Shown here piece by piece: positions 1 through 64,000 of a stretch of DNA of 64,000 nt. The DNA comes from Sulfurimonas sp. SAG-AH-194-I05. GTDB taxonomy: Bacteria > Campylobacterota > Campylobacteria > Campylobacterales > Sulfurimonadaceae. Both the position numbers and the translations under genes were made by a program. Positions within the stretch are counted from its first letter, which is position 1. The number at the start of each line of letters is the position of its first letter. The stretch is from NCBI RefSeq assembly GCF_029215955.1, contig NZ_JAEMVA010000002.1, positions 1-64,000 on the forward strand, given 5' to 3'. The notes under the pieces are model-generated. The model saw only the letters and a list, made by a program, of their open reading frames with translations, was not told the origin of the DNA and did no database searches.

Positions 1-2592
1 TGTATCACTTGAGATTAATTGCTGTGCTAAATGACTTTTTTGATTTTGTAATGCAACAATTTTTTCCTCTATAGTATTTTTCGTAATCATTTTATATGCG
101 AAAACACTTTTAGTTTGCCCTATTCGATGGGCTCTGTCTATTGCTTGTTCTTCACTCGCTTTATTCCACCAAGGATCGTAAATAAAAACATAATCAGCCT
201 TTGTTAAGTTAAGCCCTACTCCTCCTACTTTTAAAGAGAGTATAAAAACACGAATATTCTCATTTTCGTTAAATTCTTGAACCATTTTCGCTCTCTTTTT
301 AGTGGCTCCTGTCATACTTAGGTAGCCTATATTTTTTTTCTCTAACATCTTCCCAATCCTTTGGATAGTCCCTAAATACGAACTAAAAATTAAAATATTG
401 TGATTCTCTTTTAAAAGTTCATCTAAATGGTCACTGAGTTCATTTTCTTTATTTCCTTTAACATCGGCAAATACTTCAGGTTGCGAAGCAATCTGTCTTA
501 GCTCATTAAAAGCTTGAAAAACCAAAAATTGACTCTTTTGGATTCCAACTTCTTCAATTTTTGAATGGATTAAAGTACTGTATCTTCTTTTAGTTTGCTC
601 ATACAGTTTCGCTTGGGGAGCATTCATAGTGTTATAAATAATATTATTTACCCGTTTTGGCAAGTCTTTTGCTACTAATGACTTCGTTCTTCTCAAAATA
701 AAAGGGTAAATTTTCGCACGTAATTCTTTGAGAACTTCTTTGTCTTCTGCTTTACGAATTGGGTCTAAATACTTCTTTTTAAAATCAAGTCCACTTCCAA
801 ACATCATAGGGTTCAAAAATCTAAACTGGGAGTATAAATCCATTAAAGAATTTTCAATAGGTGTACCACTCATACTAAATCGATGTTTAGCATTGAGTAG
901 AAACACAGAAGTTGCAACTTTCGAACTTGGATTTTTAATTGCCTGTGCTTCATCTAAAATCACAGTATCATAGAGCTCTTTACTAAAGAAGTCTATATCT
1001 GTACGCAATGTTCCATAGCTTGTTATAACTAAGTCTGTTGTCGCAGTTTGTTTTTTTCTATTTTTTCCATAATGGAGTGTGTATGTTAAATGAGGAGCAA
1101 ATTTCGCTATTTCATCTTCCCAGTTAAAGAGTAAAGAAACTGGTAAAATTATTAAAACAGCATCTTTAGGCTTGCATGATTTAATATAAGAAAGTAATCC
1201 TAATATTTGCACCGTTTTACCTAAACCCATATCATCAGCCAAACAGCCACCTAAATTGTGCTCATACAAGTACTCTAACCAAGCAACTCCCTCTTTTTGA
1301 TACGGTCGTAAAACTGCTTTAAAGTCCTTAGTCTGTGTACATTCTTTCATACTGTTAAAACCTTCATAGACAGACCGTACTTTTTCGAAGCTGTTGTATT
1401 TTGCATTACTTTCAAGTAACAATGCTACTAAAGGCATATCAAAAAAACTTATTTTGATTCCTTTTTCATTAACATTTAAAAGTCGTTTTAGTGAGGCAAT
1501 GTAACTTGCATCAACTAAGTTTATCCGTCCATCCTCTAAGGGAATCGATTGATTATCTTCATAATTTTGTAAAAAAGCATGTAACGCAAACGATTCATCT
1601 TCAATGACTACATGCGCATCTCCTTCAAAAAAATCAATTCCTGACTTTATGTTAAGTGATAATTTTGGTTTATTCTTTATAATATCAAAGGCTTCTAAAA
1701 CTTCTATACCCTCTTGTTTATACTGCTTATTTAACTCGATAAAAGTATTCAAAATAAATGCTTTTGCCAAAGTAGAATTTAAAATAAACGTATCTTTTTT
1801 TAAAGAATAATTATTTTGAAATAAGAGTTTTTTATCTTCTTTTTTAATCATACGTCTTAAATTTATACATGCAGGTTCTATGAAACTTTTATCAATCTTG
1901 CATATACATATACTTTCTTCTAATTCATTAATATAAACAACTTTACGTATCTTTTCATTTGTAAAAAAACTAGCTTTATAGTAATCGAGTGTTGCTTCAT
2001 AACGTAAATAAAGCAGGTTATTCTCTACTTTTTCATACACAACACTTGGTTTTAAGAAAACATTTGTACCTATCTTAACTCGATAGTTTTTATAGACTAG
2101 GATAATATTATATAAAGATACAATACGTGATAGAACATTATAAAGCTCTTCTTTTTTATAGAAGGTATCTGCTAAAGTATGCAAGGTATAAAAATTTTCA
2201 CCAACTTTAGATACTTGCCTAATTTGTTCTTCATACCAAATATAATGGTCGTTTATCATTGTTATTTGTCTGACTTTCTCTGCATCAACACTAAAACGAA
2301 GTATAAAACCATCATCTTGGGTACACACTTCTATACTGAGCTTGTGTATATTTGTATTTATATCTAAAAGAACACCCGAATCATCAACAACTTTAACACG
2401 ACTAAGAAGTACTAAAAAAGCATCATCTAAAGGCTTATTTAAATTTTCCAATATCTCTTTATTACGTGCATCTACTCCATAAAGAGTAGAAATATCATCA
2501 ATAATATCACCCTTATAATCAAGAACATTCAAGTACTGGTTACTTGTTAATTGATAATAAAAGTCTAAACTTTTTGTTTGATTGTAGGACAT
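1..2592 (-). CDS. SNF2-family DEAD/H-box helicase, 3' end outside window
   Basis: The minus strand is open for 864 codons from an ATG at 2590-2592 to the window edge, so the C-terminus is missing. The first ~430 residues are a poorly conserved N-terminal region. The SNF2 ATPase core follows, with Walker A motif ADDMGLGKTVQI near residue 450, motif II DEAQAIKNP near residue 545, and a C-terminal helicase domain with DRAHRIGQ near residue 822. These are Swi2/Snf2 signatures; the family uses ATP to translocate on or remodel protein-DNA complexes. The retained part ends a little past the last helicase motif, so probably only a few dozen residues are cut off. It resembles bacterial RapA/HepA-like or SWIM-associated SNF2 proteins, but no SWIM zinc motif was recognised. 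Family certain, exact role unknown. Confidence 0.9.
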   Translation of the reverse strand, partial: MSYNQTKSLDFYYQLTSNQYLNVLDYKGDIIDDISTLYGVDARNKEILENLNKPLDDAFLVLLSRVKVVDDSGVLLDINTNIHKLSIEVCTQDDGFILRFSVDAEKVRQITMINDHYIWYEEQIRQVSKVGENFYTLHTLADTFYKKEELYNVLSRIVSLYNIILVYKNYRVKIGTNVFLKPSVVYEKVENNLLYLRYEATLDYYKASFFTNEKIRKVVYINELEESICICKIDKSFIEPACINLRRMIKKEDKKLLFQNNYSLKKDTFILNSTLAKAFILNTFIELNKQYKQEGIEVLEAFDIIKNKPKLSLNIKSGIDFFEGDAHVVIEDESFALHAFLQNYEDNQSIPLEDGRINLVDASYIASLKRLLNVNEKGIKISFFDMPLVALLLESNAKYNSFEKVRSVYEGFNSMKECTQTKDFKAVLRPYQKEGVAWLEYLYEHNLGGCLADDMGLGKTVQILGLLSYIKSCKPKDAVLIILPVSLLFNWEDEIAKFAPHLTYTLHYGKNRKKQTATTDLVITSYGTLRTDIDFFSKELYDTVILDEAQAIKNPSSKVATSVFLLNAKHRFSMSGTPIENSLMDLYSQFRFLNPMMFGSGLDFKKKYLDPIRKAEDKEVLKELRAKIYPFILRRTKSLVAKDLPKRVNNIIYNTMNAPQAKLYEQTKRRYSTLIHSKIEEVGIQKSQFLVFQAFNELRQIASQPEVFADVKGNKENELSDHLDELLKENHNILIFSSYLGTIQRIGKMLEKKNIGYLSMTGATKKRAKMVQEFNENENIRVFILSLKVGGVGLNLTKADYVFIYDPWWNKASEEQAIDRAHRIGQTKSVFAYKMITKNTIEEKIVALQNQKSHLAQQLISSDT

Positions 2593-2723
2593 TTACTTGC
2601 CTTATATTTTATAGAGAGATTCTATTAAAATATAAGAAGAAATGTTAAAAATATGTCTCTTTGCAATATTAAATTGTAAAAATTATTAATTTTAAAAGGG
2701 TAATCACGAAAGGAAGTGTATTC

Positions 2724-2816
2724 CTACACTTTATTAGGTAGTTCACTTATTTTATTTAAATAATATACAGATACAGCTATCACTAAAGTAGCTATTATTA
2801 AGCCTGCTAGTTGCAT
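2724..2816 (-). CDS. Single-helix microprotein (cassette 1, gene B)
   Basis: A 30-codon ORF starts MQLAGLIIATLVIAV, a single hydrophobic helix, and ends in a short charged tail with KISEL. Its ATG overlaps the stop of the preceding reading frame as TAATG. The same layout occurs at 13169-13267, 17511-17603 and 32333-32431, which is the main reason to believe such a short ORF is real. Product and function are not recognised. A small inverted repeat (AGTGTA, 4 nt, TACACT) lies just downstream at about 2715-2730 and overlaps the stop codon. Confidence 0.55.
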   Translation of the reverse strand: MQLAGLIIATLVIAVSVYYLNKISELPNKV

Positions 2817-2987
2817 TATTCTTTCTCCAGTTCATCTAATTTTATGTATACATTGGTTTTTCACCTGATACAACGGCATATATTAAACCAGCTTCACCAC
2901 TTAAAAGAGCAAGAAGAATTAAAAAGTACCCTCTAAACTCTTCTTGTAAAAACTAATTTCTTTTTCTAGTCGCTCTTTTTTGCTCAT
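2816..2987 (-). pseudogene. Decayed small membrane protein (cassette 1, gene A)
   Basis: It begins MSKKERLEKEISFYKK, closely matching the start of the intact protein at 13267-13521 (MSKKDKIKEDISIL). It then needs at least two frame changes to continue through a hydrophobic stretch (YFLILLALLSG) to the family-typical end KLDELEKE and the TAATG junction with gene B. One of the two transmembrane segments seen in intact relatives appears deleted. The start-codon context is identical to that of cassette 2, so the promoter region survived while the coding part decayed. Confidence 0.6.
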
Positions 2988-2993
2988 AGTCTA

Positions 2994-2999
2994 ATTATA
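2994..2999 (-). promoter_or_regulatory. -10 box of cassette 1, leaderless geometry
   Basis: Reading the minus strand, TATAAT is followed by TAGACT and then the ATG of gene A. With 6 nt between the hexamer and ATG, transcription would start at about the A of the start codon, giving a leaderless mRNA. The same sequence occurs before cassette 2. Confidence 0.55.
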
Positions 3000-3020
3000 T
3001 CAAAAGTAATACTAAAAACT

Positions 3021-3947
3021 TTACCCATCATTAGTAATAGCAGTAATTAACTCTTTTAAAATGTCTTCACATGTAGCGTTGTCTATTTGGCAAGTTCCAG
3101 CAGCTCCATGTCCACCTCCGCCATATTTAAGCATTAACTCGCCAACATTTGTTTTTGAACTTCTGTCAATTATAGACTTTCCTGTTGCAAAAACTGTGTT
3201 TTGTTTTTTAAAGCCCCAAAGAACATGTATAGAAATATTTGTTTGTGGAAACATTGCGTAAATCATAAAACGATTTCCTGGAAAAATTGTTTCTTCTTCA
3301 CGTAAGTCTAAAATAATTAAATTTTTATGAATTGTTGTACATCTTTGCAGTTGGTCTTTAAACTCTCCCGCATACTTGTTAAAAAGTTCAACTCTTTCTT
3401 TTACATCTGGGAGTTCCATAATATCTTCTATTCCATGGTCATGGCAGTAGTCGATTAAATCCATCATGAGTTCATAGTTAGAAATTCTAAAGTCACGAAA
3501 ACGCCCTAGACCCGTTCGAGAATCCATTAAAAATGAAAGTAAATCCCAACCCTTAGGATTTAAAATATCTTCTTCACTAAACTGTGCGGCATCTGCCTTG
3601 TCAACTGCTACCATCATATCTTCACGAATCATAGAAAGATCGTTATCTTTAATGTAATAATCATAAATTACACGAGCCGCAGAAGGAGCATCTGGTATAA
3701 TAATGTAGTTATCAGCCTCACCATTACGAATAGACTCACTCTCATGATGATCAAACACTAAATGTGCATTTGCAACATAAGGAAGGTTTGTAATGATGTC
3801 ATTTTCAGTAATAGTTATCGTGCCATCTTGCATATCTTTAGGATGTACAAACTTAATTTCATCGATTAACTCTAACTGTTTTAAAATTACAGCACATACT
3901 AAACCATCCATATCACTTCTTGTGACTAAACGAAATTTACCACTCAT
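3021..3947 (-). CDS. DHH-family phosphoesterase
   Basis: 308 residues. The N-terminal DHH domain shows RSDMDGLVCAVIL (residues 9-21) and FDHHESE (around residue 66), the metal-binding signatures of the family. The C-terminal DHHA1 domain ends with KYGGGGHGAAGTC, the glycine-rich substrate loop. Such enzymes hydrolyse nanoRNA, cyclic dinucleotide intermediates or polyphosphate with Mn2+; which substrate applies here cannot be read from the sequence. A GGAG ribosome binding site sits 7 nt before the ATG. It is transcribed alone, divergent from nothing nearby and followed by the decayed cassette. Confidence 0.88.
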   Translation of the reverse strand: MSGKFRLVTRSDMDGLVCAVILKQLELIDEIKFVHPKDMQDGTITITENDIITNLPYVANAHLVFDHHESESIRNGEADNYIIIPDAPSAARVIYDYYIKDNDLSMIREDMMVAVDKADAAQFSEEDILNPKGWDLLSFLMDSRTGLGRFRDFRISNYELMMDLIDYCHDHGIEDIMELPDVKERVELFNKYAGEFKDQLQRCTTIHKNLIILDLREEETIFPGNRFMIYAMFPQTNISIHVLWGFKKQNTVFATGKSIIDRSSKTNVGELMLKYGGGGHGAAGTCQIDNATCEDILKELITAITNDG

Positions 3948-3996
3948 ATTTACACTCCGTACATTATTTTAAATTATTATACTCTCAAATACCTAA

Positions 3997-5280
3997 CTAT
4001 TTAGTAACAATAGCAAAACTAAGGTCTAAAATTTCTTTATGGTTTTTAATAAAAGTATTTAAATCTTTTAGCTGTAGCTTCTCAATTTTTTGAAGTTCCT
4101 TAACGGAAGATCCTAATTCTTCTCCCTTATAGTATTCCATAAAAGTACGACTAAGTCTTTGACTCATAGTCTCTACTCGTAATGGCTCACTCCCTAATAA
4201 GAATTTTTTTGTTTGCTCTAACTCTTCTTGTGTAACACCTTTTTTAACAAAAGTAGCAATAACATCTTCAACTGTCTTTTTCGCTTCATCCATTGACTCA
4301 AGTTTTGTTTGTAAATAACCTGTCACATAGGAGCTTGACTTCGTAACACTTACTCTTGCGTACGCAGAATACGCAAGTCCACGTTTTACGCGAACCTCTT
4401 CCATTAAACGAGAACCAAAACCACCAGTACCTAAAATAAACATTGCAACACGCGCTTTATAGTAGTCTTTGTCGCCTTCTTGCATGTGGTATGGTGAGCC
4501 AAAATAAACATACGCTTGTTCTGTTTCTTTTTTCAAAATACTTATTTGTGGCTTTGTAATAACTTCTCGTCGTTGTGTTATTGTTTTTGTACCAACTGCT
4601 ACATTATTTATAATTTTTACAATCTTCTTTTTTGTTTCTTTGAGGTTAATATCTCCACCTAAAACAACAATGAGTTTTGAAGAAACAAGATTCGTTTTGA
4701 TAAACTTTTGAACATCTTCTAGATTTATACTTTTTAAACTCGCAACAGTACCAGACGATGGATTTTCCAAGCTCGTTCCCTTAAATAAGACAGCCTTGAG
4801 TTCCTTTGCTGCAATGTAGTCAAAGTCATTTTCTTTTCGAGTTAAAGAACCTATGCTGGTTGTTTTCACTTTTTGTAAGGCTTCTTTTGTAAAGTTAGGA
4901 CTTTTTAAAATATCTTCAAAGTATTGCAGTCCCTCATCAAAGTTTTCAGTCAGTGAACCTACTTCTATAACAAAAGTTTCAACCCCTGTTGAAGCAGAAA
5001 TATGTATAGCACGTGACTCTAAGGCCTCAGCAAAAGCTGAAGACCCAAGCTCTTTTGTACCCTCATTCATAACCCTTGCACTTATTTTTGCAAGTCCAGC
5101 TTTTGTTGTATCTGTAATACTGCCAGAGTCTGTAAAAATAAACTGCATCGTTGCAAGAGGAAGACGCTTGTCACTCTCAAATATAAGAGGTATTTTTATA
5201 CCATTTGTTTCAATGTATTCTATAGTTGTTGCCATGAGTATTTGTCCTAATATTAGTATTGTTATTATAATCTTTTTCAT
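3997..5280 (-). CDS. M16-family peptidase homologue lacking the zinc motif
   Basis: 427 residues with an N-terminal signal peptide (about residues 1-17), so exported to the periplasm. The fold signature of M16 peptidases is present: ATMQFIFTDSGSITD at residues 43-57 and the C-terminal GGFGSRLMEEVRVKRGLAYS around residue 285, which is typical of the second M16 half. However the inverted zinc motif HxxEH, expected right after the GSITD segment, is replaced by RVMNEGTKELGS. The Campylobacterota protein recalled as HP1012/PqqE of Helicobacter has the same NEGT sequence at this place, so this is a family trait rather than a mutation. It most likely acts as the non-catalytic partner of an active M16 subunit encoded elsewhere. 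Confidence 0.85.
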   Translation of the reverse strand: MKKIIITILILGQILMATTIEYIETNGIKIPLIFESDKRLPLATMQFIFTDSGSITDTTKAGLAKISARVMNEGTKELGSSAFAEALESRAIHISASTGVETFVIEVGSLTENFDEGLQYFEDILKSPNFTKEALQKVKTTSIGSLTRKENDFDYIAAKELKAVLFKGTSLENPSSGTVASLKSINLEDVQKFIKTNLVSSKLIVVLGGDINLKETKKKIVKIINNVAVGTKTITQRREVITKPQISILKKETEQAYVYFGSPYHMQEGDKDYYKARVAMFILGTGGFGSRLMEEVRVKRGLAYSAYARVSVTKSSSYVTGYLQTKLESMDEAKKTVEDVIATFVKKGVTQEELEQTKKFLLGSEPLRVETMSQRLSRTFMEYYKGEELGSSVKELQKIEKLQLKDLNTFIKNHKEILDLSFAIVTK

Positions 5281-5303
5281 TTTAAAACCTACCTATCTTA
5301 AAC

Positions 5304-5331
5304 TTGCTTCATTGATTTTTTATGTTATAAT
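5304..5331 (+). promoter_or_regulatory. Sigma70-like promoter facing the PemK/MazF 3' end
   Basis: TTGCTT at 5304-5309 and a perfect TATAAT at 5326-5331 are separated by 16 nt. No plus-strand gene follows; the only structure downstream is the pair of hairpins at 5346-5380, so the promoter would drive a small RNA. Confidence 0.5.
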
Positions 5332-5337
5332 GGTATT

Positions 5338-5385
5338 TAACACAACCTGCTTGCAGGAAGCCTTTACTTTTAGTAAGGGCATATA
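5338..5385 (+). ncRNA. Predicted small structured RNA next to PemK/MazF toxin
   Basis: Immediately after the promoter lie two hairpins. The first, CCTG-CTTG-CAGG, is at 5346-5357. The second has an 8-bp stem, GCCTTTAC at 5360-5367 pairing with GTAAGGGC at 5373-5380, around a 5-nt loop. There is no U-tract, so it is not an obvious terminator for either neighbour. A transcript would run convergently into the 3' end of the toxin gene. The function as antisense or antitoxin RNA is hypothesis; an alternative is a processing hairpin at the toxin mRNA 3' end. Confidence 0.4.
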
Positions 5386-5793
5386 TCAATTTAACTCTAA
5401 TAAATCTTTCATCTGTAACTTCAAATTTTTAAAATCTTCTACAGATATTTTACCTAACTTACTTTTCACTCTACTTATATCAAACAATTTCATTTGTGAA
5501 AGAATTGCATAATTAATTCGAGTACTATTGTTAACCATAAACTTATAATGAAACATATCATCTTTTATAGAAGTAGTTAATGGTATCCCTAAAAAGGTGT
5601 CCTTACTAAACTTTCTAAACACTAAAACTGGTCTTAAAAACTCATGACCCTTTCCATTTGTTTCATAACCAATATTTTGACCAAGCTTCAACCAATAAAC
5701 TTCTCTCACCTTAAATGTAAAAGTGTTTTTAGGTGAGATCTCTTTTTTTATTGTATTCCATTTATCAAATTCTTCTATAGGATCAACGTTCAC
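5386..5793 (-). CDS. PemK/MazF-family toxin-like protein, no antitoxin gene
   Basis: 135 residues starting at GTG. The segment REVYWLKLGQNIGYE (residues 30-44) followed by RPVLVFRKFSKDTFLGIPLT matches the beta-barrel core of PemK/MazF endoribonucleases, including the conserved R-P-V-L-V and I-P-L-T-T elements. The family cleaves mRNA. The usual small antitoxin gene is missing: only 33 nt separate it from mqnC upstream, and downstream lies only the hairpin element at 5338-5385. The weak ribosome binding site and GTG start suggest low expression. It belongs to the longer FDKWN-type branch rather than classical MazF. Confidence 0.75.
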   Translation of the reverse strand: MNVDPIEEFDKWNTIKKEISPKNTFTFKVREVYWLKLGQNIGYETNGKGHEFLRPVLVFRKFSKDTFLGIPLTTSIKDDMFHYKFMVNNSTRINYAILSQMKLFDISRVKSKLGKISVEDFKNLKLQMKDLLELN

Positions 5794-5826
5794 AGAATCA
5801 CTTTTTCATGTATAAACTTTGAAATT

Positions 5827-6888
5827 TTACTGTGCACATTCAAAAAACTCTAATGTTTCGTAAGCCGTATTTCTACGTGCTGCTATTTCACCTATGTCTT
5901 GGATTAAGTGAATCATCTCTTCTTTTGCCATGCTATACGCAGCTCCCGCTGAACTAACAACATTTTCTTCCATCATCGTTGAACCTAAGTCATTTGCACC
6001 AAATCGAAGTGCCATTTGACCAATGTAAGGACCCTGTGTAACCCAAGAACTTTGAATATTTGGAACATTATCAAGGTACAAACGTGCCACTGCCAAAAGT
6101 CTTAAGTAACGGTTTGACGATGGTTTTTCCATGTCAGGAATACGTGCTAAAAGTTCTGTGTTCTTTCCTTGAAAACTCCACATTATGAAAGCTCGAAAAC
6201 CACCTGTTTCATCTTGTAAGTTTCTAATCATATCGAAGTGATTAATTATGTCTTCATCCGACTCAACTGTTCCATACATCATAGTTGCCGTACTCATAAT
6301 GTCTAACTTATGTGCTTGACGGTGTACATTAACCCAAACTTCTGCATCTATTTTTTTAGGTGCAATAATATCACGTACCCTGTCAGAAAGTATTTCAGCA
6401 CCAGCCCCAGGAATAGAAGCTAAACCCTTTGCTTTAAGACGAGTTAGAACCTCTTCAATCGTAATGCGAGAAACCTTAGCAATAAAGTCTAACTCAATAG
6501 AAGAAAATCCATGAATAGTAATACTCGGATACTTCACATGTATATGTTCAACTAAGTCTTCATACCAAGCGATTTTCAGCTTAGGATGCACTCCACCTTG
6601 AAAAAGAATTTGTGTACCACCGATTTCTAAAAGTTCATCTATTTTTGCATCAATTTCTTCAAATGTTAAAACATAAGCATCAGCATCTTTTTCATGTCTG
6701 TAAAAAGCACAAAACTTACAATCGACCCAACAAATGTTAGTGTAGTTAATATTTCTGTCAATTACAAAGGTAGTTATTCCCTTAGGATGTAACTCTTTTT
6801 TTCTTGCACTTGCCATACGACCGAGTGTGTTTAAGTCAGCATTCTTCATTAAATCAAGTGCTTCTTCTTTTGTTAGCCTTGTGTGCAT
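5827..6888 (-). CDS. mqnC: Cyclic dehypoxanthinyl futalosine synthase
   Basis: 353-residue radical SAM enzyme of the futalosine route to menaquinone. The 4Fe-4S cluster motif is CWVDCKFCAFYR (residues 54-65). Family-specific segments follow: GGTQILFQGGVHPKL, SIPGAGAEILSDRVRDII and NLQDETGGFRAFIMW. It converts dehypoxanthine futalosine to its cyclic form in the cytoplasm. Its start overlaps the end of the DUF302 gene by 16 nt, so the two are probably co-transcribed with the multiheme cytochrome, a plausible link because menaquinol is the usual electron donor to such cytochromes. Confidence 0.95.
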   Translation of the reverse strand: MHTRLTKEEALDLMKNADLNTLGRMASARKKELHPKGITTFVIDRNINYTNICWVDCKFCAFYRHEKDADAYVLTFEEIDAKIDELLEIGGTQILFQGGVHPKLKIAWYEDLVEHIHVKYPSITIHGFSSIELDFIAKVSRITIEEVLTRLKAKGLASIPGAGAEILSDRVRDIIAPKKIDAEVWVNVHRQAHKLDIMSTATMMYGTVESDEDIINHFDMIRNLQDETGGFRAFIMWSFQGKNTELLARIPDMEKPSSNRYLRLLAVARLYLDNVPNIQSSWVTQGPYIGQMALRFGANDLGSTMMEENVVSSAGAAYSMAKEEMIHLIQDIGEIAARRNTAYETLEFFECAQ

Positions 6889-7316
6889 GTTCCAGCTTTT
6901 GTAGTTATTTTATCCATAGCACCGTTTATTTTTTTCTCACGTGCAGGAATTGAAAGTGCATGAACTCCAGCTAACCATGTTCCGTTTCTGTATGCCATGC
7001 GTACTTTTTCATCTTTGTCTTTATACACTAAAATTTTCATCGGTAAATCAAGTCCAACTGTCATATCTTTTTTCATTAAAGATGTTCCAAGTTTTGGGTT
7101 CCCAAAAACAATAAGCTTTGACTCTCTCATTTTCATGTTTACAGATTTTGCATTTTTTTGGTGATTTACCACTTTAAAAACACGCAAACCTTTTTTACCT
7201 AAAATAGTTTTAATATTTTGAATTGTTTTTGTAACGCTACAAGAACTCTCTTTTATTATAATATCGTTCGCCATAAGTGAGATTCCACATGCTAAGACTA
7301 TAAGTAGTTTTTTCAT
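6873..7316 (-). CDS. Secreted DUF302-domain protein
   Basis: The start at 7316 (MKKLLIVLACG) is preferred over an in-frame ATG three codons earlier because AAGGA lies a proper distance upstream and because it forms a TAATG overlap with the cytochrome stop codon. The 147-residue product has a signal peptide ending near MAND and a DUF302 domain with VFGNPKLGTSLMKKD and LDLPMKILVYKD, the conserved heart of that family. DUF302 proteins are periplasmic and often found near redox or metal genes; their biochemical role is unknown. Co-directional with the cytochrome upstream and mqnC downstream. Confidence 0.8.
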   Translation of the reverse strand: MKKLLIVLACGISLMANDIIIKESSCSVTKTIQNIKTILGKKGLRVFKVVNHQKNAKSVNMKMRESKLIVFGNPKLGTSLMKKDMTVGLDLPMKILVYKDKDEKVRMAYRNGTWLAGVHALSIPAREKKINGAMDKITTKAGTCTQG

Positions 7317-9724
7317 TATTTCCATCCTTCATTTCTTGGGTTTATAACTTGTTTTTTAAAAAATTTCAAATACACACCGTACACAAAAAGTAAACCTGCA
7401 AGAACTCCAAGTATTACTTGAAACCATGCTGCAATGTTGAGCGATTTATTTACAATTTTTTTATGCATTGTATTGTCAATATTTATTTCTGCCATATCTG
7501 CCATGTGGGTTAATGCAGAAACTGCAAGATTTCCACTAGGAATATCTCTATGGCATGAAAAGCAGACTCCACTTCGGTCAAGCTTATCGCGTTGGGCTTT
7601 GCTTAGAGGAGCTGAAAGTGTCCAGTGATGCCCTACTGTTTGTAACTGCGTACCATTTTCATCTAAAAACTTTGAATAATCATGTTTCAAGTTAGCAATG
7701 GCAGGCATTTGTTCATCTACAATAGTAGGAATTACTTTGCCACTTGCTGTCATTATGTCCGTTATAGTAGTTAAAGACGGGTCTTTTGTACTTTTACTTC
7801 CACCTATTCCATAGCCCATAGCCTTTGGAGTTGTATGACACGACTCACAACTTCTTCCCTCTTTAGAAATAGTATGGGGTTGAATCGGAGCCATGTCGAT
7901 AGCATTTTGACCCTCTTCACCTGCACCTTCAACATTAGGTATTTTATATATATGGTTTTGTAAAAGTGCTTTTCCATCTTTTCCAATAACTGTTATCGTA
8001 GTTTGACACCCCGGAACTGTGGGAGAAATACGACCCTCACCATTTTGGGCAAGAGGTGGATCTTCAAAACGCATAAACGAACGTGTTTCAGTTACTTTGC
8101 CATCTACAAGGTACTTTTTCAAGTCTTTCATTTCACCCGTTCGACCATTTTTATCGTGATGATGGGAAGCTTTTAAAAAGTCAGGGTTTTGTTTTCCACC
8201 TGAGTAGTCGATTTTCACATGGCAACCATAACATTGTGGTGCCCATGCTGCGTGGCATGTGTAACACTCTAACTCATCGGTATGAGAACTAATACTATCC
8301 ATGGCTAAAAGACCAAGTGGAGAGAGTTTTTTTGTTTCTTTAAGTTTTTTAAGAGGGGTGAGCTTAATATCTTTTCCACTTGCAATATGCATAACAATGT
8401 CATTACCATCTCGAACCGCATGAATAAGTGGGTTCCCACGAGCAGTTACAAGGTAGCCATCACGAGGTTCATTGTAACTTCCCATTTTTAAGTACTCAGC
8501 CATAGTTTGCAGTGTTCCACGCGCTTCACCCGTTGCAACAGAAGTGTTAAACTCATCTGAGTACCCTAAGGGTAACTCCCAAGGGTACGCCTTTGTTGTT
8601 CCGTGGCAATCTTGACACTCAACCTCAACAGCGGCTGCATTTGCCCCACCTAAGAAACCATCACCATGCAAGTCATTTGAAGTATGACAATCTTGGCACA
8701 GCATCCCTTTTTGAAAGTGGATATCTTCTTGCATATGCATATAACGTTTTGTATGAAGTTTTGGCTGTCCATTTCCCTCACTGTCATAAGGAGAGTTATA
8801 CGCTTTTTCCATTAAACCTTGGTACGAAACACCTATACGTTTTCCACGGTTATGACATGTGGAACAGGTCTCAACAGGAACACCGGAGTACTCGATTTCA
8901 TGTACTTTTACTTTAGCATCACGCGAAGACTGAATAGCATGCACTAAAAGATGCCCTCTTTCTTTTTTGTTAATACTTTTGTCATTACCCTCGTAAAAAC
9001 CTTCATTTGAGTAAGGAATGTGACACGATGCACACCCTATTCCTCTATAATCGCCACGTTTTTGACGACCTTTTGAACCTGTATGACAACGTAAACACTC
9101 TTGACGCAAATAAGTATACACTGCTAATGATGGGTCTTTTTCAACTTCTTCTGCTGTTGGAGCAGCTGGAAGTTCTTTCATCTCACTTGGAAATGCTTGT
9201 GGCTCCATTAAAGCGAGTTTACTCATGTATGCTCTATACTTATCAGTACCAAGACGCGCATGTGGATCATCAGGATTTTTTGTTTTGTAGTTTCCTACAT
9301 CATGTTTATAGCCATTAATACCGCCAAAACTCCATAAAGCACCTTGAATTTTTCCCTGTTCTGTCATCATAAGAGAGTTCATTTGTGCGTTTACTTGTTC
9401 TTGATGGCACATGCCACATGTATTTTGATTTATCCATGTAGATCCAGGAGCTGGGTAAAACTCTTTTGGACCTTTGTTTTCTAAGAAGTGCTTAACAGTT
9501 CCCGAGTGTGCTCTTTTTTTCTTTTTAGCTTTTGGGTTTCCCCCATGACAAACGATACAATCATTTCCCACATGTCCAGCTTTCTCAGCTACATCTAAAA
9601 TAGCTTTCATCATTCCAGAACTACCATGGCGGATATGCTCTAAGCCCTCATGACATTTTATACATTGGTTCGCACCAAAAACACTCGAATGAAGGACTAT
9701 AACTAAAAAGAAAAATTTAAACAT
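7316..9724 (-). CDS. Dodecaheme (12 CxxCH) membrane-anchored cytochrome c
   Basis: 802 residues with a signal peptide (MFKFFFLVIVLHSS) and a C-terminal transmembrane anchor (WFQVILGVLAGLLFVYG near residue 770). Twelve CxxCH heme-binding motifs are visible, in order CIKCH, CIVCH, CGMCH, CLRCH, CASCH, CSTCH, CQDCH, CQDCH, CYTCH, CYGCH, CESCH and CFSCH. The protein is therefore a periplasmic electron-transfer protein or reductase fixed to the inner membrane. The substrate is unknown; it has no CX15CH motif of sulfite reductase MccA, and 12 hemes exceed octaheme HAO or tetrathionate reductase. It sits between nusB and the DUF302/mqnC pair, with a 2-nt gap to nusB. Confidence 0.9.
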   Translation of the reverse strand: MFKFFFLVIVLHSSVFGANQCIKCHEGLEHIRHGSSGMMKAILDVAEKAGHVGNDCIVCHGGNPKAKKKKRAHSGTVKHFLENKGPKEFYPAPGSTWINQNTCGMCHQEQVNAQMNSLMMTEQGKIQGALWSFGGINGYKHDVGNYKTKNPDDPHARLGTDKYRAYMSKLALMEPQAFPSEMKELPAAPTAEEVEKDPSLAVYTYLRQECLRCHTGSKGRQKRGDYRGIGCASCHIPYSNEGFYEGNDKSINKKERGHLLVHAIQSSRDAKVKVHEIEYSGVPVETCSTCHNRGKRIGVSYQGLMEKAYNSPYDSEGNGQPKLHTKRYMHMQEDIHFQKGMLCQDCHTSNDLHGDGFLGGANAAAVEVECQDCHGTTKAYPWELPLGYSDEFNTSVATGEARGTLQTMAEYLKMGSYNEPRDGYLVTARGNPLIHAVRDGNDIVMHIASGKDIKLTPLKKLKETKKLSPLGLLAMDSISSHTDELECYTCHAAWAPQCYGCHVKIDYSGGKQNPDFLKASHHHDKNGRTGEMKDLKKYLVDGKVTETRSFMRFEDPPLAQNGEGRISPTVPGCQTTITVIGKDGKALLQNHIYKIPNVEGAGEEGQNAIDMAPIQPHTISKEGRSCESCHTTPKAMGYGIGGSKSTKDPSLTTITDIMTASGKVIPTIVDEQMPAIANLKHDYSKFLDENGTQLQTVGHHWTLSAPLSKAQRDKLDRSGVCFSCHRDIPSGNLAVSALTHMADMAEINIDNTMHKKIVNKSLNIAAWFQVILGVLAGLLFVYGVYLKFFKKQVINPRNEGWK

Positions 9725-9726
9725 AT

Positions 9727-10152
9727 TTACTCTGGGTTCGACGCACTAGGTTTACTAGTGTCCTTAGAAATAGCGTCTAAAACACCATTTATAAACTTAG
9801 GTGACTGTTCTGTTCCAAAAGCCTTTGTAATTTCAACTGCTTCATTTATAACAACAGCAGAGTCTAAGTCACCAAAAAGAATCTCATACGATGCAAGACG
9901 CAAAGTAGCTCTTTCAATAGCGCCAAGTCTTTCAAAGTCCCACTCTTTTAAGTGTTTAATAATTGAATCATCACATGCAGATAAATTTTCCATTACACCC
10001 TCATAAAGAGCAAGTGCAAAGTCTTTTTGCTTGTTACGAATCTTTTTTTCTTCTAAAATCTCTGCCGTATGTTCAGCAATGTTACCATTTCCTAAATCAT
10101 AAGCATACAGCAGTGAAACTACTGCCATTCTTGCGTGATGTCTTGTTGCCAT
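9727..10152 (-). CDS. nusB: Transcription antitermination factor NusB
   Basis: 141 residues, the usual NusB length, all-helical, with typical N-terminal ARMAVVSLLYAYD and C-terminal SAVVINEAVEITKAFG plus KFINGVLDAI. NusB binds boxA RNA with NusE/S10 during rRNA transcription. Its ATG overlaps the ribH stop codon (TAATG), part of the kdsA-ribH-nusB arrangement seen in many Campylobacterota. Confidence 0.93.
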   Translation of the reverse strand: MATRHHARMAVVSLLYAYDLGNGNIAEHTAEILEEKKIRNKQKDFALALYEGVMENLSACDDSIIKHLKEWDFERLGAIERATLRLASYEILFGDLDSAVVINEAVEITKAFGTEQSPKFINGVLDAISKDTSKPSASNPE

Positions 10153-10616
10153 TAAAGAGTCTCGTAAAGGTCAAGTAACTCAATAATAACCGTCATAGAC
10201 TCAAAACCTTTGTTTCCAGCTTTCGTACCAGCTCTCTCGATTGCTTGTTCGATAGTGTCAGTTGTTAAAAGGCCAAAAGAAACTGGTTTTCTATGTGATA
10301 ATGACACAGTAGCAATTCCCTTAGTAGCTTCAGCAGAAACATAATCAAAGTGTGGTGTAGCACCACGAATAACAGCACCTAAAGCACAAACAGCGTCATA
10401 CTTACCTGAAGCTAAAAGTTGGTCAATTACCATTGGTAACTCATACGCACCTGGAACTAAAACATGTGTTAAGTCTTCTTGGTTTCCACCATGACGAGAA
10501 AATGCGTCTTGTGCACCCTCAACTAATCTATCTACAATAAAATGATTCCAACGTGTACTTACAATCGCGATTTTCTTTCCATTTACTACTTTTAACTTAC
10601 CTTCAACTAAATTCAT
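10152..10616 (-). CDS. ribH: 6,7-dimethyl-8-ribityllumazine synthase
   Basis: 154 residues. Recognisable motifs are [15 protein letters not shown] (phosphate/substrate loop), [15 protein letters not shown] with the catalytic histidine in HFDYV, and [10 protein letters not shown]. It performs the penultimate step of riboflavin synthesis and normally assembles as a 60-mer. It lies 3 nt after kdsA and overlaps nusB, so it is the middle gene of an operon. ribA of the same pathway is at 49013-49588. Confidence 0.96.
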
Positions 10617-10619
10617 CTT

Positions 10620-11411
10620 TTATATCTCCTGTATTTTTTTTATTTTTTTTATTAACTTTTCTAATTCACTTAATGTAACCATATTTGGTCCATCACTTAA
10701 AGCTACACTTGGGTCGAAATGTGTTTCCATAAAGAAACCATCTACTCCAACTGCCGCGGCTCCACTTGCAAGAAAAGGAACCATCGAGCTGTCTCCACCT
10801 GTTTTTCCATTTTCAGCTGTTGGCATCTGCACAGAATGTGTAGCATCAAAAATCACTGGTGCAAATTTTCGCATAGTTACAAGGTTTCGCATATCTACAA
10901 CCATGTTGCCATACCCAAAAGAGTTTCCTCTCTCGCACAAAAACACCTTATGTTTAAGTGAATTTTCATATGTTGCCTCATTACAACCTCTCGTTTGAAG
11001 TACCTTTAAAACTGGGTACTCCATAGCCGAGCCACTTAAAAACTGCCCTTTTTTAATGTTCACTATTTTGTCAGTCTTTGCACATGCCACCAACAAGTCC
11101 GTTTGTCTACAAAGAAATGCAGGAATTTGAAGCATATCTACAACCTCAGCTACCTGATTTACCTGCGTTGACTCATGAACATCTGTTACTATTTTATACC
11201 CAAAGTCATTTTTGACTTTTTGTAAAATTCTAAGACCTTCATCTATTCCTAAACCACGAAAACTCTCTAAAGAGGTACGATTCGCCTTATCAAAACTCGC
11301 TTTAAAATAGAAGTCTATCGTAGCATCTGCATGATACTTTTCTAGTTCCTTAGCTATTTTAAAAATGTTTTCTTCACTCTCAATTACACACGGTCCTGTT
11401 AATAGTGTCAT
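10620..11411 (-). CDS. kdsA: 2-dehydro-3-deoxyphosphooctonate aldolase (KDO-8-P synthase)
   Basis: 263 residues. Signature segments are [13 protein letters not shown] at the N-terminus, [12 protein letters not shown] near residue 37, [13 protein letters not shown], and [12 protein letters not shown]. The enzyme condenses phosphoenolpyruvate and arabinose-5-phosphate to KDO-8-P for lipopolysaccharide inner core. First gene of the kdsA-ribH-nusB operon. Confidence 0.95.
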
Positions 11412-11454
11412 ATTTACCCCTATAAAACTTGATTATATCATAATGGAATTAACT

Positions 11455-12843
11455 CTAAATTCTCATTGTATGATTTCCGTCAATCGTAGGTTCTTGTAAC
11501 CTTACATCTCCATACTCTTCTCTACTTGTTCTATACGTTTGCGTCTTTATATTTTTAAAGAGTGTTTTTACCTGTGTGTCTCCACTAATGATGTTTTTCA
11601 TCACAAAAAAGCTAAAAAGTCTATGCCCTTTTTTATCGTAACCATTTGAGTACTGCGAAGCTTTTCCTGCACTCATTACTACCATTTTTTGTTTGTTAAA
11701 GCTTACTTTTTTAGCTTTCATTCTTGTAGCTGCTACACCTTTTAGGACAGCTTTACCATCTGTTACCCCTGAAAAACAAGAGTCTACAATAGCTACAATC
11801 TTACTAGCCTTAGAATTACTAAGCTTGTTATAAATATTTTGTAAGGCAAAGAAACTTTCATCTGCCACAAAGTCAGGTTCGGTGTCCGATGCCAACATAA
11901 AAGGCTGAAATTTAAGTGAAGGAATCGGAACACCGTGTCCGTTATAGTAGAAGTAAATCGTATCCCCATTTCTTACTTTACGCAACATTCTTTTCATATT
12001 TGTTTTTATTTTTGCCTGTGTTGCACCTGCGTTTATCATCACATAGCTGTTTTGTTTTGTCACACCTAGTTTTTTTTGAGCAACTTTTACAAACATCTCT
12101 GCTGAACGCTGTGCATATACGATTTCATCTGTGAACTCATACTTTTCTATTCCTACAACAAAGAGCCATTTTTTAGATGACTTCTTTACACTCTTTGATG
12201 CTCGTAGAAGTTTGTCAAGGTCGCTGTAGCTTCTTAGGTTACTAGCATCAAAAGATGTTACTGTGTTATTTGCTATGGTAATGCTTGTGTTTATACTCGT
12301 GTCCACATGAATGTCATTTTTAAGGTTTACAGCTATACGTGTGTCGTCTATACGTAGGTTTGTAAACTGTGCTCTGTACACTTTCTTCTTGTAAGGAATT
12401 TGAATATCTTTGAGTTGTACGCTTTTTCCGTTGAACTCAAAAATGGCATTAGGTTGTAAAGAAGAAGCATCTTTAAAAAACTGTCTTGCTTGTTTTTTTG
12501 GAACTTTTATAGCCACTTTTTTGTTAAAGTCTTTTTTTTCTTTAAACCTTATGTCTGCCACAAAGTAACCGTTGTCTGCATCGTACATTAGGTTTTTAAT
12601 AAAAGGTTTTCCCCATGTGAACTTTAAGGCTCTTTTATGTGCTTGTTGTTTTTTAAGTGCATAGTCTCTTTTGTATTTAGCCACGATTTGTTTTTGATTT
12701 TTTCTTGTTTTTACTACCCGTGCATTAAACTCAGCAGTTGTTTCAAACTGGTCTTTTTCTACCTTAAGTTCTCGTGGTGGCTTTGGAATGCTTTGTAACT
12801 CTTTTTTAATCAAAAGACTTACTATCTTTTCAAATTCACTCAT
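11455..12843 (-). CDS. Caspase-like (C14) cysteine protease, N-terminus out of frame with its signal peptide
   Basis: 462 residues. The caspase p20-like domain spans about residues 225-460: WLFVVGIEKYEF opens it, YFYYNGHGVP carries the catalytic His303 and IVAIVDSCFSGV the catalytic Cys356. The N-terminal half is basic and contains DQFETTAEFNARV, a phrase frequent in secreted bacterial caspase-like proteins. The visible ATG has no ribosome binding site, while a well-formed signal-peptide ORF with one lies just upstream in another frame (12846-12944). A one-base indel would join the two, so this is either a recently frameshifted secreted protease or a translationally coupled cytosolic one. It begins the 11.4-17.7 kb accessory island. 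Confidence 0.8.
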   Translation of the reverse strand: MSEFEKIVSLLIKKELQSIPKPPRELKVEKDQFETTAEFNARVVKTRKNQKQIVAKYKRDYALKKQQAHKRALKFTWGKPFIKNLMYDADNGYFVADIRFKEKKDFNKKVAIKVPKKQARQFFKDASSLQPNAIFEFNGKSVQLKDIQIPYKKKVYRAQFTNLRIDDTRIAVNLKNDIHVDTSINTSITIANNTVTSFDASNLRSYSDLDKLLRASKSVKKSSKKWLFVVGIEKYEFTDEIVYAQRSAEMFVKVAQKKLGVTKQNSYVMINAGATQAKIKTNMKRMLRKVRNGDTIYFYYNGHGVPIPSLKFQPFMLASDTEPDFVADESFFALQNIYNKLSNSKASKIVAIVDSCFSGVTDGKAVLKGVAATRMKAKKVSFNKQKMVVMSAGKASQYSNGYDKKGHRLFSFFVMKNIISGDTQVKTLFKNIKTQTYRTSREEYGDVRLQEPTIDGNHTMRI

Positions 12844-12845
12844 TT

Positions 12846-12944
12846 TTACTGGTATTTGTATGTGTTATATGATTTTTGTGCATCATCAAATGTACTTGCC
12901 GATACATTTAACAGCATAAAGGTTAGTAATAATAGTTTTAGCAT
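12846..12944 (-). CDS. Orphan signal-peptide ORF preceding the caspase gene
   Basis: 32 codons starting MLKLLLLTFMLLNVSAS, a textbook signal peptide, preceded by AAAGGA 7 nt before the ATG. After the cleavage site the text STFDDAQKSYNTYKYQ resembles the opening of a TPR-like helix. The stop is 2 nt before the caspase ATG, with the frame shifted. It is best read as the detached 5' end of the caspase gene, but independent translation and coupling cannot be excluded. Confidence 0.5.
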   Translation of the reverse strand: MLKLLLLTFMLLNVSASTFDDAQKSYNTYKYQ

Positions 12945-12978
12945 TGTTTTCCTTTTAAACTTTCTCGTTTGTGTTCAT

Positions 12979-13047
12979 CTAAAAATCTTCAAGCCTAACT
13001 GTTTTTCCAATCCCATCTTCAACTTCTTGCATCGCTTTTAATGTTTT
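12979..13047 (-). pseudogene. Antitoxin C-terminal remnant
   Basis: A short reading frame, KTLKAMQEVEDGIGKTVR and a few more residues, ending LEDF before a stop. The phrase resembles the tail of Phd/RelB-type antitoxins (E-E-x-E-x-G). An in-frame stop lies directly upstream, and no toxin is adjacent, so this is a fragment. The surrounding 13050-13168 holds no convincing gene, only scattered coding-like debris such as the frame RPERSVLGLDKAGCLKIK near 13085-13140. Confidence 0.3.
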
Positions 13048-13168
13048 GCTTTAATAAGAAAAAATAATTTACTTGATTTTTGATTTTCAAGCATCCAGCC
13101 TTATCAAGCCCAAGAACACTTCTTTCAGGGCGTATTTCCAGGTAGAACTTTAGAAATGAAGAAACGAG

Positions 13169-13267
13169 CTATGTAGATGTAAGTTTATGTGGTTTTGACA
13201 TTATATACACTACATATGCTACAACTATTAAAGTTGACAACATACCTAGTAAACCTACAATTTCCAT
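13169..13267 (-). CDS. Single-helix microprotein (cassette 2, gene B)
   Basis: 32 codons starting MEIVGLLGMLSTLIVVAYV, one hydrophobic helix with a short basic tail (KPHKL). The ATG overlaps the stop of gene A as TAATG, indicating translational coupling. Three further loci in this window have the same pair layout with different sequences. Function unknown. Confidence 0.6.
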   Translation of the reverse strand: MEIVGLLGMLSTLIVVAYVVYIMSKPHKLTST

Positions 13268-13521
13268 TATTCTATCTCCTCTAGTTGAGCTAATTTTTCA
13301 TCTATACTCAATCTTTTTCTTTTAAATAAAATACTAACGAAGATGGATAGTACGACACCTGATACCCCAACAAGTAATATCATAAGGGGAACTGTACCCA
13401 TCATTACTTGATAAAATGTTGTGAAACTACCTGTTAAAATAGTCATAATGACTATAAAATAATTTTTATATTCATCTCTAAGAATCGATATATCTTCTTT
13501 TATTTTGTCTTTTTTACTCAT
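13267..13521 (-). CDS. Two-helix small membrane protein (cassette 2, gene A)
   Basis: 84 residues. A charged amphipathic start (MSKKDKIKEDISILRDEYK) is followed by two hydrophobic helices, about residues 20-40 and 45-67, then a charged end KLAQLEEIE. Relatives sit at 13695-13913 and 17278-17508 and as remnants at 2816-2987 and 32175-32332. No known domain is recognised. It is the only cassette in which both genes and the leaderless promoter are intact on the minus strand. Confidence 0.7.
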   Translation of the reverse strand: MSKKDKIKEDISILRDEYKNYFIVIMTILTGSFTTFYQVMMGTVPLMILLVGVSGVVLSIFVSILFKRKRLSIDEKLAQLEEIE

Positions 13522-13527
13522 AGTCTA

Positions 13528-13533
13528 ATTATA
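13528..13533 (-). promoter_or_regulatory. -10 box of cassette 2, leaderless geometry
   Basis: On the minus strand TATAAT, TAGACT, ATG. The 6-nt spacing puts the expected transcription start at the first base of the start codon. No ribosome binding site precedes the ATG. Confidence 0.6.
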
Positions 13534-13559
13534 TCATAAGTAATAAAAGCCCTTCTCTC

Positions 13560-13582
13560 ATTCCCAAATTATACTTGGGAAT
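13560..13582. repeat. Palindromic element, copy 1
   Basis: ATTCCCAA (13560-13567) pairs with TTGGGAAT (13575-13582) around a 7-nt loop. The preceding TTCTCTC and the stem are shared with a second copy at 17634-17654. Both copies sit at the outer border of a micro-protein cassette. Confidence 0.5.
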
Positions 13583-13619
13583 GCCTACAAAAATAACAAC
13601 AAAATAAGAAAAAATCATT

Positions 13620-13691
13620 TTAAACTTTCTCGTTTGCGTTATCTGGAATCATATTAGTCATATAAACAATAGCACCTATCAAAGGCAAGTA
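13620..13691 (-). pseudogene. Truncated microprotein (cassette 3, gene B remnant)
   Basis: Directly after the stop of the 13695-13913 gene the same frame continues as LPLIGAIVYMTNMI, ending NANEKV and a stop at 13620-13622. It has the single-helix character of the other gene B products but no ATG at the expected place. A 22-nt stretch at its end (TTTAAACTTTCTCGTTTG) recurs at 12953-12972. Confidence 0.35.
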
Positions 13692-13694
13692 CTG

Positions 13695-13913
13695 CTATAA
13701 GTCTCCTAATGTTTCAATTTTAATAAATATTTTTGAAGTAATTATGATGATTAAAACACCCAAAGTAATAATCGTAACTACTGCTAAAAGAGCAAGATAA
13801 GATTCTAAGTTTTGAGCGAACCAACTTATTAAACTAATATTTGAAATAAACAAGATAACCATAAAGATTTCATAAACTGTTATCTCAGCTTTTACAACAT
13901 CAATCTTTGCCAT
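13695..13913 (-). CDS. Two-helix small membrane protein (cassette 3, gene A)
   Basis: 72 residues: charged start MAKIDVVKAEITVYE, hydrophobic helices at about residues 15-32 and 38-60, and the family-type tail KIETLGDL. Unlike the other cassettes it has a leader with a GAGG ribosome binding site, and its -10 (TATAAT) lies 25 nt upstream of the ATG. Function unknown. Confidence 0.65.
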   Translation of the reverse strand: MAKIDVVKAEITVYEIFMVILFISNISLISWFAQNLESYLALLAVVTIITLGVLIIIITSKIFIKIETLGDL

Positions 13914-14005
13914 TTTAAACCTCTTTTAATTTAAGTCTATTATAGCAGTATGATATAAAAGTATATTAAGTGTGTAAATCTAAGTGAGAATGAGGAAATG
14001 GAATA

Positions 14006-14061
14006 GTATGAAACTATTTCATACATAAAAAGACTATAGTTATTTTATAAATTATAGTCTT
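14006..14061. terminator. Two consecutive hairpins downstream of the FGE-like gene
   Basis: GTATGAAA (14006-14013) pairs with TTTCATAC (14017-14024), and AAGACTATA (14030-14038) with TATAGTCTT (14053-14061). They lie in the otherwise empty 13914-14124 stretch between two minus-strand genes. The second is followed by an A/T-rich run and could end transcription on either strand. Confidence 0.4.
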
Positions 14062-14124
14062 CTAAAAATACATCAAAAGATGAAAAGGCAATGAACTTTT
14101 AAAAACTCTGGCATAAAAAGTTTT

Positions 14125-14793
14125 CTAGGGAAGAAGCACTACGCGAAACCCAAAGTAGTCAAGCGAGTACGACGGAGTATTCCTGCTACGAATAGCCGAA
14201 CGAAGATAATACGAACTAACGTTCCAAGAACCACCACGCAGGACTTTATATTTTTGAGAACCACTATTATTATTATTTCCATCTCTTGGGGTATTGGTGT
14301 AGCTATCAGTATACCAATCTTCACACCATTCCCATACATTTCCGTGCATATCGTAAACTCCCCATGGGTTTGGAGTAAAAGAGCCTATTCTACTTGTTCC
14401 CTTTGAATTACATTTATCATAATTATAATCAGCTTTTGAACAGTCAATACTATTTCCAAAACTATACTTTGTACCTGTCCCTGCTCGTGCTACATACTCC
14501 CACTCTGCTTCTGTTGGGAGTCTGTAAGTTTTGTTTGTTTTTTGACTGAGCCATCTTGTATAAGCCTTTGCATCATTCCACGAAACATTTATAACAGGTC
14601 TGTTTCCTCTTCCCCAACCTCTATCTTTTGGTTTAGTTCTGTTTGTTGCTTCACAAAATTTGTCATACTCATTAAAAGTCACTTCATACTTTCCCATGTA
14701 AAAGTCATACGCTATACGTACTCTATGAACAGGCGTTTCATCTTTGCCACCATTAGCAGAACCCATCATAAAACTTCCTGCTTTTATATGCAC
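14125..14793 (-). CDS. Formylglycine-generating-enzyme-like (SUMF1/FGE-sulfatase) protein, unclear start
   Basis: 222 residues from a GTG. The C-type-lectin-like FGE fold is complete: IKAGSFMMGS at the start, FYMGKYEVTFNEYDKFC, RPVINVSWNDAKAY, YRLPTEAEWEYVARAG, GVYDMHGNVWEWCEDWY, KVLRGGSWN and FGFRV at the end. The copper-binding cysteine pair of true FGEs is not evident, so it is more likely a binding or regulatory relative. No ribosome binding site precedes the GTG. The frame stays open upstream to about 14930, while a better start (MLKQTLLLLT, overlapping the HepT stop at 14924) lies in another frame, suggesting a lost secreted N-terminus. FGE-like proteins often accompany caspase-like proteases such as that at 11455-12843. 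Confidence 0.75.
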   Translation of the reverse strand: MHIKAGSFMMGSANGGKDETPVHRVRIAYDFYMGKYEVTFNEYDKFCEATNRTKPKDRGWGRGNRPVINVSWNDAKAYTRWLSQKTNKTYRLPTEAEWEYVARAGTGTKYSFGNSIDCSKADYNYDKCNSKGTSRIGSFTPNPWGVYDMHGNVWEWCEDWYTDSYTNTPRDGNNNNSGSQKYKVLRGGSWNVSSYYLRSAIRSRNTPSYSLDYFGFRVVLLP

Positions 14794-14911
14794 AAAGTTC
14801 TTTGGAACTGGATTTATTATTATTTGTATTTCTTGTCTTTCTTTTTGGCTTAAGCCTTTGTTTATAACTATTTCGTACGATAAAAGTGTGTTAGTAGGAG
14901 AAGTGTTTGTT

Positions 14912-15250
14912 TTAGCATGTAGTATCTTTTAAAAGTATTTTTTGTATGTTTGTTTTTATTATGGGTAATCTTTCATTTATAACATCTTCAACGATATATA
15001 AATCAACTCCCTCATAACTCCCCTTGATATCTTGTTTTTCAAAACAAGCAAGTAGTTCAAACTCACCATCTTTCATAAGTTTGTCAAACTGTTCTGCCAT
15101 AGAGGTAAGGTGCATCAAAATTGATGCTCGTGAGTTTTGTTCATCTTCTAAGGCTTTTATTACTGTACCTTTTTCTTTCACTATCGACTGAATGAAGTTG
15201 ATTTTCTTTTCAATTTGTTTTACTTTTTGAAGTGCTTTTTCATTAAACAT
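14912..15250 (-). CDS. hepT: HepT-like protein (MntA/HepT system), catalytic residues substituted
   Basis: 112 residues, all helical, overlapping the nucleotidyltransferase gene by 8 nt in the order typical of MntA-HepT modules. HepT toxins are HEPN RNases with an RxxxxHxY motif, commonly written RNxIAHDYEGVDL. Here the corresponding segment is KQDIKGSYEGVDL (residues 72-84): the Arg is Lys and the His is Gly, while the Tyr79 that MntA modifies in characterised systems is kept. The protein is therefore probably not an active RNase. The alignment is by eye. Confidence 0.7.
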   Translation of the reverse strand: MFNEKALQKVKQIEKKINFIQSIVKEKGTVIKALEDEQNSRASILMHLTSMAEQFDKLMKDGEFELLACFEKQDIKGSYEGVDLYIVEDVINERLPIIKTNIQKILLKDTTC

Positions 15251-15557
15251 AAAGTAAATCTTGAAGTATGTTTTCTTTCATGGAAGAGTTACTATCGAGG
15301 TCAAATACATCGCTATTTCTATGAAACTTTTTTTGTAACATCTCTTTTATTTTTGTAACTTCATTAAAGTAGGAGTACGCTGTTCTATTTTTTAAATAGT
15401 TATGTTCTTTTTGTATAGCTACATCTATGTCACTATAAACATTTTGCTCACTTCTAGCGAAACTTCCAAACAATGCTAAAGAGACAATACCATCAGTTTT
15501 CAGTTCACCTTTAATCTCTTCTAAGTAGGCTAAAATATTTTCTTTATTTGCTCGCAT
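15243..15557 (-). CDS. mntA: MntA-like minimal nucleotidyltransferase (antitoxin)
   Basis: 104 residues. The nucleotidyltransferase signature GSX10DXD is exact: GSFARSEQNVYSDID at residues 31-45. In characterised MntA-HepT pairs this protein adds AMP to a tyrosine in HepT and so blocks it. It is the first gene of the pair, translationally coupled to hepT by overlap. Together with RelBE upstream it forms a small toxin-antitoxin cluster. Confidence 0.8.
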   Translation of the reverse strand: MRANKENILAYLEEIKGELKTDGIVSLALFGSFARSEQNVYSDIDVAIQKEHNYLKNRTAYSYFNEVTKIKEMLQKKFHRNSDVFDLDSNSSMKENILQDLLYV

Positions 15558-15641
15558 AGTATCTCTTCTTATTTGTAATTAATCAAATTATAGCACAAGT
15601 TATATGACTAAGCTTATAGTGCTATTAACTAAGTATTTATA

Positions 15642-15932
15642 TCATTTACTTCGTTCTTCTACTTTTGTATAAACTGCACCATTTTCTCTTTTTCCTACAC
15701 TTAAGACTAGGACAACTATTTCTTTGTCTTTCACTTCATACACCAGTCTAAATCCAGCACTTCTTAACTTAATTTTATATATATTATTGTATCCACTCAG
15801 TTTATCTTTTTGAATTTTTGGGTTTTGGAGTCGTTTACTTAGTTTCTTTTTAAATTGATTTTGAATTGTAATATCTAGTTTTAACCATTCTTTCTTTGAC
15901 AGTGGTAGAAATTTTAATTTATAACTCATCAA
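15642..15932 (-). CDS. RelE/ParE-family toxin
   Basis: 96 residues (or 95 from the second Met). The fold signature is clear: YKLKFLPLSKKEWLKLD at the start, KLSGYNNIYKIKLRSAGFRL with the conserved Arg residues, and VVLVLSVGKRENGAVY at the end. These ribosome-dependent mRNA interferases are neutralised by the upstream antitoxin, whose gene overlaps this one by 14 nt. The C-terminal Lys/Arg and Tyr residues typical of activity are present, so it looks intact. Confidence 0.85.
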   Translation of the reverse strand: MMSYKLKFLPLSKKEWLKLDITIQNQFKKKLSKRLQNPKIQKDKLSGYNNIYKIKLRSAGFRLVYEVKDKEIVVLVLSVGKRENGAVYTKVEERSK

Positions 15933-16173
15933 GTGAAACTTCTATAAGGTCTTCTTCTTTATAGTTCAATCGCTCATCAACAATCTTAGATAGGTGATAA
16001 TCGTCTATGGTATTAATCATTTTTTCATACAGACTACTAGGAACAAGATAGGCACTAGCAACATTATGGTTTAATATTGCGACAGCTTCATCCCCTGCAT
16101 CTTTTAAAAGTTGTGTTGGTGATTTTTTAAGTTCTGTAATACTTGCCGTATAGTTAGCTAAGATAGGTTGCAT
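15919..16173 (-). CDS. Phd/YefM-type (StbD-like) antitoxin
   Basis: 84 residues. The start MQPILANYTASITELKKSP and the later AVAILNHNVASAYLVPSSLYE are characteristic of the antitoxin partner of this RelE branch. The N-terminus folds as a DNA-binding Phd/YefM domain and the acidic C-terminus wraps the toxin. It is first in the pair and probably represses its own promoter. Confidence 0.82.
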   Translation of the reverse strand: MQPILANYTASITELKKSPTQLLKDAGDEAVAILNHNVASAYLVPSSLYEKMINTIDDYHLSKIVDERLNYKEEDLIEVSLDEL

Positions 16174-16283
16174 GAAGTATCCCTTTATTTAGTATCTAAT
16201 ATTATACTTTTTTTCATACTTTTTGTCAATTTAAATGTTGATGTGTTATACTATCAAAAATTTTAATACCTAAGGACTTTTCT

Positions 16284-17236
16284 TTGAGAACACTTTTACT
16301 TTTATTTATTACTCTTACATTTTTAGCATGTGGAAGTGCAGAACCAAAACTTGAAAACAAGCCAAATAGCATTTTAAAACCTGTTGCGAAGGTTCAAAAA
16401 AAGACTCCAAAAGTGTTTACTGTAAAAGTTCCTCACTGGTATAAAAAAAGAACTATTGCATCGCTTAAAAAGTATGAGCTTATAGGGTATGGGCAAGGAG
16501 ATACACTAAGAGAAGCAGAATTTACTGCAAAAGAAAGTATTAGCCTCTCTTTAAGTAGTAAAATAGACAGCACTTTTACAAATAAAATGCTTAGTATAAA
16601 TGGCGTAAACCAAGAACAAAGTGAATCGAGTTTGAAAGTAACAAGCAGTATTCACCTCCAAGACCTTACATAACTCAAACAAGAGTTTAGTGATGGCATT
16701 TTTTATGTAGCACTTAAGTATGAAAACCTTGACTTCGCCCACAAGGTAAAAACAACACTTGACAGCATACAATGCAATGACGCACCATCAAACGCCTACC
16801 TTCTTCAAACCCCACTTATTCAAGAAGTAAGTGCTTCACTTGGTTGTCAACTTAACTTTAAGCTTGAGCGACGCAACAAAGCATGGTGTTTAAAGTACAA
16901 AGAATACCTTTTTACTTTAGCAAACAAAGAGTTAGAAAACTCTATGTAACACACGCGAGTACTAGCTTTAGCTTTGTAGCAAACAAAAAAGTCTTAGTGG
17001 ATGGAGAAAGCTTTCACTTCACTTTTAAATGTATATGAAAACGGTATTGTCACTCTAGTACAACCTTCTGTTTCTATACAAAAGAAGTGGATGGGGTTGA
17101 AGTTGAAGTGAGTGAGCAAGTAGTGAAGCAAACAGCAAGTGCCTACTTAGTCGGCAGTGAAATAGACGACACCTATGAAGCCCCCGATGGCAGGTACTAT
17201 ATTTTAATGATTCTAAATAAGAATGACATTAGGTAA
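16284..17236 (+). pseudogene. LPP20-family lipoprotein with DUF4384-like C-terminus, disrupted
   Basis: It starts as a lipoprotein (LLFITLTFLACGSAEP, lipobox around Cys16), followed by the LPP20 signature HWYKKRTIASLKKYELIGYG and AEFTAKESISLSL. At 16671 an in-frame TAA interrupts; the same frame continues LKQEFSDGIFYVALKYEN for about 85 codons. A further frame change is needed near 16945, where a segment like SFSFVANKKVLVDGESFHF begins, then YENGIVTLVQPSVSIQK and finally YLVGSEIDDTYEAPDGRYY before TAA at 17234-17236. At least one nonsense and two frame lesions are visible. Intact relatives pair with caspase-like or CsgG-like proteins at the outer membrane. Confidence 0.75.
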
Positions 17237-17265
17237 GGTGCTTCCACTGACTTTTACGATTATGA

Positions 17266-17271
17266 TATAAT
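17266..17271 (+). promoter_or_regulatory. -10 box of cassette 4, leaderless geometry
   Basis: TATAAT, then TTCCTT, then ATG at 17278. The 6-nt spacing matches cassettes 1, 2 and 5 and predicts an mRNA starting at the initiation codon. Confidence 0.6.
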
Positions 17272-17277
17272 TTCCTT

Positions 17278-17508
17278 ATGGGTAAAATAGATAAAGAAAA
17301 AGAACATATAGGTGCATTAAAAGTTTATTTAGCTTTAATTACAGCATTTCTTATGGGTGATATTAGTGGAACTATAAAACTTTTTCAAAATGATGTATTG
17401 GACTTTACTTTTTGGATAGGTGTTATTAGTATTGTTGTGTTAGCAATCGCATTTATGAAAGTGGCAAAGTTTATGCATAAAAAAATTAATGATTTAGAGG
17501 ATTTATAA
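17278..17508 (+). CDS. Two-helix small membrane protein (cassette 4, gene A)
   Basis: 76 residues: charged start MGKIDKEKEHIGALKVYLA, two hydrophobic helices at about residues 13-30 and 41-61, and charged tail KKINDLEDL, the clearest version of the family's C-terminal signature. The start has no ribosome binding site and lies 6 nt after a -10 box. It is followed 2 nt later by the microprotein gene. Function unknown. Confidence 0.7.
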   Translation: MGKIDKEKEHIGALKVYLALITAFLMGDISGTIKLFQNDVLDFTFWIGVISIVVLAIAFMKVAKFMHKKINDLEDL

Positions 17509-17510
17509 TT

Positions 17511-17603
17511 ATGAGTATTGAAGCCTTCGCTTTAGCCTTAGCACTTTTTATTGCATTAGGTGCTGTAGTATATAGTAGCTATGAACTTATGTATGAGAAA
17601 TAA
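17511..17603 (+). CDS. Single-helix microprotein (cassette 4, gene B)
   Basis: 30 codons starting MSIEAFALALALFIALGAV, a single hydrophobic helix with an acidic-aromatic tail (YELMYEK). It follows gene A by 2 nt, slightly looser than the TAATG junctions of the other cassettes. Confidence 0.6.
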   Translation: MSIEAFALALALFIALGAVVYSSYELMYEK

Positions 17604-17633
17604 TATTTCTCTCTAGTTTATTTTCTTCTCTCG

Positions 17634-17654
17634 TTCCCAAATTCCATTTGGGGA
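17634..17654. repeat. Palindromic element, copy 2
   Basis: CCCAAAT (17636-17642) pairs with ATTTGGG (17646-17652) around TCC, extended by flanking pairs. The upstream TTCTCTC and the core match the copy at 13560-13582. It sits 30 nt after the gene B stop of cassette 4 and may also terminate transcription. Confidence 0.5.
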
Positions 17655-17682
17655 CACATAGGACAGCATAAAAAAAGTTCTT

Positions 17683-18570
17683 TTACTTAGACCTTGCAAC
17701 CATAACTCCAGCAAAAACGATTAAACATATGCCAAAAACTGTTACAGCACTTGGAAGTGCGTCTCCTAAAAGTACCCCAACTGCAATGGAAAAAATGATG
17801 TTGGTGTAACTCACAGCTCCTACTATTCCAGCCTTTGTTTCACCGTAGGCTTTTGTCATGAGAAGTTGTGAAATCGTAGCAAATACTCCCATTCCTAAGA
17901 GGTAAAACCATACTTTCCCCTGTGGCATTACAAATTCTCCAAGTAAAAAATCAAGCTCTGGCATGTGAATATAAGGCGAAACTACGAACAAAAACAAGGG
18001 TCCAACCGTTCCAACCCCCATAAACGAAAGGACAATAGCCCTCGTGTCATAGTAGTTTTTCAACTCTCTTATCGACGTATACGCTAAAGCCGCACCTATG
18101 CCTGAAAATATTCCTAACAAATCATACTTTGTAAAGCCTATGGTACTAGGCTGTGTAATAAACAAAATACCTATAAAGCCAACTCCAACAGCAGTCCAAG
18201 CTTTTAGGGAAAGTTTTTCAGACAAGAAAAGCCATGCAAAAATAGCGGTAAATATAGGAGATGTTTTAGAAAAAGTCATAGCATCGCCAAGTGGAATGTG
18301 GGCTATGTTATAAAAAAAAGCTAAAACCGCAATAAAACCCATAAACCCACGAAAAAAGAGTAGAACAGGTTTACCACCCTTGTTTTTTAAAGGCTTTTTC
18401 CATAGTGCTAACCCCACTAAAATCACACCTGCTAAGTTTCTAAAGAACACTACTTCTAGCGAAGACATGTATTCACTCGAGAGTTTGGCAAATGCTCCCA
18501 TTATTGCGAATGTAAAAGATGCTATTAACATGTACTTTACACCGCTATTTAATTCTCTTATTATTTTCAT
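17683..18570 (-). CDS. DMT-superfamily (EamA) transporter
   Basis: 295 residues with ten predicted membrane segments arranged as two EamA repeats (about residues 10-140 and 150-290). Typical text includes ALWKKPLKNKG after helix 2, TFSKTSPIFTAIFAWLFL and AVSYTNIIFSIAVGVLLG. Members export or import metabolites such as amino acids, but the substrate here is not predictable. Monocistronic on the minus strand, immediately after cassette 4. Confidence 0.85.
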   Translation of the reverse strand: MKIIRELNSGVKYMLIASFTFAIMGAFAKLSSEYMSSLEVVFFRNLAGVILVGLALWKKPLKNKGGKPVLLFFRGFMGFIAVLAFFYNIAHIPLGDAMTFSKTSPIFTAIFAWLFLSEKLSLKAWTAVGVGFIGILFITQPSTIGFTKYDLLGIFSGIGAALAYTSIRELKNYYDTRAIVLSFMGVGTVGPLFLFVVSPYIHMPELDFLLGEFVMPQGKVWFYLLGMGVFATISQLLMTKAYGETKAGIVGAVSYTNIIFSIAVGVLLGDALPSAVTVFGICLIVFAGVMVARSK

Positions 18571-18634
18571 AGATGAAAGTATACCTATTCACCCTTATAG
18601 TGTATAGTTATAACAATTTATTTAAGGAAACCAC

Positions 18635-19390
18635 ATGGGCAACATCATTTTATTTGCAATTTTAGGGGCTGTTTTTTACTATATTTTTAAAAGTTACTCT
18701 TCTTACTCGCAAGAGTATTCACAGGCTGCTTTTAAAAATATGACTGTTACAAAAGAGTCTATTGGTAACAGTGAACTTGGTATGTTTGTAGCACTTGTTG
18801 CAAAAGTAGCAAAAGCTGATGGAAAAGTAGATGCTCTTGAAGCGGAACTTATCGGCATAATGTTTGATGATATTTCTGCAATATTTCCACAGCCACAAAA
18901 AGCAAAAGACATTTTAAAAGAGATATTTGCTGAACAAAAAGATATGCCAGAGAACCTTCAAGCAGTAGCACAAGACTTAGGGCACACAACACGAAGAGAC
19001 AAGGCAAAACAACAACAGTTTATGGGCTTTTTAATCCAGCTTGCTTTTGTTGATGGCGAAGTAAGTACGAGTGAAGAAGAGATGCTTCAAACCATTGCAG
19101 AAGCTTTTGAATTTGACCCTCAGGCGTACCATGCAATTTTTGATCAGTTTGAAAAAATGATGCAAAATGTTACACCTAAGACAAATATTAATGATGCCTA
19201 TGAACTTTTGGGTGTCAAAGAAAGTGATGATATAAGCGTAATTAAAAAGGCATATAGAAAGTTAGTACGAAAATTTCATCCCGATATAATAAAATCGCAA
19301 GGAAAAGATGAAGCGTATATGAAAGAAGCCACAGCTAAAACACAAGAAATAAACCAAGCCTACGAGATGATAAAAGAAAAAAGAAAATAA
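18635..19390 (+). CDS. djlA: DjlA-like TerB/J-domain co-chaperone
   Basis: 251 residues: an N-terminal membrane anchor (NIILFAILGAVFYYIF), a TerB-like helical domain (about residues 45-165, with LVAKVAKADGKVDALEAELI and AFVDGEVSTSEEEML), and a C-terminal J domain (about residues 185-250) with the HPD triad in VRKFHPDI. J domains stimulate the ATPase of DnaK. The layout matches DjlA. Divergent from the DMT transporter, 64 nt apart. Confidence 0.88.
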   Translation: MGNIILFAILGAVFYYIFKSYSSYSQEYSQAAFKNMTVTKESIGNSELGMFVALVAKVAKADGKVDALEAELIGIMFDDISAIFPQPQKAKDILKEIFAEQKDMPENLQAVAQDLGHTTRRDKAKQQQFMGFLIQLAFVDGEVSTSEEEMLQTIAEAFEFDPQAYHAIFDQFEKMMQNVTPKTNINDAYELLGVKESDDISVIKKAYRKLVRKFHPDIIKSQGKDEAYMKEATAKTQEINQAYEMIKEKRK

Positions 19391-19483
19391 CTAATATTTA
19401 TATTTATTAAATTTTTAAGCTTTCTTCAGATATAGTTTTTCATTATATATATTATAAAATTTAAAGAACATTTGGAAGACATT

Positions 19484-20392
19484 TTGAATTCAGAATTTAG
19501 CTATAAAGCCCTTATACTCTCCAGCGAAAATGACACCCTAAAAAAGTGTGAAAGCATCTCTCAAAAGAATAAAATTACTTTTTTAAAAGCATCAAGTACA
19601 TTAGATGCTTTAGAACTTCTTATGGACATTAATGTCGATATTATTCTTATAGACTTAAAAGTGGGGGAAGAAGATGCACTTGCATTTTTAGATACTATAT
19701 GTGAAGATTATGAAAATAAACTCACACCCATACTCCTTATAGCTCCACAAGAAAATACTGCTGTATTTGCAAAAAAAACACTTGCATATAATGTACTTTC
19801 AATTTTATCAAATACTAACTGGGATATACAAGTCACAAAGCAACTTAACTTCCTTAAAATTCAAAAACTTAACCTTCATTTTATTCAAGACTCCCTCATA
19901 GAAAGTGAAGGAAGAGGTACAATGGATAATCTCACTGGTGCATATAACCGCTACGGTTGTGAAGACATGTTTCATACCTTAGTTTCAAGAGAAAAAGCAT
20001 ACGATGAACCATTTTGCGCATTAATGCTTGATATTGACCATTTTAAAAATATTAATGATACACATGGTCATTCTGTAGGAGATGAAGTCTTAGTAAGTTT
20101 AACAAACCTTATTATGACATCTATCAGACGTGACGATTCGCTTATTCGCTTAGGTGGTGAAGAGTTCATTATTTTTATATCTAATGCAAATATAAATATC
20201 GCTCTAAGACGCGCTGAAAATATCCGCACACAAATACAAACACAAATGCATAGTCACAAAAGATTAAAAGTGACCGCAAGTTTTGGCGTTGCTCAATTTC
20301 AAGAGCAAGAAAGAATGGACGAACTTTTCAAACGAATAGATGGGCTTTTATACCAAGCTAAAGAAAGTGGAAGAAACAAGGTTGTGTCTTAA
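19484..20392 (+). CDS. Receiver-like/GGDEF diguanylate cyclase
   Basis: About 302 residues from a TTG at 19484, chosen because GGAAG lies 5 nt upstream; an in-frame TTG at 19472 is the alternative. The N-terminal half is a receiver-like domain with the phosphoacceptor candidate in DIILIDLKVGEED. The GGDEF domain (about residues 135-302) has DNLTGAYNRYG, DIDHFKNINDTHGHSVGD and the active-site GGEEF in IRLGGEEFIIF. It should synthesise cyclic di-GMP. No I-site RxxD is obvious. Monocistronic. Confidence 0.88.
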   Translation: MNSEFSYKALILSSENDTLKKCESISQKNKITFLKASSTLDALELLMDINVDIILIDLKVGEEDALAFLDTICEDYENKLTPILLIAPQENTAVFAKKTLAYNVLSILSNTNWDIQVTKQLNFLKIQKLNLHFIQDSLIESEGRGTMDNLTGAYNRYGCEDMFHTLVSREKAYDEPFCALMLDIDHFKNINDTHGHSVGDEVLVSLTNLIMTSIRRDDSLIRLGGEEFIIFISNANINIALRRAENIRTQIQTQMHSHKRLKVTASFGVAQFQEQERMDELFKRIDGLLYQAKESGRNKVVS

Positions 20393-20396
20393 AGCA

Positions 20397-20837
20397 TTAC
20401 GTATAGTCCCTTTCCCAAAAAAAGTCTATCCAATCCTTTGCCTCATGTATCCAAAAATGGGGTTCGTAACATGAAGATTTTTTATAAAAAAGTGTACATG
20501 ACTCAAACACAACACTCGGATGACTTTTTGCTAAAGCACACATAACTGCTTTTAAAGTCTCCCCACTATCTGCTATGTCATCAACCACAAGTACTTTTAT
20601 ATTTTCTTTAAAAGAACAGTTTCCAAAAACACTAATTTTTTCTCTCTTTGTAGTTCCATCATAAAGTTCTGTTCGTATAGTTTGAACATCACGAATTTCT
20701 AAACCTTCCGCCATACAATGCGCTAAAGTCAATCCACCACGCGCAATCCCAACAATTGCCTCAGGCTTAAATACTTGCACTTGCTCAATCAAAGTAGTAG
20801 TATCATTTTTAAAATTTTCATACGAGTAATATTGCAT
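20397..20837 (-). CDS. Purine-type phosphoribosyltransferase
   Basis: 146 residues. The PRPP-binding motif VLVVDDIADSGETLKAVM (about residues 84-101) is diagnostic of type I phosphoribosyltransferases, and IVGIARGGLTLAHCMAE is the second conserved loop. Probably a hypoxanthine or xanthine phosphoribosyltransferase of the Gpt type in purine salvage. Convergent with the GGDEF gene, 4 nt between stops. Confidence 0.85.
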   Translation of the reverse strand: MQYYSYENFKNDTTTLIEQVQVFKPEAIVGIARGGLTLAHCMAEGLEIRDVQTIRTELYDGTTKREKISVFGNCSFKENIKVLVVDDIADSGETLKAVMCALAKSHPSVVFESCTLFYKKSSCYEPHFWIHEAKDWIDFFWERDYT

Positions 20838-20925
20838 ACTAAAAGTATACCCTTATAACAGCACTAATCTCCAATAATTTATTTTTAGCTATAATTTCAT
20901 TTATATAATATGCCTAAGGTAACAC

Positions 20926-22422
20926 ATGAAAAAAATCGCCATAATCGGTCGTCCAAATGTTGGAAAAAGTTCACTTTTTAATCGTCTTGTTAAAAAAAGA
21001 GATGCTATCACCTCAGAGCAAGCAGGTACAACACGTGATGTAAAACGTAGAACTACTGTTATTATGAACAAAGAAGTACAACTTCTTGACACCGGTGGAC
21101 TTGACAAAGGGTGTGAACTTTTTGACAAAATTAAAGAGATGTCACTTAAAGCTGCGTACAAGGCTGACATTATTCTTTATATGGTTGATGGAAAAGGTAT
21201 TCCTGAAGATGAAGATAAAAAGCTTTTTTATGAACTTCAAGCTATGGGAAAAGATATGGCTCTTGTTGTAAATAAAATAGATAATGACAAAATGAAAGAA
21301 AAACTTTGGGATTATTATGAATTTGGCACGGATGCTATTTTTGGTATTTCTGTTGCGCATAACCGTAACACAGTTGAACTTCTTGAATGGATTGCTTCAA
21401 AGGTTCCAGATTCTGACATTATTAAAGAAGATGTTGAAGAAGAAGATGATGATGGAATAAACATCATTGAACCAGAAGTGAGTGATGAAGATTTCTTTGC
21501 TGATGATAAAGAATATGATGAAGAAGACGATGGCTTTACGTACTGGGATGAAGAGGAAATGGATGGTGTCGAAATAGACGACACTATTTTTGGTCAAAAT
21601 GACAGAATCAAAGAGTTTGATGAAGAAGATATAAATCATATTAAAATCGCAATTATTGGTCGTACTAATGTTGGAAAATCATCACTTTTAAATTCACTTT
21701 TAGGCGAAGAACGCTCTGTTGTAAGTTCTGTTGCTGGCACTACTATAGACCCTATTGATGAAACTATAGACTACAAAGACAAACAACTCACATTTGTAGA
21801 CACAGCAGGTCTTCGTCGTCGTGGTAAAATTGTAGGCATCGAGAAGTATGCACTTATGCGAACACGTGAAATGCTTGAAAATGCAAACATGGCACTTGTT
21901 GTTCTTGATGGAAGTCAGCCTTTTATGGATCTTGATGAAAAAATAGCAGGACTCGTAGACTCTAATAGACTCGCATGTGTAATTGTTCTTAATAAATGGG
22001 ATATTGCAAAACGTGAAGATCACGATAAAATCATTTTAGAAGTACGTGATAGATTTAAATTCTTAGCCTATGCACCTATAATTACGCTGTCTGCTTTAAC
22101 ACATTTAAGAGTTGATAAGCTCCATGATTTAATTTTAGAAATCAATGAAAACTACTCGCAAAGAATTTCTACATCGGAACTTAATGAAGCGATGGCAAAA
22201 GCAATGCGGAGACATCAACTTCCATCTATGCGTGGGCAAGTTATACGTATTTACTACGCTACACAGTATGAAACACGACCACCAAAAATTGCTATTGTAA
22301 TGAATAAACCAAGCGGTCTTCACTTTACATATAGAAGATACCTTACAAATAAACTGCGTGAAGCTTTCAAGTTTACAGGAACACCTTTACTCTTTAAAGC
22401 AAAGAAAAAAGGGGAAAAATAA
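20926..22422 (+). CDS. der: Ribosome biogenesis GTPase Der (EngA)
   Basis: 498 residues with two tandem G domains: GRPNVGKSSLFNR (residue 8) and GRTNVGKSSLLNS (residue 245), each with DTGG/DTAG, NKID/NKWD and SA elements, followed by a KH-like domain ending HFTYRRYLTNKLREAF. Der acts in 50S subunit maturation. The linker between G domains (about residues 165-240) is unusually long and almost entirely acidic (runs such as EEEDDDG and DEEEMD). No frame problem is seen, so this is a lineage feature. Confidence 0.95.
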   Translation: MKKIAIIGRPNVGKSSLFNRLVKKRDAITSEQAGTTRDVKRRTTVIMNKEVQLLDTGGLDKGCELFDKIKEMSLKAAYKADIILYMVDGKGIPEDEDKKLFYELQAMGKDMALVVNKIDNDKMKEKLWDYYEFGTDAIFGISVAHNRNTVELLEWIASKVPDSDIIKEDVEEEDDDGINIIEPEVSDEDFFADDKEYDEEDDGFTYWDEEEMDGVEIDDTIFGQNDRIKEFDEEDINHIKIAIIGRTNVGKSSLLNSLLGEERSVVSSVAGTTIDPIDETIDYKDKQLTFVDTAGLRRRGKIVGIEKYALMRTREMLENANMALVVLDGSQPFMDLDEKIAGLVDSNRLACVIVLNKWDIAKREDHDKIILEVRDRFKFLAYAPIITLSALTHLRVDKLHDLILEINENYSQRISTSELNEAMAKAMRRHQLPSMRGQVIRIYYATQYETRPPKIAIVMNKPSGLHFTYRRYLTNKLREAFKFTGTPLLFKAKKKGEK

Positions 22423-22463
22423 GATAAGTAATAGGACATAAATAACTTCAAGGTATTTTATTT

Positions 22464-22910
22464 TTACAAAATCGACCGAATCATAATCGCATAATGTAAA
22501 ATAAATATATTTGCAAAAAATATAAATAAAGAAGACCCTCTTGAAATGAGGTTTTGTATTTTTGTTCTTTGTGTATTGTTTGTTTTAAGTGCTATTGCAA
22601 AATGTATTATAGTTGCTAAAATCACCAAAGCAACAATAAAAAGTTTTTTTCTTAAATAATCAACTACTTCTGTATTCTCATTACTCAGGAGTTGTTCAAG
22701 AAGTCCATTTGTATAAATAAGTAATACCCCCGTTCCCACCAAAAAAAACAAAGAAACTAACTCAAAATACCCAAAAATAGGTCCAACATGTGGATAAACT
22801 TCAGATTGCTTCTTTTTATCTGTAAGCGTAACACCCAAAACAAACATAAAAATAGAACCACCTATCCACGCAATTCCTGCAAAAAGATGTATATGCATAA
22901 AAATATTCAA
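22464..22910 (-). CDS. CopD-like four-helix membrane protein
   Basis: 148 residues with four hydrophobic helices. The start NIFMHIHLFAGIAWIGGSI places two histidines in the first helix, as in CopD/DUF2269-type or HemJ-like heme-binding membrane proteins, and a fourth-helix histidine lies in TIIHFAIAL. Possibly a heme or copper-linked integral membrane protein; family assignment is tentative. Divergent from the ArsC-like gene. Confidence 0.6.
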   Translation of the reverse strand: MNIFMHIHLFAGIAWIGGSIFMFVLGVTLTDKKKQSEVYPHVGPIFGYFELVSLFFLVGTGVLLIYTNGLLEQLLSNENTEVVDYLRKKLFIVALVILATIIHFAIALKTNNTQRTKIQNLISRGSSLFIFFANIFILHYAIMIRSIL

Positions 22911-22965
22911 TAGCGTCCTTTAAATTTCAAAATTATAGTGTAAAATACCTAAAAAAAGGACTCCC

Positions 22966-23319
22966 ATGCAAAATATAAAAATTTGGCATAATCCACGATG
23001 TACAAAGTCGAGAGAAGCTGTAAAAGAAGTTGAAGCAAGTGACTGTGAAGTTACTATTATAAAATATCTCGAAGACTTGCCTAGTGTCGCTACACTTAAA
23101 GAAACACTCCACATGCTACAACTTGCTCCAAGAGAGTTAATGCGAACAACGGAAGATATTTATAAAGAACTCAACTTAAAAAATGAAATGAATGATGAAA
23201 AACTCATAGAAGCGATGGTTGCACATCCAAAGTTAATACAAAGACCTATTCTTTTTAAAAATGACAAGGCCATTATCGGTCGACCAAGCTCAGTCATAGA
23301 AGATTTTTTAAAGGCTTAA
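22966..23319 (+). CDS. ArsC/YfgD-family glutaredoxin-type reductase
   Basis: 117 residues, standard length. NPRCTKSREAV (residues 8-18) carries the single reactive cysteine, and RPILFKNDKAIIGRPSS is the conserved second motif of arsenate reductases of the thioredoxin fold. The YfgD branch is common and not necessarily tied to arsenic; no arsenic operon genes are adjacent. It overlaps the 3' end of the convergent dCMP deaminase gene by 12 nt. Confidence 0.85.
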   Translation: MQNIKIWHNPRCTKSREAVKEVEASDCEVTIIKYLEDLPSVATLKETLHMLQLAPRELMRTTEDIYKELNLKNEMNDEKLIEAMVAHPKLIQRPILFKNDKAIIGRPSSVIEDFLKA

Positions 23320-23745
23320 CTGTTCTATACTCACACCGTTATCTCTTAAAAACTTAGAAATGGTGTCCGAGTGTGTATGCTCATATGGCTTTGCATACAC
23401 AATTCTTTTAATCCCACTTGCGATAAGGTTTTTACTGCATTCACTACATGGCTCAAGCGTCACATAAATCGTAGCATTTTCTATAGAAATCCCCTGTCTT
23501 GCAGCCCAAATAATAGCATTCATTTCAGCATGTATTTCGTATGTTTTTGACCATTCATGGTGCTCTGAAGTATACTTGCCATTCCAATGATCACTGCAGT
23601 TTGTGTATCCTGTAGGTGTACCATTATAACCTGTACTTAAAATACGTCCATCTTTAACTATCACAGCCCCTACATGTTTAGAAACACATTTTGAGGCTGT
23701 TGCGAGTTCAGTTGCTATTTTAATAAAATTTTTATCATTTAGCAT
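23308..23745 (-). CDS. dCMP deaminase (ComEB-type)
   Basis: 145 residues. Zinc ligands and catalytic Glu are visible in EIHAEMNAI (His-x-Glu) and LEPCSECSKN (two Cys), the cytidine/deoxycytidylate deaminase signature. GAVIVKDGRILSTGYNG is the nucleotide loop. It makes dUMP from dCMP for thymidylate synthesis. The start overlaps the stop of the upstream GGDEF-EAL gene by 11 nt, indicating co-transcription. Confidence 0.9.
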   Translation of the reverse strand: MLNDKNFIKIATELATASKCVSKHVGAVIVKDGRILSTGYNGTPTGYTNCSDHWNGKYTSEHHEWSKTYEIHAEMNAIIWAARQGISIENATIYVTLEPCSECSKNLIASGIKRIVYAKPYEHTHSDTISKFLRDNGVSIEQLSL

Positions 23746-26700
23746 GTGGAAACTCTTTTATAAATGAAAGTATTTTGTCTTCATCTAATGGTTTAGAATA
23801 GTAATACCCTTGAATCATGTCACATGTAAAGTAACGCAGTAATTCTATTTCTCCCTTTGTTTCAGCACCCTCAGCAACAATACTAAAACCTAAGGTATGT
23901 CCCATTTTAATCATAGCTTCAACAATACTACGGTCATCCTTATCTGTACTAATATCTTTTATAAATGCTCTGTCAATTTTTAAAGTACTAATTGGTAGAG
24001 ATTTTAAATAAGAAAAAGAAGAATACCCTGTTCCAAAATCATCCATAGAAAACTTCACACCTATGTTTTTAAACTGCTCAATTACCTCTAAAACAGTATT
24101 GAAATCTCCAATAAATGTATTTTCAGTTATTTCTAACTCCAACCATGTGGGGTCAAAGTCTAGTTGTTTAAACATTCTTTGTATTTCATCTAAACAACTA
24201 AGGTCTTGGAGTTGTTTCGATGAAAGATTCACTGCAATGTACTCAAGAGTACAGCCCGCATTTTTCCATTTTTTAAAAGTACTACAAGCCTCATAAAGCA
24301 CCCATTTACCAAGGTCAAGTATTAAGCTGCTCTCTTCTGCTAAGGGTATAAAGCTGTCAGGCATTACTAAACCATCCGTAGGATGATTCCAACGAACTAA
24401 AGACTCAACACCTACGACCTTGTTAGATGCTAAGCTTACCTGTGGTTGGTACTGTAAAAAAAGTTCATTGTTTTGTATTGCATGTTTGAGTTGCTCTTCT
24501 ACTCGAGATACTTGGATAGATTTTTCTGTCATAGCCTTATCGTAGTAGGTGAAATTATTACGTCCAGTATCTTTTGTTTTATACATAGCAGTATCTGCAA
24601 ACTGCAATAAATTTTGCGCATTCGTACTATCATGTGGAAAAGTAGCTATACCAATACTAAGACCCACCCTGTAGCTTCTCTTTTTACCTTCAATAGGCTT
24701 TGCAATGACTCCAAGCATTTTATGGCATAGCGTATTTATATCATTCAATGTTTTATAATCGTTTATCACTAAAACAAATTCATCGCCACCAAGCCTTGCA
24801 AGTAAGTCCTCTTCTCTTAAAATAGTTTTGAGTCTTACTGCAACGTGTTTTAAAACAAAGTCCCCTGCTTCATGTCCATAACTATCGTTAATAATTTTAA
24901 ATTTATCAAGATCAATAAAAAGAACAGCACCCTTCTTTTTAGAACGTTTCTTTTGCGCAAGTATATAGTTTAAATACTCTAACGCGAAAGTTCTATTTGG
25001 AAGACCTGTGAGACTATCGTGTGTTGCTTGGTATTTTATTTTGTTATCTTGTTTCTTTTTCTCACCTGTAATAAAGAGCATCACAAAAAATGCAAGAACA
25101 CTTGAAATAAAAATAAAAATTATAATAGTGAACATTAAAGTATCTAAAAAAACAAATATCTCTTTTTTATCGATTTCAGTAAGAATAATCCATGAAAAGT
25201 CTTCAAATTGTAGAGTGTCAAAACTTGAAAGAACATCCTCTCCATTGTAATTTTCTATAAACGATACTCCACTTTCATCATTCATAGCTTTTAGTACGGA
25301 CTCTGAGGTCATTTTTATATTGTATTTATACGAGTGTTTAACATTAAAATCTTGTGGGTTTAAAAAAGAATCTGTTCGTAACTTAGCATCTTCACCGACA
25401 ATATATGTTTCTTTTTTTTCATAACTTTTGTCATTGTTACGAAGAAGTTTTTGAAGTGTTTCTTGGTTTAACTCAAGCACTACAATATTTTGAACCTTTC
25501 CTTTTTTATTTATCATAGGCATAAGAACGTATTGTGACAATTCACTCGAACAACTACTATGAAAGTTAATATCTGTTAAAACAAGCTTCTTGTTTGTAAA
25601 AACCTTGTTAATTGCCTTTACTAAATGCGTATCATCATCCTTACAATACATTAAATCTTTGTCATTCATTTTACTTTTATCTATAGAATAGAACAAATCT
25701 CCCTTTGAACCAATAAGCATAATGTTTTTATATCCATAATCATGTGCAAATCTTTCAAAATAATCTGACCCATCAATAATAGGGGAAATGACTTCTGTAT
25801 ATTTTACAGTTGTTTGCATACTTAAAATGATGTTATTCAAATGTACTGGAGTGTATCCTACGAGCTCAATAGCACCATTATTATTGTATTTCATAGCAAC
25901 ACCAGGGAGAGTAAAACCTAGATTGATATATTTTCCTTTTACAGAGTCACCAATTCTTCCAGTCTTTTTTATTGATTTTGTTCTATGTGATGCTAAAAAA
26001 GTTTCATTTTCATATTTATATATTAGAAATGTCTCAGCACTCTTCCCTAAAGCAGCAACATTTTCAATAACTTTTTGTATTTCTGCTTGATTTATCTCTA
26101 TTGCGATATAACCATCAACATCTTTAAAGGGTGCTACTACATACTGTTTGTAAAGACCACTGTTTGCTTGGTTCCCTGTCGTAACAAAAGATGCTTTAAG
26201 TTCTTTTTTTTGTCCCTTTAAAAGCGTACATGTTTTTTCAAAAGCACTCGTAAGTTCACTTGCATTTTTATTTAAAAGTGTCGCATCATCACTTGAGTAA
26301 ATAATTTCTCCATCAGCATCCATCATTAAAACATTGACAATCGCAAGCTCTTTTTTATATTTATAAATATTATCTAAATACGTACTACTAACTTCCTTAC
26401 CCTGACTTAAAAACTTAAATATATACTGAAATACATCTTTTTTTGCAAGAGAAACTATAGTATTAGCAACAGAATGGTAATAATTTTGAAGATGGCTTTT
26501 TTGTAAATCTTGAATATTTGCAATATTTTTTGTAGCTTGTTTTTCTAAAAAAGAGATTGTTTTAGCAAGCTCTTTGACATCAAATTTTACTTGCTCAAAG
26601 TGCTTTATAACCTCTTGCTTTTTTTGAACGTTATGACTTTGAAGGTACATCAATGTATGTGCAATTTTTTCTTCTTTGGCTTCATTGTATGTCAGCAAAC

Positions 26701-26779
26701 CAAAAAGAATTAAAGGAAGAATCGATGCAAAAATAATAATATTTTGAAATGTTAAAAACTTATTTTTATTGTGTAACAT
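23735..26779 (-). CDS. Membrane sensor GGDEF-EAL protein (c-di-GMP turnover)
   Basis: 1014 residues. A first membrane helix (residues 8-26) is followed by a large periplasmic part, about residues 30-550, with two Cache-like segments (KYTEVISPIIDGSDYF and VGEDAKLRTDSFLN), then a second helix (LMFTIIIFIFISSVLAF). The GGDEF domain has an intact ARLGGDEFVL, and the EAL domain (about 770-1010) reads GVESLVRW in place of the first EAL, with ELEITENTF, DDFGTGYSS and KIDRAFI retained. Both cyclase and phosphodiesterase activities are possible; ESL variants are often active. Confidence 0.88.
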   Translation of the reverse strand: MLHNKNKFLTFQNIIIFASILPLILFGLLTYNEAKEEKIAHTLMYLQSHNVQKKQEVIKHFEQVKFDVKELAKTISFLEKQATKNIANIQDLQKSHLQNYYHSVANTIVSLAKKDVFQYIFKFLSQGKEVSSTYLDNIYKYKKELAIVNVLMMDADGEIIYSSDDATLLNKNASELTSAFEKTCTLLKGQKKELKASFVTTGNQANSGLYKQYVVAPFKDVDGYIAIEINQAEIQKVIENVAALGKSAETFLIYKYENETFLASHRTKSIKKTGRIGDSVKGKYINLGFTLPGVAMKYNNNGAIELVGYTPVHLNNIILSMQTTVKYTEVISPIIDGSDYFERFAHDYGYKNIMLIGSKGDLFYSIDKSKMNDKDLMYCKDDDTHLVKAINKVFTNKKLVLTDINFHSSCSSELSQYVLMPMINKKGKVQNIVVLELNQETLQKLLRNNDKSYEKKETYIVGEDAKLRTDSFLNPQDFNVKHSYKYNIKMTSESVLKAMNDESGVSFIENYNGEDVLSSFDTLQFEDFSWIILTEIDKKEIFVFLDTLMFTIIIFIFISSVLAFFVMLFITGEKKKQDNKIKYQATHDSLTGLPNRTFALEYLNYILAQKKRSKKKGAVLFIDLDKFKIINDSYGHEAGDFVLKHVAVRLKTILREEDLLARLGGDEFVLVINDYKTLNDINTLCHKMLGVIAKPIEGKKRSYRVGLSIGIATFPHDSTNAQNLLQFADTAMYKTKDTGRNNFTYYDKAMTEKSIQVSRVEEQLKHAIQNNELFLQYQPQVSLASNKVVGVESLVRWNHPTDGLVMPDSFIPLAEESSLILDLGKWVLYEACSTFKKWKNAGCTLEYIAVNLSSKQLQDLSCLDEIQRMFKQLDFDPTWLELEITENTFIGDFNTVLEVIEQFKNIGVKFSMDDFGTGYSSFSYLKSLPISTLKIDRAFIKDISTDKDDRSIVEAMIKMGHTLGFSIVAEGAETKGEIELLRYFTCDMIQGYYYSKPLDEDKILSFIKEFPHAK

Positions 26780-26815
26780 ACGATAGTTTTCCTCGCTTTT
26801 TTATATAAAAATGTA

Positions 26816-27649
26816 TTAAAGGGTTCGTAACATTACAATATTTGCATTGTCTTGTACTCTTCTAAAGTGGTTTCTAAGTGCTAATTCTCTTTTCTTTTGC
26901 ATGATTTCATTCATAATATTTACTTTATATTTTTCATATCCTGCATTTTGGGAATCTTGGATTGCTTTCATATAAAAACTCATACTTCCACCTTTCCCAT
27001 CGGGAACGATAGGAGTAAAAGTATGTAGCTTTGTTCTTTCTAAAAGACCTGCAAGTTGTGGAGAAATTCTATCATAGGGTAATACTTGTTCAATTTGCTG
27101 AATCTGAGGTGAATAAAACATTGGGTTTTGTACCTTTTGAACCAAGGCAGCTTTATTTACTGTTTGGTAAATGACTACTGTAAAAGCAGAAGGATGGTAA
27201 AATGATTTTTTATTCAGTTCATAGTACACTTTTAGTTCACTCTCACTAGGTTTAGTAAGCTTGGCGTATGAAATAGAATCATAAAGTTTTTTAGAAAGTA
27301 ACTTCTGTTTTATTTTTTCTTTTAATTCTTCTGAATTTAATCCACCATTGTTAAGTGCGGCTGCATAAAAGTCATTTACACTCATGTTGTTTTTTTGTGC
27401 TGTTGCTTTTATGTCATCGTAAATATCACCTGTGGCTACGGTTATTTTACGTTTTTTAATTTCAACTTCTTCTAACTTTTGACGGATTAAAGCATCTGTC
27501 GCTTGTTTTTCATTTAACTGAGAGCTTTGCATCTCTTTTTTTATATCGTAAAGAGTAATTGCTTTATCGTTTACTACTACTGCTACACCGCCTATCATTT
27601 GTGCATTTAAACCAGCTACACAGAGAAGACTTATTAAAAATTTATTCAT
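26816..27649 (-). CDS. SurA-like periplasmic chaperone (Cj1289-type)
   Basis: 277 residues with a signal peptide (MNKFLISLLCVAGLNAQ). The SurA N-terminal domain is recognisable from GGVAVVVNDKAITLYDI and DALIRQKLEEVEI, and a rotamase-like domain covers about residues 150-250. It matches the short single-PPIase chaperone described in Campylobacter as Cj1289, assisting outer-membrane protein folding. Divergent from gltX. Confidence 0.8.
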   Translation of the reverse strand: MNKFLISLLCVAGLNAQMIGGVAVVVNDKAITLYDIKKEMQSSQLNEKQATDALIRQKLEEVEIKKRKITVATGDIYDDIKATAQKNNMSVNDFYAAALNNGGLNSEELKEKIKQKLLSKKLYDSISYAKLTKPSESELKVYYELNKKSFYHPSAFTVVIYQTVNKAALVQKVQNPMFYSPQIQQIEQVLPYDRISPQLAGLLERTKLHTFTPIVPDGKGGSMSFYMKAIQDSQNAGYEKYKVNIMNEIMQKKRELALRNHFRRVQDNANIVMLRTL

Positions 27650-27742
27650 ACTTATTCACTTTATTAAAATTTAGAAGTCTATTTTACCCTTTTTTAACCA
27701 AGTTTTGTCTAAAATTCGCTTACTTTAATAAAAGGCTACACT

Positions 27743-29131
27743 ATGGTTGTTACACGTTTTGCTCCAAGTCCTACAGGATACCTTCATATTGGTGGTTTAC
27801 GAACTGCATTATTTTCTTACCTTTGGGCTAAAAAAAATGGAGGTAATTTTGTTTTACGTATCGAAGATACAGACAAGGCAAGAAACTCACAAGAAGCAAC
27901 AGATGCTATTTTAAAAGCATTTGAGTGGTTAGGGTTAGAGCACGATGGTGACATAACATACCAGTCCCAACGTGACGATATTTATGCAAAATATATTAAG
28001 CAACTTTTAGATGAAGGTAAAGCTTACAAATGCTACATGTCAAAAGAAGAACTTACACAACTTCGTGAGACGCAAATGGCAAACAAAGAACGTACAAAAT
28101 ACAACGGAAAATACCGTGATTTTGATGGTACACCTCCAGAAGGTATAGAACCTGTTATTCGTATAAAAGCACCATTAACTGGTGCAATTGTAGTAGAAGA
28201 TGGAGTAAAGGGGAATGTTTCTTTTCAAGCAGAAGACATTTTAGACGACTTTGTAATCGCTCGCGCTGACGGTGCTCCAACATATAACTTTGTTGTAGCA
28301 ATAGACGACCACTTAATGGGTATAAATGAAGTCATTCGTGGCGATGACCACCTCTCAAATACACCCAAACAAATCGTAGTTTATAATGCCTTAGGATTTC
28401 CTTTACCTACGTTTTACCATGTCCCTATGATTCATAATGCAGCTGGAAAGAAACTAAGTAAACGCGATGGTGCAACAGATGTAATGGCTTATAAAGAGAT
28501 GGGGTATACACCACAGGCACTTTTAAACTTTTTAGTACGTTTAGGCTGGAGTCATGGGGATCAAGAGATTTTTTCTATGGATGAAATGAAAGATTTGTTT
28601 CATCCAAAAGACATCAATAAATCGGCTTCTATTTACGCAACTGACAAACTCGACTGGTTAAACGCCCACTACATCAAGAGCACTCCAAATGCAGAGTTAG
28701 TGGAACTTTTAACTGCTTATGATTTAGTTCTCACTTCACATGACAAAAAAGAGATTCTTCTTGATGCACTTAAAGAAAGAGCAAAAACATTAAAAGACTT
28801 AGCTGCACTTGCTAAAGAGATTTTAGAGACGCCTACAAGCTATGATGCAAAAGCTGTAAAAAAAGCCTTTAAAGGAAATGCTATAGAAGTTTTAAATACT
28901 TTTGGAGCAAAACTCTCAGTATGTGAAAACCCTCATTTACCAACAGACTACCACACATTAATGGAAGAAGTTGTCAATGAAATGGAAATAGGTTTTGGTA
29001 AAATCGGTCAACCTCTTCGTGTTGCACTTCTTGGTAAAATGAGTGGTCCAGGGCTTGACAGCGTTATGGCAATTTTGGGTCGTGATGAAACTATGCTGAG
29101 AATTACAAACGCTATCACAGCACATTCTTAA
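27743..29131 (+). CDS. gltX: Glutamate-tRNA ligase
   Basis: 462 residues, class I aminoacyl-tRNA synthetase. HIGH motif in FAPSPTGYLHIGGLRTA and KMSKS-like motif in KKLSKRDGA; RGDDHLSNTPKQI is typical of GluRS. Many Campylobacterota carry two gltX copies, one charging tRNA-Gln; which this is cannot be decided from the sequence. No zinc-finger cysteines are seen in the insertion. Confidence 0.95.
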   Translation: MVVTRFAPSPTGYLHIGGLRTALFSYLWAKKNGGNFVLRIEDTDKARNSQEATDAILKAFEWLGLEHDGDITYQSQRDDIYAKYIKQLLDEGKAYKCYMSKEELTQLRETQMANKERTKYNGKYRDFDGTPPEGIEPVIRIKAPLTGAIVVEDGVKGNVSFQAEDILDDFVIARADGAPTYNFVVAIDDHLMGINEVIRGDDHLSNTPKQIVVYNALGFPLPTFYHVPMIHNAAGKKLSKRDGATDVMAYKEMGYTPQALLNFLVRLGWSHGDQEIFSMDEMKDLFHPKDINKSASIYATDKLDWLNAHYIKSTPNAELVELLTAYDLVLTSHDKKEILLDALKERAKTLKDLAALAKEILETPTSYDAKAVKKAFKGNAIEVLNTFGAKLSVCENPHLPTDYHTLMEEVVNEMEIGFGKIGQPLRVALLGKMSGPGLDSVMAILGRDETMLRITNAITAHS

Positions 29132-29189
29132 AAATAGGTTCAATAAATTAAGATAAAATAATAAAATATACTAAATAGAGGTTGTTTTT

Positions 29190-30278
29190 ATGGAATATGT
29201 AACACTTTTTTTCACCGCTTTACTTGACCTTTCACATGCTATGAGTCCTTATATTCTTTTTGGTCTTATTTTTGCGGGGATACTCCATGAAATTGTTCCA
29301 GATACCCTTGTTACAAAGCATTTAGGAAATGAAAATATTCTCTCAGTTATAAAGTCTACTTTATTTGGAATTCCACTACCTGTTTGCTCGTGTGGGGTTA
29401 TTCCACTTGCTACGAGTATTAAAAAAAGTGGTGCAAGTAAGGGTGCTACACTTTCTTTTTTAATTTCTACTCCCATAACTGGTGCTGATTCTATTTTAGC
29501 AACCTACGGAATGTTTGGATGGATTTTTACAATTTACAGAGTCATTACCTCTATGGTTATTGCTACTGTTGCTGGAATACTCTCTAATTTATTTGACAAA
29601 GAAAAGCCAAAACCCGCTTTTAGTGCTTTTGCACCACAAGGCAATAAAGCATCTTTTAGTATGAATGCACCAAAACCTCAACAAGAAGCTCCTTCGAGTT
29701 GCTGCTCCACGCAAACGAAAAAAGATAAATTTTCTTTAAAAAAAGTTTTTACGTACTCTTTTGGAACACTCTTAAAAGACATCGCTAAACCCCTTTTTAT
29801 CGGTTTAGTTTTAGGCGCTTTCATTACCATCGCTATTCCTCAAAACTTAAGTGAAATACTTTTAGAGTACGGTTGGCTTTCATACCTAGTAGCAATAGCT
29901 ATTGCAGTTCCTATGTACGTATGTGCAACAGCTTCTCTTCCTATTGCCGCAGCACTTATGATAGCTGGTGTTAGCCCTGGAGCTGCCTTTGTTTTTTTAA
30001 CAGCAGGACCTGCTACAAACACTGTCACAATGGGTGTTGTAAAAAGCCTTCTTGGACTTAAGTCTTTGTATATTTATCTTGGAAGTATCATACTTGGAAG
30101 TATTGTTTTTGGCTTAGGGCTTGATTATATTTTTAACATAAATGACATCGACCCCACGAGCCTCATTCATATGCATGAAGAAGTTGGAATAATCCAAATT
30201 TTCAGCACAACAGTTTTATGGGCTTTCATTCTTTACTATATGCTCAAACCATATCTTAAAAAAGTGTACTATGCTTGA
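29190..30278 (+). CDS. SO_0444-family Cu/Zn efflux permease
   Basis: 362 residues with eight to ten membrane helices in two repeats. The motif GIPLPVCSCGVIPLA (near residue 66) and its counterpart VCATASLPIAAALM in the second half define the ArsP/DUF318 permeases. The central loop carries a cysteine pair in SSCCSTQ, typical of the SO_0444 branch proposed to export copper or zinc. It overlaps the following ABC gene by 8 nt. A copper theme recurs at 37-43 kb and 62.3 kb. Confidence 0.82.
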   Translation: MEYVTLFFTALLDLSHAMSPYILFGLIFAGILHEIVPDTLVTKHLGNENILSVIKSTLFGIPLPVCSCGVIPLATSIKKSGASKGATLSFLISTPITGADSILATYGMFGWIFTIYRVITSMVIATVAGILSNLFDKEKPKPAFSAFAPQGNKASFSMNAPKPQQEAPSSCCSTQTKKDKFSLKKVFTYSFGTLLKDIAKPLFIGLVLGAFITIAIPQNLSEILLEYGWLSYLVAIAIAVPMYVCATASLPIAAALMIAGVSPGAAFVFLTAGPATNTVTMGVVKSLLGLKSLYIYLGSIILGSIVFGLGLDYIFNINDIDPTSLIHMHEEVGIIQIFSTTVLWAFILYYMLKPYLKKVYYA

Positions 30279-32040
30279 AAATAAAATTACTTTAAAAAGT
30301 ATTTTTTCACTTATTTTAGACAAAAAACCAGCACTTATTTATGGGCAAATTATTACACTTTTTGCTATTACAGTAAGTGTTCCGATTCCTCTTATTTTAC
30401 CTATGATGGTTGATGAAGTGTTACTTGAAAAACCTGCGAGTTTTGTGGCTACTATTACTACACTTTTTGGAGAGGGTTCTGCTTTTTATTATGTAGCTAT
30501 TGTTACTTTAGCTGTTATATTTTTACGATTTCTTTATTATTTACTGAATGCAGTTATTGTCAGAATATTTACTAAAATTTCAAAGTATGTTACTTTTATG
30601 ATTCGTAAACGTCTTATACAACACTTAAAAATAACCTCTATGAATGCATATGAAACCTTAGGTTCTGGGGCAATCACTTCAAACCTAGTAACAGATATAA
30701 ATACTTTCGATGCTTTTATAATGACAGGTATCTCAAAACTCGTCTCAGCAACACTGACACTTATCGCTGTTGCAGGTGTTATGATTATGATGAACCCTAT
30801 TTTGGGTCTTTTAATTCTAATCATCCAACCACTTAATGTTTTAATGAGTAAAAAAATGTCTAAGGCCGTTGGTGTTTTAAAACGCAATGAAAATGAAGCG
30901 ATAGAAAACTTTCAAAACAACATAGGCGAAACACTTGATTTATACGGACAAATTAAAGCCTCAAACAAAGAAGAATACTTTTTTAATAAAGCTATTACAA
31001 ATGCCAAGATAATTCAAACAACTTCAAATGAATACAGTTTTAAAAGTGTTATTTATGAGAAACTCTCCAATACTATTTCACTTGGGATGTTTGAAATTCT
31101 TCGTGCATCTGGATTTTTACTTGTTGTTTATAGTGACCTCAGCATAGGGATGATGTTTGCAATGTTTGGGTATATTTGGTTTATTATGACACCTGTGCAA
31201 GAGATACTTTCACTCCAGTATAGTTATGCCTCGGCTATGGGAGCACTGCGTCGTATAAATAAGATTTTAGTTCTTACAACCGAAAATAGTGGACTTGAAA
31301 TAATCCAAGCCCAGCATGTGGATATACAACTCAAAGAACTCGATTTTAGCTACTCCAACAACAAACCTATTTTACAAAACATATCTATGAACATACGTTC
31401 AGGTTCAAAAATAGCACTTATAGGGGCAAGTGGAAGTGGAAAAACTACACTTGCTCAAATTATTTCAGGTTTTTATGAAAAAAAAGCAGGTACACTCTCT
31501 TATAATACAAAAGATATTGAAACCCTAGATAAAAAATCACTAAGAGAAAGAATATTTTTAGTCTTACAAATGCCTATACTTTTTAACGCTACATTACGTT
31601 TTAATATTACTATGGGTGATGAAAATACAAGTGATGAAGCAATCAAAAAAGCTCTCAAAATTGCACAACTTGACTCTATGATAGAAGATATGGAAGATGG
31701 ACTTGACACTATTGTTGGTCGCCATGGTATTCGTCTCTCAGGAGGACAACGTCAACGTCTTAGTATAGCACGTATGATTATTGCAAACCCAAGTGTTGTT
31801 ATATTTGATGAATCTACCTCTGCACTCGATGTCCAAACAGAAGCGAAACTACAAATAGCCCTAGAGCCTATTTTAAAAGAAAAAACAGTTATAACTATAG
31901 CCCATAGATTAAGTACAGTAAAAAATGCTGATACAATTTATGTTTTAGATAAAGGAACAATCACACAAAGTGGGACGCATGAGGAATTAGAAAAAGAAGA
32001 GGGTCATTACAATAGTTTTGTAAAGAACCAACTCCTTTAA
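30271..32040 (+). CDS. ABC transporter, fused permease and ATPase
   Basis: 589 residues: six membrane helices (about residues 20-300) followed by the ATPase with Walker A GASGSGKTT, signature LSGGQRQRLSIARM, Walker B VVIFDESTSALD and H-loop AHRLST. Members export lipids, drugs or peptides as homodimers; the substrate is unknown. It overlaps the metal permease gene, so the two are probably co-expressed. Confidence 0.92.
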   Translation: MLENKITLKSIFSLILDKKPALIYGQIITLFAITVSVPIPLILPMMVDEVLLEKPASFVATITTLFGEGSAFYYVAIVTLAVIFLRFLYYLLNAVIVRIFTKISKYVTFMIRKRLIQHLKITSMNAYETLGSGAITSNLVTDINTFDAFIMTGISKLVSATLTLIAVAGVMIMMNPILGLLILIIQPLNVLMSKKMSKAVGVLKRNENEAIENFQNNIGETLDLYGQIKASNKEEYFFNKAITNAKIIQTTSNEYSFKSVIYEKLSNTISLGMFEILRASGFLLVVYSDLSIGMMFAMFGYIWFIMTPVQEILSLQYSYASAMGALRRINKILVLTTENSGLEIIQAQHVDIQLKELDFSYSNNKPILQNISMNIRSGSKIALIGASGSGKTTLAQIISGFYEKKAGTLSYNTKDIETLDKKSLRERIFLVLQMPILFNATLRFNITMGDENTSDEAIKKALKIAQLDSMIEDMEDGLDTIVGRHGIRLSGGQRQRLSIARMIIANPSVVIFDESTSALDVQTEAKLQIALEPILKEKTVITIAHRLSTVKNADTIYVLDKGTITQSGTHEELEKEEGHYNSFVKNQLL

Positions 32041-32043
32041 ATT

Positions 32044-32142
32044 TTACTGTTCAGTTAAAAGAATATCTTTAACTCTTGCTTTTTCTTCATTTATGTACGC
32101 TTCAAGTTCCTCTGCTGTGTTGAAAACTTTGGCAATTTGAGT
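32044..32142 (-). pseudogene. C-terminal gene fragment cut at the cassette border
   Basis: A minus-strand frame reads KVFNTAEELEAYINEEK and a few more residues to a stop at 32044-32046. It has no start codon; coding character stops near 32142, exactly where the promoter of cassette 5 begins on the other strand. The parent gene is not recognised. Confidence 0.4.
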
Positions 32143-32162
32143 TTATTAAATTATATTTGTGC

Positions 32163-32168
32163 TATACT
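32163..32168 (+). promoter_or_regulatory. -10 box of cassette 5, leaderless geometry
   Basis: TATACT preceded by TGTGC (extended -10 like), followed by TAAAAT and the ATG at 32175: again exactly 6 nt. Confidence 0.5.
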
Positions 32169-32174
32169 TAAAAT

Positions 32175-32332
32175 ATGAAGAAATTGAGAAAGATTGTAGA
32201 AACATATCACTAGGACTTTTTGTAAATGGTAGTTTTACACTTAGCCAAGATGGATTAACGACAAGTGCAATCTTGATTACGAGCATATCTTTATATGCTA
32301 TGATAATTACAGTAATATTTGAGGAGAATTAA
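32175..32332 (+). pseudogene. Decayed small membrane protein (cassette 5, gene A)
   Basis: The ATG-initiated frame (MKKLRKIVETYH) stops after 12 codons. A second frame continues ISLGLFVNGSFTLSQDG, then a hydrophobic helix ILITSISLYAMIITV and ends FEEN with a stop directly abutting gene B. One frameshift and loss of the first helix are inferred by comparison with the intact relatives. Confidence 0.5.
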
Positions 32333-32431
32333 ATGGAAGGTCAAGATATAATACTTGCGATGAGTATCATCGTGGCAGTTGTTGCAACTGTTTTAGCATT
32401 TGTGAAAACAAAAGTAAAACACTCACACTAA
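32333..32431 (+). CDS. Single-helix microprotein (cassette 5, gene B)
   Basis: 32 codons starting MEGQDIILAMSIIVAVVAT, one hydrophobic helix with a basic tail (KTKVKHSH). The ATG directly follows the stop of the decayed gene A, and GAGGAG upstream gives a good ribosome binding site. Gene B is intact although gene A is broken, as at cassette 1. Confidence 0.55.
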   Translation: MEGQDIILAMSIIVAVVATVLAFVKTKVKHSH

Positions 32432-32450
32432 ATAACTACTTTAAATATTT

Positions 32451-32465
32451 ATGCCCAAAGGGCAT
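32451..32465. terminator. Hairpin terminator between cassette 5 and hemerythrin
   Basis: ATGCCC (32451-32456) and GGGCAT (32460-32465) form a perfect stem around AAA, flanked by T-rich sequence on the plus strand and A/T-rich sequence on the other. It lies between convergent genes. Confidence 0.55.
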
Positions 32466-32467
32466 TT

Positions 32468-32869
32468 CTACATAGAATCACCAAGAGCCATTGCCGTTTC
32501 AGAATCCCAACGTGCCACATGTAAAACTATCCAATGTTTAAATTCATCTTCTAAAAAATGTTGTATTGCTTTTGGGTCTTTATCTCTGTCCCAATTTTCT
32601 TTAAGGTTCTTTATTTTTTTACGCATTGTGTCGTGTTCTGCTTTATGAATTCCAGCAGCGAAAAAACCACTTTCTTCCATCATTTGCTCTTCAGTTGAGA
32701 AGTGATCTTCTACGTCAAACTCCACTGCTTTAAAAATTTCATCTACTTTTTCTATATCTTTTGCTACTGCCGCGTCATGAAAAGCGTTTATAATTTCTAT
32801 CTCTTCTTCATGAAGCATATTCATTTCCATATTCGATACTTTTTGTACATCTTTAACTGCTAATAACAT
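32468..32869 (-). CDS. Bacteriohemerythrin-like protein
   Basis: The start MLLAVKDVQ at 32869 is chosen because GGAG precedes it by 7 nt; a longer frame upstream lacks this. The 133-residue product has the diiron ligand pattern of hemerythrins: INAFHDA, EDHFSTEEQMM, GIHKAEHDTM and KHWIVLHVARWD. It would bind O2 (or sense it) in the cytoplasm, useful in a microaerophile. No methyl-accepting or GGDEF domain is attached. Confidence 0.87.
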   Translation of the reverse strand: MLLAVKDVQKVSNMEMNMLHEEEIEIINAFHDAAVAKDIEKVDEIFKAVEFDVEDHFSTEEQMMEESGFFAAGIHKAEHDTMRKKIKNLKENWDRDKDPKAIQHFLEDEFKHWIVLHVARWDSETAMALGDSM

Positions 32870-33017
32870 GTGGTTTCTCCAATATTTATTAATTATATGA
32901 AAATTATAACAAAAGATAAAATAATATTCCTTGATAAGTGTCAAGAAAGTAAAAAATGAATGGAATTTTTAAAGGAGTTAAAATTGGCATGTGGACATCC
33001 ATTTCCACATTGTCATT

Positions 33018-34040
33018 TTATGCTTGTAAGAGTGTCGCTAATGGCTGTGTTTTAGAAGTGTCTACCTCTGCAACCTCAACTGTATTTTTCACTTCTCTCA
33101 TAGCAAAGTCAATCTGTGAAACATTTCCCACAGCTCCATCTTCATAAAGAAAAATTCCTGAACTTCGCATTTCACCAAGTGTTTGATTTAAACTTGTTTT
33201 ATAGGTAAACTCACTCGAAGCAGAGTTTAAATAAATAGCACCGATTCCAGCTTCACCTAATCCCACGAGTTCATTTTCATTTGTATCTTCATTTTTGAGC
33301 CAAATTTGTAAGCTGTCAAAAATTGAATCACCCTCGTCTATCCAAGAGTTAAAGTCTTCATCATAGGCACTCAGTTCACCAAAACCATCTCCGCTGCGTG
33401 TTCCAAAAAGCTCACTTCCTTGGTTGATTTTTCCATCTTTATTTTTATCAAGTGCTAAAAATCCACTCCCAGATCCTAGTTTAGAAATTTGGTCTTTTAC
33501 ACCATCGTTATCTAAGTCAAAAGAAAAAGTGTCTGTGCTTAAGGTTGGAATGTCGCCACTAAGGTTTATAACAAGTGGGTCAAAAGGAGAATAAATATCT
33601 ATACGATTCTCAACAACAAAACTACGACTCATTGCAAAATTGAGGTTAATATCTAAAGAGCCTTTATCTGTCTGAATTTTTCCAGTAGTAGAGAAGTCTA
33701 TACTTTCAAATTCTTCATACTTTTCGCTTTTTGACATCTTAAAATAACCATTAATATTGTCTTCATTCACTTCTTCTTCACCTACTCTCTCTTGAAGCAT
33801 TTTTATTAAATTACTAATGATTCCATTGAGTGTTTTTTCTTGATTTTCTAAATAATTACACATGCAAGATTTTTCGGATTTTATATTCTTATCTTCAACG
33901 AATGCATCTTCTTTTTCATTCAATTCTATACCATTTGGTAACTTTGTGAAATAAGTTTCAAAACTCATTTGGGACTCTATCATACTTCTGTACTCAGTAT
34001 TTTTTGTTTCCATTTGTAATTCATATGATTGAATTCTCAT
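33018..34040 (-). CDS. EF-hand-like/VCBS-like protein of unknown function
   Basis: 340 residues with no signal peptide. The N-terminus (MRIQSYELQMETKNTEYR) resembles the starts of a loose family of proteobacterial proteins of unknown function. The second half contains two Asp-rich calcium-loop-like stretches, FDLDNDGVKDQ and ALDKNKDGKINQG, followed by FGELSAYDEDFNSWIDEGD. Such loops are typical of secreted calcium-binding proteins, and absence of a classic signal would fit type I or other leaderless export; this is inference. A structured leader precedes it (34041-34100). Confidence 0.6.
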   Translation of the reverse strand: MRIQSYELQMETKNTEYRSMIESQMSFETYFTKLPNGIELNEKEDAFVEDKNIKSEKSCMCNYLENQEKTLNGIISNLIKMLQERVGEEEVNEDNINGYFKMSKSEKYEEFESIDFSTTGKIQTDKGSLDINLNFAMSRSFVVENRIDIYSPFDPLVINLSGDIPTLSTDTFSFDLDNDGVKDQISKLGSGSGFLALDKNKDGKINQGSELFGTRSGDGFGELSAYDEDFNSWIDEGDSIFDSLQIWLKNEDTNENELVGLGEAGIGAIYLNSASSEFTYKTSLNQTLGEMRSSGIFLYEDGAVGNVSQIDFAMREVKNTVEVAEVDTSKTQPLATLLQA

Positions 34041-34100
34041 AATAGTGCCTTTTTGGCGAGGCTGTTTGCTCCTATCTCCGATTAGCCTAAATTTAGGGAT
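34041..34100 (-). promoter_or_regulatory. Structured 5' leader with switch-like alternative pairing
   Basis: On the minus strand AGGCT (34084-34088) can pair with AGCCT (34059-34063); the latter can instead pair with AGGC (34047-34050), which lies in the AAAAAGG region that serves as ribosome binding site. Upstream is a perfect palindrome CCTAAATTTAGG (34086-34097). It does not fit the c-di-GMP-I, glycine, TPP, SAM or preQ1 consensus as far as can be judged by eye. Confidence 0.35.
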
Positions 34101-34224
34101 TTTTCACCCGTGATGATTAAAAGCAATTTTAATTCCTACATTAGAGAGCGAAAAAAATGTCATATTTGGAATACATTGTTTCGCTATAATCTTTTAGTAA
34201 GTAATTCACTCCACTAGGAACACC

Positions 34225-35484
34225 ATGACAACAAGTAATTTCAGCCTTTTATACATAGAAGACGACCCCGAACTTTTAGAAAATATTTCTAGTTTACTTG
34301 AAAAATTTGTGAATAAAGTTTATACAGCAAAAGATGGTGAAGAAGCATTAAACACGTACCATAAGTATAATCCTGACATTGTTATATCTGACATAAATAT
34401 TCCTAAAATAAATGGTCTTGAAGTACTTTCTCGTATTCGTAAAGTTGACACGGATATACCCCTTGTTATTATGAGTGCTTACAACGACAAAGAACAACTA
34501 GAAAAAGCGCTTGAAGTAGGCGTAGACTCTTACCTGACAAAACCATTTACCTTAAATGAACTTAAAAAAGTAATGTTTAAAGTGATTGAAACAAGAACAC
34601 ATTTAGAAAAAAAATACGAACAAACCCAGAAGCTCTCAGTAATTAATAACAATGTAATTATAATGAATACAGATAGTCTTTCCGTTATTACAGAGGTTTC
34701 AGATGCCTTTGTTCAAATATCTGGCTATTCACGTGAAGAATTACTAGGCAGTTTTGCTTCTATAATAAGAAGTAAAAATACACGAGATGACATATATAAA
34801 AATTTATGGGAAACCATAACATCTGGAAATATCTGGACAGGAGAGATCCAAAATAGAGCAAAAAATGGAGATTTATATTGGGTAGAACTTTCTATTACAC
34901 CTTCGTATAATTCTCATCACACTATTAAAGGTTTCACTTCAATTCAAACAGATGTAACTGAGAAAAAAAAGATAGAAATCACTGCAAATAGAGATGCACT
35001 CACCTTGCTCTACAACAGAAACCTCTTTGATACAATAACAACGAAATCTAAAAATACAGCGCAAAGATACGATACCCACCTCAGCTACCTTATGATAGAT
35101 ATTGACTACTTTAAAGAATATAATGATGCCTATGGTCATAAAAGTGGAGATGATGCACTTATACTAGTTGCAAAGCAACTCTTAGAAAATACAAGTCGTA
35201 TAGAGGACTATGCTTTTAGAATAGGCGGCGAAGAATTCACCATAATAGTCCTAGGTTTAGACCCAACAAAATCTTTACTCTATGCAAATAAGGTTCGAGA
35301 AGATATTTTAAACCTAAACATTCTTCACCAAAACAATAAAGCACATAAAAATTTAAGCATATCCATAGGTCTGTATGTAGCTAAAGGAGATGACGTAAAA
35401 TCTATAGATGAGATGTATACACTCGCAGACAAAGCCCTTTATGCATCTAAAAATAATGGTCGCAATAGGGTAACGGTAGTATAA
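34225..35484 (+). CDS. Response regulator with PAS and GGDEF domains
   Basis: 419 residues. Receiver domain (1-125) with Asp in IVISDINIPKINGLEVL and Lys in SYLTKPF; PAS domain (about 140-250) with a PAC segment (TSIQTDVTEKKKIE); GGDEF domain (about 255-419) with YLMIDIDYFKEYNDAYGH and RIGGEEFTIIV. A phosphorylation-controlled diguanylate cyclase. Divergent from the gene at 33018-34040, convergent with the histidine kinase. Confidence 0.9.
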   Translation: MTTSNFSLLYIEDDPELLENISSLLEKFVNKVYTAKDGEEALNTYHKYNPDIVISDINIPKINGLEVLSRIRKVDTDIPLVIMSAYNDKEQLEKALEVGVDSYLTKPFTLNELKKVMFKVIETRTHLEKKYEQTQKLSVINNNVIIMNTDSLSVITEVSDAFVQISGYSREELLGSFASIIRSKNTRDDIYKNLWETITSGNIWTGEIQNRAKNGDLYWVELSITPSYNSHHTIKGFTSIQTDVTEKKKIEITANRDALTLLYNRNLFDTITTKSKNTAQRYDTHLSYLMIDIDYFKEYNDAYGHKSGDDALILVAKQLLENTSRIEDYAFRIGGEEFTIIVLGLDPTKSLLYANKVREDILNLNILHQNNKAHKNLSISIGLYVAKGDDVKSIDEMYTLADKALYASKNNGRNRVTVV

Positions 35485-35485
35485 A

Positions 35486-35510
35486 ACTTTTACCATTGCA
35501 AGGTAAAAGT
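35486..35510. terminator. Bidirectional hairpin between GGDEF regulator and kinase
   Basis: ACTTTTACC (35486-35494) pairs perfectly with GGTAAAAGT (35502-35510) around 7 nt. It overlaps the last codons of the convergent kinase gene and is followed by T-rich sequence. Confidence 0.55.
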
Positions 35511-36623
35511 ACTTCCTTTTTCTACTTGGGAAACCACTTCTATTGTAATGTCTAATCCATCACAAATTTTCTTCACTATATTTAAACCTATTCCAAATCC
35601 ACCTGCGACATGGGAACCTCTCTCATAAAGTGTAAATATTTTGTCTACTTTTTCAGGTGCTATACCAACACCTTCATCTTGGATTTGAAAGAAGCCATCT
35701 TTGAGTGTAATATAAATACATGTGTCTGGCATAGAGTACTTTATAGCATTTGAAATTAAATTTGAAAAGAGTAACTCCATTTTTGAAGCCGCCGTAACTA
35801 AAGGTGCCGTTTGAAGTTCTACTTTTACAGAAATATTTTTTGCCATTAAAAGTTCTGTATAATAAGCAATACTCTGCTCTAAAATTGGTTTTAAATCTTG
35901 CTCTATTCTTTCTTCTTCCTTCGAAGAAAAGTTTAAGTAAGCGAGTGATTGGTATATACTATAAAGCTGTTTTGTACTAATGGAAATATTTGTCAGTATT
36001 TTCTCATCATATACTTTTTTTTCTAAGGCACGTTTTGAACTCATTTTTAAAGCTGTAATCGGCGTGTTAAGTTCATGCGAAATATCTTGAAGAAACTGTT
36101 CAATATGTACCATTTTATCACGAATGGGACGCATAAAAAACTTCGATAAAATCCAAGATATAAGTACTATAAATGTAAAAACTATAAACATTATTACAAG
36201 AATTTCTTTTTGAAGCTTTAAAATGTTTTTATGGTACATATCTGTCTTTGTCATAACGTATTGAATACTTAAATGTTCTTGTGGCGCAGAGGACACAAGA
36301 ACTTTAAAACCATTTTTTTGAAAATAATTCTCTTTATACTCTTTTTTCAAAGAAGAGGGAATCATAATATATTCATACCCCTCTTCTTGTGGAGGTAAAA
36401 CAAGTTTACGACCACCCATATGCGCATTAATAATTAAACGAGAAACTCTATCAGCTAAATGCTGTAACTTATAATACGTACTATTTTCTAAAGCATTCTT
36501 TTGTGCTGAGTAGTACCAAAAACCTGAAAGTAACACAAAAAAGAGTGAAGAACCTAAATACAATAATAAAAAAGAGTAAAGAGAGCTACGTTCGAGCTTA
36601 TTCAAAACGGTATCCTTCTCCAC
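35490..36623 (-). CDS. Sensor histidine kinase
   Basis: 377 residues, two membrane helices (about 18-38 and 140-162) enclosing a small periplasmic domain. HisKA box DISHELNTPITALK contains the phospho-accepting His; HATPase boxes are NLISNAIKYS, DEGVGIAPE and GGFGIGLNIV. It overlaps the regulator gene by 26 nt. Adjacent and divergent to a Cus-type efflux operon, so copper or silver sensing is plausible, though no CusS-like metal ligands are evident. Confidence 0.9.
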   Translation of the reverse strand: MEKDTVLNKLERSSLYSFLLLYLGSSLFFVLLSGFWYYSAQKNALENSTYYKLQHLADRVSRLIINAHMGGRKLVLPPQEEGYEYIMIPSSLKKEYKENYFQKNGFKVLVSSAPQEHLSIQYVMTKTDMYHKNILKLQKEILVIMFIVFTFIVLISWILSKFFMRPIRDKMVHIEQFLQDISHELNTPITALKMSSKRALEKKVYDEKILTNISISTKQLYSIYQSLAYLNFSSKEEERIEQDLKPILEQSIAYYTELLMAKNISVKVELQTAPLVTAASKMELLFSNLISNAIKYSMPDTCIYITLKDGFFQIQDEGVGIAPEKVDKIFTLYERGSHVAGGFGIGLNIVKKICDGLDITIEVVSQVEKGSTFTLQW

Positions 36624-37260
36624 GTATATTTATAATATGTTCTTTACCTAGAGACTTTCGTAATTCTTTTATAATCGTACGAATGGCATCATCTGATGGC
36701 ATAGCATCAAATTCCCATAAGTTTTGAAGTAATTCATTTACGCTTATGACTCTATGACGATTTTTATAAAGGTAATGCAAACATCCACTCTCTTTTGCGC
36801 TGAGTATTTTTGTCATGTCTGCAATTTTCAGCATGTGGTTTTGTGTATCAAAAGCAATAGTGTTGGTAAGATTAAGTAAAGAGTTTAACCCAAAATGCTT
36901 TTTAATATTTTCAATACGTTGTGTTAATTCTTCTAAATCAAAAGGTTTTTTAATAAAGTCATTTGCACCTGATTCAAAAGCAGCTTTTAAATACTTCGTA
37001 TCGCTAAAAGCAGTTATAAATATAGTAGGTGTTTCATCCTGAAAGCTTCGCAACTCTTTTAAAAGAGAAATTCCATCCCCATCAGGAACATTAATATCAA
37101 AAATATATAATTCAAATGTATTTTCTTCACTTAAGGTTAAAGCTTTTTTCATACTATATGTATGCACAACTTCATAATCTTCTTCTAAAAAATCAACTAA
37201 AATATCTGCTAAAACAGTATCGTCTTCAAGGAGTAGTATTTTCATAGAGTAATTATACAT
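36598..37260 (-). CDS. OmpR-family response regulator
   Basis: 220 residues. The start at 37260 is supported by AGGAGG upstream, although MKILLLEDD five codons in is also possible. Receiver domain with Asp in YIFDINVPDGDG and Lys in DFIKKPFDLEEL; winged-helix domain at the end (MPSDDAIRTIIKELRKSLG, INIRGEGYRF). Forms a two-component pair with the kinase and lies 62 nt from the divergent efflux operon it may control. Confidence 0.9.
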   Translation of the reverse strand: MYNYSMKILLLEDDTVLADILVDFLEEDYEVVHTYSMKKALTLSEENTFELYIFDINVPDGDGISLLKELRSFQDETPTIFITAFSDTKYLKAAFESGANDFIKKPFDLEELTQRIENIKKHFGLNSLLNLTNTIAFDTQNHMLKIADMTKILSAKESGCLHYLYKNRHRVISVNELLQNLWEFDAMPSDDAIRTIIKELRKSLGKEHIINIRGEGYRFE

Positions 37261-37322
37261 TAATCACACCCTCCTCACAAACTCCTAGTACAATTCTTCT
37301 ATAACAAACAAAAGGATTGAAA

Positions 37323-37703
37323 ATGAAAACAATTACAAAAATATTTTTAGCGCTACTTTTAGGTGCTACTATTGCTCAAGGTGCAGCATTTCAAAAAGTT
37401 GCTAAATCACGTGCTACACAGATTCAAGTAACATCTGAAAAACCGCTTTCAACTGGGAACAACACACTTTATTTTGAAGTTGGACATAAAAATTATAAAG
37501 ATTCGCAAATGACAGTAAAAGTATTCATGCCAGCGATGCCAGGTATGCCTTATATGGAAAATAAAACACAGGCAAAAAGTTTAGGAAATGGAAAATTTGT
37601 GGCTGATGTTAATATCGCTATGAGTGGTACATGGCAAGTACATATTTTCTTAACTCCTAAAACTGGTAAAAAAGTTCGTGTTAAAACTTCACTAAATATT
37701 TAA
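37323..37703 (+). CDS. Periplasmic YtkA/FixH-like protein of the efflux operon
   Basis: The ATG at 37323 has AAAGGA at a good distance; a TTG two codons earlier is less likely. The 126-residue product has a signal peptide ending near AQGAA and a YtkA-like immunoglobulin-type domain with a methionine-rich stretch MPAMPGMPYME, a likely Cu(I)/Ag(I)-binding site. First gene of a four-gene operon with TolC-, CusB- and CusA-like proteins, where it may act as a metal shuttle comparable to CusF. Confidence 0.75.
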   Translation: MKTITKIFLALLLGATIAQGAAFQKVAKSRATQIQVTSEKPLSTGNNTLYFEVGHKNYKDSQMTVKVFMPAMPGMPYMENKTQAKSLGNGKFVADVNIAMSGTWQVHIFLTPKTGKKVRVKTSLNI

Positions 37704-37713
37704 GGAACCGACT

Positions 37714-38910
37714 ATGAAACTGCTTTTACTCCCTCTTCTCCCCATGTGGCTTTTAGCAGTGCCACTGAGCACTCTTGTTGAAAACTCTAAAACAAACCAT
37801 ACTTCTTTACGCTCTATAGAACAAAGAGTAAGTGCTATTGACAACGATATAGCCATAAGTAAAAATTTTGTTGATCCCTTGCTTTCTATAAACATCAGCG
37901 ACATACAACTCGACGATATTTCAAACCGTTCTATTGAACCTATGCAGTTTATATCTCTTTCCTACCAGCAAAAGATTTCGTATTTTGGAAAAAGAGATGC
38001 AATGGCAAGTAAACGTAATGCGCAAAAGTATATGACAAATCTCACACTTGATGCAATGCAAGTTAAACTTGTCGAGGCTGTAAAGAGAACAGCGTATTCT
38101 ATTTGGCAAAAAGAAGAACAACTCAAAATTACAAACCAATACATTACGCTCACAAAGCAAAATATTGAACTGTATTCAGCTTTTAGCACAAGTGATTCCA
38201 AATCGCATATGAGTATCATGGCAGCTGAAATGACACTCTCAGAGCTAAGAATTAAAACAAGTAGACTTAAAAGTTCTCTCAAAGGACTTTATTCAAAACT
38301 TTCCTATCTAAGTGCAACAGAACATGTAAATAGCGTAGAAATGGATGTAATAGTAAGCAAACCAGTAGGACTTCAAAACTATATAGATGCAACAACAAAT
38401 AATGTAGCCTACCAAGTAAAAGAAGCAAGTCTTCAAGTTACACAAAAAGATATTAAAGTAAAAGAACTTAATAAGTACTCTGATCCCATTCTTAAACTTG
38501 GGTATTACAGCCGTGATACATTTAAAGACTATGTAAACGTTGGTATAAGCTTTTCTCTTCCACTGTATTCGACACAAGACCATATGATTGAAAAGTCAAA
38601 AAAGCTCTCCCTTGCTAAAGAAAATGAAATTACAGACTTCAATGCACTTTTACACACACAAATAACACAAGTGTATGCACAACTTGAAGAGTCTTATGAA
38701 ATTCATACAATTATTCAAGATGAAAGCATGCCTCAAATTCAACATATGTTTGAGCTAAGTTCAAGTTCTATAAAAAGTGGCGATGAGCTCTTTATTTATA
38801 TTTCGCTTTTAGAAAAAAAGTTAGCTCTTGATGAAAAAAATATTGGAGTTGTTGCACAGTACAATAAAAACAAAGCAACACTTGATGCACTTATAGGAAG
38901 TATACAATGA
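37714..38910 (+). CDS. TolC/CusC-type outer-membrane efflux protein
   Basis: 398 residues with a signal peptide (LLLPLLPMWLLAVP) and the long helical coiled-coil pattern of TolC family channels (for example ITNQYITLTKQNIELYSAFS and later LALDEKNIGVVAQYNKNK). It forms the outer-membrane exit duct of the RND complex. The stop overlaps the adaptor start by 4 nt. Confidence 0.82.
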   Translation: MKLLLLPLLPMWLLAVPLSTLVENSKTNHTSLRSIEQRVSAIDNDIAISKNFVDPLLSINISDIQLDDISNRSIEPMQFISLSYQQKISYFGKRDAMASKRNAQKYMTNLTLDAMQVKLVEAVKRTAYSIWQKEEQLKITNQYITLTKQNIELYSAFSTSDSKSHMSIMAAEMTLSELRIKTSRLKSSLKGLYSKLSYLSATEHVNSVEMDVIVSKPVGLQNYIDATTNNVAYQVKEASLQVTQKDIKVKELNKYSDPILKLGYYSRDTFKDYVNVGISFSLPLYSTQDHMIEKSKKLSLAKENEITDFNALLHTQITQVYAQLEESYEIHTIIQDESMPQIQHMFELSSSSIKSGDELFIYISLLEKKLALDEKNIGVVAQYNKNKATLDALIGSIQ

Positions 38911-39884
38911 AGTATCTTATATTATTAACACTCCTTCTTAGCCTCAGCGAAGCAAAAGAAGCTACAGTAGTGCAACTTTTTAGCGTACAAACGCTCAAGG
39001 TAGCACAAAGTTCACATAGCAAGCAAATGAAAAGTTTTGGTTTTGTAACCATTGATGACTCTCTTGTTTATGATGTTTCTCCTCGATTTGGTGGTTATAT
39101 AGAAGTCTTATATGCAAACAAACTGTATAAAAAAGTCACTAAAGGTCAAGCACTTGCCCGTGTTTACTCTCCTGAGGTTTTAAAAGCGAAAGATGAATAC
39201 ATAAACTCTCTTCGCTACTCAAAGAACAAAGCAATGAGTAAAAGTGCACTAACAAAGCTCAAACTTTTAAAAATTCCACATGCTGAGATTAAAAATATTC
39301 AAAAAGACAGAACATTAACAACATTAATAGCACCCTCAAGTGGTTATATTTTTAAGAAAAACATTAACAATAAGGCTGCATTTAATGCCAAGCAAACTCT
39401 TTTTGAGATTGTAAACCTTAAAAATGTTTGGGTTGAAGTTAAAATTCATCAAAACCAAAGAGAACTTTTACGTTCTATAAAAACTTTTACGCTTACAACA
39501 CCTTCTTCTAAAGAAATATTTACAGCTTCTAATGCAGGTATTTACCCTACACTAGACGCAAAAGAAGAAAGCTATACATTACGCTTAGAAGTTAAAAATA
39601 AGAACTTGTATCTTAAACCTGGAATGTATATGCGTGTAGCAATGAAGCAAGCGCCTCAAAACTACTTAACACTTCCTACAACTGCTGTCATACGTAAAAA
39701 TGGTGTTTTTTATGTCTTTGTAGTAGGCGAATATGAGGGTGAGTATGAACCATTACAAATCGAAGTAGAAGTTTTAAATCCTGATACTTACATAGTGAAG
39801 AGTGGCTTAATGGCTGGAGATGAAGTTGTAAACAATGCTTTATTTATGATGGACAGTGATGCCCAAGTAAACGGGTTATACTAA
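38907..39884 (+). CDS. cusB: CusB-type periplasmic adaptor
   Basis: 325 residues with a signal peptide. Barrel-sandwich segments FGGYIEVLYANKLYKKVTKGQ and TLIAPSSGYIFKK flank a short helical hairpin, followed by a beta-barrel domain (VEVKIHQNQRELL, LYLKPGMYMRVAM). Shorter than E. coli CusB and without its N-terminal methionine-rich extension; the YtkA-like protein may compensate. Confidence 0.83.
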   Translation: MKYLILLTLLLSLSEAKEATVVQLFSVQTLKVAQSSHSKQMKSFGFVTIDDSLVYDVSPRFGGYIEVLYANKLYKKVTKGQALARVYSPEVLKAKDEYINSLRYSKNKAMSKSALTKLKLLKIPHAEIKNIQKDRTLTTLIAPSSGYIFKKNINNKAAFNAKQTLFEIVNLKNVWVEVKIHQNQRELLRSIKTFTLTTPSSKEIFTASNAGIYPTLDAKEESYTLRLEVKNKNLYLKPGMYMRVAMKQAPQNYLTLPTTAVIRKNGVFYVFVVGEYEGEYEPLQIEVEVLNPDTYIVKSGLMAGDEVVNNALFMMDSDAQVNGLY

Positions 39885-39895
39885 AAGGCTAAATA

Positions 39896-42800
39896 ATGAT
39901 AGAAAAAGTAATAGATTTTAGTATAAAAAACAGATTTTTAGTCCTTATGGCAACCTTGTTTTTAACATTTGGTTCTTTTTGGGCTTTAAAAAACACGCCC
40001 CTTGATGCCATACCAGACTTGTCTCCACCTCAGGTTATTGTACATTTAAACTGGGCTGGGCAATCTCCTGAAATTATTGAAGACCAAGGAACATATCCTT
40101 TAGTGTCACAGTTTTTAGCGATTGCTAATATTGAAACTGTTCGTGGTTTTTCTACGTATGAAAACTCACTCATTTACATTATTTTTAAAGAAGATACCGA
40201 TCTTTATTGGGCAAGAACACGTGTTCTTGAACAGTTAGCGTCTATCTCTTCTTCACTTCCCTCAAGTATGGAAGTTTCACTGGGACCTGATGCTTCAGGT
40301 GTAGGTTGGGTATACGAATACGCACTTACCTCAAAAACAAAAAACTTAAGTGAGCTCAGAACACTGCAAGACTATTACTACAAGTACGCTCTTTTAGGAG
40401 TTGATGGTGTAAGTGAAGTCGCAAGTATAGGGGGCTTTGTTCCCACCTACCAAGTAAGTGTTAAAAATGATGTTTTAGTACGCTATAACTTAAGTATAGG
40501 AGATGTAGCAAAAGCACTCAAAAGTAACAATAATGATACCGGTGGACGTATTGTAATTCAAAATGGATACGAATGGATGGTTCAAGCCAAAGGCTATGTA
40601 AAAAATCTTGATGATATTCGTGCTTTAACTGTAGCTATACGTGGAGATATTCCAGTAACCATTGGCGATATTGCAAGAGTAGAACTTGTTCCTGGTGCAC
40701 GTCGAGGTATCGCTGACTTAAATGGTGAGGGTGAAGTTGTCGGCGGTATAGTTATGGTTCGCTATGGCGAAGATGTTTACTCCACAATTAAAAAAATAGA
40801 AAAAAAGATGAAGGAATTAAAAGTTCCAGATGTAGATGTAGTTGAGACATACAATCGATCTGACCTTATAGAAAAAGCAGTCGATACACTCAAATACACA
40901 CTCATTGAAGAGAGCGTCATCGTAATTATAATTATTGCTCTTTTTTTAATGCACTTACGCTCTTCATTTATTGTTATTATTATTTTACCTCTTACGATTG
41001 GAACAACATTTTTACTTATGAAATTCTTTGGAATTGGCTCAAATATCATGAGTCTTGGAGGTATTGCAATTGCAATTGGTGCAATGGTCGATGCAACTAT
41101 CGTAATGATAGAAAATGCACATAAGACTATAATTAAACAAGAGGAAAAACATAATCGATCACTTACTAAAGAAGAACGTTACGCTGCTATTACAAGTTCT
41201 GCTAAACTTGTAGGTCGTCCAATCTTTTTTGCACTCTCTCTTGTTGTTGTCTCTTTTTTACCTATTTTTGCACTCTCAGGGCAAGAAGGTTTACTTTTTA
41301 CACCACTTGCATATACAAAAACATTTGCTATGATGGCAGGAGCAATTCTTTCTATTACACTTGTTCCAATCTTAATGCTTTATTTTGTAAAGGGACGTAT
41401 TTTATCTGAAACTAAAAATCCACTCAACAGATTTTTTGTTTGGCTTTATCACCCTGTTATTGTAGTAGGAATGAAACTCAAGTATCTTGTAATGGTTGCT
41501 GTTCTTGTTTCACTCTACTTTATGTACCCAATTTACAAGGGCTTAAAATGGGAGTTTATGCCACCACTCAATGAACAAACAGTGATGTATATGCCCGTAA
41601 CTCCTTATGGAATCTCAGTGGATCAAAGTAAAATGCTTACACAAAAAACAGATGCAATTATAAAAGCATTTCCAGAAGTTGACACTGTTTTTGGAAAAGG
41701 AGGACGTGCGGACTCTGCTACAGACCCTGCTCCTCTTGGAATGATTGAAACAGTCATTACTTTTAAGCCAAAAAGTGAATGGCGAGAGGGAATGACACAT
41801 GAAAAACTTATGAACGAACTTGAAGAAGCACTCCAAGTTCCAGGACTTATAAACTCATGGACATATCCTATTCGTGGACGAATTGATATGCTTTTAAGTG
41901 GAATAAGAACACCTTTAGGTATTAAACTCTATGGTAAAGATGCAGCTGGACTCCAAAAATATGGACAAGAAATAGAGTCTGTTTTACGTGAATTAAGTAA
42001 AACACTTTCAGTTTTTGCCGATCAAGCGAGTGCTGGATACTACCTCGATATTGAGATTAAAGAAGATTCTATTGCTCGATTCGGGGTTACGAAGAACTTT
42101 ATTTTAGAGTATGTTTCTTCTGCTGTTGGTGGTATGAAAGTTTCAACGATGTATAAAGGAATTGAACGCTATCCTATTGCCTTACGTTATGAAGAAGAAG
42201 AAAGACGCAGTATAGATTCTATAAAAAATATTATGGTTAAAACCAAGTTAGGATTTGTACCTTTGAGTACTTTTGGAGAAGTAAGTTATAGAGAAAGTGC
42301 CTCTGTTATAAAAAGTGAAATGGCATCGCCTGTTACTTTCATTTATATAACACCTCAAGTTGGAGTGAGTGCAACTGAGTATAAGGTTGAGGCTATTAAA
42401 GCACTTAAAAGTATTCAACTTCCAGCTGGATACTATATAGAATGGGCAGGACAAAGTGAGTACCTAGACTCTGCTATGAAAAAAATCACTTGGATTGTTC
42501 CAGCTGTTTTAGTTGTTATATTGGTTTTAATTTTCTTTGCACTTAAAGAAATGGTACCTACATTAATCGTATTTTTCACCCTACCCTTTGCACTTTTGGG
42601 TGGACTTATATACATTGATATGCTTGACTTCAACATGTCTATAGCTGTGGTCGTTGGTTTCTTAGCCCTCTTAGGAGTCGCATCAGAGACAGCCATAGTA
42701 ATGATCGTTTATTTACAAGAAGCAGTTGATGAAGCAAAAGAAAAATTCAAAGAAAATTTTGGAAAAAAAGAGTTAAGTGATGCTATTTATGAAGGTGCCG

Positions 42801-43006
42801 TAGCACGTGTACGACCAAAACTGATGACAGTATTTGCCATCTTAGCTGGTCTTCTTCCTATTATGTATACCAACGGTGTAGGAAGTGAAGTTATGCAAAG
42901 AATTGCTGCTCCTATGATAGGAGGAGTTGTAAGTTCAGCAGTTCTTAGTCTCATAATTATTCCGATTTTATATGATACATATGTTAGAAGAGGTTTAAAT
43001 AAATAA
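39896..43006 (+). CDS. cusA: CusA-type heavy-metal RND efflux pump
   Basis: 1036 residues with twelve membrane helices and two large periplasmic loops. Family text includes NTPLDAIPDLSPPQVIV at the start, SLGPDASGVGWVYEYAL, GGIAIAIGAMVDATIVMIENAH (helix 4 with acidic proton-relay residues) and VVGFLALLGVASETAIVM. This branch exports Cu(I)/Ag(I) rather than Co/Zn/Cd, judged from the GVGWVYEYAL motif. Last gene of the operon, ended by a hairpin. Confidence 0.92.
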   Translation: MIEKVIDFSIKNRFLVLMATLFLTFGSFWALKNTPLDAIPDLSPPQVIVHLNWAGQSPEIIEDQGTYPLVSQFLAIANIETVRGFSTYENSLIYIIFKEDTDLYWARTRVLEQLASISSSLPSSMEVSLGPDASGVGWVYEYALTSKTKNLSELRTLQDYYYKYALLGVDGVSEVASIGGFVPTYQVSVKNDVLVRYNLSIGDVAKALKSNNNDTGGRIVIQNGYEWMVQAKGYVKNLDDIRALTVAIRGDIPVTIGDIARVELVPGARRGIADLNGEGEVVGGIVMVRYGEDVYSTIKKIEKKMKELKVPDVDVVETYNRSDLIEKAVDTLKYTLIEESVIVIIIIALFLMHLRSSFIVIIILPLTIGTTFLLMKFFGIGSNIMSLGGIAIAIGAMVDATIVMIENAHKTIIKQEEKHNRSLTKEERYAAITSSAKLVGRPIFFALSLVVVSFLPIFALSGQEGLLFTPLAYTKTFAMMAGAILSITLVPILMLYFVKGRILSETKNPLNRFFVWLYHPVIVVGMKLKYLVMVAVLVSLYFMYPIYKGLKWEFMPPLNEQTVMYMPVTPYGISVDQSKMLTQKTDAIIKAFPEVDTVFGKGGRADSATDPAPLGMIETVITFKPKSEWREGMTHEKLMNELEEALQVPGLINSWTYPIRGRIDMLLSGIRTPLGIKLYGKDAAGLQKYGQEIESVLRELSKTLSVFADQASAGYYLDIEIKEDSIARFGVTKNFILEYVSSAVGGMKVSTMYKGIERYPIALRYEEEERRSIDSIKNIMVKTKLGFVPLSTFGEVSYRESASVIKSEMASPVTFIYITPQVGVSATEYKVEAIKALKSIQLPAGYYIEWAGQSEYLDSAMKKITWIVPAVLVVILVLIFFALKEMVPTLIVFFTLPFALLGGLIYIDMLDFNMSIAVVVGFLALLGVASETAIVMIVYLQEAVDEAKEKFKENFGKKELSDAIYEGAVARVRPKLMTVFAILAGLLPIMYTNGVGSEVMQRIAAPMIGGVVSSAVLSLIIIPILYDTYVRRGLNK

Positions 43007-43021
43007 CTTTTCACATGTAAA

Positions 43022-43045
43022 GTAAGAGAACAATTATTCTCTTAC
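43022..43045. terminator. Bidirectional terminator between cusA and hemJ
   Basis: GTAAGAGAA (43022-43030) and TTCTCTTAC (43037-43045) form a perfect 9-bp stem with a 6-nt loop between the convergent genes. Confidence 0.6.
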
Positions 43046-43048
43046 GTA

Positions 43049-43471
43049 TTACAATGGTTTAAAAACAACCATTCCTACAATTACAAGTAAAAGTATTGTT
43101 GGGATTTCATTGTACATTCTAAAAAATTTTCCACTTTTAAGACATTTATCTTCTAAAAACTGAAGTCTAAAATATCCTAGTGAGAAAAAATAAGCGATTA
43201 AAATAAGTACAAATACTATTTTTACATATAACCATCCGTTTCCAGCAAAGCCTATTTGAAAACTCATATAAAGCCCAGTTAAAACTGTTGCCCACATGGC
43301 TGGGACTCCGATATATTTATATATCTTCATCTCCATAACTTTAATGACTTTTATAAAACCTTCATTTTCAATGTTTTCTGCATGGTATACAAAAAGTCTT
43401 GGTAGGTAGAATAAAACTGCGAACCAAGAAATGAGAGAGAGTATATGAAACCAAAGTACCCAGTTATACAT
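43049..43471 (-). CDS. hemJ: Protoporphyrinogen oxidase HemJ
   Basis: 140 residues with four membrane helices. WFHILSLISWFAVLFYLPRLFVYH (read as two parts, residues 7-30) holds the conserved heme-ligand His9 and the YLPRLFVYH signature of HemJ; LYVKIVFVLIL contains the conserved lysine. It oxidises protoporphyrinogen IX in heme synthesis, consistent with hemB at 47973-48944. Confidence 0.88.
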   Translation of the reverse strand: MYNWVLWFHILSLISWFAVLFYLPRLFVYHAENIENEGFIKVIKVMEMKIYKYIGVPAMWATVLTGLYMSFQIGFAGNGWLYVKIVFVLILIAYFFSLGYFRLQFLEDKCLKSGKFFRMYNEIPTILLLVIVGMVVFKPL

Positions 43472-43474
43472 TAG

Positions 43475-43804
43475 TTACGCATCTATAACATCTAAGTCTT
43501 TTACTGATGTAGCATGCTTATCGATAACCTTTGTATGAAGTCTACGAAGTGCTTTACTTGCTCTGTCTATAGCTAAGTCTATAGCTGCATCTAAGTTGTC
43601 ATCACTTTGGTTTATAACCACTGGTTGTGCATGCGCTATATGAATGTCAAATTCTATAGAAACGCCTTTTTTCTCCGCTTTGATTCCAACATTTACTGTT
43701 GTAATATCTAACTGAAATTTTTTAAAAGCTTCAATCGCTGCTTCTATATGCTCTTTTGTGTGTGCATTAAGGTTTACATCTTTTGTTCGAATTTGTACGT
43801 TCAT
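43475..43804 (-). CDS. hpf: Short ribosome hibernation-promoting factor
   Basis: The start at 43804 (MNVQIRTKDV) has AAAGGA upstream and fits the family's length (109 residues); an upstream in-frame start would add 7 residues without support. The single HPF/RaiA domain shows VNLNAHTKEHIEAAIEAF and NLDAAIDLAIDRASKALRR. Short HPF binds the 30S subunit in stationary phase. 3 nt upstream of hemJ. Confidence 0.85.
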   Translation of the reverse strand: MNVQIRTKDVNLNAHTKEHIEAAIEAFKKFQLDITTVNVGIKAEKKGVSIEFDIHIAHAQPVVINQSDDNLDAAIDLAIDRASKALRRLHTKVIDKHATSVKDLDVIDA

Positions 43805-43914
43805 AATATATCCTTTTTTTAACAAGGTTAATGCGCTTGTTATCCCTTAATCATAACAAAATATCGTTTACATTTAGTTATAATTACTAAAAAATATAAC
43901 ATTCAGGACAATAG

Positions 43915-44880
43915 ATGCGACTTTTAACAGGTATTCAACCATCGGGAGAATTACATATAGGAAACTATTTTGGTTCTATCAAACAAATGGTTGAAGCACA
44001 AAAACAAAATGAAACCTTTGCTTTTATAGCAAACTACCATGCAATGAGTAGTGGTAATGGTGGTAAAGAACTCGCTGCTCTTACAATGCAAACTGCAACT
44101 GACTTTTTATCACTCGGCATTAACCCTGAAAAATCCACATTCTGGGTACAGTCTGATGTAAAAGAAGTTTTAGAACTCTACTGGATTCTCTCAGCTTTTA
44201 CACCGATGGGTTTACTTGAACGTGCACATAGCTATAAGGACAAAACAGCAAAAGGAATAACAGCAAACCATGCTCTTTTTTCCTACCCTGTTTTAATGGC
44301 AGCAGATATTTTACTGTTTTCTCCAGACATTATACCTGTTGGAAAAGACCAAATTCAACATGTGGAAATCGCACGAGATATTGCCATAAAGTTTAATAAT
44401 AAATACGGAAATATACTTAAGATACCTACTTTTAAGATTCAAGAAGAAGTAGCAACAGTCCCTGGAACTGATGGACAGAAAATGTCAAAAAGTTATGGAA
44501 ATACAGTAAATATTTTTGGAGAAGAAAAAAAACAACGTAAAACTATTAAAAAAATTGTTACAGAACAAGTCGCTTTAGAAGATCCAAAAGAATTTGCAAA
44601 CTGTAATGTTTACACAATGGCAAAACTCTTTTTAAATGAAAAAGAACTTATAAGCTTACAAAATAGATATAAAGCTGGTGGAGAAGGTCATGGGCACTTT
44701 AAAATCTACCTTGCAGAGGTCATGTGGGAATACTTTGGTGATTATACAAAACAAAGGGAATACTACATGCAAAATCCACAAGAGGTACGAGACATTTTAA
44801 ATGCAGGTGCAAAAAAGGCGAGTGAGATAGCCCAACCTATGATGCAAATCATAAGACAAGCAACTGGAATTAAATATTAG
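43915..44880 (+). CDS. trpS: Tryptophan-tRNA ligase
   Basis: 321 residues. HIGH motif in TGIQPSGELHIGNYFGS, KMSKS in DGQKMSKSYGNT, and AADILLFSPDIIPVGKDQIQH typical of TrpRS. Monocistronic; convergent with argF. Confidence 0.96.
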   Translation: MRLLTGIQPSGELHIGNYFGSIKQMVEAQKQNETFAFIANYHAMSSGNGGKELAALTMQTATDFLSLGINPEKSTFWVQSDVKEVLELYWILSAFTPMGLLERAHSYKDKTAKGITANHALFSYPVLMAADILLFSPDIIPVGKDQIQHVEIARDIAIKFNNKYGNILKIPTFKIQEEVATVPGTDGQKMSKSYGNTVNIFGEEKKQRKTIKKIVTEQVALEDPKEFANCNVYTMAKLFLNEKELISLQNRYKAGGEGHGHFKIYLAEVMWEYFGDYTKQREYYMQNPQEVRDILNAGAKKASEIAQPMMQIIRQATGIKY

Positions 44881-44893
44881 TACAGAATAATGC

Positions 44894-45817
44894 TTACGTT
44901 CTTTGTTTGTCTAACCAAACCATAAGACCCTTTTGTGCATGAAGTCTATTTTCAGCTTCATCAAACACAATGTCAGCATGTGCTTCTAGGAGTGCATCTG
45001 AAACTTCATAACCTCTATATGCTGGTAGGCAGTGTAAAAATCGAGCACCTTTTTTAGCAAGACACATTTTAAGACCATCAACCATATACCCCTGAAATGC
45101 TTTTACTCTTTCTTCTTTTTCATCTTCTTGCCCCATAGATGCCCACGTGTCTGTTGTCACAATTGTAGCATCAAGTAAGGCCTCATCTATAGAGTTTGAA
45201 ACCTTTATACAAGCCCCACTCTCTTTTGCAAGGCTAAGAGCTTCTTCTAAAATTTTCGAGTCTACTTCATAACCAACAGGCGTAGCTATTCGTAACTCAA
45301 AACCCATTTTTGCAGCGAGCATTAGCCATGAGTGTGTCATATTATTTCCATCACCTACATAAGCAACTACTGCATCTTCAGCTATATCGTATTCTAACAT
45401 AGTCATATAATCTGCAAGGAGTTGTATAGGATGGTAAGAGTCTGTTAAACCATTTATAACGGGAACACTCGAGTACTCTGCAAATTCTTCTAGCATTGAA
45501 TGTGCGAATGTTCTAATCATTACCATATCGCACATGCTGCTTATAACTCTTGCGGTATCTTTTACAGGCTCACCTCGACCTAAGTGAATATCACGGTTTG
45601 AGAGAAAAAGTGCATGACCACCAAGCTGAAACATTCCTGCTTCAAAACTCACACGCGTACGTGTTGAGCTTTTTTCAAAAATCATCCCAAGCGTTTGCAT
45701 ATCGAGCTCTTTTTTATATACTTTATCTTTTAAATTCTTTTTTATTTCAAGACCGATACTAATAATCTCTAGTATCTCTTCTTTCGTAAAATCTTTTAAT
45801 GTTAAAAAATGTCTCAT
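44894..45817 (-). CDS. argF: Ornithine carbamoyltransferase
   Basis: 307 residues. Carbamoyl-phosphate loop [14 protein letters not shown], ornithine-side motif [10 protein letters not shown], and [14 protein letters not shown]. It makes citrulline in arginine biosynthesis. Monocistronic on the minus strand. Confidence 0.95.
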
Positions 45818-45880
45818 CTGTTTGCCTAGTTTTTAAGTAAGTACAAATTGTACTCTTTTTAAACTTAAATTAAAAAAATT

Positions 45881-47926
45881 CTATGTACGAAATGTTGCTA
45901 ATTTCGAGTTAAGCTCTTCTGTCATTGTATTAAGATGTTCTGATGCATAAACAATCTCTTCTACACTTCGTGCATTCGTAGATGAAAGCGTATTAATATC
46001 TTCTATTTTGTGAACAATTTGGTCTATATCTTGTCCTGTTTTTTCAAAGTCGTTCACTGTCTTATCCGTTACAACAACCACGTTATTAACAATACTCACT
46101 GTAGTATTTATTTTTGCTTCAACCTCTTGCGCGATACCTGCTAAGTTTTGAATCTCTTGTGAGTTTATACTCATCTGTGTTGAGGCATCACCAATAGACT
46201 GAACAACTACACTTATAGTTGCATTAATCTCTGAGAGTGTTTTTTGTGTTCTCTCTGCAAGTTTTCGTACCTCATCAGCAACAACAGCAAAACCACGACC
46301 ATGCTCACCCGCACGTGCTGCTTCTATAGCTGCGTTTAATGCAAGTAAGTTTGTTTGATCTGCAATGTCTGAAATTACAGTTAAAACTGTTTTCACTTCA
46401 TTTGCTTCACGTGACAATGTTTCCATGTTTTGCGCAAGTTCTTCTTCTTTTTGCGCAGTAGCTTCTACATTGTTTGTGAGAGTAATAATTTCATCTCTTG
46501 CTATTTCTAAATTTTCATTTGCTAAAAGAATCTCTTTTTTACTTTCTTGTGCATCTGTTATAGAAGCAGTAATTTCATTTTGCATGAGTCGTGCTTGGCT
46601 TGTTGTATTTTCTACAATACTTACAGAATTTTCAACATTTTGTCCAACTCCAACTGCCGTTGCAGACAATTCTTGTGCTATAGTTGCATTCTCAACCGAA
46701 GAATCCTTAGATGTGCTTACTAGTTCTTGGAGCGAATGAAGAAGTGCGTTAAAACTTATAGCCATTTCAGCTATCTCTTTTGGTGCATTTGTATCTATTT
46801 TTTGTGTTAAGTCATAGTTTTTAGATATATCAACAAGCTTATGTTTAAACATATTTAATGGTTTTATTATACTCGAAGAAACAATGATAAACGCTACAAA
46901 TAAAACCACCACGAGGATAAGAAAAGAGTCTAAAAGTAAAGCATTTCTAATCTCATTTGAAGCTATATTTACCTCAGCCTCATCAATTTCTGAAAGTAAA
47001 GCCCAGTGCAAGTCTTCGCCAACCTTTAATGGTGTGTATGAAGATAAAACAGGGTTTCCATTATAGTCTATAATAAGACGAGATTCTGTTTTACCTGCTA
47101 AAGCATTTTTCGTAGCCTCAGTGTCACATGTACCAGTTGAAGGGTTTTTATACGATGCTTTTACTGAATAATTTTCAGGACTTAAATAGCTATCTGTTCG
47201 CATAAGATTATCTTGACCAACTAAATATGCTTCTTGCGTATCGCCATACCCTTCTCGAAACTGCGCTATATTATTTATCATAGCTTCTGAAACTTGAAAA
47301 ACAACAACTGCTTTTAAGGCACCATCTTTATACATTGGAGTACCCAAAAACATGCTTGGATTGTTGTTCGATGGAGCATAAGGTTTCATATCTGTAAATA
47401 CAGGTCGCTTAAGCTCTTTTACTTTTCTCCAGACATCCGCAAGACCTGAATCTTTCAAAGGACCAGAACTCAAATTTTCGCCATAATCAGACTCTTTTGC
47501 TTGCGTATACATAACATGACCATGTGCTGCACAAATAATAAAAATATCGTAATACCCATACTCTTTTGCGTATGCTTGAAAAAATGCCTCATGCTCAGCT
47601 TTTTTTTCTTTTGCCATGACATCTTCTACAGGGTACTTTTCATGTGGTTTTACACCTAATGCATTATGAACGAAGACAAGATCATCATATAATTCTTTAA
47701 CATTTTTACTCTCAGCCATTACTTTAATGTCTGAAATACTATCATTAAAGAATTGCTTTATTTGATGTTCTTTAGAATCTCTTGCAGCTTCAAGTTTTTT
47801 ATAACTCTGCTCCATTAAAGCATCACTACTTTTAGAGAGTGACACATAAGTTAAAATTCCAGAAAGAAGAAAAAGAGACGTAAAAACAAGTGCTAAAACT
47901 TGTACCTTTATAGATATATTTTTCAT
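45881..47926 (-). CDS. Methyl-accepting chemotaxis protein with Cache sensor
   Basis: 681 residues: first helix (10-28), periplasmic dCache-like domain (about 35-325; [19 protein letters not shown]), second helix (about 335-356), HAMP, then the signalling domain with the hairpin tip [20 protein letters not shown] and [14 protein letters not shown]. No C-terminal pentapeptide NWETF. The ligand is unknown. The sensor resembles the Cache part of the GGDEF-EAL protein at 23735-26779 (both have RTDS followed by SYK), so similar ligands are possible. Confidence 0.93.
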
Positions 47927-47972
47927 ATCAACCTCGTATATAGTATTTAAGATTTATTGTAGCTAAGAAAAA

Positions 47973-48944
47973 CTATTTTTGCAACAATTTTGCTACTTCT
48001 TTTGCATGATAAGAAATAATTATGTCAGCACCAGCACGTTTAAAAGCGACCATGGTCTCCATCATAACTCTGTCATAATCGATTAAGTTATTCCTACCTG
48101 CTAGTTTTAGCATTGCATACTCGCCACTTACATTATAGACAGCCATAGGAAGCGTAGTTGCATCTTTAATTTCTCTTACTATATCTAAGTAAGCAAGAGC
48201 TGGTTTAACCATTAAAATATCTGCACCCTGTGCCTCATCTGAAAGAGACTCCGAAATAGCCTCACGACGATTTGCAGGATCCATTTGGTATGAGGTTCTG
48301 TCTCCAAAACTAGGAGTTGACTCAGCCACATCCCGAAATGGTCCATAATATCCTGAAGAAAATTTTGTAGAATATGCCATAATAGGTACATTTTCAAACC
48401 CTTCTGCATCAAGTGCTTCACGCAGAGTTTCTATAATTCCATCCATCATTCCAGAAGGAGCTATCATGTCAGCCCCTGCTTTTGCATGAACAATGGCTTG
48501 TTGCGCCGAAATTTTCAGTGTTGCGTCATTATGAACTGTTTCATTTTCTTCATCTATTATCCCACAGTGTCCATGGTCTGTATACTCACAAAAACAAAGG
48601 TCAGTTACTATAAACATATCAGGATGATGCTTTTTTATTTCTCTAATTGATGCTGCGATAATTCCATGCTCACACAAAGAGTCTGAACCAATAGAATCCT
48701 TAACATCAGGAATTCCAAAAAGAAGAATCGAATATATTCCAAGTTCTTTTAAAATAACACATTCTTTTAAAATTTCATCTATACTCATCTGAAACACACC
48801 TGGCATTGAAGACACTTCTGTTTTAATTTCTACCCCAGGACGGATAAATAACGGATAAATAAAATCTTCCACATGCACATGTGTTTCACGTACTAACGAC
48901 CTTAGATGCTTATTTAAACGAGTTCTACGAAATCTTTGAAACAT
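47973..48944 (-). CDS. hemB: Porphobilinogen synthase
   Basis: 323 residues. Zinc-site cysteines in [14 protein letters not shown], Schiff-base lysines in [17 protein letters not shown] and [14 protein letters not shown]. It condenses two 5-aminolevulinate molecules in heme synthesis. The zinc-type cysteine triad is present. Divergent from ribA. Confidence 0.96.
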
Positions 48945-49012
48945 TATAAACCTTTTTTTGCAATAACTTTGCTATAATCTTGCCAATATTTTACCACTTT
49001 AAAGATTAATTA

Positions 49013-49588
49013 ATGAACATAGAAATATCTAACATTGCAAACTTACCATCACGCTTTGGTACTTTTAAAGTAAAAGCCTTTAAGGAGCCTTGTGCAGACG
49101 GTTGTAAAGAGCACCTTGTCATTTACAAAGAAAACTTACAAGACGTACCTACTGTAAGGATTCACTCAGAATGTTTAACCGGTGATGCTATTGGTAGTTT
49201 AAAATGTGATTGTCGTGACCAATTAGAATACGCACTAGAATTCATTGAAAGAACAAATGGTATGGTTATTTACCTCAGACAAGAGGGTCGTAACATTGGT
49301 CTTTTAAATAAAATAAATGCCTATGCACTACAAGACAATGGACTCAACACAATCGAAGCGAATCACCAACTTGGATTTGAAGCAGATGAAAGAACGTATG
49401 AGATTGTTCCTTATATACTCAACCACTTTAAAATAGAAAAAATAAAACTTCTTACAAATAACCCACACAAAATAAATTCACTCGCAGGTATAGAAGTAGT
49501 AGAACGTGTTCCAATTATAATGGATTCTAATGAGCACAACTCAGATTATTTAGATGTAAAAAAAGATGATATGGGACATCTTTTATAA
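49013..49588 (+). CDS. ribA: GTP cyclohydrolase II
   Basis: 191 residues, stand-alone ribA without a fused DHBP synthase domain. Zinc cysteines in ECLTGDAIGSLKCDCRDQL, catalytic Arg/Tyr region YLRQEGRNIGL. First committed step of riboflavin synthesis. Followed 3 nt later by rsmG. Confidence 0.95.
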   Translation: MNIEISNIANLPSRFGTFKVKAFKEPCADGCKEHLVIYKENLQDVPTVRIHSECLTGDAIGSLKCDCRDQLEYALEFIERTNGMVIYLRQEGRNIGLLNKINAYALQDNGLNTIEANHQLGFEADERTYEIVPYILNHFKIEKIKLLTNNPHKINSLAGIEVVERVPIIMDSNEHNSDYLDVKKDDMGHLL

Positions 49589-49591
49589 GCT

Positions 49592-50179
49592 ATGACTATG
49601 GACTTAAAAGCGACACTTATTGCACAAAATATAAAATTACCTGAAAATTTTTTTCATAATATCCAAAAGTATAAAGAGCACCTTTTTAAATGGAATAAAG
49701 TTCATAATCTTACCGGTGCCAAAGATGAGAACACTGTAAATGAGTTTATTTATGATGCAGTTTTTCCTGTAAGTTTTTTAAAACCATATAAAAATCTGTT
49801 AGATATTGGTACAGGTGCTGGTTTTCCAGGCATGATTCTAGCCTTAGCACTTCCAGACACGCAGGTAACACTTGTAGAACCTCTCAAAAAACGTGCTAGT
49901 TTTTTACAGTTTATTAAAGCTGATTTAGGACTTAACAATGTACGTGTAGTGAAAAAAAGAGTTGAAGAGATGGATGCCGAGCATTTTGAGTTAATTACTT
50001 CGCGTGCAGTTACAGACACTAAAATGTTACTTCAACTTAGCAAAAATTTTCGTGATTCTCGTTCAACACTTCTGTTTTACAAGGGCGAAAGAGTTTTTGA
50101 AGAGGTAGATCAAAATATGCCTCATAAAATAATTCAAACAAATAACAGGCACTACTTACTTCTAGGAGAAAACTTATGA
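49592..50179 (+). CDS. rsmG: 16S rRNA m7G527 methyltransferase
   Basis: 195 residues. SAM-binding motif [21 protein letters not shown]-terminal [10 protein letters not shown] and SRAVTD are characteristic of RsmG/GidB. Starts at the first or second Met (two codons apart). Overlaps the next gene by 4 nt. Confidence 0.93.
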
Positions 50180-50400
50180 TTTTAAAAATCTTACTTGTTC
50201 TTGGCGTGATTGGAATTGTATACTTTCTTTTTATAAAAAAGAAACCTTCCATCAAGAAAAACAAAACAAAAAAAGAAGTACAAGAAGATGCGAGTGACCT
50301 TGTAGCATGTACTACATGTGGAACATACAGTGAACTTAATGAAACACTTATTAGTGCAAACAAGTACTATTGTAGTGATGCATGCATGGAAAAAGCCTAA
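50176..50400 (+). CDS. PP0621-family small zinc-ribbon-like protein
   Basis: 74 residues with one N-terminal membrane helix ([17 protein letters not shown]), a basic linker and a C-terminal four-cysteine knuckle: [11 protein letters not shown] and [10 protein letters not shown]. The pattern matches the PP0621 family of unknown role. Coupled to rsmG by a 4-nt overlap and to the next gene by TAATG. Confidence 0.7.
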
Positions 50401-50792
50401 TGCTGATTTTTGGACATAGATTTATACCGAGTCGTTCTTTTTACCATGTCTTAGACATAGACAGTATTTCAAACACACCCCCATCAAGTACAATATGTGT
50501 TCAATTTAGCGAAGAAAATCTAGACATTATAAACCATGCCTCGCTCAACAATATTTCTATTTCCATATCTGTTAATTCAATTTTAGAACTTATATATTCA
50601 GCTAGTCTAGGTGCTTCATTTATTATAGTTGAAAGAAACTTAGCGCTTGATGCTCAAAAAATTGCAACTGAATACCTTTATGATTCAAAAATTCTCGTGC
50701 ATATAAATGATGAAAATGAAATTGAAGAGTTAGCCCTTCATGGTATGGATGGGGTTATACTCCCAAGCGCAATAATTAAAATCAACTCTTAA
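50400..50792 (+). CDS. Conserved hypothetical protein downstream of rsmG
   Basis: 130 residues from an ATG overlapping the previous stop (TAATG). The start [17 protein letters not shown] is followed by alternating short beta and alpha segments, ending GMDGVILPSAIIKI; a small Rossmann-like cytosolic protein is plausible. Not recognised. Its stop overlaps the 3' end of the convergent alr gene by 11 nt. Confidence 0.65.
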   Translation: MLIFGHRFIPSRSFYHVLDIDSISNTPPSSTICVQFSEENLDIINHASLNNISISISVNSILELIYSASLGASFIIVERNLALDAQKIATEYLYDSKILVHINDENEIEELALHGMDGVILPSAIIKINS

Positions 50793-51789
50793 TTTTTCGC
50801 TTTAAGAGAGGATGCAAAGAGGTAAGTACTTCATAGCTTATTGTTTGTGCAGATTGAGCCATTTGGTTTGCATCATTAAAAATTAAAAGTTCTTCATCAT
50901 TACATAAAAAAGAGCAGTTATCCATAGATATTCTACCAACTAACTCCTTAGCATGTGGAGTTCTATAGTTGTTTGAGCAAATACGAAAAAAACCATCACC
51001 ATACCCTAAGTCATAATTAGAAATAATACTCTCTTCTCTCGTCGTATACTTTGCTCCATAACCTACACAAGACCCTTCTAATAACGTTCGTGATGAAATT
51101 TTTTGTGCATATAAACTTAAGACGGGTTTTAAATCTATTTTTGCAAAAGCTTCATCTCTTTGGAGGCAACCATAAGCAGCAATTCCAACTCTAGCCATAT
51201 CTTCACTAAAATCCACATACCGAAAAAGTGATGCTGAATTTGCGGAATGGAATTTTACATTTTTATAGCCTAAAGAAATAACGTGTGCTTTAACTTTTGC
51301 AAAAAGAGCATTTTGCCAAAACCATTCACTTGTAAGTTCATCTGCACTTCTATGATGTGTAAAAACTTCTTCTAGGTTTAAACCTTGTTTTTTTATTTTT
51401 TCTAAGGCAGTTTCAAGTGCATCAATTGCTATACCGTTTCTATGCATTCCAGTATCTACTTTTAGGGCAACCTTTGTAGCATGTGGAAACGCTTCAATTG
51501 CATTTATATCGTTAATCGTATAGCGTATTTTTTCACTCTTAGCATGTGGTATTTCTGCTAAAACTAAAATATACTCAAAATAATCTTCTATTTTTTTTGC
51601 TTCATAGTGCGATTTTACTACTGCTCTTTTTATACCATACTCTTGTGCCATAGTTGCTACTTCAAGGAGTCCGTGACCATAAGCATTGTCTTTTAAAACA
51701 AGTGCTATCTTGTCTTTACTTTTGGTTTTATTTGCGATAACATCAAGATTATGAAAAAAGTTATTTTTATTAAGAGTAATATAAGCCAT
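50782..51789 (-). CDS. alr: Alanine racemase
   Basis: 335 residues, slightly short for the family. The PLP lysine is in IALVLKDNAYGHGLLE; other conserved stretches are LKVDTGMHRNGI, VGIAAYG and SCVGYGAKYT, and VGRISMDNC near the C-terminus. Supplies D-alanine for peptidoglycan. Divergent from the agmatine deiminase gene. Confidence 0.92.
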   Translation of the reverse strand: MAYITLNKNNFFHNLDVIANKTKSKDKIALVLKDNAYGHGLLEVATMAQEYGIKRAVVKSHYEAKKIEDYFEYILVLAEIPHAKSEKIRYTINDINAIEAFPHATKVALKVDTGMHRNGIAIDALETALEKIKKQGLNLEEVFTHHRSADELTSEWFWQNALFAKVKAHVISLGYKNVKFHSANSASLFRYVDFSEDMARVGIAAYGCLQRDEAFAKIDLKPVLSLYAQKISSRTLLEGSCVGYGAKYTTREESIISNYDLGYGDGFFRICSNNYRTPHAKELVGRISMDNCSFLCNDEELLIFNDANQMAQSAQTISYEVLTSLHPLLKRKIKS

Positions 51790-51806
51790 GAAGGAATTAT
51801 AGCAAA

Positions 51807-52805
51807 ATGAAGAGAATGATTGCAGAGTTTGAGAAGCAGAGTTTTACACAGGTACTATTTCCACATGTCAAGACCGATTGGGCAGAGTATTTGCAAGAAG
51901 CAGAGGCTACATTTGTACAAATCATTCAAGCGATTCAAACGTACCAAAAATGTTTTGTTATTTGTGCTGATATCACCTATGTAAAGTCAAAATTTCAAGA
52001 CCATACAAACCTTTATTTTGCCGATTATGAAACTGACGATACTTGGGCGAGAGATATTTCTTGTCTCAGTGTTGAAGATGATGCTGAAGTGAAACTCCTA
52101 GACTTTACTTTTAACGCATGGGGCAATAAGTTTGAATGGGGCAAAGATAATGCCATGAGTGTAGCAATGCAAAATATTTACTTAAGCGATATTGAGACTA
52201 TTCCTTTTGTTCTTGAGGGTGGTGCTGTTGAGAGTAATGGATCGGGAATTCTTTTAACAACTTCCACATGTATGCTCAACAAAAATAGAAATCCGCAGCT
52301 TACTTCTATAGAAATAACAAAAAAATTAAATGAAACACTTGGATGCACAACTGTTCTTTACCTTGAGCATGGTTATTTAGCAGGTGATGACACGGACGCA
52401 CATATAGATACTTTAGCAAGGTTTATTGACGCAAAAACAATTATGTACGTGGCATGTGAGAATGAAGAAGATGAACATTATAAAGAGCTCCTCGCCATGA
52501 AAAAAGAGCTCCAAACTATGGCAAAAGAGCATGACCTAAACCTTATTCCCCTTCCCTTTCCACATGCTATATATGAAAACAAAGAACGATTACCAGCTAC
52601 CTACGCTAACTTTTTGTTTGTAAATGGAGCTGTGTTAGTTCCTACGTATAACGTGCCTGAAGATAAACTAGCCATAGACATATTTATAAATACCTTTACC
52701 TCTTTAGACATACTACCCATAAACTGTACCACACTCATAAAACAACACGGTTCACTCCACTGCGTCACCATGAACTTCGCGAGTGGTGTTACTCTCCTCA
52801 TTTAA
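51807..52805 (+). CDS. Agmatine deiminase / peptidylarginine-deiminase-family protein
   Basis: 332 residues. The guanidine-binding and catalytic segments are DDTWARDISCL, FVLEGGAVESNG, GYLAGDDTDAHIDTLARF and the terminal Cys in GSLHCVTMNFASG. Converts agmatine to N-carbamoylputrescine in a polyamine route. Monocistronic; starts 17 nt after the divergent alr start. Confidence 0.88.
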   Translation: MKRMIAEFEKQSFTQVLFPHVKTDWAEYLQEAEATFVQIIQAIQTYQKCFVICADITYVKSKFQDHTNLYFADYETDDTWARDISCLSVEDDAEVKLLDFTFNAWGNKFEWGKDNAMSVAMQNIYLSDIETIPFVLEGGAVESNGSGILLTTSTCMLNKNRNPQLTSIEITKKLNETLGCTTVLYLEHGYLAGDDTDAHIDTLARFIDAKTIMYVACENEEDEHYKELLAMKKELQTMAKEHDLNLIPLPFPHAIYENKERLPATYANFLFVNGAVLVPTYNVPEDKLAIDIFINTFTSLDILPINCTTLIKQHGSLHCVTMNFASGVTLLI

Positions 52806-52895
52806 AATAGCACTCCCACTCATGATTAAATACGTAGCTAAACCAAAACCTAAGGCGATTAAAACTGTTTTTTTTATTTTTTCAAATGTTGTCAT
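52752..52895 (-). CDS. Possible 47-residue membrane microprotein antisense to the deiminase end
   Basis: ATG at 52893-52895 opens MTTFEKIKKTVLIALGFGLA, a basic start and single hydrophobic helix with an acidic tail. The last 18 codons run antisense over the end of the agmatine deiminase gene. The initiation region has only a weak GAG. It resembles the architecture of the cassette microproteins but not their sequence. Could be spurious. Confidence 0.35.
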   Translation of the reverse strand: MTTFEKIKKTVLIALGFGLATYLIMSGSAILNEESNTTREVHGDAVE

Positions 52896-53008
52896 ACTCA
52901 GAATAGTAACGAAAAACGACAAATAAAGCTACGAGTTGTAAAGAATAATTAGCTTTTAAGTTAAATTGGATTATTATTAAAATAGTTTATATTATAAAGG
53001 AGTAGAAA

Positions 53009-53299
53009 ATGATAAAAAATATTTTATTATCATCGTTAATGATTTTAGGTTTCACTAGCTCAGCAATAGCAGGAGTTGGAGATAAAACAATAGTAAAAAA
53101 TGTTCAAATTAACACTAATGTTCGATCTAATGGAAAAATAAATGTAGGGAATAATGCTAAGTTACAACTTGGTGCTATTAAAATCGGTGCTGGTTCTACT
53201 GTTGAGGGTGGTTCTATAAATTCTATGGTAGATACGAATGAAATCAAGTTAGGCAATGGTGCAAGCGCAGATATTGGCGGCGTTGATATTGGTCACTAA
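53009..53299 (+). CDS. Secreted 96-residue solenoid-repeat protein, copy 1
   Basis: A signal peptide (residues 1-21, ending SSAIAG) leaves a mature chain of about 75 residues. That chain is a run of short Val/Ile/Asn/Gly strands: KNVQINTNVRSNGKINVG, AKLQLGAIKIGAGSTVEGG, and the terminal ASADIGGVDIGH. No cysteines or charged catalytic residues are present. The pattern of alternating hydrophobic residues and small turns suggests a beta-solenoid or amyloid-prone subunit. AAAGGAG precedes the ATG. First gene of a ~9-kb co-directional operon with a CsgG-like exporter. Not recognised as a named family; subunit role is inference. Confidence 0.75.
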   Translation: MIKNILLSSLMILGFTSSAIAGVGDKTIVKNVQINTNVRSNGKINVGNNAKLQLGAIKIGAGSTVEGGSINSMVDTNEIKLGNGASADIGGVDIGH

Positions 53300-53336
53300 A
53301 AAAATTCGTAAAAATAAATTTTTATAAGGAAGTACA

Positions 53337-53627
53337 ATGATAAAAAATATTTTATTATCATCATTATTGGTTTTAGGTTTCACTAGCTCAGCAATAGCAG
53401 GAGTTGGAGATAAAACAATAGTAAAAAATGTTCAAATCAATACTGATGTTAGAGCTAATGGAAAAATAGATGTAGGGAATAATGCTAAGTTACAACTTGG
53501 TGCTATTAAAATTGGTGCTGGTTCTACTGTTGAGGGTGGTTCTATAAATTCTATGGTAGATACGCGTGAAATTAAGTTAGGCAATGGTGCAAGTGCAGAT
53601 ATCGGTGGCGTTGATATCGGTCACTAA
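53337..53627 (+). CDS. Secreted 96-residue solenoid-repeat protein, copy 2
   Basis: Almost identical to copy 1, with about 7 amino-acid changes (for example NTNVRSN to NTDVRAN, DTNEI to DTREI). Same signal peptide and same C-terminus IGGVDIGH. Own ribosome binding site (AAGGA). The pair resembles the duplicated subunit genes of curli (CsgA/CsgB) in arrangement, not in sequence. Followed by a strong hairpin at 53634-53659. Confidence 0.75.
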   Translation: MIKNILLSSLLVLGFTSSAIAGVGDKTIVKNVQINTDVRANGKIDVGNNAKLQLGAIKIGAGSTVEGGSINSMVDTREIKLGNGASADIGGVDIGH

Positions 53628-53633
53628 GCTCTC

Positions 53634-53659
53634 ATGCAAAAGGAAAAATCCTTTTGCAT
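53634..53659 (+). terminator. Strong hairpin after the subunit genes (attenuator)
   Basis: ATGCAAAAGGA (53634-53644) pairs perfectly over 11 bp with TCCTTTTGCAT (53649-53659). There is no long U-run, so it may be a partial terminator or an mRNA-stabilising 3' structure that raises expression of the two small proteins over the downstream genes. A second, imperfect repeat follows at about 53674-53707. Confidence 0.55.
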
Positions 53660-53730
53660 ATCAAAGTACTTAGTAGAATAATTTCAAAGGCAAAATCATT
53701 CTATTAAGCGCTATTCAAAGAAGGCTCAAT

Positions 53731-54369
53731 ATGATAATCAAATTACTACTCGTAGTACTTATACTACTATCACCTTTATTAGCAAAAGAAGATAAAGATC
53801 TTTTTTCTAAAGAAAAAATGGATAAAATGTCTGCCTATATAGTTAAAAAGTTTTATGATACTTCTAGGGCTAGAAGAAATACATCTTATATGTCTCAAGA
53901 TGAATATAGTTCTATTGAAAAAAAAGCAAAATTTTTAAAAGAGTATAAAAAAGAAAAGAAAACGAAAGCCTTTTATAAAGCAACGCTAGAGGCATACCAA
54001 GTATTTATAAAATCACATAGAACATACATCACAAAATGGAATGCGAAAAGCCGTTCTAAAACTTCTAACTTCTACAAACAAAATATTAAAAGTAATACAG
54101 AATTTTTAAATAAAGTGGCAAAGCATCTCAAGTATTTAAGTAAAAAAAATCCACAAGTAAAATCGTCTCTTACTAACAAATACACCCAATGGACAAAGAG
54201 TAAAGCATCCTTAAATGTCTCTACTGTAAACAAAAATAAAAGTATTGTAAATAAAGGAAAGGTATCCATTGAAGCATCACATTTAAGAACAACAGTAAAA
54301 GCGAGTACTATTACTTTAGCTCCAAAAGCTAAAGCATCTATAGGTTCTGTGTCTATTGGGAAGGAATAA
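53731..54369 (+). CDS. Secreted basic helical protein with solenoid tail
   Basis: 212 residues. Signal peptide (MIIKLLLVVLILLSPLLA), then a Lys-rich helical region (about 20-165; for example KFLKEYKKEKKTKAFYKATL), then a repeat tail (about 170-212) with KSIVNKGKVSIEA, VKASTITLA and the terminus KAKASIGSVSIGKE. The tail motif recurs in the other proteins of the operon. No known domain. 2 nt before the next gene. Confidence 0.7.
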   Translation: MIIKLLLVVLILLSPLLAKEDKDLFSKEKMDKMSAYIVKKFYDTSRARRNTSYMSQDEYSSIEKKAKFLKEYKKEKKTKAFYKATLEAYQVFIKSHRTYITKWNAKSRSKTSNFYKQNIKSNTEFLNKVAKHLKYLSKKNPQVKSSLTNKYTQWTKSKASLNVSTVNKNKSIVNKGKVSIEASHLRTTVKASTITLAPKAKASIGSVSIGKE

Positions 54370-54371
54370 CT

Positions 54372-55370
54372 TTGAAAAATATATGTTTATTTATTATTAC
54401 TTTAGTTCTCATTTCTAATATAGATGCTAAAGACACTCTTTTAAACGAACTTTACAAGAATGAAGTTTTATCTTATACACACAAAATTGCTCACTATGAC
54501 AAAAGAATACAACAATCTTCTTCAAATGCCTGGTTAATACCTCTTAAAAAAAAAGAAAGAGAAAAATTAGCAACATTTAAGAGTAATCATGCAAAAAATA
54601 AAGAAGCGAGTTTTAAAACTCTTTATGAAAAAGAAAAGAAAAAACTCTCTAGTCCCACTATACGTCGTACATTTAAAACAAAAACAGGTTCCATAAGTTA
54701 CTCTGTAAAAAAAACGTATGAAAAAAAGTTCAAAGATGCCTCACGTTTATTAAGCCTAAAAGAAGCATACAATAAACGAAACACAGCCAAAGCTATAATA
54801 GACTCCTTAGCCAAAAAGCATAACACAAATGCTCTTTCATCTTCAAGCGCGCCAAGTACAATAAAAGCAAGAAAAATAGTTACAGAATCTAAAAGATTTT
54901 CAAATGCATCAGCAAAACTCTCTGGAGCAACCAAATTATCACAAGGTCAATCTTCCTTAGCAGCACAATTAACTGCGAAACTAAATGCTATAATACGTAA
55001 ACCAAATGATGCAACACTAAAAAAATCAGCAGTTGTTCAAATGTCTCCCACTCCTATAGCACCACCACGTAGAACAAATCAAATTCCATTTAAAAGAACA
55101 ATATATCCACCTCCACCTAAACCAAAAAAAGTCACGCTAGCTTCTTCTGATTTAAATAACAACAAAACAGTCTTAAAAAATGTAACCATAAATACAAAAA
55201 CCAAAGCTGGAAACATCGATACAAAAGGAAAACTTAGTATGGCAAATGTAAAAATTGCAAAGGGAACCACTTTGAAAAATACAAATATTAACGCTAATGT
55301 TAAGGTAAAAAATGTTTCAATATCTAAAGGTTCAACAGCAGATATTGGTAGTGTAAATATTATAAAATAG
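54372..55370 (+). CDS. Secreted basic protein with Pro-rich linker and solenoid tail
   Basis: 332 residues from TTG. Signal peptide ending near NIDA, a Lys-rich helical part (20-200), a proline-rich linker (TPIAPPRRTNQIPF and YPPPPKPKK, about 222-250), and a tail with NKTVLKNVTINTKTKAG, SMANVKIAKGTTLKNTNI and terminus STADIGSVNIIK. Same three-part plan as the preceding gene, longer. GGAA lies 5 nt before the TTG. Confidence 0.7.
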   Translation: MKNICLFIITLVLISNIDAKDTLLNELYKNEVLSYTHKIAHYDKRIQQSSSNAWLIPLKKKEREKLATFKSNHAKNKEASFKTLYEKEKKKLSSPTIRRTFKTKTGSISYSVKKTYEKKFKDASRLLSLKEAYNKRNTAKAIIDSLAKKHNTNALSSSSAPSTIKARKIVTESKRFSNASAKLSGATKLSQGQSSLAAQLTAKLNAIIRKPNDATLKKSAVVQMSPTPIAPPRRTNQIPFKRTIYPPPPKPKKVTLASSDLNNNKTVLKNVTINTKTKAGNIDTKGKLSMANVKIAKGTTLKNTNINANVKVKNVSISKGSTADIGSVNIIK

Positions 55371-55378
55371 GAGTCCTC

Positions 55379-55894
55379 ATGAAAAGTAAATATTTTTTAG
55401 TAGCTTTAATACTTTTTGCATCAGTCAATGTGTACGCAGTTAATCAGGCGTATTTAAAAACTAAAATTAAAAATAGAGCACAAATGCAACAAGCAACAGG
55501 AGCTTTTAAATACTCCAAGTATAACTATGTATCACAAAGGGACATTAAAGCCGCTCGTTATAACAACAACGTAAACCTTGGTGTAGTAAATGTAAAAAGA
55601 GGGGAACAAGTTCGAGATGTAAATGTCTATGTAGACTCCAACTCAAGAATCGATATTTATAATAAAAGAGAGTCTAAGGTACAAGTAGGAGTTGTTAATG
55701 TTGAAAAAAATGCACGCCTACAAAGTGCAAATGTCGTAGTAAGAGCAAGAAATGGAATTAACATTCGACAACAGGCTGGAAATACAAAGAGAGTTTCTCA
55801 AATCGGTGTAGTAAATATGAGAAAAAGTTCAGCCGTTAAAAATATTAGTACACGTATTGATACAAATAAAAAAATAAAAATTAGTAATTATTAA
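55379..55894 (+). CDS. Secreted solenoid-repeat protein with three repeat units
   Basis: 171 residues with a signal peptide ending NVYA. Three repeats are visible: VNLGVVNVKRGEQVRDVNVY (about 62), VQVGVVNVEKNARLQSANVV (about 100) and SQIGVVNMRKSSAVKNIS (about 143). Each has I/V-G-V-V-N-V/M, a polar turn and V-x-x-x-(N/S)-V/I. It lacks the A-x-IG-x-V-x-I terminus and ends KKIKISNY. Starts 8 nt after the previous gene, followed 10 nt later by the CsgG-like gene. Confidence 0.7.
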   Translation: MKSKYFLVALILFASVNVYAVNQAYLKTKIKNRAQMQQATGAFKYSKYNYVSQRDIKAARYNNNVNLGVVNVKRGEQVRDVNVYVDSNSRIDIYNKRESKVQVGVVNVEKNARLQSANVVVRARNGINIRQQAGNTKRVSQIGVVNMRKSSAVKNISTRIDTNKKIKISNY

Positions 55895-55904
55895 AGGATT
55901 TACA

Positions 55905-57971
55905 ATGGTAAGTAATAAAATGATATTAGGACTAGGGGCAATGTTCTTTTTGTTAAATGGCTGTGGAGGAGCAACTGTTCAGCCAAAGATAGACAAAGCA
56001 AAAGAAAAAATCAAAGCACCAACAGTGCAAAGTACGGATTATGAGTCTTTTTTACGTAATATTGGAAATATGTATAGAGTATATTATGACCCAAAAACTC
56101 CCATTCCTTTTCAAAGTAAGCCTATTACAAATGACACAGGAACAGGTGGACTTCCTGTAGATGTTTCTAAAATGGTTATTACAGCAGTAAGTAAAATAGG
56201 AAAGCCCATAGTCTACATTCCTTATGATCCAAACTATTTAATAAATGAACTCAACACTGGTGGTGCTATTAACCGTGTAATGCCTAGGTATGTCATTAGC
56301 GGTGCCATTACTGAATACGACAAAGGTATTATGAGACAAAGTAGTGGTGGCGGTGTAGATTTCTTTGTGCCTTTTAGTGGTGGCGGAGCAGATGGAAGTG
56401 CTTCAAAAGATGACTCTACAACTGCATCAAGAATCGTCATGGACTTTTTTCTTATAGACTATGCTACACAAACTATGGTGTCGGGAGTGCAATCTACGAA
56501 AACTATTACTGTATATGAACAGTCAAAATCAAAAAATGTAGGGTTTTCTATTTTTGGAAGTGGCTTTGGAATCAATGGCTCTGTTTCAAGAAAACAAGGT
56601 GTACATGCAGCTTTACGACTACTTGTTGAACTCAGTATTGCAGAAATTATTTCAAAAGAAGCTGGTCTTCCATACTGGAAATTATCTAAAGATATCAAAG
56701 CCGATGAAGCAACAATAGATAAAATATACTTTGATATGGACGGACTAAGCGATGCTACAAAAATTGTTCTCATGAAAGAGTACTTAACAAAATACGGATT
56801 TAGAATAAATGATATTCAAGACCAAACACTTGATGCACAAACAGCAGCATACTATGAAGTCTTGCAAAAAGACTTGAATCTCGGTGCACTTGGTAATGGC
56901 TATATAAATACAACTGATTTAGTTACCTTGCATTTCAACTTACCATTTAAAAGAAGTGATAAAAAATATAATAATTCTATGGCGAAAAAAGTAACTATTA
57001 CACCAGCTCCCGTAGTAACACAGCGACATCAAACAGATCCTATTGACAACCTATTTTCCAATATTGATAAATTAAGTTCAATAGCATCTTCTGTTTATGT
57101 AGGCTCTATTGTAGATGCAAACGACATGTATAAAACACCATTCTCAGAAGCTTTAGAAGAAGGGATAAAAAAGTATATTCAACAAAATAAATCTTTAACA
57201 CTTAACGATAAACCTATTGATATTGGACAAAAAACACGTTCATTTAAGAAAAAGAAAAAAGTTGCTATTACCTCTAAACAAAACGTAGTAGAAGTTGTTG
57301 GTTATGTAGAAACTACAGAGAATGGAGTTGAAGTAGAACTTCAAGTATTAAGTAAAGATGCACAAAGATTACGGGTTATAAAAGAAACCTTTCCAATAAC
57401 TGCTCCAGTAGAACAAACGGCTCCAGAAGTTGAAAAAATCATTCCCCAAAAGTCCTATGCACCCCAAAGTTTAGATGCAATGCTACGTATCGCAAAATCT
57501 GATACAGAGATGAAAACTGACAATATCTTTTTTATGACAGATAAGGGTGACACACATCAAATTTACTTAGATGGTGAAAAAATTGAATTTGCACTAGGTA
57601 TTAGAGAAGCTTCTTATGCGTATATATTTGATATTGATTCAAACTTAGAAATAACAACCCTCTTTGACTCAACAACAGATATAGCCTCAAAAAAGTTACA
57701 ACCAGAAGAACTTTATACAATTCCATCTCCAGAAGCTGACTTTGAAATTATTGCTTCAGCTCCTTTTGGTACTGAACTTATTAAGCTCGTAATTTGTAGT
57801 GAACCTTTACATATACCAGAAGTTGTAAAAGCAACACGTTCATTTAAAAAAAGTTCTAAGTCAAATACAGTTGCACCAGAAGCATTTATAGACAACCTAA
57901 GAGCACAAGCTACAAAAAAAGGTGCCCTCATGTATGAAAAAACAATTCTTGTAGAAACAAGAGCAAAGTAA
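55905..57971 (+). CDS. CsgG-like outer-membrane lipoprotein with DUF4384-like C-terminus
   Basis: 688 residues. Lipobox LLNGC at residues 18-22. The CsgG/HfaB-like domain covers about residues 40-270: RYVISGAITEYDKGIM, a Gly/Ser-rich insertion, ASRIVMDFFLIDYATQTMVSG (the TGEV-type strand) and VHAALRLLVELSIAEII. Region 270-345 contains a peptidoglycan-binding-like fold (YLTKYGFRINDIQDQTLD). A C-terminal DUF4384-like domain (about 540-635) has MTDKGDTHQIYLDGEKI and ASYAYIFDIDSNLEI. CsgG forms the curli export pore; here it is the probable exporter for the solenoid proteins. The motif TRSFKK occurs at residues 444 and 644. Confidence 0.72.
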   Translation: MVSNKMILGLGAMFFLLNGCGGATVQPKIDKAKEKIKAPTVQSTDYESFLRNIGNMYRVYYDPKTPIPFQSKPITNDTGTGGLPVDVSKMVITAVSKIGKPIVYIPYDPNYLINELNTGGAINRVMPRYVISGAITEYDKGIMRQSSGGGVDFFVPFSGGGADGSASKDDSTTASRIVMDFFLIDYATQTMVSGVQSTKTITVYEQSKSKNVGFSIFGSGFGINGSVSRKQGVHAALRLLVELSIAEIISKEAGLPYWKLSKDIKADEATIDKIYFDMDGLSDATKIVLMKEYLTKYGFRINDIQDQTLDAQTAAYYEVLQKDLNLGALGNGYINTTDLVTLHFNLPFKRSDKKYNNSMAKKVTITPAPVVTQRHQTDPIDNLFSNIDKLSSIASSVYVGSIVDANDMYKTPFSEALEEGIKKYIQQNKSLTLNDKPIDIGQKTRSFKKKKKVAITSKQNVVEVVGYVETTENGVEVELQVLSKDAQRLRVIKETFPITAPVEQTAPEVEKIIPQKSYAPQSLDAMLRIAKSDTEMKTDNIFFMTDKGDTHQIYLDGEKIEFALGIREASYAYIFDIDSNLEITTLFDSTTDIASKKLQPEELYTIPSPEADFEIIASAPFGTELIKLVICSEPLHIPEVVKATRSFKKSSKSNTVAPEAFIDNLRAQATKKGALMYEKTILVETRAK

Positions 57972-57980
57972 GGAAAGAAA

Positions 57981-60900
57981 ATGAAATATTTATACATATT
58001 ACTCAGTGTTTTAATCCTTACTTCGTGTGGGACAAGTATGCCTCAGGTAAAAACTATCTCTAGTAGCCAAAAATCTGTTTTTATCATTAAACAGTACCCT
58101 ACAACTATTCCCTATCAAGGTAGTACGAATAGCATTATTAAAATGCCTGGAGAGGGAGAAAAAAATGCTCTTGGTGTTCAAATATCCCCAGAGTTAAAGA
58201 TTGCATACGATAATTATTTGAATGGTGATGGTCAAAAATCTCTCAAAGCTCTTAACATAGCAAATACTAAAACACAAGACACCCTCACTTTATTTCAAAT
58301 ATCTTCACTTAAAATTAGAGCATACATGCTAATGGGTGAAAATAAAGAAGCACATAAGGAAATAAAAAATCTCGCCAAGTATGAAATACAACATTTTAAA
58401 CATAACCTTAATGCATCAGCATTTAGAGGTGAAGTTCTTATGAGAGAAGGTAAGTTTGAAGAGTCAAGACAAGTTCTTCATAATGTTCTTAGTGAAATTG
58501 GTTCTTGGGAACTACCAACATCATATGGTTTACCCCCATCAAATATAGATGAACTCGTAGCAATGACAACAGCACAAATTCGATCTTACGTCGTAATTGC
58601 ATCATCTTATATGATGCAACATAAATATAAAGAGGCAAAAGTATGGGCTCAAGAAGCTGAAAGTAGACTCAATGCTGTCCACTATATTTCTAACCATGGG
58701 CTCTACGGAATCTTTTTTAAGTCATACCTTGATAGCTACTATGGTCGTGCAATGAATATGATCTTTTTAGCATCTGCTATTGTTGGAAGTACTGATAATG
58801 AAGAAAAAGCAAATTTTTATTATAATGAAGCTCTTAAATTATTTAAAAAAATTGGCTATAAAAAAGGTGAAATTTTTGTGCTTTCTTTTAAGAGACAAAC
58901 CTTAGATTATCTTCGAAAATATGATACATCAAAAATGGTACATTTACAAGGAAATAGTCTCCTCCCAAATTTTAAAAAAAATGCTAAAGAAAACAAAGGC
59001 TTATATAAAATTCAAAAGTATCCTGATGCAATCGCATATCAGGGTATAAACTCTCAAAGCGTTACTATGCCTAATATAAATGATAAAAATGCACTCGGCA
59101 TCATTATTACACCTGAGCTTAAAGTTGCTTATAACAACTACCTTGGTGGTGATGGAAATAAAGCGATGAAAGCACTTGAAATTGCACAAAATAATACAAA
59201 AGACACCTTAACTCTCTTTCAAATTTCATCCCTAAGAGTAAGAGTTTTAATGCTAAAAGGAATGGATGCTGATGTTCATGAAGAATTAAAATCTTTATCT
59301 CTCTATGAAAATAAACATTTTTCACATAACTTAAATACACTCGCTTTTAAAGGTGAAGTCTTAGTAAGAGAAGGAAGATTAGAAGAAGCAAGAGAAATAT
59401 TTAACAAAGTATTAAATAGTATTGGAGACTGGAACATACCAATAAAATATGGTGTACCACCATCTAATATTTCAGCACTTGTTGCTACAACTACTGCACA
59501 AATAAGGTCAATGGTCGGTATGAGTGGCTCTTATATTATGCAAAACAAATACAAAGAAGCTGAGATTTGGGCAGTAGAAACAGAGAAAAGAATAAATGCT
59601 GTACATTACCTCTCTGCACATCCCTTATATTCAACATATTTTAATTCTTACCTTGATAGTTATTATGGCCGGGCTATGAATATGATTTTCTTATCTGCTT
59701 CTCTTTTGGGTAGTGATACTGATAGAGAAAAATCAGAATATTATCATCTTGAAGCACTTCGATTTTTTCAAAAAATTAGTTATGAAAAAGGTGAGATTAT
59801 AGCCTTAGCAATTAGGTCACAAACTCTCTTTTACCTTAAGCAATATGAAAAAGCAGATGCTATTGCACTCCAAGCTATTAAACTTGCTAATAAAAAGAAA
59901 ATGTATGATTTTATTTGGAGAATCGAAACTTTACGTGGGAAAATTTTACTCGAAAACAAAGAAATTGATGCTGCACAAATCGCCTTTGTAAATGCTGCAA
60001 ATGTAATCGACTTAGTAAGCGGAGACCTAAAAACAGACTTTTCTAAAAGAAGGTTTGGTACAGGTAAAGACGATTTAGTTTATAACCTAATGCAAATTAA
60101 TCTTACAAAGAAAAACTACCAACAACTGTTCGTAGATGTAGAGAATGGTCGTGCACGTGCCTTTGTAGATATTATGCGTAATAGAGCAGTTTCTCCAAGT
60201 AATAGTGGACGATTAGAGAGTATTCGTGCTATAGATAAAAAGATTAAAAAACTCATCATTCAAAATTACTCTTTTGGAAATATGCATACTAATGTAAATA
60301 TGAAAGAACAAGATAAACTTCGAAAACAACGCGCTATTTTAGTTCAAGAATTAGTAAAACTGGAACCTCAGGCTTCTTCTATAATCACATCAAAGCACTA
60401 CAGTTTACAAGAAATTCAAAAAGGCTTAAAAAATACAGAAAGTATTTTATATTTTTTACCTGTAAAAGCAAATGATAAAATAAAAGCACTTTACATTTCA
60501 CATGCCAACGTAAGGTTAAAAACATTTGCAATAACAGGAAAGGAACTTTCAAATATTATGAAGAGTTACCTTATCAAAATTGGGGCTTATGATAATTCAC
60601 TCAATACTCAAATGCGTTCTTTTAAAAAGAAAAATAAACGTGTAGATGCAGCAGGAGGGAAAGTAAAAGAACCACTCAACGTTCTTCACACAAGATTACC
60701 TCTTAGAGATATTCAAACAAAAAGACTTTACATAGTTGGAAGTGGAGCAACAACTTATGTTCCATGGGCAACATACAATAAATCATTAGAAATTTCTTTG
60801 TTACCAAATGCAAGTTGGATTCTAAATACTTCAAAAAAATCACATGCTAAAAATGTAGTTATTGTTGGAAACCCTAACTATGGTGGAGAACTTGACCAAC

Positions 60901-61433
60901 TGCAAGGAACAGTTAAAGAAGCACAAAGCTTAGCGAAAATTTATAATGTTAAACCTCTTCTTTATAAGAATGCTACATTGAAAAATATTACAAAAAATAT
61001 TGGAGATGGTGCTAAAATACTTCACCTTGCTACACACGGAGTATTCTATACTGATAAACCATTAGATTCTGCAATCTTTCTCTCTAAAGACTCCAAGCTT
61101 TATACACTAACTGCCAAAGAAATTTTCAAAAATCCTATAAAAGCGGATCTTGTAGTACTCTCAGCATGTGAAACGGGAATGGGAGCAAATGTAGCAGGAG
61201 ATGATTTACTAGGACTTCCACGAAGTTTCTTTTTGGGAGGTACAAAGGCAATCCTTAGTAGTCTATGGCCTATTGACGATGAGGGTACAAAAGAGTTTAT
61301 GACTGAGTTTCATAAGTATGCAAAAGAAGGAGAGTATGAAAAAGGTCTCCTTAAAGCAAAAGAGCATTTAAAAGCTAAAGGCTACCCTGCTTCTGTTTAT
61401 GGTGCTTTTGTTCTTTATGGTATGAGTTTATAA
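57981..61433 (+). CDS. TPR-CHAT lipoprotein protease with duplicated N-terminal halves
   Basis: 1150 residues. Lipoprotein signal (LLSVLILTSCG). Two homologous ~300-residue segments follow (about 27-315 and 335-625), each containing QYP...IPYQG or KYP...IAYQG, a TPR-like array with DTLTLFQISSL and a shared SYLDSYYGRAMNMIFL. TPR-like helices continue to about 720. The CHAT domain (about 880-1150) has the catalytic His1019 in HLATHGVFY and Cys1063 in LSACETGMG, plus SSLWPIDDEGT. CHAT proteases are caspase relatives; some are activated through TPRs. Lipidation and operon neighbours place it in the cell envelope, possibly processing the exported proteins. Confidence 0.88.
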   Translation: MKYLYILLSVLILTSCGTSMPQVKTISSSQKSVFIIKQYPTTIPYQGSTNSIIKMPGEGEKNALGVQISPELKIAYDNYLNGDGQKSLKALNIANTKTQDTLTLFQISSLKIRAYMLMGENKEAHKEIKNLAKYEIQHFKHNLNASAFRGEVLMREGKFEESRQVLHNVLSEIGSWELPTSYGLPPSNIDELVAMTTAQIRSYVVIASSYMMQHKYKEAKVWAQEAESRLNAVHYISNHGLYGIFFKSYLDSYYGRAMNMIFLASAIVGSTDNEEKANFYYNEALKLFKKIGYKKGEIFVLSFKRQTLDYLRKYDTSKMVHLQGNSLLPNFKKNAKENKGLYKIQKYPDAIAYQGINSQSVTMPNINDKNALGIIITPELKVAYNNYLGGDGNKAMKALEIAQNNTKDTLTLFQISSLRVRVLMLKGMDADVHEELKSLSLYENKHFSHNLNTLAFKGEVLVREGRLEEAREIFNKVLNSIGDWNIPIKYGVPPSNISALVATTTAQIRSMVGMSGSYIMQNKYKEAEIWAVETEKRINAVHYLSAHPLYSTYFNSYLDSYYGRAMNMIFLSASLLGSDTDREKSEYYHLEALRFFQKISYEKGEIIALAIRSQTLFYLKQYEKADAIALQAIKLANKKKMYDFIWRIETLRGKILLENKEIDAAQIAFVNAANVIDLVSGDLKTDFSKRRFGTGKDDLVYNLMQINLTKKNYQQLFVDVENGRARAFVDIMRNRAVSPSNSGRLESIRAIDKKIKKLIIQNYSFGNMHTNVNMKEQDKLRKQRAILVQELVKLEPQASSIITSKHYSLQEIQKGLKNTESILYFLPVKANDKIKALYISHANVRLKTFAITGKELSNIMKSYLIKIGAYDNSLNTQMRSFKKKNKRVDAAGGKVKEPLNVLHTRLPLRDIQTKRLYIVGSGATTYVPWATYNKSLEISLLPNASWILNTSKKSHAKNVVIVGNPNYGGELDQLQGTVKEAQSLAKIYNVKPLLYKNATLKNITKNIGDGAKILHLATHGVFYTDKPLDSAIFLSKDSKLYTLTAKEIFKNPIKADLVVLSACETGMGANVAGDDLLGLPRSFFLGGTKAILSSLWPIDDEGTKEFMTEFHKYAKEGEYEKGLLKAKEHLKAKGYPASVYGAFVLYGMSL

Positions 61434-61444
61434 GCTAAATAGCT

Positions 61445-62188
61445 ATGAAATACTTTGTATTATTTTTCATTATTAGTGTCAGTCTTTTTGCCAATGTGGG
61501 AAAAATTATACTGCTTAAGGGAAAAGCAACCATTCTAAGAGAAAAAAATATCATCCAAGCGAAGCTTGGTGATACAATTTTTACTAACGATAAGATAGAT
61601 ACATACAAAAAAACTAAACTAAAGATTATTTTAAATGATAACACAACCCTAACCTTTGGTCAAAATACAGAATATACACTTGATGCATACAATGATAAAA
61701 AAAATCCAAAATTAGAAATGACGCTCCTAAGTGGTCTTCTCACAACTGTAAGTGGAAGAATAGGAAAAATTGCACCACATAAATTTAAACTACGAACAAA
61801 AACTGCTCTTATTGGAATTCGTGGTACGCACTGGAGAACTTTTGTAGGTAAACGCTACGAAAATAGTGTTTGTTTTAAAGGTGCTATAACAATTAAAACA
61901 GCAAAAAAACGTTTTGAAATTCCTTCTGGATATATGCTTATAACTAAAGATGGAGTATCTCAAAAATTTAAAATGAATATGAAATTCTATAATTCACTTT
62001 TAAAAAGAGCCCAAGCAAAACAAAAATTAAAAGTAGTGTCAACACAAGTATCACAAACTAAAGATCCTAGAATAGAAACAAATACTATTCAAGTTCAAAA
62101 TGCAAACCTCAACACAAATGTAAAAATAAACAATGTAAATGTCTCTTCCAAAGCATCTGCCACTATTGGAACAATAAAACTTGACTAA
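61445..62188 (+). CDS. FecR-domain periplasmic protein with solenoid tail
   Basis: 247 residues with a signal peptide (ending LFAN). FecR domain about residues 20-160: GDTIFTNDKIDTYKKTKLKI, LNDNTTLTFGQNTEYTLD and FKLRTKTALIGIRGTHWRT. No sigma factor or TonB-type signalling gene is adjacent, so it belongs to the secreted FecR group rather than an anti-sigma factor. The C-terminus carries the operon motif: NANLNTNVKINNVNVSS followed by ATIGTIKLD. Last gene of the operon, 11 nt after the CHAT gene. 62189-62273 holds only promoter-like A/T-rich sequence and AAGGTAG. Confidence 0.82.
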   Translation: MKYFVLFFIISVSLFANVGKIILLKGKATILREKNIIQAKLGDTIFTNDKIDTYKKTKLKIILNDNTTLTFGQNTEYTLDAYNDKKNPKLEMTLLSGLLTTVSGRIGKIAPHKFKLRTKTALIGIRGTHWRTFVGKRYENSVCFKGAITIKTAKKRFEIPSGYMLITKDGVSQKFKMNMKFYNSLLKRAQAKQKLKVVSTQVSQTKDPRIETNTIQVQNANLNTNVKINNVNVSSKASATIGTIKLD

Positions 62189-62273
62189 TCCTACCTCTCC
62201 GTAAAAAACAACCTAACACTTATGTAACAGTTCTTTTATACTATTGCAAGATATTATAAAAGAAGGTAGTTTT

Positions 62274-64000
62274 ATGAACAAAATTATTCCATTATCTTTA
62301 GTTGCTATTGTATCTTTATATGCAACTGAAGTCTATTTAGCGCCTATTGGTGTTGAGTCAACTGTTATTACAGAAGTTGCTGAGAAAGCTGAAACATCAG
62401 CTGATGTGGCTGTTGCTATTAGTTCAAGAGTTCCAAGTATCGACATGAGCCGTCGTAGTGGCATTGCAAATGACATTCTCATTCGAGGGCAAAAAAGAGA
62501 TAATATTTCTATAGAAGTCGATGGAACAAAAATAAATGGTGCGTGTCCAAATAGAATGGATCCTCCAACTTCTCACATTTTAGCAAACCAAATCGAGACA
62601 ATCGAAGTTACAGAGGGTCCTTATGATGTTGCAACCTTTGGTGTTATGAGCGGTGGTGTAAAAATAAAAACTAAAAAACCTACAAAAAACTTTAAAGGTG
62701 AAGTAAATGTTGGTATGGGTAGTTTTGGATACCAAAAATTAGGTGCTACTGTAAGTGGTGGGAATGACCTTATACGTGTCTCTATCACAGCATCAACTGA
62801 AAAAAGTGACCAATATAAAGACGGTAATGGCGATACTTTTGCAGAGCAAATTATAAACTCCCCAACAGCACCAGCTACAGCACGTTACCAAACCCAGTAC
62901 CAAGATATGCAAGCGTATACAAAGAAAAGTATTATGGCAAAAGCATTTATTACAGTCACAGACAACCAAGAGCTTCGTTTAAGTGTTACAGCAAACAGAA
63001 GTGACGATATTTTATATGCAAATTCTACAATGGATGCACTGTATGATGATTCTAATATTTACAGTATCGAGTACAACATTAACACGCTAACTGATGTGTA
63101 CAGCAACATGAATCTTCAGTATTATTACTCTGATGTTGATCATCCCATGGCTACTACATATAGAGATGCTTCGCTTGGTACAAACCCTGTTATTAAAAAC
63201 TGGTTGACTACTGAGATGCAAGGTCTAAAATTTAAAAATACTTTTGATATACAAGGACATAAGATTCTTGTTGGGATAGATGGTAGTAAACGAACATGGG
63301 ATGGACACTATGAAAGCGATAACCTTCCCTTGGCTACTGGACGTAAAAGTATAGACAATGCAGTAACAAAAAATACAGCAATCTTCTCCAAACTTAGTAA
63401 GTCTGTTGGTGAAGTTGATTTTACTTTTGGTGCAAGATATGACTATACAAAAATAACAAATGATGGTGGGTTTCAAAATAATAATTACTCTGGTATAAAT
63501 GCGAATCTTACAACTACGCTTAACCTTGACAAAGAAAGTAAAGTCTTTTTTGCTTTTGGACAAGCTAAACGTGTCCCAGATGCAAGAGAACTTTACTTTA
63601 GAGGCTCGCAAAACAATGTAGTTGGCACGCAAGATTTAAAACAAACTACAAATAGAGAAATCGATGTAGGTTACGAAATAGCAACAGATGCATATAGTGC
63701 TAAAGTAAAAAGTTTTTACTCCCGTCTTAGTGATTATATTTACATTCAAAAGGGTGTAAGTGTACGTGCTTTTCAAAACATCGACGCTATTGTATATGGT
63801 ATGGAAGTAAGCGGTGAATACTATGTAAGTGATGACATTACAGTAGAAGCTTCTGCCTCGTATAAGGTTGGTAAAAAAGACAATGCTCTCGCGGGACAAA
63901 CAGACACTGACTTAGCAGACATCGCTCCACTTCGTGCAAATATCACTACTACATACGAGTACGCAAATCACTCAAGTGTTTCTGCTGAGATTCAAGCAAG
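62274..64000 (+). CDS. oprC: TonB-dependent receptor, copper (OprC/NosA) type, 3' end outside window
   Basis: 575 codons to the window edge, C-terminus missing. Signal peptide (MNKIIPLSLVAIVSLYA), then a plug domain with RRSGIANDILIRGQKRDN, EVDGTKINGACPNRMDPPTS and IETIEVTEGPYDV. CPNRMDPPT is diagnostic of the copper receptor branch; in OprC a CxxxM motif of this kind binds Cu. Beta-barrel strands follow. The TonB box is not distinct. It probably imports copper for respiratory enzymes such as nitrous-oxide reductase or cytochrome oxidase, balancing the Cus efflux system at 37-43 kb. Separate promoter likely. Confidence 0.85.
   Translation, partial: MNKIIPLSLVAIVSLYATEVYLAPIGVESTVITEVAEKAETSADVAVAISSRVPSIDMSRRSGIANDILIRGQKRDNISIEVDGTKINGACPNRMDPPTSHILANQIETIEVTEGPYDVATFGVMSGGVKIKTKKPTKNFKGEVNVGMGSFGYQKLGATVSGGNDLIRVSITASTEKSDQYKDGNGDTFAEQIINSPTAPATARYQTQYQDMQAYTKKSIMAKAFITVTDNQELRLSVTANRSDDILYANSTMDALYDDSNIYSIEYNINTLTDVYSNMNLQYYYSDVDHPMATTYRDASLGTNPVIKNWLTTEMQGLKFKNTFDIQGHKILVGIDGSKRTWDGHYESDNLPLATGRKSIDNAVTKNTAIFSKLSKSVGEVDFTFGARYDYTKITNDGGFQNNNYSGINANLTTTLNLDKESKVFFAFGQAKRVPDARELYFRGSQNNVVGTQDLKQTTNREIDVGYEIATDAYSAKVKSFYSRLSDYIYIQKGVSVRAFQNIDAIVYGMEVSGEYYVSDDITVEASASYKVGKKDNALAGQTDTDLADIAPLRANITTTYEYANHSSVSAEIQA

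Follow-up and report, generated by a model that had tools for sequence, protein, structure and literature searches.

Among the gates through which self-assembling proteins are exported, CsgG is the one best understood, and most CsgG-like genes that lie outside curli systems lack an explanation. Non-curli CsgG matches point to a larger protein family (Dueholm et al. 2012, PMC3521004). In Caulobacter, the CsgG-like protein HfaB localizes HfaA and HfaD, which hold the polysaccharide of the holdfast (PMC6707917). In the genome of Sulfurimonas sp. SAG-AH-194-I05 (an assembly of 110 contigs), an operon of eight genes, all on the + strand of the ORF list, occupies positions 53009-62188 of the window, the 64,000-nucleotide stretch of DNA that was analysed (Table 1). 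It provides the non-curli CsgG branch with a possible family of substrates, a possible anchor that carries their repeat and a protease of the caspase type; because all are encoded in one operon, substrate, anchor and regulator are directly testable. That the operon is a CsgG-type locus exporting a non-curlin repeat family has good support and is, in our judgement, highly probable. The wider account, in which the operon serves outer-membrane secretion and surface assembly built on a CsgG-family pore and the detail of the protease step is not insisted on, is the reading we favour (probability roughly 0.6).

Table 1 Features of the operon (positions in the window)
Feature	Positions	Strand	Description
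Gene 1	53009-53299	+	96-aa secreted protein; signal peptide and two ~34-aa repeats; candidate exported subunit
Gene 2	53337-53627	+	96-aa near-duplicate of gene 1
Spacer	53628-53730	+	103 nt with two strong hairpins; candidate mRNA stabilizer or processing element between subunit and machinery genes
Gene 3	53731-54369	+	212-aa secreted protein; Lys-rich N-terminal part; one degenerate C-terminal repeat (about 54274-54366)
Gene 4	54372-55370	+	332-aa secreted protein; TTG start; two gene-1-type repeats in the last 75 residues (55143-55367)
Gene 5	55379-55894	+	171-aa secreted protein; conserved segment after the signal peptide; repeat-like segments
Gene 6	55905-57971	+	Lipoprotein; CsgG-fold (about 56037-56690), peptidoglycan-binding-like (about 56706-56951), alpha/beta region, DUF4384 (57564-57803)
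Gene 7	57981-61433	+	Lipoprotein; duplicated TPR half; predicted CHAT protease domain (60711-61331) with His1019 (ATHG) and Cys1063 (SACETG)
Gene 8	61445-62188	+	Secreted FecR-domain protein (FecR 61589-61885); one terminal subunit repeat (about 62084-62185)

From gene 1 to gene 8, the intergenic gaps measure 37, 103, 2, 8, 10, 9 and 11 nt. By inspection, every product has a signal-peptide-like start, six with ordinary signal peptides and those of genes 6 (LLNGC) and 7 (LTSC) with lipoboxes. An earlier, sequence-only reading of this DNA had described eight co-directional genes with these gaps, all encoding exported or lipidated products, and both the ORF coordinates and the N termini bear it out. 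It had also placed a hairpin in the 103-nt gap, where folding gave two strong ones (-31.4 kcal/mol, z -5.85); a terminator scan of this gap called none. Hairpins of this kind between the subunit and machinery genes, free of a called terminator, are consistent with higher subunit expression without proving it. Directly 3' of the operon lies a TonB-dependent receptor-like gene (62244-64000).

Genes 1-5 gave no convincing match in Pfam. Going beyond the sequence-only reading, we found that genes 1, 2, 4 and 8, and possibly genes 3 and 5 with weaker similarity, share a C-terminal repeat of ~34 residues with a rough consensus across loci of S.V..S.I.N......VK.GKNS.A.IGSV.I. Two copies each are present in genes 1, 2 and 4, one in gene 8 and a degenerate one in gene 3; the proteins of genes 1 and 2 are 94% identical (their genes agree at 274 of 291 nt; 10 of the differing codons are synonymous and 6 nonsynonymous). 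A 34-residue HMM built from the repeats of two related loci (L018 and L019) alone was too narrow: it ranked genes 1 and 2 highly, yet not far from the shuffled noise. It was replaced by phmmer, with E-values scaled to a database size of 100,000 and shuffled-sequence controls. The best shuffled match for the reported queries had an E-value of 5-40. Gene 1 matched gene 4 at 2e-5, and the C terminus of gene 8 matched gene 1 at 0.003, its four best non-self matches being genes 1, 2, 4 and 3. The best matches of gene 3 were genes 1, 2 and 8, all at noise level, and it is their rank order that supports its repeat; the similarity of gene 5 to gene 1 was likewise at noise level and not significant.

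A seven-repeat subunit from locus L018 matched gene 2 (phmmer E 4e-5) and a 93-residue protein of a second phylum (L086, E 0.002). It was predicted to fold as a regular beta-solenoid, with pLDDT about 98 over the repeats; each turn of 34 residues has two long strands and a short one. A Foldseek search of this model against PDB returned no match at E≤0.001 (TM-scores about 0.1-0.2). The earlier description of the small proteins as solenoid and subunit-like is thus supported by the shared repeat and by this confident prediction for a homologue. The ~34-residue repeats of the subunits encoded here would likewise form a beta-solenoid, with genes 1 and 2 providing the major subunits and genes 4 and 3 minor or adaptor proteins, all presumably exported by Sec.

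Gene 6 would provide the pore. Its Pfam matches were DUF4384 (1.8e-12) and CsgG (4e-4; 20.1 bits against a cut-off of 20.8, which its relatives exceed). When its AlphaFold model (moderate mean pLDDT of 65.9, with the core better predicted) was searched against PDB by Foldseek, CsgG chains took the first 25 places (E 1.2e-8 to 2.4e-5), ahead of PelC, FlgT and further proteins of the broader fold. A profile of eight gene 6 relatives also had CsgG as its best PDB match (profile positions 10-197, E 0.0013), and its C-terminal segment weakly matched a peptidoglycan-binding protein (E 0.049), a segment of gene 6 that the earlier reading had not described. Pfam PG_binding_1 occurs at the equivalent place in gene 6 relatives, up to 1e-11, the value obtained for a single Azospirillum ramasamyi protein that combines CsgG, PG_binding and DUF4384. 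Four long strands in the gene 6 model (129-144, 172-185, 190-206 and 211-228) follow the order expected for two membrane hairpins. Together with the fold and the N-terminal lipidation indicated by the lipobox, these modelled hairpins assign gene 6 to the CsgG family (PF03783) by prediction. The sequence-only reading had made its system idea depend partly on a structural match of this protein to CsgG or HfaB, and CsgG was clearly matched by both fold and profile. Subunits would pass the outer membrane via a gene 6 ring, tied to the cell wall by the peptidoglycan-binding-like domain, and then stack or pack on the surface; that they assemble there is a reasonable inference. Gene 5, which adjoins the pore gene, would be a likely pore-associated starter, like CsgF or CsgB in role only.

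Small two-repeat subunits and a FecR anchor would suit a platform as well as a fibre, and the CsgG-like exporter and repeat proteins could instead form a holdfast-type anchor that binds polysaccharide without building long fibres, as HfaB does with the polysaccharide-holding HfaA and HfaD that it localizes in Caulobacter (PMC6707917). We regard this as unlikely, as the HfaB equivalog model (NF037935) gave no match to gene 6 and E 0.12 to one relative, HfaD (NF037936) was absent from the source genome with a positive Caulobacter control, and the operon has no polysaccharide genes.

Secretion and surface assembly through a CsgG-family pore, the favoured reading, has a core that recurs in other genomes. 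It consists of a repeat subunit, a CsgG-like lipoprotein and a small secreted protein and is found in Campylobacterota and in a second phylum; repeat-type subunit and CsgG genes occur together in L018, L019, L016, L022, L023, L040, L045, L047 and L086. L018 and L019 (on the same contigs as L042 and L043, respectively) belong to Campylobacterota MAGs of the same order as the source, Campylobacterales. Each is a compact operon in which a gene 5-like gene and a CsgG-like gene accompany a 95-aa gene and the gene for a seven-repeat subunit; these subunits are homologues of the gene 1 and gene 2 products, and gene 5 homologues lie within both operons. L086 represents the second phylum, to which a Desulfovibrionaceae MAG belongs; its genes specify a CsgG-like lipoprotein, a small secreted protein and a protein of 93 aa that has two repeats and ends in MGSVDIK. 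CsgG-family matches were found in 7 of 397 Campylobacterota genomes and 5 of 247 genomes of the second phylum; the system is sparse and patchy, for which horizontal movement would be a natural explanation. An organism-named scan with gene 6 alone returned no relatives; alignment A1 gave no usable pattern, and alignment A3 gave six named loci. Homology of gene 5 across phyla was tried with hhalign on its Azospirillum counterpart and gave nothing, and the 97-aa two-repeat neighbour of that counterpart was not significantly similar to gene 1. For this reason, only the CsgG-peptidoglycan-binding-DUF4384 protein is taken to be shared with Azospirillum. Elsewhere, L024 and L025 contain paired CsgG-like genes within stretches of small lipoproteins; L025 also encodes a protein that, judged by eye, is TIR/SEFIR-like. 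The expectation that the gene set would be conserved together thus held for the core, in other genomes and another phylum, and failed for the full set with CHAT and FecR, which was found in the source strain only.

The FecR protein named in the earlier reading was recovered by Pfam (gene 8, 3.5e-9). A second, larger CsgG-family operon in the source genome (L016; contig C24, 277-13308) encodes DUF6844, a CsgG/FlgT-like protein, two DUF1425 proteins, an ankyrin protein and a gene 5-like protein, together with a CsgG-like protein, an NMT1-like protein, a left-handed-helix-type subunit and FecR fused to subunit repeats. Its gene order is largely kept in L039 and L045 and partly in L023. The C-terminal repeats of this FecR protein matched the subunit of its own locus (phmmer E 4e-23) and, at E 2e-43, a subunit of 503 aa from a Sulfurospirillum MAG. 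In both loci, therefore, FecR is fused to the local subunit repeat, which is the strongest argument that gene 8 is part of the system and binds the assembly. Given the FecR domain joined to one copy of the subunit repeat, gene 8 probably caps or anchors the assembly, and anchoring can reasonably be inferred. Among the loci examined, FecR proteins similar to gene 8 occur in the source genome only, so FecR coupling is not general. On the contig just past the window (L017, 4309-8538), a secreted 853-aa FecR protein and a 554-aa TPR/barrel-like protein are encoded on the opposite strand; the 853-aa protein is matched by the FecR part of gene 8 (E 1e-27) and shows no subunit repeat.

Gene 7 had been read as a TPR-CHAT protein, and this was confirmed by Pfam (CHAT 1.3e-39, plus TPRs), the lipobox and an intact catalytic dyad; with the CHAT domain (PF12770) and both catalytic residues, it is a protease by prediction. 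Its TPR half proved to be internally duplicated (167 of 303 aligned positions identical), a feature absent from the earlier reading. CHAT is rare in the phylum (12 of 397 genomes) and mostly away from CsgG, as would be expected if export were the work of genes 1-6 and gene 7, alone or along with gene 8, were an unrelated, co-transcribed neighbour. Such a chance neighbourhood is improbable given gaps of only 9 and 11 nt, the subunit repeat of gene 8 with the same FecR-repeat fusion in L016, and the C14 caspases that accompany CsgG and DUF4384 elsewhere. The last combination occurs in other genomes: one operon (L038, 5710-8888) combines a CsgG-like gene with those for a DUF4384 lipoprotein and for a C14 caspase that itself has a DUF4384-like stretch, and the A. 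ramasamyi gene belongs to a run of co-directional genes that also encodes a C14-FGE protein. The annotation of A. lipoferum shows no caspase close to its CsgG-peptidoglycan-binding-DUF4384 gene. A caspase-clan protease was detected in 3 of 24 inspected CsgG-family loci, all three among the five with DUF4384, a count made after the fact with a C14 scan of low sensitivity. Beside CsgG, neither CHAT nor FecR was found outside the source genome, and the role of CHAT and FecR may therefore be local. DUF4384 was rejected as a caspase-only marker, as two of the four phylum genomes (of 397) that carry it have it in non-CsgG proteins. One further genome (G100; L020, L088, L090, L092 and L094-L097) has ten C14 caspase matches and, close to a WD40 protein truncated by the contig end, a CsgG-DUF4384 gene; this WD40 neighbour (in L020) was considered as a caspase and set aside because the contig ends there.

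The protease could also be the effector of an envelope surveillance or conflict system: when the surface is attacked or wrongly assembled, it would become active and open or cut the CsgG-like pore, harming or killing the cell. DUF4384 is a frequent caspase accessory (it makes up 23 of the accessory-domain cases among 473 cyanobacterial orthocaspases; PMC8283722), C14 caspases occur in the CsgG and DUF4384 loci just described, and TPR-CHAT proteases act in CRISPR defence. Nevertheless, PADLOC anti-phage models gave only matches at E>0.01, the protease is lipidated and exported, subunit genes make up most of the operon and such a protease went undetected in most CsgG-family loci; we consider this role for gene 7 very unlikely. 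Under the favoured export-and-assembly reading, gene 7 would stay close to the pore, with DUF4384 as a possible tether, and would cleave subunits, anchor or gate, leading to quality control or release. Processing or releasing subunits would be the most likely role for a lipidated protease in this operon, and we propose it tentatively; that it checks or matures subunits, as the sequence-only reading had it, is a guess. More doubtful is the complete scheme, a protease-controlled CsgG system in which DUF4384 would couple the pore to a protease of the caspase clan (CHAT in this operon, C14 in others), and this protease would process or release beta-solenoid subunits that are neither curlin nor Fap, with the FecR protein co-assembling via the shared repeat and anchoring them.

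Compared with known systems, the operon resembles curli in its CsgG-fold outer-membrane lipoprotein encoded with small secreted repeat proteins, but its repeat is a different 34-aa unit, its exporter adds peptidoglycan-binding-like and DUF4384 segments, and the operon adds TPR-CHAT and FecR genes. The curlin repeat (PF07012) and CsgF (PF10614) were absent from the source and five related genomes, with positive E. coli controls; among the eight operon proteins, CsgE (PF10627) gave no match at E≤1 and Fap (FapA-F) no Pfam match. The Caulobacter anchor HfaABD likewise pairs a CsgG-like protein with co-encoded surface multimer proteins, but its subunits are others, and no protease or FecR gene is described for it in the literature consulted. 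A literature search, whose coverage excludes most subscription journals and is thus no proof, found no paper on CsgG with DUF4384 or with FecR. Gene 7 shares with TPR-CHAT proteases (the Craspase subunit, separase clan) a TPR array followed by CHAT with a His/Cys dyad, yet it is lipidated and exported and has no gRAMP or CRISPR partner, its partners being a pore and surface subunits. One other genome of the same order encodes a TPS exoprotein, ShlB, TPR-CHAT and DUF928 in one operon (L071, 1291-8180); there too the TPR-CHAT gene sits directly with those for an outer-membrane exporter and the exported substrate, whereas the exporter is of the ShlB/FhaC type and the substrate a TPS exoprotein. 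The FecR region of gene 8 weakly matches retention_LapA (E 1e-4) and LipL45/Lsa33, which links it to LapA-type retention and FecR surface proteins, but it scores far below the curated cut-offs. The core of pore and repeat proteins is none of the described curli or holdfast systems; it is a variant of CsgG-type secretion.
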